64,000 nt of DNA from Lineus longissimus (taxonomy: Eukaryota; Nemertea; Pilidiophora; Heteronemertea; Lineidae), in the NCBI RefSeq assembly GCF_910592395.1, contig NC_088310.1, positions 3,293,501 through 3,357,500 of the forward strand. Reading direction: 5' to 3'. Below the pieces are notes generated by a model, which saw only the letters and a list, made by a program, of their open reading frames with translations, made no database searches and was not told where the DNA came from. The translations under genes and the position numbers were made by a program. Below are positions 1-64,000 of this stretch, piece after piece (the first letter of the stretch is position 1; every line of letters starts with the position of its first letter).

Positions 1-262
1 AACATTTCAAGTGTTGCATCCTGACAATTCAGAGGTAAACTAAGGAAATAGTTGTGACTTTTAGTGTTATAGCTTTTGAATTGAAAATTGTAGTAAAAAG
101 CTGGCATTCTGCTGGTGAAAGTAAATCCGATGGTCAAATTCCATGGCCTACATCCATGTTAAGGTCAGCATTTATTGGGACCAACAGTTGCTTATGCCAA
201 ATTGAAATGATCTTTTCATAATCAGAAAATATGTCATACTCATCGATTTGTTTTGTTTCCAG

Positions 263-3200
263 GATTGTGACATAATAGAAGTGGAAGATTACTCTGGTGC
301 ATCAGATCTTGATATCCTGGATGATTTTACTGATGACGAAGATGAGTTTTTTGAGTCAGAGGAAGGAGAATATATCGATGCATCAAATGAGGCAGAAACG
401 CCCCAAGCAACTGGTGGAGAGAAACCAAGCCTTCCGACACAACAGCTGAATAGTGTGGAACATTATCTCAGTAAACAATTAGTTATTGCAGGTAAGACAT
501 TGTTAGATTGCAGGGTGCAGTTAAGGTGCAGGGAAGGGAGTGATTCATAGCATTCCATGGCAGTTGGTGTGGTTTGGAAGTGAATTGCTGTGGATAGTAT
601 TATTAGTATAGTATGGAATGTTGTTAGAAAAAACTACAGGAAGAGCTGTTGAGGCAAATGTGTGGCATTCCTGCACTGCAATGGCAAAACATGTATGATG
701 AATGCTTGTTTTGTCCATCACAAGAACTAGTTGCTCACTAAAAATATCTGCAGTGTTGCTTTTCCACAAAAACGATTTTCTCACTGTGTATTGATGAGCA
801 ACAATACTGGTAGTAAGCTGGTAATAAGTCTATAATTATATTCTATTTGAACTTGAAAATGCATGAATGAATAATAGTCTTAAATTGCATCATCAAGGTC
901 ATTAATTTTTTACCTTCTTCTAGGTTATAATGGAGACAATGATGACGTTGAAGTGGACTCTGAAGAAGAGCGAGACATCTGTAAAGAAATAAAAGAGGAA
1001 ATCAAGAGACAAGTCAAAGGGGAAATGCAGGATGAACTCAAGGTCTGTACCAGTATTGGTTTAAGGAATTGGTACCAAGCTGGAGGTATTCGTTGTCTCA
1101 CCAAACATGGCGAGGATGGAGCTAAATGTTGGCCAAAACTGAGGTGCCTTGCTGACGTTTTGGACAAAATGCCAGCTCCATCCAAGTCCTGTTTGGTGAG
1201 ACAATCAACACCAACATTAAGGTGTCAATTTCTATCCTAGAAGACATCAAACTAAATCATTTATTGAAATGAGATCGTTACAACACAGGAATTTTACTTG
1301 ATCTTTTTCATGTTCGTTTGGGTCTGTTACAGGTTTATGAGCTACCTGAAAAGAAAGAGGGGGCTGCTGCAGAGGATAGAGATGCCGATTTGACTGACTT
1401 GGAGCCAAAGCTGAGAGAAGCCATCATCAAGATGAGGAAGCTGGACAGGATCCTATTGAAGAAGATGAAGAGGGAGAAGGATGTGAAGAGAGATAGGATG
1501 AGGCTCACGAAAAGGTGATTGATAATGAGATAAATGATAAGGTGCAACGCAACAAAAGAGTTTCATAACAAAACTCTATACAGTTATTTCTTGGCATTTT
1601 GAGAGGGAAATTGTTTTGGATGTTGACAATGACATGATTTGCAAAGGAGTGTCAGGTTCACATTGACTTGTACTGTCAAGTATATTTTAAAAACTGGCTC
1701 ATTGTACATGTATGATTTTGTTTACAGACTTAGAGAGGAGCTGGATGAACTGAGTAGAGAAAATAAGGAAAGTGGTAAAACAGAACTGAAAGAGGTCAAG
1801 AACAACACTTTTAAGTTTTTGGCCCTGGCACCTCCTCCAAGTCATAATGAAGGTAGGTATTGTTTGATGAAGAATGTTTAGAGATTAGATATTTAATGTT
1901 CAAAGAAAGTATGTTGAAGTAATGTTTGAGCTGTTCCACATGCTATTTTGGAATATTTTCACTGACCTTTATTGTCAAAACTACACAGTTACACGGATGT
2001 GCATTCCAAAGTGTGCACTGGTTCGGACAGATCTGCATATCACTGAATTTAACTAAAAATGAAAATATATCCTATCTATTGTTCCCTTTGATGTATTTTC
2101 AGACTCAGATGGTAGGACTACAAGTTTATCAAAACATTTCACTTGTTTATTGATTTGAGCACCAATGATGAGTGATTTACTAGTTTTGTCAGTCTTAGTT
2201 GAAAAATTGTGAGTGATTTTGTACTGGGGACAAAAAGTGTTGTATTTCCGGAAAACTACTGCTTATTGTAGAGATAGAGTCCATTCTATCCATGCTGGCA
2301 TTCATGATATGATTGTAAGAGAGCTTGTGTGGGCTAAGATTTTTATTTCTGTTTCTAGGCATAACTCTTGATGACGATGATGATGAGCCACCCATCACGC
2401 CAGTCTTCCGAACACAGGTGCCTGATGAAGACTTCCAAACCAAGGATGCCAAAGAATCATCAAGACCTCAAGGAAATCGAAGCAGAGTGGAATCAAATCG
2501 AAGTATGCAAACTACCTTATATTTGTTTCACAATTCCTATAGAACTTGTGAAATATAAAATCAAATCTGTTTGTTACCTAAGACAGGTCATTCATTCATG
2601 TAAGGGTTGGCTTTATTTCAGAAAATTGTATTGAATAGAACAATGATGGAGAATTGTAAACTGCTTCTACAAGGAGTTAAAATATCGTTGGTTTTTAGGT
2701 GAAGATAGTCGTGCGAGCGGTCCCCTGGGTAGTGAGTTGGGAAACAGTACATCAAGATCGCGTGCCAGTAAAAGCAGTAAGAAAAGCGGCAAAGGAAAGA
2801 AGAAAAATCAGGACTTTATTAAGAGAAACATACAGGTACGTACCATGTAGGAATGTTGATGTGGTCCTCGTTCTTTCCCCCATCAGAAATAGTCTCGTTC
2901 TTCTTCATACCGGAAATGGACCCAACTGCCAAAACCTCTAGGCATAAGGATTTTGTGCTTGTTTTTCGTATAGCAGTTTGAAATATTCTTATTTCTTGTC
3001 CTTATCTATTGCCTATTGCTTCTCCTGCAGCTTGCAAGTGATGCTGCCAACCCTATCGCCATGACAGATGATGAGAAGAATAGGTTGGAGGATATTCTCA
3101 AGACGATGGATATGGAGACGATAGCTGAGGAACAAAGTGATGTGAGTATAGCAACCAGAAATAAGCAAGAGCTGAAAGAAGCTCCAAACCAAATATATAG

Positions 3201-5185
3201 TAAATTGAAGGAGATTTTTCTGAATTTGTTACCAAGACCCCATCCTGGTGAAAAAGCAAGGCAAGGCAAGCGCCTCTTCCCTGTCAGAGTACGAGTCTCT
3301 GCTACAGGTGCTTAAAACACTCAAAGTAGTGAATGTGGGGGAGAAACTGGATTCTCATATCGCCATGATCTTGATATTTTTAGGAGAATCCATTTCAACT
3401 TGCCGTACCCCCGGGAGAAGGATACACACCTGCACCTGATGACCAAAAGGCTCTGGAAGATATTGATAAACGATTGAAGTCACTGATGGCCCCAGAGGAG
3501 TTTGAGGCTCTGAAATCACCAAGGGGAACAACGTCTTTCCAGCACTGCCTATTTACACGAACTGACATGAGGTCATCGGTCGACGTTGATAAACTGGGAG
3601 AACAAGTCTTGAAAGAGACGAAGGAGGAGAGAGACATGAGGATTCGCATGGAACAGATTGAGAAAGATCTGGCTAGTCTTAGTATTCATGCTGATTTAGA
3701 GGTAAGATTGAGAAAGATACAGCAAGGCTTACTCTCAGTATCGATGCTGATAGTCCAGTACTGTGTCATAACTGATTCATCATATCTTATTTTTCTTCCA
3801 GTTTTCTACGCCGGCTTTGTCGGAAGACCAGCTCGAGATGTTACTGGGTCAGTACGCCAGATCAGTGGCCTCGTCTGCCTCTCAGTTAGACACCATCTCG
3901 GAGAATGGAGAGATCATAACTGAAAGGTGAGCACGCAAATGTGATGCTTTAGGTCTTCGACTTTATTGAGTCTGATTTATGAAATTGTCTTCAGCTTTCC
4001 CATTGTCATCCAGAATTTGACTCTCTTTGAGTCGTAGACTTTTAGTGCAACCTTCTGTAAAGAGTTCATCAAATCGTAAACGCCCTTCACCTCCCTATTA
4101 TCTTTTACATTATCTTGTTGGAATATTGCAGTGAAAAGTAGCAGTTGTATATTCTTCTTTCAAAGACAATGGACTCCTTCCTATTTCTACAATCAATTCT
4201 TGTTCAATACACCTGCTTGTTGTCTTTTAGATCTGTTCAGAGTGTTGATATTTACGAGAACCCGCCCACGCTCCCAGAGAACGTGCTGCAACAGCTGTTG
4301 TCAGAGGCAAGGGAGCAGTTAATGTTCGATGAGCATGCACACACCCCAAACACGCCAAATGAATCTGACGATAGAAAAGTGGAGAAGATTTTGAACACAG
4401 CTAGAGGTTAGTAATATCTAAAATATGAGGTTTAAGATCTTCTTATCAAAGGATTGTCTTTGTCAAGAATATTCCGTAGATTTGTCTTTTAAGACCTTGC
4501 TGTTGGTCCTTGGTTCTCTAATCATGACAGATTAAAGTAGACCTCAAGTTAGCATTACATTAACATCTTGAGATAATTTTCAGATGAATTGGCTATGGAT
4601 TCATTAACAGATGAACAAATTCAAGACCTCTTACGAAGCGCAAGAGAATCATCACGATCTTCGAGCAGAAGTACGTTACGGCCAAACTCCAGCTCAGAGA
4701 TTCTAACGCAGAGGAACGATCTTTCACATCGTGATGAGGATCGCGTTATCCTTCCTGAGATTAACCAAACAAATGGCATTGTGGCGCAAAAAGTAAACAA
4801 TACCGACAGACTAAACAACCAGGCAAAGAAATCAAACTCTGAGCGGCGGTCAGCAAACATGGGGTCGGCAAATGTTGTGTGGAATAGCTTTTCAGAGGAT
4901 AGGCTGTCGAGCCGACGGGATTCAAATGGACGTAGCAGTGCAAGTAGTTTGAATGGGTTGCATTTTGAAGGACGTTCGCCCCGACCGCCCGTCTCTAATG
5001 GGTCACTTGGACCGCCATTAGTTAATGGGCAGGCGCACGGTTCTCGATCCTCGGGGCAGGGTCATAGTGCTCGGTCACCAAGGTCAACAAGAAGTCAGAG
5101 ACAGAATGGGTCAGGGCGGCCAAGAAATCTACAGCCCATTAGCACACATCTTGACTTGGATGGTTTAAGTGATGAGGAGTTTTAA
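263..5185 (+). CDS. FSIP1: Fibrous sheath-interacting protein 1-like, 3' part (5' end outside window)
   Basis: Eleven exons: 263-491, 924-1042, 1333-1514, 1728-1852, 2359-2502, 2699-2835, 3031-3141, 3384-3701, 3802-3926, 4231-4406, 4584-5185 (TAA). They give 755 residues in continuous phase; the start codon lies upstream of the window. Recognised from the ordered FSIP1 blocks: the conserved helix with LREAIIKMRKLDRIL, the VFRTQVP block, NQDFIKRNIQLA followed by MTDDEKNRLEDIL, the VPPGEGY block, and the repeated short helices LSEDQLEMLL and LTDEQIQDLLRSA. In mammals FSIP1 binds AKAP4 in the sperm fibrous sheath and is linked to cilia and flagella; the same role here is inference. The N-terminal visible part is strongly acidic and the C-terminal 150 residues are Ser/Arg/Asn-rich and probably disordered. 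Human FSIP1 is about 580 residues, so this protein is longer. The first listed exon begins in phase 0. Confidence 0.88.
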
Positions 5186-6028
5186 ACTTTACTTTGCTGT
5201 GAGACATTATTCTGCTGATAGACCTTCACTTCACTGCTGTGCTGGTAGTAGAGTGCCAAAAACTTGTAAGTGTGATTTTAGTCTTTAAGGGGAACTAAAG
5301 GCAGGAGTTAGGAGAGCCAATTGAGGTGACCAATACGCACAGACTGTCTAGTTTGACTTGGTGATAAAAGTGTTCCTCATACAAGTGGGAATAGTTCTGC
5401 GAGTCCAGTCAGTAGCACCAATCATTGATGCCTTAATCTGGCATACCTTTAATTTGTATATCCTTACAAAGCAACCAGTTTCTAACTCCACCTAGATTCA
5501 TTTGCTGCTGACCTACATGCCTATGTGATTATTTACTGCTCTGTCTAATAGTGCATCCCTTTTAAGACTTCTGTGACGTAATCTTTTGTGATGTCATCTT
5601 AGTCAGTTTCCCATCATTTTCTATGTTTCGAAACTGTCGTTACTTTTATAAGTTATGGGTGCTGTCAGAATTCCGTCCATGTGTCCTTGTGAATACATGT
5701 CTCAAAATAGCCCCATTTGTTCAACGATTGGAAGGAACAAATGTTACAATGTTTATCACCTTAAGTGTGCTTTTGCCACTGTATGTAGAAACCAAGTTTC
5801 ATCCCTGTACATTCCAGTTCCATGTACATGTACATCAGTTTGTTTTTAGTATGTGTTTTGTGATAAAACTTTTCGTATTGACAATTCCTGACTTAGTTGT
5901 TTGTCCGCTGGCTAGTTTTGGAATGCATTCACACTGATCTGTTCTTGGTAAACTCGGGAGAAAGCAGAGCTCGCCAACAGGCTATTTGTATTGTATGAAT
6001 GAATAATAACGGCACAATTTTTAATAAA
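5186..6028 (+). other. FSIP1 3' UTR with poly(A) signal
   Basis: Sequence after the FSIP1 stop has no convincing ORF and ends with an AATAAA at 6023-6028. WDR27 is transcribed toward it and its stop is at 6377, so the two 3' ends are separated by only about 350 bases or overlap. The UTR length is inferred from the signal. Confidence 0.5.
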
Positions 6029-6267
6029 AATACCTTTGTTAAAACAAAATCAAAGCAACAATTACACACAGTGTAACTTAGACACTAGGAGAAATATACA
6101 AAGATATGGCTTGGAATATGTACTATGGAATCTCCTCAATTGACGGATCTCTATTAAGGAAACTACGTAGTTTTGATCCCAAAGTGACGTGGTTGTTTCC
6201 ATTCAGTTCAACCTCTCTGATCAGGAGACCCTTCTATTAAGGATAGCACTTGTCACTCCTGAGGGTG

Positions 6268-6289
6268 CCCCCCCCCCCCCCCCACCCCC
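6268..6289. repeat. Poly-C tract between convergent genes
   Basis: Sixteen C in a row (6268-6283), one A, then five more C. It lies in the short gap between the 3' ends of FSIP1 and WDR27. Length is prone to assembly error. Confidence 0.7.
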
Positions 6290-6376
6290 AGAAAGTGTCA
6301 CTCTTAGCAAATAAATTGGACGGATTTCAGGTTTGGAGTCAGTCAAATGTCACTATTGGCACGTGTCCACATACTC

Positions 6377-14006
<7,630 letters not shown>

Positions 14007-14016
14007 TGATCGTTTT

Positions 14017-15904
14017 CTGAAAAAGCAATACCACTTTAAGTTTATCAGTCAAAAGCAATCCGGCGTAAGGCATACTGAAGATTGAACACTGTTTTAATGG
14101 TTATGCTAGGGATGACAACAAAAAAAATTATATATCTTTGATCACCTCATAAATCAATGAAATGGCATCACTGGAAAGGGCTTTTAAAAAGCCATCTATT
14201 TTCATCTTTGTCACCCTGCCTATTCAATGACAATGAATGATTATGATGATGAAAAATCAATGGGAGACTGAGTGAGTGACTGAGAAAGAAGTTCGGAACT
14301 AAATCTAATCAATAATTACAGCAAATCAAGGGCTAAAATCAGCCAAAAACATGAAAAAGGAATATCAGTTGTTGTTGGTTTCCAAGCACATGGGCGCTGA
14401 CATATTGTTTGGTCACATGACTTTTACGCTTAACCGTGCTGCCCTCTGCTGTGTCAGCCTCGTTCTGACACAGCACGCTGAAGGATTTTCCATTAATATT
14501 TCCGAATTTTCGCTCAGAAAGTTGTCATTTTACACCGTATTACCAGTGTGCCAGTGTAAAACTGGGTAAGATCATCACTATGAATATATTTTCGATATTA
14601 CTGGATACATTGATATGCTTCGTTGTGCTTTGATCGTCCGTAATCGGCACCTGAAGTGGAGGGTCGGTGGTGTGACTGAGGAGAAATCCCCTACCGTTAC
14701 ACTGGCACTGCACTGCAGTGCATGGCACAGTGTCAGTGACAATTTTTACTTGCTTTATTTTGTATTTCTATGCCATTTTGTTCATGTTTTCGTTGTCATC
14801 CTGTTTCTTACAGTATGTAATATCAGTCAAGTATTGCTTTAGATGTTGTCAGTTTCTTACTCTTAGTGTTCGAAGTTGCTCTAATTTTCTAAACTGAGCA
14901 AAGCATGACTTTGAATTCTCCTAACTGTCAGCTGATTTGGCAACAACACTGTTTCACACAGTGTCCAGTTTGTGAATTGTGTGTTAATCACAGCATCCCG
15001 GAAAGAATGTACATAATTTAGGTGTGACTCAAATGTGAGTCGACGCAACGTTATGATACCTTTTGGATTCATTGTTGTATTTGTTGAAAATCTGCTGATA
15101 AAATACAAGATGGCTACTGGTGATCGCGATGTCGGTTGCGTACACCAGATGTCTCTTTGATCAGCGCAGTCACATGGCTGACCCGGCCAATCACGCACCG
15201 TTATGTTAAGTAGAGTGGATGTGGGATGTTGTGTTTGTGGAAAATATTTTGGATTGCCATTTCTTTTTGCCTTTTGTGTGTTTGATAGGACGTTGGCCTA
15301 AGTCTGGTACTGAGCAATATATCGATAGACCACTTGTAAAGTAGTACGCTGGAACCTCTTTAGACTGAGTATTGGTATGTGTAACGTTTGGTCATCGGTT
15401 TTGTTAACCCTTTTGTGTCGGAGCCCAAATTATTCTCGGTTGCGGAATTCATGTTTTGACGTGCATGCACGTTGATTAATTTGTCAAGAACACGGGATCG
15501 ACTGGTTATTGATTTTGTAGGGCAGAATTCTACTTTAAAAAGACTGCGTTAACTGCAACAAATTATGATACGGCTCGGGTATACTCCTTAGAGTACCACG
15601 ATCGCCAGGAGTCGGAACAAAATTTCTTGATTTGGTAAATCTAGATGGTACCGGTGTGCACGTACGCATAACCAGAAACAAAAATTTGGAAATAATGTCC
15701 TTTTTTCTGTCCGCACAGAAGTCTTGGAAACCTGTTTTGTCAGGGGTCACCAATCATTTGACCTTGGGCTTCTTGTACATGTAGGCCTGTTACATTGTAC
15801 ATTAGATTTTGTACTAAAAGTTTTGGCCAAATTTGTACGACTTCCAAGTGGTTAGATTTTGCTCATGCTATAATATTAATAATCATTTTCTTTCACGATT
15901 TCAG
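14017..15904. promoter_or_regulatory. Divergent upstream region between WDR27 and the MBD/F-box gene
   Basis: WDR27 (-) and the 15966 gene (+) are head to head across about 1.9 kb. A splice acceptor at 15903-15904 just before the plus-strand start shows that at least one 5' UTR exon of that gene lies in this interval, and the 14017 acceptor shows the same for WDR27. A small plus-strand ORF with good start context begins at 15110 (16 codons). No clear coding exon was found. The promoter role is inferred from gene orientation. Confidence 0.45.
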
Positions 15905-15948
15905 GTTGGCACTGTGAGTTCCTCATACCTGATTCATCTAACATCCTT

Positions 15949-16035
15949 ATGACTATGTCGGGAGAATGGATTTCAATGCTCCGTTTCCTATCAGCAATGG
16001 AAACGGCAGTGCGAAAAATAATGGTGTCAATTTGA
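15949..16035 (+). promoter_or_regulatory. Upstream ORF overlapping the main start codon
   Basis: An ATG at 15949, with a second in-frame ATG at 15955, opens a 28-codon ORF that ends with TGA at 16033-16035, out of frame with and overlapping the main ATG at 15966. It lies in the same exon, downstream of the acceptor at 15904, so it is in the mature mRNA. Overlapping uORFs usually lower translation of the main frame. Confidence 0.5.
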
Positions 16036-19000
16036 ATAACCCTCCATCCGCACAGAGTACGAGTACCACTGGACTTCTGTCAGGGTTTGATACTCTGTTC
16101 AATAGTTCTAGTCCTGTGCCATCTTATGCAAACGATCCTTTGTGTGGGGCTGATCTCGATTCCTTCTTAGCAGAACAAGGCCAGGAATTTGGCCAAACTG
16201 AAGACATTCAGCCACAGTTGGCTAAGTCATCTGCAGGTATTAAGGTTTTGAAAAATGGTAGTGCCAAATCGACCCCTTTGCAGAATGCTTTGTTTGCTGC
16301 TGGTGTAAATAAAGACGGGAACAAGTCTGTCAATCCTGTGCCTTTAAAAAGTGAGACCAAAAAAATGTCTGATTTGGCTGCAGAGGAAAATTTCATGGGG
16401 TTTCAACCCCTTGATTCTAATGGAAATACAAGAGACGGGTCGCCCAGGGTATCGCCGTTGAAAATGAAGCGTTCTTCAGCTGGTGATAATATGGAACAAG
16501 GTTCTGCTGACACTTCAACAGAAAGTGAAAGCGATGCATCAGAGTCTGAAACTGATTACAAATCGGCAGAAGATGGGGTAGATGCGGCTGATCCTGATGC
16601 CGAGATGGTTGTTGATGAACAAAAGGACAGTGCTGCAGAGGTAGATGATGATGATGATGATGATGATGGTGGGATGGAGGTTGATGAGGCGGTGGGAGAT
16701 GATGAACCCAGGGGCAGGGATTTGTCAGATGCGACTGAAATTGAGAAAAAAGCTGCTGCTGAGACTGAGGATGCATCTGACGAGCTTTTAACTGAAAAAA
16801 AAGCAGCTGAGGCTGAATCAGATGATGAAGCTGATAAGAAAGATAAAGACTTGGATAAAAATGGTGCTGACATGACTGATGCTGAGGATAGGAATGCAGC
16901 CCAAAAGGAGGCTGATGGGCAAGATGAAAATGTGACAGACAGTGATACGGATAAATTGAATGAGTCAGAATCGGCCGATGAGGATTCAAACCAGGATCAT
17001 TCTTATTCACAAAAAAAGAATAATGATGTTGTGGATAAAATTGATGTGGATACAGAGACTGAGGACGAAGGGAAATTAGTGATTGATGACGGTGCGGGTG
17101 ATGAAACAATTGAATCAAAAGACGGCGCTGATGATGGTCAATCAAGTGATGTTGATATTGAGGGCACGAACGGTACTAAATCGCCACGTGATACTCTAAT
17201 TCTTTTCAAGAAGCAGAAAAAGACTACCGTTGACATTGGATTTACGTCACAGACACCGGAACTGCCGGATTTTACAGATTCAAGTGAGTAAAGCTTTTCT
17301 TATTAGAACATAAAAGCATCGTTGACCAGGGGGTCAGAGGTGGTAGAATATGTGGTGTGGGGTTGGCTGTCATGCATGTAGCATACAGTTTTGAGGGGGG
17401 GGGGGCATCATGAAATATGTCACATGTGGTTTCTTTCTTCTTGTATTCACTTTCATATTGTGAGATGTCAAGCTTAAATCCACTAAATCCAATGCTGAAA
17501 TGTTTTGCCTGTTCTTACCTAGTACATATACATTGTAATACTTATAATAATAATTTTAAATCTGATATCCTTGTTTTTAGAGTCGATGTGTTGGTGTGGT
17601 GGAGAAGAGACCCCAGAGATGATCGCGTGTGACAGTCCTCGCTGCAAGATCATTTGGTATCATTACAACTGTGTCAATGTGAAACCTGATGACATCCCGG
17701 AGGGGGACTGGTACTGCCCGACGTGTAAGGGAAGTGGCTTAGACAACAAGGAGAGACCACCAGGTAAATTACAGTCATGACAGTTGCTAGATGACATACA
17801 GGCCTCTCAATCACATCATTTGGGACAAGCCCTGCTTTCCTTAATATTGGCCCATTTTATTCTGATTTCATCACATGCGTGACATTAGTCTTTCTTGTCT
17901 GTCTTTTTGGCATAATCAAGAGACTTACGTGATGTCGGTGTTAGGAAGCATATTCAACCTCTTTAACCTGAAAATGCTTCAGAAAATTTGTAATTTAGAA
18001 CCACCCTGTTTGGGCACACACACCGTAGGCATTGTTGCTGATACCTGTTTCATTTTCTAGACACAGCTAGATTCCATGTAAAGCTGTCTGAAGATGATGA
18101 AGGTAGGCATCTGTGGCGCTTCCAGAAAGGAGCCATCATACTTGTCTCCTCAATAAAATACCAGTACCACTGACAGTAGCTCTCAAATTTTTGAACGGCT
18201 ACTGCGAACTTCAAATATGAAGGGGGAAGATGATCTAAGGCCTAGACTTTGGAAATATAAGCAGTGTGGTTTCCAAAACGGGGTCATTACTTGGTACAAA
18301 TATTTACCTTGGCATGGTGGAAAACATTTCACAGACCCCCACCATGGGTGTCCCCATGATTTCCATTGGTGGTAACACACACATGGGCAATCCAATTCGG
18401 TGATTTCTCCAGAGGTGGATCTATTCACATACCCAGACCTTGATTTGTTTTCAGAACCCAATAAACGTCGGCGGAAACAAACATTGAAGGCGAGGGAGGC
18501 TGCCACTGAGTATGATATTGACTTTGAGATCACGGTCAATGATGATGACAGCGAGCACAATCGCTCTTTCAGCAGGAAGGAAATGGTTGATGATCCACTG
18601 ACCGGAGGCAAGGTTTTCAAAAAGGAAAAAAAAACACCAAAAGTCAAAGTAGTTCGTGAGTTCGATTCAGGCAGTGAGGGTGAATTTGAACTTCCCAGCT
18701 GGCATGGAAACCCAAAGGAGTTGTTTGAAGGTATGACACTCCCTTCACTCTTTTCGATTATCATCACTCCAAACTTAAGTTCGAAGCCTTGGTGTATCCG
18801 TGGGTCTCTTTTGGCCCATAAAAACCTTTTAAAGTAGTTTGGGGGCCAGTATTTTCAAAGATGAGGCGATGAGGTTTCGGCCATTGTAGCCTTTGACCAT
18901 CCTTGACCCACTGACCTAAAAATTGAAAAGCATTTTCTTGCCTTAACTTTTGAAGGAGATATATCTCTCAGGGTCGATTATGAGTCAAAGGCAGTCAGTC

Positions 19001-22000
19001 TCCTACGTCCACGATCTTTATATAAGGTGGTTTTACTTTTTGTTTAAGCCCTTCTGCTCTTACATAACAACTATCGTGTTTTTCCCAGGTTTGCAGAGAC
19101 CACACGGACCAAGAGCAATCAAGTTAAAGAAGCCCTTTGACCATGGTGAGTTAAGGACCTCTCATTCTCTTACCCTGAATGTATTCTTCTTGAGAGATCA
19201 GGACAGACCACTAGAATATTGAGGAACTGGCTCAGGGTAGTATAAGACTGACCAATTGTGATGATTATCACAAGGTTTTCCAATAAATGATAATTTGTGC
19301 TTGTTTGTCATCTTTCAGGTTGGGCCCGGGAAATTGTGGTGCGATTCAAGTATGAAAATTTGAAAGGATCAGGCAGACCGCCAATGGATGTGTACTACTT
19401 CACCCCCGAGGGGAAGAAATTGAGATCCCTCGTCCAAATTGCCGATTATTGTAAGTAAACTCATGTGAGATCAGATTTTAATTTGGTTTATTTTTGATCA
19501 GTTGATAAATTTCTTTGGGAAAAATGACACTATATTTCTCTGAATTATTTTCCAGTGACAGAAACTAATGAAGATTTTGGCCTGACAACTGATAACTTCT
19601 CCCTCAATCGCATCCCAGTGCACAAGGAACCCTGGGAAAACATTCGCATGGCTAACATAGGTCGTAGTGCTGGCTCAGCCAGAGGAGCCCAGTCGAAGCG
19701 TGGCCGACCATCAATGGGCCGCGGCAAAGGCAAACCAATTATGGCGAGTATCAATAGACCAATAGGAAGGCCACCAAAGAACAGCCCAGGAGGAAGTCCA
19801 AGACCATCGTATATGCCTCTAACAGAAGAAAAAGAAGAACCCAAGTCATTTCCGGAGATGTTAAACTTGAAGCCAGTAGTTCAAAAACCGCAAACTGATA
19901 CGCCAACTGGTCCTGCTGTTCCCAGTCAGAAAGCACGGAAGAGTTTCCGCCCGATGGAATTGTCCAAGCGTTTGCTAAATCCGCTTGAACATTCAATGCC
20001 TGATCCTAAGAGACCTAAGTTGAAAGCTGTGCAGGGAGACCGCCATGAGAACCACATACAGTAAGTCAGTGTTTGTTGTATGCTGAATTTATCGAGAAAA
20101 AACCAAACTTGTTGCTGGTACAAGATTTCAAGAACCAGTAATCGGGTGTACCAGGATTATCAAATGACTGACACAACATTTTGTATGACGGTATCGAATA
20201 ACTCATTGATCTTCCGCTGACTTTGGTTTTACGACAGAGCTGTCATGTTTCCAGTAATCCTATATTCATCTTTGCAGGTTGCACAACGAGGGAGGATTCC
20301 GGTTATGCTCGCTTGACTGTGTTGGCCGGGCAGGCAAGGCCCCAGAACTTCACTGTGGCGTCTGCATGTGTCTTTTCCACCCAGAATGTGTACAGTTTGT
20401 TGGAAACACGAATGCTGCTTTGTTTGTTTGCAATGTGAGTAAAAAATCCGCCAAAAAAAGCAGTTTCCAAACATGAGTTTTGCAGCCTTGGATGAGAGAA
20501 TGCTTTCCAATAAATTTTACATTTACACCATTTTAGAACCTTAAATGAATCTATTTGTAAAAACGTAACTGATCCATTTCTATTAAGTTTCTTTCTTCCT
20601 ATTTGCAGCGATGTCGCAAGCAGCCAGTTGACAGCAGTAAGAAACAGCCAGTTGTGATTACGGGGAGTATGTTTGCTACTGGTAGCAAATATACGCCATC
20701 GGCATTGAGTGGCCTAAAGACGCAGCTCGCACAAAATACTTCAGTAGACTTCTCAAACATTCCGAAAACGATTGAATCAATGTCGGATATCATGATGCCA
20801 TTAACAATAGAGAAGGCCAGTCATGACAACGAGACACCACAGAATATGCCGATGCAGCCTTTGGGCAGTCCCAGGGTTCCACCACCCCCTCTACTCAAGC
20901 CTATGACTGTTGCAGCTCACCTCAAGAGTATGGAGCATGAAAGTAAAAAGCAAAATGTTGTGTCATGGTCATTCACGGACGGCAATTTGAAATTTACGAA
21001 CACCATGCCGAAGCCTCCGCCATTAAAGACTGTACGTGCACCACTAGGACAGCTGCCATCGCTGACGACAATGCCAACACTGGCATCCAAACCGACCACT
21101 GTTGCGATGAGCCCAACTTCTCTTTGTCCGACATCAGTGTCGGTTGTCCGTGATGCAGTGAATAATCACTTAGAACAGTCGACGTCTGCGGTTGGAGTGA
21201 GTGGGGCGCCGACAATAATGACCAGTGCGAATTCTAATGACATTCGGATGGCGGGACAGTTACTCACACTCCCCGGTAATATCATTAATCGTATCAAAAT
21301 GAATGAACCATTGGCGCTCAAAATCAACAACCAATCGTTAGTAGTGAATCCGGACTGTTTCGTTCAGACATCTCACGGAGTTAAGATATTCCTGCCCCCG
21401 AATACATTACCTGTCCAAACGGGCAACAAAACAATAAACATCACAGTTCCGCAGACATCATCTTCAGTCATGCCTGCAACGACTGTTTCACATTCCATTA
21501 CTTCTACTATTCAGGCTTCGTCTTGTACGCCAATAGTCGTTGGATCGAACGCTAGTACAGTTTTACCGGGAATACAAAAAAATGCCATGCCAGAAATGGC
21601 TCAACCTGCATTTACGGACCCCGTTTCAAATGTGTCTCCTTTGAAATCTGAAGCAGAGCAGAATGCCTCTGTGCAATCAAAAAGTGTTTCTCCGGATTTG
21701 CCATCTCAGCCTGTAATGATTGGGCAAGGACTTGTACCAGTTCGAATGGAACCGCTACCAGCCGTTTTACCCCCTAAAAGGACCCAGAGGAAGACTCGGG
21801 GAATTAATCCAGCACTTAACTTTATCAAACAGTTACATGGAGGATATGATAGCTTACTGCAGATCTTCAGCTATCTCTCGGTGCCAGATCTCTTGAAGTG
21901 AGTATCACGTTTTCAAATGTTTGGTAAAGGTATCCTGCAATACTCTTTAGGACTTTGAACCAGCACCATGGTCAGAAAAGTTTGAACGAATTTCCCAGAC

Positions 22001-24927
22001 TGCCCAAGTGAAAGTCTACCCAGATGATTGTAAGAGTCAGTTTGTATTGGATTTGTTCCTTTGTTTGGAGTGCCATAACAGTAATAATTGTTGTCAACTT
22101 CAATTTGCAGAGTCAGCCAGGTGTGTCAGCGATGGAGGAGCATAGTAACGGCGTCATGGATGGTAAGTTGGCGATGTTTTTTGGTGAACACAGTCGTTGA
22201 CCATTCATTGGCTTCACAAGTCAGACTTGTCGACACTCATGCCTTCTTTGCCAGGAGAGTTAACTGGATTAAGAAATTATAGTATATTGTATATAAAACC
22301 TCATTTCAAAAGCATAATCGTCAATTGAAACTTTTTTCAGTGGCGGACTGTGAGGTTACGCGGAAATTATGTCACAAATTGGGACACTGCCATGAATTTT
22401 CTACAAAAAGTTGGAACAAAGAAACTGGTATGTATGGCCTTGTAGAGCATTGATGCAGTCTATGATAATATTACGGAGGCTTCATAGAAGAATTGAACAA
22501 TAGATGCATTGCATAAGGGGAATGCCTATTTGCGTCTGCAAGCTTTCAAGCATCTGAACGCATGTTATCTGCCCTTCAATTCAATGGTTTACTGTTCACA
22601 GTCCCCTTTACCTTAATCCCGCTGGACATTCATGCGCGTCTCATTTGATTTTCTAGGATCTCCGGGGTTTGCGCCATATTGATGACCGTAATCGAACCTG
22701 GCACCAGATTACAGGTGTCCTGGATAAAATGACAGATCTGAACGTGATTCACTTTGGCCAATGTCCTGCAAGCATCCTGCATGCCGTCACGGAGAAGGTC
22801 ACAGATCTCAAGGTGCTCACAGCTGAGTGGATCACCGAAATATTTGAAGAGCCTCAAATGTGGTAAGTTGGTGCTTTGAGTTCACTGGTGAAATGGCAAG
22901 CAATGAGGTGTTTCAAGGTGTTTTAGTCTTTTTCAAACTGTGTCTTTCTTTAAGGGGTTAAAATATGGGCACTATTCCTTGTTCCAGGACAACCAACACC
23001 AAACTTGATATGGCTAAATTTGCCAAGATGTCACATTTGGAGGAGCTGCGACTGCGTGGAGTCTGTGGCCTTGTTCTGCCAGCTTTCTCCTTCTCCGGTG
23101 GATTGGAAGAATTCTCTGAACTAAAGAAGCTCAGAAAGTTGGTAAGTACATGTACTCGTTAAATAGTAAGTAGATCACATTTACAATCATAACTGAGATC
23201 ACATTTGTGATGTCACATGATGTGAACGGTGGCCTTCATGGATCAGTGTGGGTTTTTTTGGCGGGCATGGCCAACCAAACCGACAGTAGCCTTATGGGAA
23301 GTTTCTTGGTCGTTTTGAATGTTCACAGGTTGAGCTCAAGTATACATGATGCACTTGTGAGCTGCTCCTGATGTGCATTGTTCGCAGCCTCAGGAAGTAA
23401 CATCCCTATCCCAGTGTACTGAATTATCCTTTCCTTTCCTCATGAGATGGCTTCTTGACATGAAACATCTTCCATTTCAGTCCTTGACAACACTGAAGGA
23501 AGTATCCGGCAGTGACTTCAACTTCATTGGAAAGCTCCCCAACTTGGAGGAACTGGAGATAGGAGATTGTTCTCTATGGACAGAGGAGGTAATAATGAGC
23601 CCCGATATTTGTTTCTACCAGGGAGGGGACATCTCCTGTTACATAACAGAACCGAAAAAAGCAAAGAAAGAATACTGGTAACTTCAAAGCGATATTCATT
23701 GCGGACTTCATTGAATTACACTGCAAGTTTTAGAGCCTGGTTTCCCATTGTGTTCTCACTATAATATGATTAATGCATTCTGTAACATAACTTGTCTCAG
23801 TTGGTTCAGATTCTCTTGGCTTCTCTTTCAGACTTATAGCCATCTTTCTAGATTGGAAAACCTGAGGATTCTGCGTCTTGAGAATGGAGGTGACCTGGAG
23901 GACTCAGGATTAGCTAATGCTCTCAAATGTTTCAAACTGTAAGTTAGTTCATGGTGGCCTTCCTCTGCATTCACTCTTAGGCATAAGTTCATATCACTGT
24001 TGTTTATTGTAAATCGGATCAGTAACTGCAGCCACTTTTGGGTTATAAGTTCCCCGTTACTGACTGAGGATGGGTTGACCTCCCATTTTGCTTGCCTCCA
24101 TGTCTTATTTGTGATGTGATCTTTTTCCAGGTTGACAAGACTTGAGCTTGTAATGTTTGTCATTCCATCAACATTGAAAGATACTCTCTCAGGATTGACG
24201 AATCTGAAGGAGCTTTCAGTGTGGCCAGATCCACGAGATCAGGTAGGTGATAGAAGTGAAGAGAATGCTGTCCAAATACCATCATGTCATGTCGTTATCT
24301 TGAGCCCCATGTCGCAGACCTCCTCGTCGAGGCCGTGTGCACACTTTCCCTTCCATTAGATTCTATTTATAACACCAGGTCTGGATCATCTTCAAATCAC
24401 CAGTCAGACTGCCTACAATCCTAGTGACTTATGAAAGATTGTCACACTCAAATGAAACTGTAATCAATGAATCAAATTTCCAATTCCAGCCTGCCCTTGT
24501 CAACACAAATACCCTAAATGCTGTCAAGAACTTAACGCACCTGACCAAGCTTGAATGGGGTGTTGTGACATCAGAAGACAGTGAAGAAAGGGCAGAGAGT
24601 GACGAGCATGGCAATTTACCATTTCTGCGGTCAGCATTCGTGGAGAAAAAGACGTCTGAGAAATCAGATTCGAAGGTGAAAAGTGAAAAGACTTCTGAGG
24701 GTGAGGAGAGTGGAACTACACATACTGCCATGGAAACTGAGCATCAAGGAGATGAAAATGTTGGTGAGACGGGTGAAGTGTCCCATTCTCCGACATCTGA
24801 GGAAGTGATTACGACACAAGAACTTCATGATCGCTTATCCGGGATGTTGATCGAGACGAAGGTCACTATTAATGACGTAGCAGTGTTGTCGTCGCAGAAT
24901 GGACGGTCGAGAACAAAGTCAACGTGA
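15966..24927 (+). CDS. PHD-MBD-PHD-F-box-LRR protein, putative chromatin-reading SCF receptor
   Basis: Seventeen coding exons: 15966-17283, 17581-17763, 18061-18102, 18455-18730, 19089-19145, 19319-19450, 19556-20060, 20278-20434, 20609-21897, 22111-22162, 22341-22427, 22657-22862, 22988-23141, 23481-23588, 23832-23938, 24131-24242, 24490-24927 (TGA). They sum to 5223 nt, 1740 residues, with phase kept throughout. Order: Asp/Glu-rich region (about 175-420), ING-type PHD (443-492), MBD (about 620-695), basic disordered linker, PHD-like Cys4-His-Cys3 finger (848-892), Ser/Thr/Pro-rich linker, F-box (about 1303-1350), leucine-rich repeats to about 1620, acidic tail. The F-box predicts Skp1/Cullin-1 binding, the PHD histone H3 tail binding, the MBD methyl-CpG binding. 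KDM2 and FBXL19 share PHD-F-box-LRR but carry CXXC and not MBD. No JmjC or CXXC is present. A gene-model fusion is unlikely because no promoter or poly(A) site separates the parts. Confidence 0.85.
17581..17763 (+). other. Exon encoding ING-type PHD finger
   Basis: Encodes a Cys4-His-Cys3 module: CWC, then CDSPRC, then H and C in WYHYNC, then CPTC, with the DWYCPTC ending typical of ING/Set3 PHDs. The aromatic W before the zinc-binding His and the MIACD strand match the pattern that binds trimethylated H3K4 in ING proteins. The binding preference is inferred from motif only. Confidence 0.85.
19089..19640 (+). other. Three exons encoding the methyl-CpG-binding domain
   Basis: The MBD is split over exons 19089-19145, 19319-19450 and the start of 19556-20060. 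The core reads GWAREIVVR, a loop, then MDVYYFTPEGKKLRS and IADYL. Residues matching the DNA-contact set of MeCP2 (R111, D121, Y123, R133) are present as R634, D649, Y651, R661. The DVYYF-P-GKK-RS string is closest to the MBD2/3 type. The loop between R634 and D649 has 14 residues against 9 in MeCP2. Confidence 0.85.
20278..20640 (+). other. Exons encoding second, atypical PHD-like zinc finger
   Basis: Cysteine pattern C-x3-C-x11-C-x2-C-x4-H-x2-C-x13-C-x2-C, residues about 848-892, crossing the junction between exons 20278-20434 and 20609-21897. The order fits PHD (Cys4-His-Cys3), but the first pair spacing of three is unusual. It directly follows the MBD-linked basic linker. Confidence 0.65.
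21811..24560 (+). other. Exons encoding F-box and leucine-rich repeats
   Basis: The F-box reads YDSLLQIFSYLSVPDLLKV then QVCQRWRSI and W-RTVRLRG, the standard Skp1-binding pattern. It is followed by repeated L-x2-L-x-L units such as LEELRLRGV, LEELEIGDC, LRILRLENG and LKELSVWP over exons 22341 to 24560. The F-box/LRR substrate-receptor class is clear; the substrate is unknown. Confidence 0.85.
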
Positions 24928-26239
24928 AGCTGTTAAAACGAACATTCCTCCTTTGACATTGGGAACCTTGTAGATTCCGAACATCTTTTTTTCAGTTTTT
25001 GTCTTGAAGTCATTAAAGACAAAACACATCATTTCTGTGAAGTAGTCATCTATGTTTTGATTGAATTCTGTAACAATCAACTATGTGTCAACAACAGTCA
25101 ACACAACGGAATCATAGTTTTTTTGGACAAACTCTTTGCTTGTCGGCTGGTAGATTTTGCTGTATATTCCAATAAACTGTGCTTGCTCTATCTGTAAAGC
25201 CATGCTAATCAATATAAGACAGGCAAATATATGTACAATGTGCTAATGTGACCACACCAATTGCAATACATGAATGTCACCTCGAAATTAAATGAGCCAA
25301 GAAAAGACGATCGCTGTGCTAAAATTCCATATTGGTGAAGGGCGGTTTTCAGCCAAAATGCAAGATTTTCATTCACACTTTCAAGTTGTACATAAAAGTA
25401 ATGGAAATTATTAATTAACAATTATCAAATATACTGTCACTATTTCAGATTGTCCTATCACATACATTTGTATTCCACTGACCTTATAAAGTGAAAAAAG
25501 AGTATTATTAACTGTGCTGTGCTTGTAGATTTTGATGTGTATGCTTCGTTGCGGCACTGCATATTACCATTGGGTATACATGTTATACCATTCAATCACA
25601 GAAGTGCATTTCCAAGTAATGTATCCCGAGGCATTTATCTTGTGTAAAATCGGTCTCAATGTATGTGTATAAAGTTTTGTTTGTTTCAATTACCGATATG
25701 TCCGAGTTTTCAGGTTCTCTTCTGAGGCCAATTCATTAAATGGATGCATTTCAGTTGAAGCCCGGGGGAGGGGGGGTAATAACCATCAACTGTATCTCAT
25801 TCTCAGCAGAAGTTTACATTATCTAGAAATTGTAGAAATGATGGAAAACCGACTTTGATGTTCATGTACACTCGCATACAATGGGGTAACTTTGATGTAC
25901 ATGCACGCTCACGTACATGTACAATGGGGTAATTTCGAACACCATCTGCAGATACATGTATTTATCATCAGAACAATACTTTCTTGGAGGTGTTCAAAAT
26001 CACCCCATGTGACAGAACTTCGAACTGATGCTGTAAATAGATAATCCTGCATGAAATTGGTGGATTTGTTTTAAGTATTTTTTTTGTAATGGTGTAGTCA
26101 ACGCAATAAACTCGCATTTTTCATATCTCTATTTTTGTGTTATTGTTGTGCCCATCTTCAATTGACTGATGACAGCATGCACAAAAGCACTGCATGCCCT
26201 GACCTGACATGCACGAACGTGATGGGACAGAGTGCAAAT
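24928..26239 (+). other. 3' UTR and intergenic sequence of the MBD/F-box gene
   Basis: No coding signal. An AATAAA at 25171-25176 is the likely poly(A) signal. After it the sequence is AT-rich with several acatgtac words and a poly-G run near 25770. Nothing else is supported. Confidence 0.5.
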
Positions 26240-28002
26240 TCAGGATTCACAATCAGAGGATTTGCCTGAATGGACAGGTGTCTTCAGTCATCTCCTGTCT
26301 CTCCACCGAGGAATGTTGAGGACAGTTATATGCAAGGTTGTGACATTTGAGACAGAACCAACCTTGTGGTAAGGTAGTGCTTGGTGAGGAATAGAGGGCA
26401 GGGGTTCACAATCCAAGATTGTGCCTAAATACGGCAGGTGTCTTCCAGTCATCTCCTGTCTCTCCACCGAGGAATGTTGAGGACACTTATATGCAAGGTT
26501 GTGACATTTGAGACAGAACCGACCTTGTGGTAAGGTAGTGCTTGGTGAGGAAAAGAGGGCAGGGGTTCACAATCCAAGATTGTGCCTAAATACGGCAGGT
26601 GTCTTCCAGTCATCTACTGTTTCCACCGAGGAATGTTGAGGACAGTTATATGCAAGGTTGTGACATTTGAGACAGAACCAACCTTGTGGTAAGGTAGTGC
26701 TTGGTGAGGAATAGAGAGCAGGGGTTCACAATCCAAGATTGTGCCTAAATACGGCTGGTGTCTTCCAGTCATCTCTCCACCGAGGAATGTTGAGGACACT
26801 TATATGCAAGGTTGTGACATTTGAGACAGAACCAACCTTTTGGTAAGGTAGTGCTTGGTGAGGAAAAGAGGGCAGGGATTGTGCCTAACTAAATAGGGCA
26901 GGTGTCTTCCAGTCATCTCTCCACCGAGGAATGTTGAGGACACTTATATGCAAGGTTGTGACATTTGAGACAGAACCAACCTTTTGGTAAGGTAGTGCTT
27001 GGTGAGGAAAAGAGGGCAGGGATTGTGCCTAACTAAATAGGGCAGGTGTCTTCCAGTCATCTACTGTCTCTCCACCGAGAATGTTGAGGACAGTTATATG
27101 CAAGGTTGTGACATTTGAGACAGAACCAACCTTGTGGTAAGGTAGTGCTTGGTGAGGAAAAGAGGACAGGGGTTCACAATCCAAGATTGTGCCTAACTAA
27201 ATAGGGCAGGTGTCTTCCAGTCATCTACTGTCTCTCCACCGAGGAATGTTGGGGACAATTATATGCAAGGTTGTGACATTTGAGACAGAACCAACCTTGT
27301 GGTAAGGTAGTGCTTGGTGAGGAAAAGAGGGCAGGGATTGTGCCTAACTAAATAGGGCAGGTGTCTTCCAGTCATCTACTGTCTCTCCACCGAGAATGTT
27401 GAGGACAGTTATATGCAAGGTTGTGACATTTGAGACAGAACCAACCTTGTGGTAAGGTAGTGCTTGGTGAGGAAAAGAGGACAGGGGTTCACAATCCAAG
27501 ATTGTGCCTAACTAAATAGGGCAGGTGTCTTCCAGTCATCTACTGTCTCTCCACCGAGGAATGTTGGGGACAATTATATGCAAGGTTGTGACATTTGAGA
27601 CAGAACCAACCTTGTGGTAAGGTAGTGCTTGGTGAGGAATAGAGGGCAGGGGTTCACAATCCAAGATTGTGCCTAAATAGGGCAGGTGTCTTCCAGTCAT
27701 CTACTGTCTCTCCACCGAGGAATGTTGAGGACAATTATATGCAAGGTTGTGACATTTGAGACAGAACCAATCTTGTGGTAAGGTAGTGCTTGGTGAGGAA
27801 AAGAGGGCAGGGGTTCACAATCCAAGATTGTGCCTAAATACGGCAGGTGTCTTCCAGTCATCTACTGTTTCCACCGAGGAATGTTGAGGACACTTATATG
27901 CAAGGTTGTGACATTTGAGACAGAACCGACCTTGTGGTAAGGTAGTGCTTGGTGAGGAATAGAGGGCAGGGGTTCACAATCCAAAGTTGTGCCTGAAAGA
28001 GC
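26240..28002. repeat. ~160-bp tandem satellite, about 11 copies
   Basis: Tandem units of about 145-170 bp, each containing ccaccgaggaatgttgagga, gcaaggttgtgacatttgag, taaggtagtgcttggtgagg and a variable ggttcacaatccaagattgt segment. The conserved word near aatgttgagg occurs at about 26311, 26471, 26631, 26784, 26929, 27078, 27246, 27397, 27559, 27720 and 27876. Unit lengths differ because some copies lack the ggttcacaatccaag segment. Each unit has two small inverted repeats: CAAGGTTG with CAACCTTG, and CACAATC with GATTGTG. Confidence 0.92.
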
Positions 28003-28239
28003 AGAGCCCAGTTGTTCAAAGCCTGGTTATTTTGACGGCCGCTAAGTTTAAGCGACCGCTACATACTTAGCGGTAACTTAGCAGCAGCCCATGACAAAAC
28101 CCTTGAGGTACCGCTAACTTAGCGGTGGCAGTGACATAGCGGCCGCTAAGCCTAACGGAGCGAATTTGGCGGCTTGCTAAGATAACGATGGTTTAGCGGC
28201 CGCCAAACCAGATAACAGAGCTTTGAACAACCGGGCCCT
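28003..28239. mobile_element. MITE-like inverted-repeat element inside the satellite
   Basis: About 237 bp bounded by inverted termini: the left AGAGCCCAGTTGTTCAAAGC matches the complement of the right end, which ends in gctttgaacaaccgggccct. The inside repeats ccgctaa and its complement ttagcgg many times and can form hairpins. There is no ORF. It interrupts the satellite units, so it inserted after the array formed. A clean target-site duplication was not identified. Confidence 0.75.
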
Positions 28240-29275
28240 GATGTCTTCCATTCATCTACTGTCTCACCACCGGGGACTGTTGAGGACACTGACATATACA
28301 AGATTGTGGCATTCGAGCCGTAAGCTACATTAATAGGTTGCACTTGATGAGGAAGGCCGGTATTCACAATCCAAGGTGGTACCTAATTGGGCAGGTGTCT
28401 TCCAGTCATCTACTGTCTCTCCATCGGGGACTGTTGAGGAAGGTTATACTAGTATACAAGGTTGTGACATTTGAGCAGATCAATATCACCTTCAGCGCCG
28501 AACCACGTTGATCTACGTGGCCCAAATCCCCCCTCTTTTAGCTGGTTATCGGAGTCTCATGGACTTCATGAAAGAACTACGCCATCGCCATCTTCAGGGC
28601 TAGTTAGAAACTGAAAAGACCAATCCACTGAATTACAAAATAAAGTTGTTCCGACACCGGGAATCAGAAATTGTAACAGCTGCTCTCATCAGCTTGGTTG
28701 TGACAGTGTCTAGGACGAGTGAAGCCACCTGGTAACTACTATTCAGATCTTGGTCATTGTAGCAGCTACTGTCATCAGATTGGTTGTGACATGGTCTCTA
28801 CTGGGAGACACACATGACATGGTGTCTTCCAGTCATCTACTGTCTCTGTGTGCTGACTGCAGTTATTATGGAAGGTTGTGCTTGGTGAGGTATATAAGGA
28901 TAGGCTCAGGATCTAAGGTTGTATCTGAATGGACTGCTGTCTGCTAGGCATCTACTGTCTCTGCACCGGGGACTGTTGAGGGCAGTTATATACAAGGTTG
29001 TGTGAGACATTGAGCAGAACCTGCCTTGTAAAGTTGTGCTTGGCGAGGTGTAAAATGCTGAGATTTACAATCCGATCTTGTGCCCGAATGGACAGGTGCC
29101 TTCCATTCAGCCATCTGCTGTCCCTCCACGGGGGACTGTTGAGGACAGCTATATACAAGGCTGTGACATTTGAGACAGAGCCCAGCTCGTAAGGTTGTGC
29201 TTTGTGAGGAACATAAGGCTGGATTTCACAATCCAAGGGTGTACCTGAATGGGCAGGCGTCTTCCAATAAGGAAA
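28240..29275. repeat. Degenerate distal copies of the ~160-bp satellite
   Basis: Diverged units with gggactgttgagga at about 28273, 28431, 28972 and 29130, separated by unrelated sequence. A 59-bp segment at 28563-28621 is not part of the satellite and recurs near 45642. Confidence 0.75.
28563..28621 (+). repeat. Dispersed 59-bp repeat, copy 1
   Basis: Contains cttcatgaaagaactacgcc and catcgccatcttcagggc, ending in aactgaaaagacc. It matches 45642-45700 with only a few differences, in the same orientation, 17 kb away. Confidence 0.85.
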
Positions 29276-31952
29276 GTGCACAAGTGGCTGATCCGAGTAG
29301 CCAGATCGCAAGAGATGAGTAGATCAAGAAAAAGATTCTGCAGTCTCTGAACATGCCACAGAAAGTCAGAATGTCCCACTTAAAATTAACTAAAAGATGT
29401 TTTATATATTTCAAATTTATTTCTTCCCGTCTGTACATACAAGATGGTATCATAAACATGGTGAACAAAATGCTACATTCAGTCGTATAACATAGAAAGG
29501 AGCATGAGCAACAGCAAATGCTGAAGTCCATCCACTTTCAACTGATGCTAAGAATTCAAAATATACGAAACAGAGGGAGTGTCAATTTGGACTTGATAAA
29601 GATTCTTTGTAGACAAAGTCAATGGACAGCCCACTTCCGAGTCTGACTCTGTACGCATACATCATGTCTATTTACATATGGTGATGGATCCAACTGAAAA
29701 TGCCATAAAACCTACAATTACTTAGAAAATCAATAAACAACAGTTCTGTCTTCTAATTTGTCAGAACAACCATTATGATAGGAGTTCAGTCATGCTGGTA
29801 CAAATAATTAAAGGAGGGAGTTGGTAGATACCCCAACATCATGGGAATCATGGTATGTATTGAATAAGCTTATGTACAGATACATTTTATCAGATATTAT
29901 AGAAGACCGATGGGAAGATAATCATTTTTCTCTTTTTTTGTTGAAACAATTTTTTTAACAAATGTAATTCACATCGCTCAATTTTTACATTGAGAAACAC
30001 TTTTGTGTTGACACTTAGGCGGTTGAGGCAACTCAATTATACATACATGTAGGCCTATCACACGTACATGTAAATTTGGCCATTTGTACAGTAGCCCCTC
30101 AACTGGCTAAGTAGCGTTGACAACACCATACACATACAGTGATAAATTAACCAAGTTACCTTGCTACTAAACGCAATTTGACTCTAATACCTATGTGTAG
30201 TATATCTACATCTCTACATTAAACCGGTTCAGGTTCCTATTTTGTGCCAATGAATTAGGATAAAATATTCTCCCCCTCGTTTAAATGGTAAACCAAAGAA
30301 AAGACCTGAATGTGGCACCAAAAAAACTCACAGTCACACGGCGAAGTTAGACCCAGACCAAAACCAAAAGGAAGAGCTTACCACTTTACCAGGTTGGATT
30401 TTGTTTATCAAGCATAATAGATCTATTACAGGGTGTCCCAAAAAGTTACTCTTCAACATCATCAAACTTCCATTCATGTTGTAGTTTCACCGTTGAACTT
30501 TTTATTTTTTATTTTGATTCGGTATTAAAAATGCTTTATGAGACGTCACCTGGTATAGCAAATTGGAACAGTGCAATGAAGCAATATTTACAAAATGGAT
30601 GTACATAAATTGATTATGATTACCCAAAGTATGAAAAAATGACTGAAGAAAAATAAATCCAAGTCCAGAGACTTCAGTTCAGTTATTTTGAATTTTGGAA
30701 CAAGGGCCTTTAAGAGATATTACCATATTCAGTGGAAGATATTACTTGATCTTTGACAACCGTCATAATTATTGTCAGTTCTTTGTCCTTGGGTAATCAT
30801 AACATGCACAGTACCGAACCACACAGTCACGAAAGTAGAAAAGTGCACCCAACCCCCAAAAATAATAACCCCTGAAATATAAACCAGCTATGAACTCCTC
30901 TCCACCAAAAACAAATGCCGAGATCGGATCGGAATCTGTATGTATCACCTGATAATTCATTTGTTTACGAGACTTTTTTTGCTCAATTCTTTGAGGGTGG
31001 GAGATGCCCAAATTTGTTGCCATTGAACTTCTCAATCACACAATTTGAATGTTTACTAGAAGATTATGAACAGTATCTGCAGTATTTGACACCGTTTGAG
31101 ATGACAAATTCAACAGCAAAAAAACACAAGTTACAGGAATATTACCCAAAGGATATAGAGGGATCCAAATAAGACAAAGAAATCACATGTGTGAGGCTGT
31201 TAATCACCGTAAGTCTGAACAGGCGGCCTAACAGATTTAAAGACAGCAGCCTCTGAATAGTAATTGGAAACACCATTACAGAACTAGCTCTGGCATCTAG
31301 AAAGAGGTAACAGCCCCTGACAGATTTTACAGTATTCTACAGATATTACTACTAACCCAGTACCATTTTCCATCTATTTTAAAGCTCTGTCCATGGCCGC
31401 CTATATCATGCAGTAAGCTATTTGAAACTACAGCATGAGTCAGCAGAATAAAAAATCAAAGATGTAAACACTGGACTAATATTTGATTATTTCAATCTCC
31501 AAAGTATCAACCAGTTGAAATCACTCATGCACGAAAATGCCACACAATTCCCCAGGTTCACATTTGCCATAAAGAATAAAAATTAGAACATCCTGATTAG
31601 CATATGCAAACCTGAAATCCTGTTATCAAGATGAAAGATTAGTCTACCAAGACTGAAGATTAGTCTAATTCAATTCATTCTCGTTAGAATCATCTAACTT
31701 ATTTTTGTGAACACATCAACAAATATTACTGCAGTTATGCTTATCTTCATTAATGTTGCATGTAACAGAAGCACTTGAAACCCAAAATACTTAAGGAAAC
31801 CTTTCCAAACCTAAAATCATTTAATTCGAATGGGGGAGATCAACAGCTAGCTGCATATATAAATGGTGACAAGTTCCTTAACACCATTTGAAACTGAAGC
31901 ACACAGCTGCAGCAGTACTTGTAGATATGCTAGTCCATAAGACAGTCCCTTC
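29276..31952 (-). other. Probable long 3' UTR of TMED10
   Basis: No recognisable exon on either strand. The complement of tttatt at 29416-29421 gives AATAAA on the minus strand and may be the poly(A) signal, which would make the UTR about 2.5 kb. Nearer signals could be used instead. A small plus-strand ORF at 30915-31172 matches nothing I know. Confidence 0.35.
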
Positions 31953-34253
31953 TTATTCGATGAGCTTCTTGGCCTTGAAGAAACGCCTAAGGTAGAGGAC
32001 CTGCCACGTTGCCAGGCCGAGTAAACAGCACATTGAGAATATACTGAAGTATAGCACACGTGAATGGGTGGATTCTGAAATAGAGACAAGGACAATCAGA
32101 CATGTTTTGTTGCGTTGCTGTGAATGGCTGTGAATGGCTGTGTTATTGAGATTTAGTAGCACCAGCTGCAACATTACATTGACAGTTTGCTCTGCCCTGC
32201 TTTTGTTTTGTGGAGCCTGTCCTTATCTGTGAGATGCTCCAGAATATGCAGTTCTGAAACAAAAAATTCCATCACTCCGTACACTGAAGTCGGGCCACTA
32301 TTCTCCAACTTTCTGCTTCAGCAAGTGAACTTACCACAGTCCATTCGATAGTAATGTGAAACAAATTTGATTGATACGAATGAAATGACGAGACAAATTG
32401 TTTTACCAGATGACATAAAATTGTGCAAACAAAATACTGACCATTAGTATCTCTCATCTCCTCTTCCCGAGATCTCATGTAAGCAAAGTCATTGACAATC
32501 GATTCTGAGAGATCTTCAAGTCTTCGCAATTCTACTTCCATTGGCTTCAACTTCTCAGCCTTGGCAATCTGCAATACACAAAAAATGAAAGGAATTGTAC
32601 ATAGTATTACAACCAGAGAATATAACACAAAATACCAAAGATAGAAGACATATCTGTTATGCATAACCTGAACATTGAATGTGGGTCACCGTCAGACAGT
32701 ATCAGTCAAAAGCCACATTTTACCCAAAAAATATACAAAATGCAAATCAAAAAAAAATCTGAGAGCACTGAAATACTCAATCGATGAAGCTGCAACGATT
32801 ACTTGAAATTTCCATTGAATAGACTACCCACCAACAAGACTGAAGATGCTAAAGGTTTTTTGCTCGCTCATTTCCTCAACCATGTAACAAATGGTGACAA
32901 TAAAATCAACACATATAAGGAACCTCATATCTTTCTACTAGTGCCCGAATGATCCTCAGTGGTCTGGGGTGCAGGCTTCAAACCTGTAGCCGACTGACGT
33001 CGGAGTGGTTCAATTCCACCTTTCGGGCGTTTATCACAATACAAAGAGTGAAAGGGAGGACCTTTTGCAAATATTACTTACACTTTCATAATTTTTAGCT
33101 TCTACTCCATGTTTCATCATGAGGAACACCTCTCTATCTGACCCCTGGCCACCTGGTGGGAGACAAAACATTTTAGAACATTTCAAACGGACCCCATTTC
33201 AAACACAATTTGATAGCTCAGGGATCAACACCGAGTTGGTTCTACTTCTTCTTCTCTCATGCTACATTGGAAACCTTGGTTCTACTTATGGCTTTCTCAC
33301 TGAACAAGATCTTAAGAAACCTGACCACAAGGTTAACTTCATGGACAACCAACCTTAACTAACTATATTGGCACCATGACAATGATGCAGATAATTGATT
33401 TTCCACTTTTAAATGAGACAGACTTTCACAGATTCAGAGCTTTTGAAGGAATTATATCAAACTTTTGAAAACCATACCTCCAGACATAACGGACACAAAG
33501 CACACCTCAAACATGTCATATTCTTCTGTTGTAAAGGCAAACTTTCCTTTGGTGGCATCTTCCTTTTGATACAAAATGTGACCTTTGGAGTCTTTTACCT
33601 GGAATCATAAGCAATATACAATTTATCAATACATGTGAAAAGAACTAGGCCTACCTGCAGAAAAGGTTTCCAAAAATACTCTTCAGATAGGGATGTCTTT
33701 CTGACAACAAACCTATAAAATATCGAAACAGCTGTTGAACGAATGCACAGGCATTGCGAGTTGACAGTTCAGTTAACGTTTTGGGCTCCGATTATTGTAT
33801 AATGTATCGCCATGTCTTAGAAGATTTGTGTAATATCGCCGCTTTTCAATGGAAATTAACGTTACGAGGTAAGTGGCAATTAGGCTATAGACTGATACTA
33901 CAATACCGAGTTGTAGGATGCCGATGCGCTGCATGCTTCTGCAGGCAGGTGCAGTGCTCCTGTTAGCCTCTCTCTTCATCACAACTCACAGACTCGGTTT
34001 AGTTTTCACTATTTTTTCTTTGATTTCAAAAACAAGAAGACAAAGCCATGGTTATAAGGATACTAACATGTATTGACCCCTTCTGACCGGGGGCCTCGGT
34101 GAACTCGAATTCGCCTGTTACCAACACATCTTTATGGATTTCCTCTCTCAAACATTTTTTGTTGTTGGCACCCGGAGACAAACTAAACCTCAAAGCATCG
34201 ATGCTAATGAAGCAAATACTGCACACAAGTAATAAATATTGTGTCAGATCCAT
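31953..34253 (-). CDS. TMED10: Transmembrane emp24 domain-containing protein 10 (p24 delta)
   Basis: Five exons on the minus strand: 34253-34068, 33598-33478, 33152-33082, 32568-32442, 32074-31953 (TAA). Total 627 nt, 208 residues; human TMED10 has 219. A signal peptide (about 1-20) is followed by the GOLD domain with [16 protein letters not shown] and [18 protein letters not shown], a coiled-coil with [18 protein letters not shown], a single membrane segment, and the cytosolic tail [11 protein letters not shown] with the FF and KK signals for COPII and COPI. It is a cargo receptor cycling between ER and Golgi. ATG 34253 is chosen because it directly precedes the signal peptide; an in-frame ATG further upstream would add 32 residues of no clear function. 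The intron between exons 33082 and 32568 holds a tRNA gene on the other strand. Confidence 0.95.
32877..32919 (+). promoter_or_regulatory. External Pol III promoter of tRNA-Sec (PSE-like and TATA)
   Basis: A TATA-like catataag at 32912-32919 sits about 30 bases before the tRNA 5' end, and a PSE-like caaccatgtaacaaatggtg at 32877-32896 sits about 65 bases before it. This is the spacing of the gene-external type 3 promoter known for vertebrate tRNA-Sec genes. The PSE match is by eye. Confidence 0.55.
32943..33029 (+). tRNA. tRNA-Sec: Selenocysteine tRNA, anticodon TCA
   Basis: Eighty-seven nucleotides nearly identical to animal tRNA-Sec: starts gcccgaatgatcctcagtgg, anticodon TCA at 32978-32980 inside the caggcttcaaacctg arm, a long variable arm with CCGAC pairing GTCGG, the T arm agtggttcaattccacc, and the acceptor 3' strand ttcgggc plus discriminator G. 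The acceptor stem gcccgaa pairs with ttcgggc. Length and long variable arm fit the family. It delivers selenocysteine at UGA codons. It is encoded antisense within a TMED10 intron. The nearest run of four T downstream is at about 33062. Confidence 0.97.
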
Positions 34254-35841
34254 CTCTGAATATTCACAAATAAGGATATCAGCTAAAAAACGAAATAAGA
34301 GACTGAACTTGGTTAATTTGATGACGTTTTGAAAGGGATAATTTGCCACAACTTAGCTAACGTGGCACACACAGTAAAGGTCGGCACTTTCCGGTAAACT
34401 TCGGAATTCCAAATTTGCCAGGTGAAAAGAAAAATACCGTATTTTATTGGATGATATTGACCTAAAATGTAGTTTAAATGGAATATAAAAAAAGATAATG
34501 CATAAAAATCATATCAATAACTTTTATTATAAATTTTGATTGACACAACAATTTCAAACAAAATTGATTTATGACATTAGTGATCAGAAAAATAGCGCCG
34601 AGGTAAATCATGAACCGGTGTAGAAGTTGAAAATGTCCCCCTGGAAAAGTGTCCGACCCCATTGTATTTTGACTGGAATATGGCTATCTAGAGGCCATGA
34701 CCGACAGGTCCAAAGCAGTAGTTCCACCTAGGTCTCCACTAGCCAGGGGCCAAAACACTAGTTCTTCAATCTCGAGTGAATACCATGGATACAGATGGGC
34801 CTACTCTATCCCTATGCATGACTGTATGTCTAGACGACGTTGAAACTTGGCCAGATTTATTCTACAAGAGACAAGCTATTCAGAAATGTATAGGTTTGTA
34901 TGAGAGTAAGGTACTGCCAAGTCTACAGCAATGACGTCGCGTCATTTTTGGAGTCAGGTAGGCCTGGCCTCCGCACCGGCCAGTGAGACCGTAGCGTCGA
35001 ATGGCGGTGTGCCGAGTGGGGCGAGAGCAATCGGTGTTGGACGACCTTGAACTTTGGGGATGTAGGACAAAAATGTTGGATCTTGATTTGTGATTTGTGT
35101 AAAAACAGGTGAAAACACATCACAGTTAAAAGATAGTAGCCTATGCTTATGACACACCAGTTTAGCTTGAGCATTTCTATAAGGCCTATACTTGTAGAAG
35201 AAGGAAACTTGGTAAACACTGCTCCATCGACACAGTCACACAAGAAGCATTGACCGAGTGACTAAATACATACAGGGTGGTCGAGAAAAAACGCAACTGG
35301 ATACTTCCACTGGCACTGCCAGGCAATTCACTGCCATTCCCCCAATATAGGTCCTGTACAGGTATAACACTATAGCAACACGTAATTGACTAGCCTATGG
35401 CTTATGCATGAGTCGTGACTAGTAAGTACAGTACAGCCTACAGGGAGGATGTGAACTTGTGAAGCCATGGCCAATGTCACATGTGTGTAGCATATCAATG
35501 TACAATGTACAATGTACATGTACTGCATTTAATTATAGGCCAAGCGTTGCAACAAAACATAGCACCACTAGACATCTTCTGACCAGTCAGAGGTGGTGGT
35601 TCAGAGCCAAAGAAACCTAAATATAGATCTAAATATAGATGTGTCGTAGTTCCCATGACGATAGGTGGAAGCCCTGTTGAATCTTTGATCCAGCAAACTG
35701 CGGAGCGCTAGGTACTCTGACTCTGAGTATGGAAGGACCCCAGCCTGGCTGTAGACTCCCATCAAAACTAGTATTGGCCATCAAATGAAATAATTCTTTC
35801 CTCATTCATTTATTTCAGGGTGCTTGTTTTGAGACCCCATC
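34254..35841. promoter_or_regulatory. Divergent region between TMED10 and MRPL33
   Basis: TMED10 (-) and MRPL33 (+) are head to head. An acceptor at 35817-35818 just before the MRPL33 start indicates a 5' UTR exon upstream. A GC-richer patch at about 34940-35060 could hold a promoter. No coding exon was found. Confidence 0.35.
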
Positions 35842-36521
35842 ATGTTGCTTACAAGGCCACTGCTTAACACAGCTGCCAGTGGAAAGTAAGTCTGGAAAGA
35901 AACTTGTCTTTGGACCTTCACTCAGTACATACACACATATGTAGTAAAAAGAAAAAAAGTTTGTGTTCAGTCAGTGTAACTGACAAAAGTGCTCTTTACA
36001 CTACTTATTTCAGTCCAGTACCAGGATTTGGAAGTTAACCACAGGGGGTTTGAAGTTCTGGGGCACCGAGTTAAAAGAGGAGCTTGGTTACCAAAGATTT
36101 GCCTCCTTAACGTTTGTGAAATATTGAGCCCTGCACTGCAGACATCTTTACATGAATTTTCTATTTATTATATAATGCTCGGTTTCAGGAAAATTATGGT
36201 AGTCCTCAAAAGCATGTCGGGCACTGGTCACAAGGTAATCCGAATTCGTGAGAAGGGCGGTGATAAAATGGAGCAAATCAACTTTGATCCATTTGGTAAG
36301 TTTGGTCAAATTGAATGGAAACAACCAATTTGGGACCAAAACTAGTGTCTTAATGGAGAGGTTGTCCTTAACAGAGAGGTGTCTGCTAAGGGAGATTCCA
36401 CTGTAGCTGTTTCCAATCTGGACAGCACTTTCCACAAATAATGATGTTGACGTTTTCCTTTTCAGTGAAGGAGAATGTTCTGTATCGTGAACTGAAGAAA
36501 ATAAGGACAATTCGAAAGTGA
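35842..36521 (+). CDS. MRPL33: Mitochondrial large ribosomal subunit protein bL33m
   Basis: Three exons: 35842-35885, 36189-36295, 36466-36521 (TGA). Total 207 nt, 68 residues; human MRPL33 has 65. After a short basic N-terminus (MLLTRPLLNTAASGKK), the core reads VVLKSMSGTGHKVI, then MEQINFDPFVKENVLYRELK and a basic end. The arrangement SGTG, a linker, then (H/N)(Y/F)DP-V, and a C-terminal K(K/R)I matches bacterial and mitochondrial L33. The mitochondrial form lacks the zinc-binding cysteines, as here. It acts in the large mitoribosomal subunit. Confidence 0.85.
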
Positions 36522-36804
36522 AAGATGATAACTTTTCCTTTGATTGGTGGCAAGATAAAGCAGAGGACCAACAGTATGCTTTTCGATGCATGGATTGTGT
36601 GGGGTGTGAAGAATCTTTGGACGATGCAGTGTCTGAGCTTGGCAATAACATGATTGTTACATGAACTTTTAGAAATGTACATCTCTCCTTCTAAGGATAT
36701 GAAGAATATGGATTGTGGGACAGTCATTCAGCATCATGTTGACATTTGGTTGAGTACTCATGCAGTAGATTCTGACATTGAAGAGTTTTGTACATATTGT
36801 TTAC

Positions 36805-36810
36805 AATAAA
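36805..36810 (+). terminator. Poly(A) signal of MRPL33
   Basis: AATAAA about 285 bases after the MRPL33 stop codon, the first such signal downstream. Confidence 0.6.
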
Positions 36811-37732
36811 CTCCTTAAAATAATTTGATATTCTGTTTTTTATTCCATAAATAGAAAGAGATTTTGTAAAAAGCCAAAATGAAAAAAATCGGAAATTTCT
36901 GCAAAAAAAAAGTGCAAAAATTTTGTGGTTCACAGTATTTTCTTCTTGGGTGAATCAGATCATTGACCTCGTCGTGACACCATTGGTTCATGTAAAGGCC
37001 AAACTCTTCCTTATACAAATCCTCAATCATATACAAATTCTGATTTTACTTATCCTTGGAAGTACCCAGTAGCACCACCATATCTTACTCGATGCTTTGA
37101 ATTTTGCCACTTGTATTGGGCCTAACTCCACATCAGACATCCACATGTGGTGTTCTACGCTGTAATGATAGGCTAGATATTGTAAACAAGTAGACACAAA
37201 AGTTTAAGGCCTTTAACACTGACCTCTTGAATATAGGTCTAAATCGATCAAATTAAAACCATCCATTTGATTAACAAAATAAACAAATTAGGCCAGGAAA
37301 CAAAGGAACCATGGTCTTTTGACATCAATATGGGTCACGATAGACACAAACAGGATCTAGTACGCAATTCATATTCATATAGAGAAGACATTGAGGCCTG
37401 CACCATTATTCTTGTTTGGCGAAAAGTACATTTTGGAAAGTTTCAAAGGTAAGACTGTACACTTTTTCCCCTGGCTGCACTGACAGTGTATGGCCGAATT
37501 TAAAATAAAACCAGACTGTCTTTAGTGTAATATGTTTATTTACGTCAGAATAATCCATGCAAAACGAAGTTACATAACGCAATGTATGTGTAGTTTATTG
37601 CACGCACACTGTTACGCACTCATATCTGCATGGATGTCAATTAGAAGACATGTGTTCTTATAATATTCTAACTTCTGGTGACCTACTAGTACGATGAGTG
37701 AATATTCCAACTTCCAGTGACCTTCTAATACG
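36811..37732. other. Intergenic sequence between MRPL33 and the stanniocalcin-like gene
   Basis: AT-rich sequence without a supported exon. It must contain the promoter of the 37733 gene, but no clear element was recognised. Confidence 0.4.
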
Positions 37733-39248
37733 ATGAAGTGGCTTGTGACTGTCGCCTGTCTCCTGTTAACTGGTATCAAGGGTTACACATTAGATGGCAG
37801 GCTTTCAGACCCGGAGAGTCCATCTGTCGGTAAGGACACCTTATACTAGAGTTTTATAAAGTTTTTGCAAAATACCACTTTAAGCTAATTATTTCCCTAT
37901 TCTTAGCCGAATGTGGTGGGAACTTTCCTCAAATCAAGATCTTAACAAGTCAAGGACACTCATGGATTTGCCAGTTGAGATGTGTCTCTGTGTTCACTAG
38001 GACACCACATGTTGTTAGATGAATAAGTCCTACACTGAAGTCCGTCCACGAAGTTTGTTAAGAGGGAATCCTATTAGAGTTGTGACCAGGAGTTAGTTTT
38101 GTGAACACCTGTGGCAAATGTGTGTCTGTGTGAGTTTGCCGTGAGACCACTTTCACCTACATTCCCACATGTGGTAGCTATAAATTTGCAGTTTTAGTTG
38201 TTGTAATGTGCTAATGTCCAAATTGAGATGTCCAAGGAAGATATTTCTTTTTGCCTTCACTCCTGATACCAGTAATAGTGTCCAGTCAGCCTGTGAGTGA
38301 AGTCAAGCAACAATATATATCTCGATCACTTTTAGTTTTACTGTGGCGTGTCTATTTCTATTCGGACATTCTTGAATTCTCCATCTTCCAGCCATTGACC
38401 CTGAATGTGTCGCCCTCGCTGAACATGGCGTATGTGAATTCTATGAGTGTTTCTTTGAGCGCTACCGTTGCCATGACTTCCTGCTGGCGGATGCCAAGAC
38501 CATCTGTATGAAACTCCAGGACCGCAAGGACAGATTGACTGAACCGGTAAGTTGCGGCTGCCGTGTGAGGTATTCTGACCAATGGGCCGAAACAAATAGG
38601 CATTGGCCAAAATGACTAAGGGCCAAAATGGTAGTGGGCAGAAGTAAAAGGACCTGGGTGGAATTGGTCACCAGGCTGAATTGACCATACACCATCACAA
38701 CTTCAGCTCAAAATACTAATCATCTGACTTTTCAGGGAAAGAAGTGGGTTCATGACACAGAGGTCTGCCTCCAGACAGCTCTGGTTCAGAACTACACCTC
38801 CAACAACTCCATTGAATGTGCCGCATTCAGACAATATGGGTTCAGACAGCACACCAAGTGCTCCATTGACAATGGCGTCTGCAACATATTCTGGGACAAC
38901 AAGTTCACCTTGACTGGCGTCTTGGATATGCACAATCTCAGGTAATCCAAAATTGGCTATGAAAATTGTGATGTTGATACTGATAGTCGTTCTTAACACA
39001 ATGTTTTAAAACTTGTTTGTTTATTGATGTGCTAGGATGATCTGACAAAGCGTTTGTGGTAACCAATGTTATGCTGAGAATGAGATGCAATTTTAGCGTT
39101 ATTATGAAACAAAATTTCTCTTCCCAATTTCAGCCACATCAGGCACACCCTATCTGTCCTGTGGCAATGCTCACAGTCCCGGCTGGGCAGCTGGCTAGAA
39201 CAACTCGTCCGTGTCAAGCAGTTTTTCACTGGATCAGATTCAAAATAG
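37733..39248 (+). CDS. Stanniocalcin-like secreted glycoprotein
   Basis: Four exons: 37733-37829, 38392-38546, 38736-38941, 39134-39248 (TAG). Total 573 nt, 190 residues. A signal peptide (MKWLVTVACLLLTGIKG) is followed by a cysteine-rich, mostly helical domain. Cysteine order and flanking words follow stanniocalcin: C-x8-C then two nearby Cys, an IC-M-L motif, GKKWVHDTEVCLQTAL (compare GKAFVKESLKC in STC1), then C-x-F preceding a further Cys and SIDNGVC. Ten cysteines lie in the mature domain; vertebrate STC has eleven, the last for dimerisation. Two possible N-glycosylation sites (NYT and NNS) lie between cysteines. Stanniocalcins are secreted regulators of calcium and phosphate handling; STC2 also inhibits pappalysins. 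The C-terminal extension of vertebrate STC is much shorter here. It could instead be another cysteine-rich helical family. Confidence 0.65.
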
Positions 39249-39403
39249 TCTCTGGATGGACATTATTTTCACTTGATGATTCACCCTTGGGTTGATTTGA
39301 TACTTTTCATGTTACCGTTAACCCTTTATTTTGCGGGGCCTTATGTGTTTGCGAAAAACATTCTTGCAGCCATCTATTTCTGAGAATGGATGCTTTTTCC
39401 AAT

Positions 39404-39409
39404 AATAAA
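39404..39409 (+). terminator. Poly(A) signal of the stanniocalcin-like gene
   Basis: AATAAA about 155 bases after the stop codon. Confidence 0.6.
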
Positions 39410-40743
39410 ACCAATTGAAACACATCATTCCAGACGCACCCGCCCTGGAGTTCAAGGTTGTACCCCCTCACTGCACTAGGCTCGCAAAAATAAAGGGCTT
39501 TACAGTAGTTGACTTTGATAATGATCTAATTGTACAATTAACGCTGTCTGTTAGAATCTGCATGGCGATGGTCATCAAAATTTGGAATGACGAAAAATGA
39601 TTATTTTATCAACCAAGCTAGACAACTGCATGTAATTTCAAGCTCGCCCCAGCCCAGATACTTTTTTTCTGTTACCATACCATCTGTCAAGTAAAAAATC
39701 AAATTGTCAAGTATCGGATTGTTGATTTACGATCCTTGAATGTACATTTTGTGAGATATATGAGCAGTAAATATTTGAGATTGAGTATGTGGTGTTGTTT
39801 GCTTTATCTCATCCCTGCTTCATTGAAAAAGGGGTTCCCAGGAATTACAAACCACTGTCAGTGGTTCTTCTTCAGCTTTTGCGCTGCACTTTAGAGATGT
39901 TGTTTCCCAGGGAGTAGTCTTGTTTGGCAGTGAAGAGAGCAGAGACTAAGCAGGGTTGGCGAATGTAAAACAATGTATGGCTAAAAATTTTGCGAATTCA
40001 ATCTGAATTGCCATGATTTGGCGAGAGAGTAATAGTGTTGTGCGAAAATTGATCAAAGTCTATCAAAAAGATCCACTTTCACACCAAATGCACCAAGGAA
40101 CGATCGTTAGTCAGTCAAACTTTATCATGTTTGCGGGCGGCCGCGCTATCACACGTGGGGTTGCTATCGTCTGCATTGTAGGTGTACCCGTTGCCGCTAC
40201 AGTGATTTTGGTGGCGCTGCTGGTCGCCTTACGCATACATTATTTGCCAGTTTCCCGCTCGCTTCGTTGCCATGGAGTCTCCGGTCACGGGTTCACTTGG
40301 CTATAAAGTGGCTAGGAGGAAAAAATTCACAGAGCCAACCAGGGCTGCTAAGCCTGTAAGTAACTGATCACCAGCTCCTCGATTGTTTCCATTCAAACTT
40401 AATGACCTACAAAAACCATGCTGTTCAAGGTCCAAGGAAAAGTTAATGAAATGGTCCAGGGACCATGTGCTCACCTCGGGTAAATTCCTGACCAGATAAC
40501 CAGCTGGAAGAGGTTGGTTGTTACGTAGGCTGTCCTGTCGTCTCCAAAGTTTATTAGTGGTGACCCAGGTGGAAATTTTAGGTTGTGTCAAGGTCTTCCT
40601 AACCTGATTAGATAACCAGCTGGCAGAGGCAATTTGTTCCATTGTCTCTCGTTTTCAATTCTAAACGAAATTTTAAATTTCCCGCTAACAAACCCGGAAG
40701 ACACACTCAGCTGATAGGGATCACATGACCTTTGCTGTCCAGA
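39410..40743. other. Intergenic sequence upstream of SLC35F6
   Basis: No supported exon. At 40480-40640 a segment containing agataaccagctgg is present twice, at about 40493 and 40612, suggesting a short local duplication. The promoter of SLC35F6 should be in the last few hundred bases. Confidence 0.4.
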
Positions 40744-43700
40744 ATGGCACTGTCCAGCTACCAAATTTTGCTTGCTGTGGGCATGCTTTTGACCGGTAGC
40801 ATCAACACAATAAGTAAAAAAGCTCAAAATGACTGCAAGTAAGTATTGTATGTATATAGCTAAGATAATGAGTGTAAAGTTTCACGCCTCTTTGATGCAC
40901 ACGATGCGAGATAGACTTATTTTTCAAATGTTATTGCCAAACTTGCACACACGACACTGACTGACTGAATGATTAACACTGACAGTCTGTTCTGTCACTG
41001 CACACTTACACTAGCACTGTGCCACTGTACTGTCTCACAAGTCACTGGCACTGTCTGCACTGTGCTGCCACTGTTGCTCACTGTCAGACTGACCATGCAT
41101 GGGATGTACACATGACATGGGTCACGGCAAAAACTCATTGAGTTTTTGGTCATCATGCCCAGGTCATGGTGGTGTGACTACACATACAATACATACACCA
41201 TGATAGTTTTCATGTAATAGACAATTTTGACACTGGGTGCTGACCAGTCATGCGTTCCACCCGGAAAAACGGGTCACAGTGGCGTATTGCATTCTCTGAA
41301 GTTGGCTTAGGCCTTGTGCTGACACGTTCTGAGTGGTCACACAGCATTTGCTTTGTTTGGGCTCTGGTTTATCTTTGTCAAAAAAATCCAATGTATCCTC
41401 GCATAATGGGTTCTTAGTCTCTTAAAATTCTCTAAAATTACTATCCTCCACTCATCATAAATTGCATCATCTTTTTATAGTGTGCCAGGCTATTACAACT
41501 ATTCTGCAAATGGGACAGCTACAACCCATGAATTTGATCATCCTTGGTTCCAGACAATCATAATGTTTATTGGAGAATCACTCTGTCTGGTTGGTTTAGC
41601 CATTAGCAGGAAGAAGGAAAGGGACCAATGGAAGAAAGAGGTAGGAGACAAATTTACAGTAACCATGGTAATGAAGCAAAAACACTGAGGTCCAGTCAGG
41701 GTTTGAACTCCAGACCTTTGGATAACATTATAAGAGTCTCCAGTGGTCAAAAATGTTAGGCTTCTTCTCCTGTTCTGTTTTTAGATAAAAATATATGTTG
41801 CATCTTTGGAGCCATAAAATGTTATTTTCCCTTGAATCTGGTGAACATCATTCCTACTTTTACTTTACAGAATGCAGAACGTGAAAGAGAAGGAAAGCCA
41901 GTGGAGAATCTTCAGCAGGGAGGGTAACTAGTTAGTTTCTAACCAACCACATGAGGAAAATTATTCCTCACACAACGAGATTTCAATGAAAACAATGCTT
42001 TCACTCAATCGTATAGCATCCGTTTTAAATTTGAAATTTGCTGAGATGTCAGGCCACCACAGATTACACTTTTACTCCCTCAGTCCCTGCGTGGAATATT
42101 TTACATGCCCTGGCATAGACACTGAGGGACAGCTTTAAGTCTCATCTATTCTGCAGATTCTCGGATATAATTCATATGCTGTGTTGTGATGAACCAGAAG
42201 TTTTAGTTCCCAGAATACGAAGAAACATATTCCTCTTCATTTCAGTTTCATCAAGCTAATCCTTGCTGTGCCAACCTGCTTGGATCTCATTGGAACCTCA
42301 CTTGCTGGTATTGGTCTTGTGTATGTCAATGCTTCTGTCTGGCAGATGTTACGAGGATCCATTATTGTATTTGCTGGTATATTATCTGTAAGTGTTCTAA
42401 CCTTCATACGAAGTAGATTTGAGTGCCTAATTCTTTAATTCTATGTCTGAAAAATGATGTACAAGGGAAGCATGTTTAGGTGTAGAGTTCTATTGCGTGC
42501 TCCTCATAGCCATTCTGTTCGATGCATGATTTGATTAAGAGAGTGTCTCTTTTGTAGAAAATCTTCCTAAAACGAAATCTGAAGTGCCATCATTGGACTG
42601 GGATGTTTGTGACTGTGATTGGTCTGGTGCTTGTAGGCATTTCAAGTGTCTTCAAAGGAGAGAGCTCGAAAGGTTCAGGATCGGAGGCACTGTTAGGTGG
42701 GTCTGAGAATCTGCTTTCAACACATTTTAAACCAGCCAAGAGGTTGGTTGGTAAACATGTCTCGCCAAAACTTCTGTGTTCAAAACGAGTCTAATAATTA
42801 TATGTTGAATAGAATGATTCAAGAATTGACTCTTATGGAATAATGGGTTCTGCTTCTCCAGGTATCGCCTTAATCCTTGGTGGGCAGGTAATCAGTGCAA
42901 GTCAGATGATCGTAGAAGAGATGTTCCTCAAGAAAAGAAATTACCATCCACTGCAGGTATGAGAGATCTTCAGTAAATTCAGTTTAAAGTGTTTTAGTGT
43001 GATCACATCAGGACAGAATCGCAATCGCAGGTGATGACAAGTTTGAAGCAAATTGTGTGAACTTACTCAGACAAAGGAAATGTTCTGTCTCTGCTCATTG
43101 TTCTTGATTTTGGTGACCAGTGTGCGCTGTATCAGTAGCATAGACCCTGGAGACATAAACTTGCATTGAAATTGATTTCTTCGAACTGAGTTCCATTTGA
43201 TTCATGAAAACGTCATTCTTCATTTGCAGGTAGTGGGCATGGAGGGCACCTATGGTTTTCTCATTATGGCAGCAGTAAGTACAGCCTGTCGTTATTGTAC
43301 TTCTAGCTAAGCCATGATATCTCCTGGCATTGTTAAATCAAGGGGTTTTGACGTGTTGTTACCCAATTTGGTGACAGCTCACAAAAACGGCATCCATTTA
43401 TAAACATCCCTATCATGAGCCAGCACTGGCAGCAGACTAAGTTCTGTCATTTCAGGATACCGGAAGCAATGTGTTACAGGTCATGTGCTGTTTTGGCAAC
43501 ATGTACTGAGGCCTTCCTCTCTGTTACAGCTGGCAAATAATAGACATGTGACCGCCAAAGTGATGTATGAAATCTCATGTGAATATTCTCCTTTTAAATT
43601 CTCTCATTTCTTCTTCCAGGCGGTGCTTCCAGCTATGTACTTCATCCCGGGGCCACAACTCAACAACAGCTATGAGAACAGCCTCGATGCCCTGTACCAG

Positions 43701-44801
43701 ATCGGGAAAAGTCCACGGCTCCTCATCTTCTGCCTTCTCTACTTGTTTTCTATTGCATTTTATAACTATTTTGGATTGGCAGTCACAAAGTCATTGACGG
43801 GTGAGCATATTGCAATTCAAGTAGTTTGGAAACAGTGCATAAAAGTGTTATTTCTTTGTTACCTTTACATATTTTCATGCTTTTTTGTCCGAGTGAGGTA
43901 AATTGCAGGATGTGGTGTACAACGTCATCCTACGGGTGTCAACTCTCATCCTTTGCATTGTCCTAGGCTTGAAGCCCAGTATTGTAGTTGCTTTGTTGAC
44001 GGTCACTTAATCTTTGATACTTGATAACCTTCTCTCTAGCTGTCCATCGGACCCTCCTGGATGCCTGTCGGACAATAGTCGTTTGGATTGTGGATCTAAT
44101 TATTTACTATGCTTTTGATAAGGTAATTTAACAACTTTTGTTGATTACGTCTGATAATAGCATAATAGAAATTTGCAATATTTTGTAGTATTTTGAATCA
44201 AAAGCCACTTTAATAGTGGGTTGACCATTTTGATTTGGCATAATTGTTCATTTCTTGTTTCATCATCTTACACTCATTTAATTTCACTTCTCATTTCTCT
44301 CTCATACATTTCTTATGCTTTCTTTCAGGGCTTTGGGGAAGAGTTTGATAAAACTTGGGGTCTACTGCAAGGTATGTGCAAACAACTTTTAGAGCATCAT
44401 TTATTACTTCATACAAATATGTTTGAGCATAAATGATGAGCTATTTCCTCTTGGTGATGATGATGGTGAGGATGAATATCGGTGTTATCTGATGTCGTAG
44501 ATATTCAATTCAAGAGTTTCTCATTTTCTTGTCAAATATTTTGAAATGGCGTTTTTGATATTTTGAGTCTGTTCATTCTTCTTGTCTGTTTTCAGTGGAC
44601 GGTTTTCTCTTCCTTCTAATCGGCACAGCGCTCTATAACGAACTGGTTGATGTATCGTGGTTGCCATGCATGGGACCATCCCAGCAAGAACTGCAGCAGA
44701 TTCAACCAGAAGATAGCGCTGCTGGTGAGGCTGAAGGAGAGGATGAGGCAGATGAGAGGACAAGACTTATCAAAGACAATCGGGGATCAATCAATGCTTA
44801 A
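40744..44801 (+). CDS. SLC35F6: Solute carrier family 35 member F6
   Basis: Eleven exons: 40744-40838, 41481-41640, 41871-41923, 42246-42387, 42558-42696, 42862-42956, 43230-43274, 43620-43800, 44040-44122, 44329-44371, 44596-44801 (TAA). Total 1242 nt, 413 residues; human is 371. About ten membrane segments of the drug/metabolite transporter fold. Recognised by YQILLAVGMLLTGSINT at the N-terminus, CLDLIGTSLAGIGL, VWQMLRGSIIVFAGILS, LILGGQVISASQMIVEEMF, MYFIPGPQ and LIGTALYNE. The human protein sits in lysosomal and mitochondrial membranes and binds ANT2; substrate unknown. The tail contains ERTRLI, which fits the acidic dileucine class of lysosomal sorting signals, preceded by an acidic stretch. 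Confidence 0.93.
41688..41748 (-). repeat. tRNA-derived SINE fragment in SLC35F6 intron 2
   Basis: On the minus strand the sequence contains GGAGTTCAAACCCTG, a B-box-like T arm, after a diverged 5' part. It looks like an old SINE head. No folded tRNA is supported. Confidence 0.35.
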
Positions 44802-45480
44802 CCTCTAACACTAGGACAGACGTATCTGTCATAGGGACTGACACTTGGACAGTTGTTGCAGGTTGTTTCCACAGCCTATTTTTTCCATAAACAAGGGATC
44901 TTTTTATTGCTCATCTCAGTGATGTTCGATATATCAAACTAGTTCACAGTCATTGCAGTTTGCAGTGATGACCTTTTTGTCTCAGACGTCTGCATGATGC
45001 AGCAGACATGAAATCTTTGTCATACTTCTGATAGTGATTGTAGGTCTCTTTGATAAAAGTCCCTGTCCATGGTGTGATTTCATCAGATGGTGCTAATTTG
45101 TCCCCATAGGGGAAAGATATTCGATGCTTTGTTTCTTTGTAAAATATTTATATTTCATTCCAAGTGAGTGGGCTTGTCAAAATTTTTTTGAGGAAGGTAC
45201 TTTGTGCTAGTCTGTTCATTGTCATGATCAACAATATTTTCCCAAATGTTGCAGCAGTCAATGAAGACCCTGTACCCCTTGTCAGGCAGTCGACACTTCA
45301 GTGACTTTCTGGGGCCAGGATTTGACTAATTCACCAAATACTTCGGCTTTTCATTCAGAACTTGATACCTAATTGACACTTAACTAGCTTTTTTATTTGT
45401 ATGTTTGTATGCAAACGTGTTGTTAAATGAGGAAGTTGCAAGTCTAATATTAAATTGAGGCCATTTTGTAAATCAGTTTA
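44802..45480 (+). other. SLC35F6 3' UTR and downstream
   Basis: Non-coding sequence after the stop. No canonical AATAAA was found; an ATTAAA-like site lies near 45448. Nothing else is supported. Confidence 0.35.
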
Positions 45481-45641
45481 GTTTTTTTATTCATTCTGCA
45501 CCGATGTGGACAATGTCTTGCTGAAGGTCACATGCCAGTGGAGTTGACACATGAGTACCAAACTTGCCCAAGGTCCTTTTTGGGCTACTGGCATGGGAGG
45601 CACAACAGACTTGCTTACCCAAGGCGAAGCCATAGGAATTG

Positions 45642-45700
45642 GCTTCATGAAAGAACTACGCCATCGCCATCTTCAGGGCAAGGTAAGAACTGAAAAGACC
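45642..45700 (+). repeat. Dispersed 59-bp repeat, copy 2
   Basis: Near-identical to 28563-28621 (see that entry). Here the segment ends with cagggcaaggtaagaac, which resembles a splice donor. Confidence 0.85.
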
Positions 45701-45879
45701 TTTTTGATCATCTGTGTATCATCCTTGAGCTGTTTTCCATCAATATCGGGTAGGCGGCAAATAGGAGAGGGTCACTGAGTCAACATATTGTCGTCTTTTG
45801 TAAGTGTTCTAGTCATCATAAAACTGGTCCTGGATCTAAGTGCTCCAGATGGCTAGAACTCCTCCCTCATGGCTGCTAG

Positions 45880-46630
45880 TTTAGGGCATTTTGGACACTC
45901 TGTCGTATGTCACATCCTTCGAAGTACAAGGGACACGCGATCTGCACCCTCGCAAGACGAGTTGCCCATACCAGGTAATGCCAAATCAGTTACCCCCAAG
46001 ACTAACACTGGAGGAACAGGGTTGTCCGCTTCACTGCCCATACTTCTGCAGGGACGCTCCCAGCAGTTTGAAAGTCCTGTGAATGTATTAGTGTCTTTTT
46101 CTCTCAAGGAGCTGCATTGGACACTGTGAGGTGTCATATCCTTCGAACTAAAGGGACACAGCTCATGTGCCCTTATCAAATAGCACTTCAGGTTAGTTAT
46201 AGCTCAGTTAGTTGTCTCGTATCAGGTACCACCTAAGAAGTACTCGAGTAGTGTTTGAGGAGATGATATAAATAAACACCAGCAAATGCTTTGTCTTCAA
46301 GTGACGATTGCGGTTTACCAGTTACTTTAAGCACGGGTTACTCTGGGCAGAGATGGGGTGTCGGTGTCTCTCTCAAGAGCGTAAAGCGGACTGTCTGCAG
46401 GATGCCTCATCCAATACTAAAGAGACAGGGCTTTTAGCACCTCTGTAGGGATAAACATACATCGTAAGGATAGGATACAACACAAGTTTGAATGTCCTGG
46501 AATAATTCGTGTCTCTTTACGAGACTAAATCGGACGCTCTGTAATGTCACATCCTTCGAACTCCAGGGACACATAGTTATTTTCCGTGAGTAGTGGAGAA
46601 ATGGGACTTTGTCAGTAAACATTTTTTATC
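45880..46630. repeat. Degenerate repeat family, four copies
   Basis: Related blocks start at about 45892, 46118, 46388 and 46519, each with a form of ggacactctg, then gtcacatccttcgaact and agggacac. A flanking block with tttgaatgtcctg and gtgtctctctc recurs with them. Spacing is irregular (about 130-270 bp). No ORF is supported. Confidence 0.7.
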
Positions 46631-46895
46631 TAGGCAGATTTCGCAAGCCCTCACGAGCGAAGATGTATGAAAGATGGTCTGTGGTGTCATGAAATCCTGC
46701 TTAAGTTCAGTTACGCGATATTCGTAAATCGGCTCAATCATTGATACCATGATGACTATACAGATATAGGAAACCAGACGGAGCTCTTCAGAACTGTCGT
46801 CATACATAGACGTTGGTCTCCGCAAGGCTTAGAAAAACTGTCTCTTCTTCTCGACCGTCAACTGCTAACATACAAGTTGGCTATCTCATTCGGGG

Positions 46896-47280
46896 TTGAA
46901 ACGGGATGCAAATTAAGTTACGGTACAGACTCTGGGCTACTTCGTCCTTGACCGCAGGTGTGAGGTATTTTTGGCGAAGAAGGTGCATTTGGTAAGTGCA
47001 TAAATCTCACTTTTCGAGAGTGTCCCCCACGCTGAGAGACCGAAAGACAAGAGACAAAGGCTGATGATATGTCATTCTAGATTGAAACGGGATGCAAATT
47101 AAGTTACGGTACAGACTCTGGGCTATTTCGTCCCTGTCCGCAGGCGCGAGGTATTTTGGTGAGGAAAGTGCATTTGGTGTCGTTTGGTAAGCGCATAAAT
47201 CTAACTTTTCGAGAGTGTCCCCCCCGCTGAGAGACCGAAGGACAAGAGACAAAGCCTGATGATATGGCAACTTTTATTGG
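46896..47280. repeat. ~190-bp tandem duplication with a third partial copy downstream
   Basis: Two head-to-tail units begin with ttgaaacgggatgcaaatta at 46896 and about 47092 and both contain ttttcgagagtgtccccc and gacaagagacaaag. Part of the unit (gaccgaaggacaagagac) recurs near 47421. Confidence 0.85.
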
Positions 47281-49360
47281 GCAAGTATATAAAACATACT
47301 ACAAAACTTAGAATTAGTGGCCGGCATGCGGAATCAGAAAAGGCTGACCGTAAATTGTTGCACGTGAAGATAGTGTAGTGTGTTAATCGAATTTATTGGG
47401 AGTGATCCGCACACTTATTGACCGAAGGACAAGAGACGAAGGGAATGATATGACAACATTTAATTGGCAAGTAAATACATATGAATAATGCAAAACTTGG
47501 AATACGATAACAGAACGTTGATACTGCTGACGCCGCTTGAGCCGCTTGAGCAAGCGTGTCAAGGGATCAGATGTTGGGTCAGTGCGCATGCGGGGCATGG
47601 GATGGAGGGTGGTGCGCTGTGAGTGTCGATAAGGATGGGGGGGGGGGGGCAAAGGCAAATGACAATGACAATAGCATAATAACAATTGAACAATGTACAA
47701 GTCGTAAGTAACCGTGACCGCTTTCAAGGTGGCAAGAACTGATTGCTGACCAAGACAATGACATATTCTGTTAACACCAATGGAGCATTCTCTTGAACTG
47801 TATTTTAGCCCAAAACCGCCCAATCAAAATGGTGCAGAGACTCGATTGACGTTTATTGTCTTCAAGAGGAAATTGATTTCAAAACTGATATGGGCCTATA
47901 GTATAAATAATATCCTACCTAAAATATAGGCCTTCTGTTAAATTAGGCCTGCCTTAAGAAAAAAGAAAGAAAACCTACAACCAATTCCTCTTGAAAACAA
48001 ATATGTCAATAAGGCTCATCCATGCATCATTTGAATAAAACAATGTAGAACACGTTTTTGCTGTGATCAAGAAATAGCTCCATTGTTGTAATGTTGCACT
48101 TCTTGTGCTGTGAAATAGCTCAGATACGGTAAATGGATTGCCACATTGAAAACGGAACAAGAAATAGCAATTTTCTGGATCAGCGAGTACATACATGAAG
48201 TGCTATTGATTTCAGGAATAAGCACATATTTTGCATGGTTCACTTTTACAAAGAGTAACAATCTTCGAGGTTTAATTTTCAGGGTCGAAAACAGGTGAGT
48301 GTCAACCCATTCTGAGCCAACAGCATGAATTACAACAAGAAAAGGGTCAATTCCGTTGGGAACTGCTGTTCCCTGCTCTTGGCTACTGGCCTGGAATAGA
48401 AAGGGAAGATTTAGATACCAAGAAACATTGAAATATACAATTTAATAAATTGAAGTATTTGAACATTTTTCATGACGTTTTTTAAAAATCTTCCATTATA
48501 GCATATCAGTAATATGTCTATACACATGTTTATGTCTGTGACAGCCTCTTTGGCACTTATAAGATGAATCAATTAAATTGAATTGTCAGGCAATGGTGGT
48601 CAACCTGCCTCGGGTTTGTCCCAATATCAGTTACATGATGACGGACCTAAAGCCTCATTTCATCAACTGTAGCCAGCGTATCGAATTTTATCTCATTTAC
48701 CTCAATTGTGTTCCACAAATCTGGCATCCTGAATATTTATCTCTCAGAAGTTGCCTCGGTCGCGTTGGCTCGATTCTAGGGACGGGACAGCGAAACCACG
48801 CGAGATGGAGCAATCCACCTGAAAAAATTGGAGACAATTCGAATGCTGCTTCAGTGAACAATGGGCGATCTGTTCAGGAGACGTCTCTCAAATCGCCCAT
48901 TGTTTCATAAACGAGAGCTGGACAGACAGTTCCAGCTACTCTTCGCAGATTTCCTTCTTCCAATGCATACATCGCGTTTTTTCTCGACCACACTTGCATA
49001 GCTATTTACTTTAAGGTCACGTGCAGGTCTTATTGGTAATTGCTGGGGTGAAACTTGGTACTGTGGGACAGACTTTAACATGTCCTCAAAACGCAATGTC
49101 ACTGCTGGACTGATTTACAAGTCCACAAAACGCAGAATCGGACATGGACATCATTACCCCAGCAATAACCTAATGTAACCCCACAAATAGGGCCGTTTAT
49201 AATGTTTAAGACATGTTTATACAATAACAATGCTGAAGCTATTGCCTGCAGTGACCTTGCTAATGATTTTTATGTGGGAGGGGCCAGGGACCGTGACTGT
49301 TGATAAAGTCCTCACGATATTATATTCGTCAACAATGGGGCACAGACTTTCAGATATTTT
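47281..49360. other. Unannotated intergenic stretch
   Basis: No exon is supported. It holds a poly-G run near 47639-47649 and a 13-bp perfect inverted repeat at 48857-48869 and 48892-48904. Confidence 0.4.
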
Positions 49361-49635
49361 CGTGACTGACCTATATTACCAGTACAGTCCAATATATATT
49401 TCTTTTTTTTTGACCGACCTCTATTACCAGTACAGTCCAATATCATTCTATTCTTCGTGACCGACCTATATTACCAGTACAGTCCAATATATATTTCATT
49501 TTTCGTGACTGACCTATATTACCAGTACAGTCCAATACATATTCTATTCTTCGTGACTGACCTATATTACCAGTACAGTCCAATATATATTTTATTTTTC
49601 GTGACTGACCTATATTACCAGTACAGTCCAAAGAT
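49361..49635. repeat. 48-bp minisatellite, six copies
   Basis: Units start at 49361, 49409, 49456, 49504, 49552 and 49600 and read cgtgactgacctatattacc then agtacagtccaatatatatt plus a T-rich tail. Period is 47-48 bp. The open frames it creates are a by-product of the period and are not taken as coding. Confidence 0.93.
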
Positions 49636-50201
49636 ACTATTTAGTCTGTATATTATTCTAGGGCTGGGGTGGGGGATGGGGAAACTCTCCAGTGACAAAC
49701 TTTTTGATTGTCATTCTGGTTAAAAAAACACGTCCAAAGGGGAAATTTATTCTCATAACTTTTTACAATGCTCGAAAAAAAACTATTAAAATGTTCATGT
49801 GGCGAGTCGCCACATGTACCGACTATACCTGTGGATCTAAATATATATACCATCATTGAAATCCTCAGAGAAATTAAACCAAGACAAAAAAGGGTTCCAT
49901 GCCCTTGGTTTCCATGTACCGCGAACGATGCTAACGATAGGATTTAGCTGACAGGATTTGGCGACACGAACCCCTCCGTGTCCAGAAGACGCGGGGGTCG
50001 TCAGATCAATTTGAAACCGCCATGGACATCACTTCTTCCCCCTCACAAGTCGGTCGCGATGACCTCCATGTGCAAACCATTTTGGCTGTGGATGCTCCTG
50101 GTAACCCATGTCGCCTAACCAGACATAGCGCGCTGCCTGACTAGAAGTTACCGCCTCTGAGACCCAGGGTTGAGACACTGGGGTCTGCCCCTAGCTGACA
50201 G

Positions 50202-50492
50202 GTGGATGGAGATCCATATCATAGAGCATACCAACCGTACATAACCGGCTGGACTGGTACACCCTATCAGGCTCAGACTCCCCAACGAAGTCTATTGAGC
50301 GCAGCCGCAGCGCCAGTTAATATGGATGGATTTACGTCGTCAAATAACTGTCGACCTGATGAGCATTCGTTCACGGCACATAGAGTTTATCGGGGTTGGG
50401 GGCGAAGAGACAAGACCAGGAACTCCTATGGGGTCGCGGGCGCAATGCAACCCGAGGAACGAGATGCACCCAATGTACAAACTCGAAAATAA
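50202..50492 (+). other. Unassigned ORF, possible exon
   Basis: Ninety-six residues ending in TAA at 50490-50492, preceded directly by ctgacag, which could be a splice acceptor. The product is Tyr/Pro/Arg-rich with HRAYQPYITGWTGTPYQ near its start. I do not recognise it. There is no strong start codon in frame near the beginning, so if real it is a last exon. Confidence 0.3.
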
Positions 50493-50497
50493 CTAGC

Positions 50498-50706
50498 TCA
50501 TCCTTCGCCATAGGTGTCAAGTATGTACCACTTATACAGACAGGCGTCATTAACGTTGGGTAACACCTCACAAGGAGCAATACCAAGCATTTTCAAGACC
50601 TCATATTTAGCGAAAAGGTGTGACAACAATGATAATATATCAGATCCAATACCAGTCCCTTGACCAAACCCAACCATTTCTTGAAAGTTCAAGGACGTCG
50701 GGGATT
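50498..50706 (-). other. Unassigned ORF, possible last exon on the minus strand
   Basis: A good acceptor (polypyrimidine tract then CAG at 50709-50707) is followed by 68 codons ending in TGA at 50500-50498. The product includes GFGQGTGIGSDILSLLSHLF and YEVLKMLGIAPCEVLP and has the look of a folded, partly hydrophobic protein. I do not recognise it and found no convincing upstream exon. Confidence 0.35.
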
Positions 50707-50782
50707 CTGAAAGAAAAAGTATTGGCCATGACAGCTCGGTAGATAGATCGAAGTGATAGATGGGCTAACTGTCTATCTGAAA

Positions 50783-51466
50783 AGGGCGGGTAGCGAATTT
50801 TTTTTCCTGAACCTTTTGGGCACTATAGTGTACATTTGTACAGGGACTTTCAGCCAATCAGATTTCGACAAATACATGACGTCAGAAGTCTTAGAAACTT
50901 TAGAGCAGTTGGTAGAGCGCTCGTCAAAAATGGCAGAATACGATGTTCGATCCAAAGGTCGCGAGTTCGAATCCGGTTGTGGACAACATTTTTCTTTTTC
51001 TTTTTTACACTTTAGATTTAAGTTTTATAACGCCTTTCTTTTCCCTTGTCATTTAGATTTTAGATATTTGAGTTATTTCTGCTGCCTGCAACATACCTAC
51101 AGAAAGGACAATAACAATAGCCCATCTCCAAGATCCAAGGGATAGTCCTTCAGATATCATATTGAGCATAAATACACAATGAGACTTGTCTCATGTGAAT
51201 GGTCTTCCTCCAGTAGGAATATGTTTCTCTGCAATTAGACTTGTCTTTCGATTCTGCCTCGTGTGTATGGTCTTCCTCCAGTTTATTTTTATACTGTATG
51301 CCTCAAATTTGATTAACAAGCACAAAACAATACAAGCTTACTTCTAAGTTTCATGATGACGCCTCGATGACGACACAGATTTATCGGATTCTGATTGGCT
51401 GAGAACCTGTGTACAAATGTACACTGTACTGCCCGAAAGATTCAGGAAAAAATTCGCGGGCGGGCG
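50783..51466. mobile_element. Foldback element with ~100-bp inverted arms and a tRNA-like core
   Basis: The left arm (50783-50886) and right arm (about 51365-51466) are inverted copies: gtgtacatttgtaca and cagccaatcagat on the left match tgtacaaatgtacac and ctgattggctg on the right, and gggcgggtagcgaatttttt matches aaaaaattcgcgggcgggc. Similarity is high but with several mismatches. Just inside the left arm is a tRNA-like sequence with an A box (50901-50912) and B box gagttcgaatcc (50963-50974). No transposase ORF lies between the arms, so it is non-autonomous if mobile. Two opposite copies of one short element would look the same. Confidence 0.6.
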
Positions 51467-51760
51467 ATTAAGCAGGCGCATACAGTTAGATATTAAAATG
51501 GTAACAAAATGGCCGAAATTTATCTTCCCACACCATCTTTATAAGAGCTATAGGTAAAACTCAATGGTGACTAGATTATTACTGCTCCCGAAAGAAATTT
51601 TAAGTAGCCCAAGTCTTTTGTTGGCTGCTGCTTTGCTGCGACTTTCAGCAGCCTCCTACGACGGCACAAGGATATCATTGAAAGCCACCACGTGACCGCA
51701 GGGCCAATGCATTGGTGTCATAATTCACATTTATCATCTTCGTGACAACGCCAAAACATA

Positions 51761-52044
51761 CTTAAAGGTGACATGCATGCATAAAAACCCCAAACGACCA
51801 AGTTAGAAAACACAAACGCCCGACCAAGAAACGACAACTGCACTTGAAACATGATAGACGACCAGCGACAGGTCTCACTTGACTGCACAAGCACAAGTTC
51901 ATTGACGAGACAGGTCACAGAGAAAGAAAAAAAGAAAAAATATTCCTCGAGCGGGTTCGAACTCGGAACCCTCGCCACTTCATCCTTTCCGTCTTTTTAT
52001 AATTTTGCCGTTAGGGTTTTTATGCATGCATGTCAGCTTTAAAG
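51761..52044. mobile_element. 284-bp MITE with 30-bp terminal inverted repeats
   Basis: The left end (51761-51790) contains aaaggtgacatgcatgcata and aaaaccc; the right end (52014-52044) is its complement with about two mismatches. On the minus strand the inside holds GAGTTCGAACCCGCTC, a tRNA B-box-like motif. No ORF of note. Target-site duplication not resolved. Confidence 0.75.
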
Positions 52045-52575
52045 GGACAACCTGGGCGTGGGATTTACCTGGCCAGGAGGATAATACCTCTGCTTGTCAC
52101 CATGCGCCGCCACTTATCTCAAATAACGATTTTCGCCAGTGTGCGAGGCAGTTTTGGACATGACCCGTGAAATTCAGGCAGGCCTAAGGTTACACCCAGT
52201 TTTTGTGCACTGTTTATTGCAGTTCAATGATGTATTTCAATTTTCCTGTTTGGACTGAGAAGTCACGGTTCTACTGGAAGCCATTTTTGTAGGAAAAACC
52301 ACCATATCTCATGCCACAGTTGTCCATTTAATACCACTGAATACAAGAGGGGGTAGGCCTATCACTAAACCATGGTCATTTCATAACACAGGCCTGGGAA
52401 CAACTGGCAGGGTTTATCAAAGCTCTGAAGTTGGCAGCACAGAGGTGAAATGAGACGATTGGTAATTTCTGTCATGTCTTCATGTAAATGTCTCTGAACT
52501 ACTTCGATTGTATGCCTTATCTTTCTGATCCGGTCAAGGTCCTCATCATACATATCACATGTCACAGTATCAAGG
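52045..52575. other. Intergenic stretch with a short minus-strand ORF
   Basis: A minus-strand ORF (52565-52365) predicts a charged helical segment (DLDRIRKIRHTIEVVQRHLH) but has no clear splice sites and I do not recognise it. The rest shows nothing supported. Confidence 0.3.
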
Positions 52576-52579
52576 GCTG

Positions 52580-52711
52580 ATTGGTTCAGAGATGGAATGT
52601 GTTATGAGCACGTGACACATTGCACCAAGCACGTGGCGTGTGACGTCATAAAACATGGCAGACATGACCGATCGTCTCATTTTCTTGCTGCCAGAACGAG
52701 TAGTACCATAG
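52580..52711 (+). promoter_or_regulatory. Promoter-like cluster before a short ATG ORF
   Basis: An inverted CCAAT (52580-52584), E-boxes CACGTG at 52609-52614 and 52630-52635, and a full CRE TGACGTCA at 52641-52648 lie within 70 bases, followed by an ATG at 52655 in good context opening an 18-codon ORF (stop at 52709-52711). The cluster resembles a housekeeping promoter. No downstream gene was identified. Confidence 0.4.
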
Positions 52712-54289
52712 ATAGGGTATGGGCTAACAGTGTCCTCCTTTCAAAGGTCAGCTGAGCCGAGTGTGGAATTATTCAGAACAGCAGTGGCGGATTTAGGGGT
52801 CCCGCATGAGTAATCCCTCTTTGATATTTTAGGGCACCTCTCCTCAAGAACCCTCCCCCTCATTTTCAGGATTGCACCTTCGGCTCTATCATGAGTTCTC
52901 ATTGGTGGGGCAGCGCCCCCCCCCCCCACCCCCGCTTCTTTCCCAAATTTCTGGATCCGCCACTGCTGCAGAGATGAGAAGTTTCAAAAGAACACATGTA
53001 TGTGCGATAAAGGAAGTTTCGATAGAGAAAAATAACTCACCACGTGGTGAATACGTCGTATCTTGTGATAAACCGGTTGGGCAGCATTGGGTGTGCTAGA
53101 CAGGACAACGTGTCTGGCGTCTGCAAGAAATGAAAATGAAAAGATAAGATAAGATTGTACATTGTATCAGACAATAGTCGCAAAATTTGGGGAGAAAAAG
53201 TTGTGGAGAAATTAGGCTGAACTCACCAATATTGAACCAGTGCTTCGACTTGGCGTCGACACAACTGAACGCTTGTGTTCCCAAAACCGGTGTGTCATAC
53301 CAGGAGCACAGCCAAATTCAACGGCTCGTATTGAGTAGGTTACGTCAGAGAGGTTACCAAACCACTCATCTATTCAAATTGTGATTTTCAATCAAATTCA
53401 TTGACACATACACGAAAATGCTCACGATTTAAAGCTGATTGGTCATATACTTAGGTCACGGTCGGATGAACAGGAGTCGAACAACAAGTGACATAACTTC
53501 GCGGAAGCTTTGGTGGTATTTTCAAACGAGTCTACGTGACGTAACATGATTGTTATCCCATTGTTTAGCCCGATAATCCCGCTAATTAGCATTCAGGGGC
53601 CTATGCCTGGAGAAGGCTCGCGCCATCGATCGATGCTTGCGCTATCTATCGATGCCCGCGCTAGTTACCGATCCGTAGAAAGCGCAGCGCTATCGCTCGA
53701 ACTGATAGTGCATAACACATATACATATAACACGCAAAAAATGGCCTCCACTCTTTGATCAAAATCACCCATTCATATAAAGTATTTTCTCTTTTCCATT
53801 CTACCACCTCACTAGATGACTCCATAATGATTTATTTAAAGAAATAAAATACCCGATTTAATCAGGGGAATCGGGCGTTTCCAGTGATATACGACACAAA
53901 TGGGTTGTCCTCATGCATTCATTTTGGAAACGCATTTTAAAATAGATGTTACGTCCTGTTAATGGGGCACGTCATCATCACGTACATTTGGAAAAAAAAC
54001 TCCCTAACGCGACTTTGGACATACAGGACAACGTCGGTGGAGACAGTTGTGACATTTCAATTTTCATTGCATAGAGATTTGACGGACTGATTTGGAAATT
54101 CATTCCAACCATGCAACTGTTTCAGAAATGAGAAAAAGCTCCTGGGTTTCATGACATACATTCAATTATTATTTCACCACAAACAGCTGCTTCTGTCAGC
54201 AGATATGAGACAGCTATTGGGGCGGGGACTATTTCTTTATGGGGCCTTATTGTTCAGCGTCTCCAAGGAATTCTATTTTTAGAGTTCAA

Positions 54290-54290
<1 letters not shown>
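52712..54290. other. Intergenic stretch, no gene supported
   Basis: Contains a poly-C run near 52914-52927 and a patch at 53595-53700 with repeated short words around atcgatc and gcgct. No exon with domain or splice support was found. Confidence 0.4.
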
Positions 54291-54321
<31 letters not shown>

Positions 54322-54450
54322 TTCCCCCCAATTTACTGACTAAAACCTGTCACTTTCAGAGAACGGGGGAGGGGGTTTGGGGGACTCATCCCCCAATGTA
54401 CTGGGTAAATATGTCAGAAGGACGGGGGTTTGGGGGGCTCCCCCATGTCA
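54291..54450. repeat. G29 homopolymer and G-rich short repeat
   Basis: Twenty-nine G in a row (54291-54319), followed by two related segments with cccccaatttactg and cccccaatgtactg flanked by further G runs of four to six. Strong G-quadruplex potential on the plus strand. The exact run length may be unreliable. Confidence 0.8.
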
Positions 54451-54499
54451 AACAGTTGTGTGAGTTCACCAGAGCTTGCTCTTTACATATTACACCTGG

Positions 54500-54615
54500 G
54501 TGGAGTAAGCTGAGGCAAAGACGTGACTCAGTCTCGTGCTTCAGTTTAGTGGGGTTTGAACCAGGGACCAGGCCTCATGACCGCTAGTCAGAGACTGCAC
54601 CACTCCACACCTCCT
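54500..54615 (-). repeat. tRNA-derived SINE head
   Basis: On the minus strand, an A-box-like TGGTGCAGTCTCTGACTAG is followed by the B box CTGGTTCAAACCCCAC (plus 54549-54564). The spacing is near that of a tRNA gene, but paired acceptor strands are not seen. A SINE head is more likely than a working tRNA. Confidence 0.55.
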
Positions 54616-54852
54616 GTAAAACACATAAATTTTCTTCCAGACATATCTTTTGAACACTTATTTGAATTGCATGGAGTTTGCTTTTGTGCAGATATTGTCA
54701 AATGACAAGAGAACAACACAACTGTGTGACCATTTGAAGACAAATGCACAAACGGTGAAGACGGAATTGAGACGTTCGTGCGTAACGACATCAACAACTC
54801 CTGGAAAACGTTGTAAACAAGGCCATGTGCTTTTTTCCGCCCACTCCATAAA

Positions 54853-57219
54853 ATGCATCCTTGTGCCGTTTTTGCAGCTCTGCTAGCGTTTTTGGTGGCT
54901 TTATTTGTTCCTATACTATACCCATATATCCGACTTCAACTTGAACGAGGTAAATATTTTGGCAAATGTCTGCTTGAAGCCATCAAATTCTGACATTTCT
55001 GACCTACTGTATATAGTGTATATAGTGTATATAATGTATAGTGTACAGTGTATAGTGTATAGTGATGATACATCATACAGTGTATCTGTATGGTGTATCA
55101 TCATGTATGCCCCAGCCATGATCTGATGGCCTGAAAACAAAGTTATCTTTATGTTATTCTCTGCTGTTCTTGCTCTTTCCCTTGTGTGTTGCCTTCCCGC
55201 ATACCTGCCTATAAAGTGAGAGAATCATAGTGCTGGGCCTGTAAGAGAGAAAGACCTAAAATATACCTGTCCAGAGAATAACTGAATTGCCTGAAGAGAC
55301 CAGCTACATCGCTGTAAACAACCTAACTTCCGCCATCGGCATCATCACCTGACGCAGCGCCACCTGTCGGATTACCTGCTAAGTAGCGCGACGCCAAGTG
55401 GCTAGTATTCATATACGCCCGAAATTACAACAATAGATTTCAGCTGGTGATCTTTTGCAGAATTCAAACCTCGAGATCTTGTGATTGGTGTGCTGTCCGC
55501 CCGAGGGAACTTTGAACAGAGACAGATGCTAAGAGAAACAATGATCAAACATGTGAAGAGTACAACCAAACTTAGCCACAGGTATGCATAACTGATGGAT
55601 ATGATAGAATGCATCAGGGCACGTCATTTGCAATGGTTATCCTTGTGAGCACCAGGAATGTGTATTGCAGGAAAGTAAAATGATAAAGACTTTAATTCAT
55701 ATCTGCACTACATGACTTGAAATCATCAGACAAATGAACGACTTTGTCACAGATAACTCGAGCAGCATTTATTGATGCAATTTTTGTTGTACTATGCTGT
55801 GATTTCTGACATGTTATTTCTTTTCAGCATCAGTATCAAGTTTGTAATTGGTGACCAAGCTTGCCCGTATCCAATAGAAGATAGAGTAGATGAGTATGCG
55901 TGCGAACATTGGCACGTTGGTCTGCAGGGTATGCTGTACTTATGTTATAAATAACAAGTTTCTTTAAAATTGATAATACCCAGTTGGGTGGTATAAGTGG
56001 GTGATGAACAACCCGCATCAGGTTTGTCAGAATATGATGTATATATCATACAATGGTGCAGACAACAGGTGGCAGGCATGACAGGAGAAAACTACTGCCA
56101 AGATCTTTCTCGCTGAAGACTTTTTGAAGATGTAAAAGAAACAGTTCAGTGTGTATCATGCTTCATTTGGAAGCTCCTCCTCATTTCAGTTAACCGGGAT
56201 GAAATATTCGCTCAGAATGTACAGTTAGAAGAAAAGGAAAATAATAGCCATTCTTACCAGTATAAAAACCACGTTCTTCTCAAGGTAGGCTTGTGGCTGC
56301 ATCTACCAGTGATTTCCTACATATAGTTGTTAGAAGTGTCCTGACGGATTTTCAAGGGTGATGCAAAAATTAAGAGTTTCATTGCAAAACACAATAAAGA
56401 TGTACCATTTTGAAAAAAATGTCTTCATGAGTAGGAATTTTTTTGAAAATGCATTGGAAATTTATTGATCTTAAATGTTTCTACTGATGTCTGATGGCAC
56501 AAAATTTGGAAAACAAGCAATTTTTTAAAGACTGGCAGTGCCAGATCATGTAATCTTTTATTTCAACCCTTTTCGTTGTTCATTTAAATAAGGTTCATCA
56601 TCCTATCATCTTGACCAGACTGGGTATCCTGGAGGAGTTGCTTGTTAATCCTTCAGATCTGACTGTACAGCTTTGGGATACCACACAAGAGGTAGGAGAG
56701 TTATATACACAAGTTTCTAATTCAACCAGTTTAGCCTAGATGTCATAAGAGCCACAAATGTGGAGTTGTGTTCTCATAAGGGTACTGAGCAACTGCAGAG
56801 TGATTGCTGATTACAATGCAAATAGGAAGAAGATAGTTTTTGGGCTTGACCAAGAAATGTCCATGTCCAAAGACCTTTTTCAAGGGCCTTCTGTCACTAA
56901 AAGGCAAATGTAAAGCGTTTTGAGCGGACAAATTTATGTCTTTGAGCAAGACACCTAACCCAGCATTGCTTCTCTCGCCCAGGAGTATAAATGGATACTT
57001 GCGTGGCTCCTAGTTTCTTAAAGCTACGGCCGGAAACCATGACAAGCTCTGCTTTGATGGGCTAATGGGCTGTTCTTGCAATAGCCCAGCATATCTTTGA
57101 AAACTTTTCATTACTTTCAGGTTGAAATCGTAAGCAGTAAATTTCTCTCTGGTCTTGGTCAAGGAGAGAGTCAAGGTGGCTATAGGTACCGACCTGTGGA
57201 ATCATATGTTCTACCAAAG
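54853..57219 (+). CDS. B3GALNT2: Beta-1,3-N-acetylgalactosaminyltransferase 2, N-terminal part (3' end outside window)
   Basis: Six exons: 54853-54949, 55461-55581, 55828-55928, 56190-56284, 56593-56691, 57121-57219, giving 204 residues in phase; the gene continues past the window. A type II membrane anchor (about residues 5-24) is followed by the conserved DLVIGVLSARGNFEQRQMLR, then KFVIGDQACPYPIEDRVDEY, both close to human B3GALNT2, and by a less conserved segment ending in YRYRPVESYVLPK. The glycosyltransferase 31 catalytic part with its DxD motif is not in the window. In vertebrates the ER enzyme adds GalNAc beta-1,3 to GlcNAc in the phosphorylated O-mannosyl trisaccharide of alpha-dystroglycan. 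The next exon, expected to encode the segment before the catalytic core, was not found before 64000. Confidence 0.87.
55010..55106. repeat. tgtata simple repeat with adjacent palindrome
   Basis: A run of tgtatagtg-type units (55010-55062) is followed by an almost perfect hairpin: tgatgatacatcatacag pairs with ctgtatggtgtatcatca across a 5-base loop, one mismatch in 18. It lies in B3GALNT2 intron 1. Confidence 0.75.
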
Positions 57220-59674
57220 GTAAGAACGCTTCTAAGTCTTTTATTTCCAGAAGGTCAGCTGAACTAGATAGTTGATAAAAGCAGTGCAATATAGGCTATG
57301 CATTATAGCTTTTTTTAGTAGGACACTTAATTTGGAAGCATCTAACCTGGAAAAACCAAGCTCTGACGAAATTGGTCCAGTAGTTTTTACACAGGGCCTC
57401 AAAAAGAGTTGAAAATTCTCTTGATACCACATTGCAAACATGTATCTTCAAGTCACTGGCTCACAAGAAAACTTTGTTATCAATCTACCCATAGATAACA
57501 TACATGTATTGCAATCCTCTAGGGATATGCGCCCATATGTTTTGAATTCCAATTGCACACAAATATTGATGCTTTTACAGTCTGTCTCGAGAGTATTTTT
57601 TGCAGAAACATCATTAGTGGTTTTATTTGCACTTTCAATACTTCCTTGAAATGTCGCAATCTTTGGAAGTCAATAGAAGTTGTGTCTGGGAGCGACTAGT
57701 ATATTTTTTTCATGTATTCACGAAATATCCATTAATGTATCTGTTTTGTAGTTTTACTTTCAGATTGTTTTGCTGGTTTGCTGTGTGGAAAGGAAAGGTG
57801 TTTACAAAGGGAAGGATCTTCATGAAAATATGATAGTTTTTTGGTTTGTTCGTGAACGATGACAGGGTGGTTTGTCTGGATGATAGTTTGCATGAAATTT
57901 TTGTTTTTTTAACAAGGATGAGAAGGTTTGTCTGAACAATTGGCGAGATGTTTTTGTATTAATGTATCTGTGGTTGCTTTAGTGAGTGTATGTGTTGTAT
58001 GAAATTCTGAATATTCTCCTAAGAAATGTTCTGTAATGCTGACATACCCTAGTAAATCATGTACCCTGTAACATCAATCTGATGAATGACCGAGTTGCTT
58101 CAAGTCATAAATGACAGACTATCAGTCCACATTTCATGTTTGCCTAATGGTACTGTCTCCTGTGTTTTATACATCATGTCCAGGATAGCTGCCCAGACTG
58201 ACAAGACAGCAGTAGTGTCTGCCTGATCATTGCCCATAATAAATCATATACCCTGTAATGTCAGTCTGGTGCATGACCAGTGTGCTTTAAGTCACAGATG
58301 ACTGGGAATCAATCGTCCTATCTGTTTGCCCCAGTGATATTGTCTCCTGTCCCCTAATTTATCACATATTCCAACATAGCTACATTTACTCTTAGGCCTG
58401 GCTGTATCAATACACCTTCATGCAAATAGAGAAGTGTCGATCTATTGCATGATTGGTTAGTTCAGGTCACAGATGACTTCCAATCATCCTAGCATGTTTG
58501 GCGCCGGGGTGTCATCTCCTCATTTATCATTAGGAATCTGGAATGACAGACATAGACCCAGATTTATTATTTTCAGGTCCTTGCTGGGATGAACACATGG
58601 GCAATATCCTCTCATCTCATTTGTTTATGTAAGTCGGTCACTCCCCATTGCCCAACAGTTAATAATGTTTAATTACATGAGAGTATTGTGTGATGTTGGG
58701 TGTGAACTGGGGGTATATGTACCTTATCTTAGATGCTCAGGTACACAATCTGGAGGTCTTTCCTAATCCATGCAATCAAAAACTGAAGCAAGTCTTACTG
58801 ACTGATATGCTGTCTACAGGAATCTAAATACTAGTACCACGGGAGGGCAAATGTCATTGACCTTGCACTTGTACCATTGTTAAAGATTCCAGTCTGAATG
58901 GCTGTCTTGGTACAGGGAGGTAACAGTTATGGAAATGAGAATATTTTTACAATTAACATAATATGTCTTTGATGATCTGCGAAGTCTTCCGTGATATTCT
59001 GTGTAGTTGCTTTCTCGTTAATGATTTGGTATCCCAGGTGGCCATGGTGTCGAGACCAGGTGAAGTCAATTACTTCCTTTGATAGGGAATTGATCCCCTG
59101 TCACAATAGTCGGGGATGGATCTGCTGGATCTTGTCTTGGGTCAGGTCACTGGCCGGGATAAGTGGAGGGATCTGCTCATGGGACGTCCATTGGATTTTT
59201 GCATAATTCTTTTCCCAATATTGGCTTGTTACTTAAACCAACTTAAGGTTTTTCCGTTGTAAGGAACAAAACGGCCAGAGTTGTGGCGAACCAAGTTATA
59301 ATATAACTTATAACTTTATCACAACAGTGACTGGATCTCCTTCTAGTTATCCACACGGTAATTGGGAGAAGCCAGGTGGGGAGAAGCAGGACTGTCTGCT
59401 CAAGGGACGTCTGTCAGTTTAATCGGTAATTGCTCCGAGATATTGGCTTGTTATTGTAATAACCCTTTCACCAGCTTTGCAGTTCGTTATGGAAAGAAAA
59501 CATCCATAGTTGTAGGGGCACAGAAATGATTGCAAATAAAAATATCAGGGTGATCCATATGAACTGTTGTATAGAAGGGAGTTGAGGAACTTGGATATTA
59601 TACTAATAAACTGGTCAAGGATGATTCAGATGAAGTAGTGCATCAAATGGAGCAGGAAAAGAAGGGTATCATAC
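57220..59674. repeat. B3GALNT2 intron with degenerate tandem duplications
   Basis: No exon is supported. Three diverged units with ataccctgtaa, gtcacagatgac and gtctcctgt forms lie at about 58050-58190, 58235-58385 and 58420-58530. A second pair, about 59100-59290 and 59330-59530, shares gctcaagggacgtc-type and atattggcttgttat words. Confidence 0.55.
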
Positions 59675-61250
59675 TAATGAACTGGTGCTGGGTGATCTTT
59701 GTGAACTGGTGCAAGATGATCCGCATGAACTGGTGCTGGATGATCTATGTGAACTGGTGCAAGATGATCCGCATAAACTGGTGCTGGATGATCTATGTGA
59801 ACTGGTGCAAGATGATCCGCATGAACTGGTGCTGGATGATCTATGTGAACTGGTGCAAGATGATCCGCATGAACTGGTGCTGGATGATCTATGTGAACTG
59901 GTGCTGGATGATCCACATGAACTGGTGCTGGATGATCTATGTGAACTGGTGCAAGATGATCCGCATGAACTGGTGCTGGATGATCCGCATGAACTGGTGC
60001 TGGATGATCCGTGTGAACTGGTGCTGGATGATCCGCATGAACTGGTGCTGGATGATCCGCATGAACTGGTGCTGGATGATCCGCATGAACTGGTGCAAGA
60101 TGATCTATGTGAACTGGTGCAAGATGATCCGCATGAACTGGTGCTGGATGATCTATGTGAACTGGTGCAAGATGATCTATGTGAACTGGTGCTGGATGAT
60201 CCACATGAACTGGTGCTGGATGATCTATGTGAACTGGTGCAAGATGATCCGCATGAACTGGTGCTGGATGATCCGCATGAACTGGTGCTGGATGATCCGT
60301 GTGAACTGGTGCTGGATGATCCGCATGAACTGGTGCTGGATGATCCGCATGAACTGGTGCTGGATGATCCGCATGAACTGGTGCTGGATGATCTATGTGA
60401 ACTGGTGCTGGATGATCCGCATGAACTGGTGCAAGATGATCTATGTGAACTGGTGCAAGATGATCCGCATGAACTGGTGCTGGATGATCTATGTGAACTG
60501 GTGCAAGATGATCCGCATGAACTGGTGCTGGATGATCTATGTGAACTGGTGCAAGATGATCCGCATGAACTGGTGCTGGATGATCTATGTGAACTGGTGC
60601 AAGATGATCTATGTGAACTGGTGCAAGATGATCCGCATGAACTGGTGCTGGATGATCTATGTGAACTGGTGCAAGATGATCCGCATGAACTGGTGCAAGA
60701 TGATCTATGTGAACTGGTGCAAGATGATCTATGTGAACTGGTGCAAGATGATCTATGTGAACTGGTGCAAGATGATCTATGTGAACTGGTGCAAGATGAT
60801 CTATGTGAACTGGTGCAAGATGATCTATGTGAACTGGTGCAAGATGATCCGCATGAACTGGTGCTGGATGATCTATGTGAACTGGTGCAAGATGATCCGC
60901 ATGAACTGGTGCTGGATGATCTATGTGAACTGGTGCAAGATGATCCGCATGAACTGGTGCTGGATGATCTATGTGAGCTGGTGCTGGATGATCCGTATGA
61001 ACTGGTGCTGGATGATCTATGTGAACTGGTGCAAGATGATCCGCATGAACTGGTGCAAGATGATCTATGTGAACTGGTGCAAGATGATCTATGTGAACTG
61101 GTGCAAGATGATCCGCATGAACTGGTGCTGGATGATCTATGTGAGCTGGTGCTGGATGATCCGTATGAACTGGTGCTGGATGATCTATGTGAACTGCTGC
61201 TGGATGATCCGCATGAACTGGTGCTGGATGATCCGCGTGAACTGGTGCAT
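59675..61250. repeat. 24-bp minisatellite, about 66 copies
   Basis: Tandem 24-bp units of the form gaactggtgctggatgatcc plus gcat. Two variable sites alternate: ctg or caa in the middle, and ccgcat, ctatgt, ccgtgt, ccacat or ccgtat at the end. There are no length changes, so several frames on both strands stay open for over 500 codons. None has a start context, a splice acceptor, or a frame that reaches the donor-like site at 61300. It is best read as an intronic minisatellite. Confidence 0.95.
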
Positions 61251-63130
61251 TGATTGATTACAGCTCTGGTCACAGATGTGCAGCAGACTTTCCTATTCAG
61301 GTAAGTTAAACGTTTAACTTGGAATTAATTGTCTGAAATCAACTATGATAGGTTATCATCCAACTTCACACTTTTACTCTGGTCTGTCATGAAACCTTAC
61401 AGTTGAACTGTAGATAACCAGGGGTCTCTCGCCTGCTAGCCTACAGGCTAGCAGTCGAGTCCAAGCCTCGCTTTCTACATACTGTGTTAAAACCATTAGG
61501 CCTCTTTATAGCCCCCATGCCAGAAGTGCCCTACATGTAGGTTTTAAAGTGAGCTCCCTCATCCTCTTACTGTGTGATGATAAACACGGTGAACTGCTAA
61601 CATGCGAAATATCATGTTCTTGACATCTTTCTTTAAGCAGTCCGAACTATATCTTGACAGATTTCATCTTTTTGTTCTTGAAATGAAGTTGAATTATAAT
61701 ATTCTTAACAACATTCTCTCCCTATTAACTGGTATAAAAGCCAACAATTCGTAAACTGTTTGTTTACAAATTAGATCAACGTCGACCCCTGTCATGGAAT
61801 TGGAACCATTTCCAATGTCATCTGATCTTTGCTGACTGTCATTGTTTCAGTGCCTTTGGTTACACAGCAAGCTCCCTCGATTGTCGCCAGCCCTTGTGAT
61901 CCCCTCCTAATGGAACAGTCCTTACTCCACTAGCGTCTCTAAGTGCTGTCATAAGGAAGGAGGATTAAATCGTTGATGGTTCATTGCCATAGCAGTTGGT
62001 AAGTACACTATAGCAATTTTCTTTGTGTTTTGTTCGGTTTTGTTTGATTCTCGGATCTAATATTTCTTAGCAATTTATCTGTAGTTCTTTTGTGTTCAAG
62101 ATTCGTTATTGACATCATTTTTATTTGTGTTCCCTTACTTATTCCCCAAAACTATGTTTGTGTCATTAAATTAAGGTGTAGCTCCAGTGTGACACATATT
62201 CAACTCAAATTTAGTTAAAACACTGACCTATACCTGGTCCTTACACATGTAGGCTGTGGGCCACATCCAAATAGCTGTCTTCTGAAAAAATTTGGGAAGG
62301 GGGGTAAGAGTGAAAAGGTTTTATCATGATGAGTTAGGTCGCATCATCGCATAATAAAAAGTTCCCTCAAAAATAGTTGCCAGTTAAGCAGATATTCTGA
62401 CTTAATCATGTGAATATCCCATACAAACTGCATTTTAATTCACCTTCTGGCTCCTAGGTGGCCACAAGCTGATCATTCAGTGCTGCCACCTAGGATACAA
62501 TTCATCAACTAAAGTTTTTTCAATAAGCTCAGTTGATGGGATTCTCTGGTTACTAATGTCAATATATCTGGTTAAGCAGCAACTAGTTTTGCAGGAACTT
62601 TTATTATTTGAAGTAAGCACCTTTCTTATCATGAAATTAGCATTTTTACTCTGCCCCCGACATGTTGTCACATGAAACTAAGCCCCTCTTGGATTTGGTC
62701 CAGGGCCTAGGAGCTTTTGTCACCATAGTGAGAAATGTTTTCTCATGTTTCGCCTTGTATGAGACTGTAAGTGTCTGCGATCTTCGAAGGCTTGTCTTGG
62801 TCGTTCAAAGGCTTAGTCAGTGTTATGGATTTTGACATTTTATCATTAAATTTAGTTAAGTCATAGTGGGTTACAATCCTACCCTCTCCAAGATTTCATT
62901 CCTTGTGCAGAGTTTCTTTGAGGAGTTCTGGTAAGAGCAGCGACTTGTCGCCATGGCGAGCAATGTTTTCTCGTGTTTAGCTTTGTATGAAACAAAGGTT
63001 GTCACAGATCTAGGGAGGTTTATCGTAGCGGTTGTCATTTATAGCACCGAGCCGGAAGGAACTATTTCGAATACCTCGAGAATCACAGAATGAGGATGGG
63101 TGTTTTGTGTTCCAGGTTTACTGGGAGATG
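61251..63130. repeat. B3GALNT2 intron continuation with a ~235-bp degenerate duplication
   Basis: A strong donor-like site cag|gtaagtt occurs at 61300 but no exon ends there in frame. Two related segments, at about 62709 and 62944, share gagaaatgttttctcatgtt-type sequence and a gccttgtatgaga-type word. Nothing else is supported. Confidence 0.5.
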
Positions 63131-63480
63131 ATTATGGAACTTTGGCTGTGGCGCAGTGGAAGCATCAGCACATGTTCCCTCTTGGTTCCCGCATTCGATT
63201 CCCAGTAGATCCCGTTTCTGTTTACACAAGGGAAATTAAGACCGCATACGGATTCCATCAAATCTCATTGCTTCTTTTCATGAGTGAATACGGCCCGCAT
63301 ATTCTGGGGAAGAGATTGCACATGGTCAACGCAAGAACTTTCTGCTGATATTGTCGGTCCTGAAAAGATGAACTTGGCAACAGGTCAACGAACAAGATGG
63401 CACTTCCTGATTGATCGGCTGACGTCTGGCTTTGATATGTTAGCTAATTCCGATCCTATATTGGTTGTCATTTCGTGATG
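63131..63480 (+). repeat. tRNA-derived SINE
   Basis: An A box tggcgcagtgga (63149-63160) and B box gcattcgattccc (63191-63203) are about 42 bases apart, the normal tRNA spacing. They are followed by about 270 bases of unrelated body. The 3' boundary is a guess. An ORF across it has no recognisable product. Confidence 0.6.
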
Positions 63481-64000
63481 TTCAATTTTTTTTAGACGCG
63501 CGTCTGTCTATACCTCGGGTCGGATTGATCGCTACCATCTAGTTGGGGTCTTAGAGATACTTTTTTAGCTTCTTGTTACTTCTGTCTTTTGTCATCAGTG
63601 TCGATAAACCCTGTAGTGTAAGTTATCAAAAATGTTTCAAAGAATATTAACGTATATATAGTTTGCCTGTGTTGATAATTTTGCAGCCTCCTTCGAAAAC
63701 GTTTTCATTTACGTGCACAAATTAAACATTATTCAATTAGAGATCATTCGACTCCTAAGTCTCCCGCGGCCATTTCAATCAATTTGTCATCCAGTCACAT
63801 CGAAGAGTATTGTCCTCCGCCCCCTGCAAGATTCATTTCCCAGCGGACAAATATATTGAAATGAGTACAAGTCCAGACTTTGAAATTCAAGGCGGTTAAT
63901 CAAATTGTCGGCAATTGAAAGGTCGGAGGAGTTAACTTGTGGCAGACCATTGCGGTGGATGTAACTTCTTACTTAGTAATCTTTGTGTTGGATGGGGTGT
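63481..64000. other. End of window, B3GALNT2 intron or beyond
   Basis: AT-rich, no supported exon, repeat or RNA gene. The remaining B3GALNT2 exons are presumed to lie further on. Confidence 0.35.

Follow-up and report, generated by a model that had tools for sequence, protein, structure and literature searches.

A predicted gene on the forward strand of Lineus longissimus encodes a protein that belongs to a conserved family, here named MBD-FBXL. Judged from sequence, the core of this family is an MBD, a divergent PHD finger, a small beta-rich segment, an F-box and leucine-rich repeats (LRR), in that order. The best reading of the predicted product is a methyl-CpG-anchored FBXL protein. The gene lies in a window of 64,000 nt (GCF_910592395.1, NC_088310.1, positions 3,293,501-3,357,500, forward strand), and the coordinates given below are positions within this window.

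Gene model and neighbouring features

The gene occupies 15966-24927 (+ strand) and was rebuilt by motif as a model of 17 exons: 15966-17283, 17581-17763, 18061-18102, 18455-18730, 19089-19145 and 19319-19450 (exons 1-6), 19556-20060, 20278-20434, 20609-21897, 22111-22162, 22341-22427 and 22657-22862 (exons 7-12), and 22988-23141, 23481-23588, 23832-23938, 24131-24242 and 24490-24927 (exons 13-17). All 16 introns are of the GT-AG type, measure 105-358 bp and keep a consistent phase, and the reading frame of 5223 nt has a single stop, after 1740 residues. Splice sites were scored by a leave-one-out procedure and ranked among the 3978 AG and 3876 GT sites of the window. Every acceptor falls within the top 5.1%, as do 15 of the 16 donors within the top 7.3%, while the donor of intron 14 stands at 15.4%. 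These features bear out the single continuous, phase-consistent gene that had been proposed from the sequence. Exon 3, of 42 nt, is the least certain part of the model. One retrieved fragment, P0038, is 100% identical to the gene over the aligned part, with two differences across exon 9 counted by eye; its end coincides with the donor site of exon 9, which gives it the look of a genomic ORF.

Several other features were recognized in the window. Upstream of the gene, on the same strand, there is an exon-like ORF with a match to the FSIP1 family (3384-3920, +; 1.6e-10). A 161-bp tandem repeat of about 11 copies begins 1.3 kb downstream of the gene (26246-27994), followed by an exon-like ORF on the opposite strand that matches the p24/EMP24 GOLD family (32275-32685, -; 3.9e-9) and by a selenocysteine tRNA gene (32943-33028, +; Rfam tRNA-Sec, 82.2 bits). 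A 48/72-bp tandem array (59678-61248) contains about 33 units of 48 bp, and two frames on each strand are open across it for more than 500 codons.

The MBD-FBXL family and its core

The original prediction had suggested a search for other proteins with both an MBD and an F-box, and three homology searches yielded at least 28 of them, which together with the window protein make a set of 29 sequences. All 28 listed relatives carry an MBD (E up to 0.01) and an F-box in one protein (19/19 and 9/9 in the Pfam scans). In one of the searches, PF01429 was present in 20 of 94 listed rows, each of the 20 also having an F-box family. As the relatives were retrieved through their similarity to the complete layout, 28/28 indicates conservation and not the frequency of such proteins among MBD proteins. 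Twenty-four relatives come from a nemertean (Tubulanus), a brachiopod (Lingula), a priapulid (Priapulus), scorpions (two Centruroides), shrimps (Penaeus vannamei and Penaeus indicus), tephritid flies (Zeugodacus and Bactrocera) and 15 molluscs (Saccostrea, Pecten, Solemya, Sinanodonta, Potamilus, Ruditapes, Mercenaria, Mya, Mactra, Patella, Lottia, Batillaria, Babylonia, Gigantopelta and Littorina). The relatives appear to be unstudied; the record titles of these 24 read 'uncharacterized' (17), 'hypothetical' (6) or 'mucin-4-like' (1). In the other four (P0005, P0010, P0019 and P0045) an ORF of 911-1637 aa runs without a break on a contig of 3.2-6.4 kb, which would be consistent with contigs of spliced transcripts. 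Fragments for which the precomputed table lists no MBD (P0038, P0040, P0041, P0042, P0046 and P0049) were excluded, as were other matches of LRR-only, F-box-only and BAZ2 type. The protein had been described as an invertebrate counterpart of KDM2A/B and FBXL19; 'protostome' is a better fit to the listed matches than 'invertebrate', and members in other animals may exist.

The MBD spans residues 618-688 and is spread over three exons (19121..19611, + strand). It matches PF01429 at 4.1e-10 (39.6 bits against a curated cut-off of 21), in a stretch that includes the exon at 19319, whose membership in the MBD family had been named as a point to verify. Among PDB sequences the matches are to MBD2 (6e-6), and also to MBD4 and BAZ2B; in a profile search the TAM domain of BAZ2B came out best (1.5e-9, against 2e-7 for MBD2), with a match reaching further C-terminally. 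Five residues, Arg, Asp, Tyr, Arg and Ser, are the contact residues of mCpG readers. The first four are present in 29/29 MBDs and the Ser in 27/29, so that 27/29 have all five together, the window protein among them. The domain can be regarded as a genuine MBD, as had been claimed. In the two tephritid flies R, D, Y and R are kept and Ser is replaced by Thr. Flies are not known to have meaningful CpG methylation. In D. melanogaster CpG is not methylated at high levels, according to one study (PMC5240623). Given that the contact residues are kept even in such animals, dependence of the predicted MBD on CpG methylation is likely rather than proven, and the residues may have been retained for binding plain CpG or other DNA.

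The second zinc finger (residues 848-892; 20306..20614, + strand) has a C4HC3 arrangement with an extra Cys. It lies under the Pfam cut-off (E 0.025 when scanned alone), but a profile of nine sequences finds the PHD of PHF13 as nearest match (7e-4), which identifies it as a divergent PHD finger. By pattern it is present in 26/29 sequences; P0045 and the two flies (P0047, P0048) lack it, yet keep MBD and F-box. In 9/9 sequences Leu replaces Trp two residues ahead of the zinc-binding His, which is the position of the cage Trp, making it unlikely that this finger reads H3K4me3. Further along, residues 1105-1170 (21251..21448, + strand; GQLLTLP...FLPPNTLPV) form the small beta-rich segment, 62% identical to Tubulanus over 66 residues and with a pLDDT of about 85-89 across the centre of the predicted model. 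It has neither a Pfam family nor a convincing fold match, and may be a separate domain deserving its own study.

The F-box covers residues 1304-1343 (21848..22358, + strand) and exceeds the Pfam cut-offs for both F-box-like (PF12937; 7.2e-11, 42.1 bits, cut-off 24.3) and F-box (2.2e-8, 34.1 bits, cut-off 20.5). Directly after it stands the LRR arc (residues about 1382-1631; 22702..24597, + strand), where the match to LRR_14 (PF23598) is 2e-6, yet under the Pfam cut-off. In a model of the F-box-LRR part of ortholog P0004, the best fold matches are the SKP1-bound FBXL17 and FBXL2. The expectation of a genuine F-box-LRR module is supported by these scores and by this fold. A canonical F-box begins with Leu-Pro. 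On visual inspection, such a start was seen in 0/26 family F-boxes, a set without P0020, P0035 and P0036, which the pattern missed, and the Pfam matches begin at profile position 7-9.

The N-terminal part and the unity of the protein

Exon 1 (15966..17283, + strand) encodes an acidic, low-complexity N-terminal part. It matches none of the 27 relatives compared, even with E values up to 1 allowed; a short MGF-x-P patch is common to the Tubulanus protein only. Exon 2 encodes an N-terminal PHD finger (residues 443-488; 17589..17726, + strand) of C4HC3 type, which reaches 24.1 bits for PF00628 in a scan of the whole protein, against a cut-off of 24.0, and 31.1 bits in a scan of the exon by itself. 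Its nearest matches in a search of PDB sequences are ING proteins (YNG2 1.1e-13, ING1 1e-11, with ING1-5 all matched). In ING-type fingers the cage for H3K4me3 consists of Tyr, Met and Trp; on alignment with ING proteins the Met and Trp are kept here and the first Tyr is replaced by Met. The finger occupies its own exon (17581-17763), which is of phase 1 at both ends, as are exons 2 to 6 throughout. This phase symmetry would fit a gain by exon shuffling and would allow in-frame skipping. Among the matches listed, the ING-type pattern occurs in 1/29 sequences, the window protein, and PF00628 (E up to 0.01) in 0/28 listed relatives, two of which have a weak match to an ASH2-type PHD. This form of PHD is thus seen only in the window and appears to lie outside the family core, so the proposed layout of PHD-MBD-PHD-F-box-LRR does not extend to the family.

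That the PHD exon, or exon 1 together with it, belongs to a different mRNA, the true product beginning nearer the MBD, would explain why the finger is missing from all listed relatives and why exon 1 matches none of them. This is an improbable arrangement, however, as exon 2 is open in the PHD frame alone, has an acceptor in the top 1.7% of AG sites and a donor in the top 4.0% of GT sites of the window, and with phases 1-1 matches both neighbouring exons. A split into two genes between the MBD and F-box parts, a possibility raised at the outset, can scarcely be entertained. In exon 9 a single open frame runs from the last part of the second zinc finger into the first part of the F-box, and the homology-retrieved relatives are, in 28/28 cases, single proteins with both domains, which rules out such a break unless all gene models err alike. 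The window protein is therefore not a fusion artefact as far as the sequences tell, and the placing of MBD and F-box in one protein has held up.

Comparison with known systems and proposed function

KDM2A/KDM2B and FBXL19 have the layout CXXC-PHD-F-box-LRR, and the window protein, which had been proposed as their counterpart, shows the same order of CpG reader, PHD, F-box and LRR. In both it is plausible that the F-box-LRR part links the state of CpG to other machinery, and with an MBD in place of CXXC the opposite CpG preference would be expected. However, the Pfam families found at E up to 1 include no zf-CXXC and no JmjC, and among PDB chains, a comparison that does not extend to FBXL19, the F-box is nearer to SKP2 (1e-9) than to KDM2B (1e-3). 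The protein therefore resembles KDM2/FBXL19 in its working at best and is not classed with them; as far as the comparison reached, it is not a homologue of KDM2/FBXL19 in which one domain was exchanged for another. The SCF receptors FBXL17, FBXL2 and SKP2 share the F-box-LRR fold, SKP2 being alike also in F-box sequence, but are not known to have a DNA- or histone-reading domain. BAZ2A/BAZ2B provide the best profile match of the extended MBD, but have DDT-type, PHD and bromodomain parts and no F-box; the Pfam families matched in the window protein include neither a bromodomain nor a DDT-type domain. MBD2/3 has in common an MBD with mCpG residues, but it works through NuRD and is not known to have an F-box or LRR.

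The gene product is probably an SCF receptor and possibly, by analogy, a cullin-free recruiter of SKP1 like FBXL19. In the mechanism envisaged, the MBD would anchor the protein on methylated CpGs, which in these animals should lie mainly in active gene bodies; the F-box would bind SKP1 and through it CUL1-RBX1, the LRR arc would hold a substrate, and a chromatin protein at methylated genes would become ubiquitylated. For this member of the family the course of events is put forward tentatively, at a little under an even chance. A somewhat more doubtful proposition is the wider one, of a putative methyl-CpG-directed SCF ligase throughout the protostomes, a mirror image of KDM2/FBXL19 whose sites of action would be methylated gene bodies rather than unmethylated CpG islands, and to which the window lineage would have added an H3-tail reader by exon gain. 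There the extra ING-type PHD, on its skippable, phase-symmetric exon, may contribute an H3-tail contact.

Points against a methyl-CpG-anchored ligase are the missing Leu-Pro start in the 26 F-boxes read, the precedent of FBXL19, the nearness of the MBD to BAZ2B and the existence of fly members. The first two speak for a recruiter that binds SKP1 and brings a non-cullin complex to methylated CpGs, much as KDM2B brings a variant PRC1 and FBXL19 brings CDK-Mediator; such a recruiter is on the unlikely side. In one study, SKP1 but neither CUL1 nor RBX1/2 came along with purified FBXL19, whose F-box is required for CDK-Mediator (PMC5997449). In another, the partners of KDM2B are RING1B, BCOR/BCORL1, PCGF1, RYBP, YAF2 and SKP1 (PMC3524939). 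Against a recruiter stand the fold matches to SKP1-bound receptors and the F-box sequence closer to SKP2 than to KDM2B. The other two points would suit an MBD that does not read methylation, but binds DNA or CpG regardless of it, or a protein, like MBD3 or the TAM domain of BAZ2, with the F-box-LRR part acting alongside it in chromatin. BAZ2B does outscore MBD2, with the longer C-terminal reach, and the flies retain contact residues where little or no methylation is expected. Such an MBD is nevertheless unlikely, and more so than the recruiter: 27/29 family MBDs have all five contact residues, whereas in the aligned BAZ2 sequences Asp is replaced by Glu and the methyl-reading Tyr by Ala in 4/4, and Ser by Gln in 2/4 (a fifth, P0029, was left out as the motif was not found).

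Although the MBD-FBXL combination is already visible in public databases through Pfam matches on these proteins, no description of an MBD and an F-box in one protein was found in the open literature, and the term 'F-box' is absent from the available passages on invertebrate MBD readers. MBD2/3 is described as generally the sole MBD protein of invertebrates (PMC5240623), and three annelids are reported to have MBD1/2/3, one of them also MBD4 (PMC11292947). What role gene-body methylation plays in invertebrates is a long-standing question, and its set of readers is usually given as MBD2/3 alone. A conserved second MBD protein with a ubiquitin-type module is a direct candidate for a route by which this methylation takes effect. 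Oysters, limpets or shrimps would be suitable animals for testing its role, with the fly members, in which little methylation is expected, as a natural control. MBD-FBXL proteins may thus link DNA methylation to protein control.
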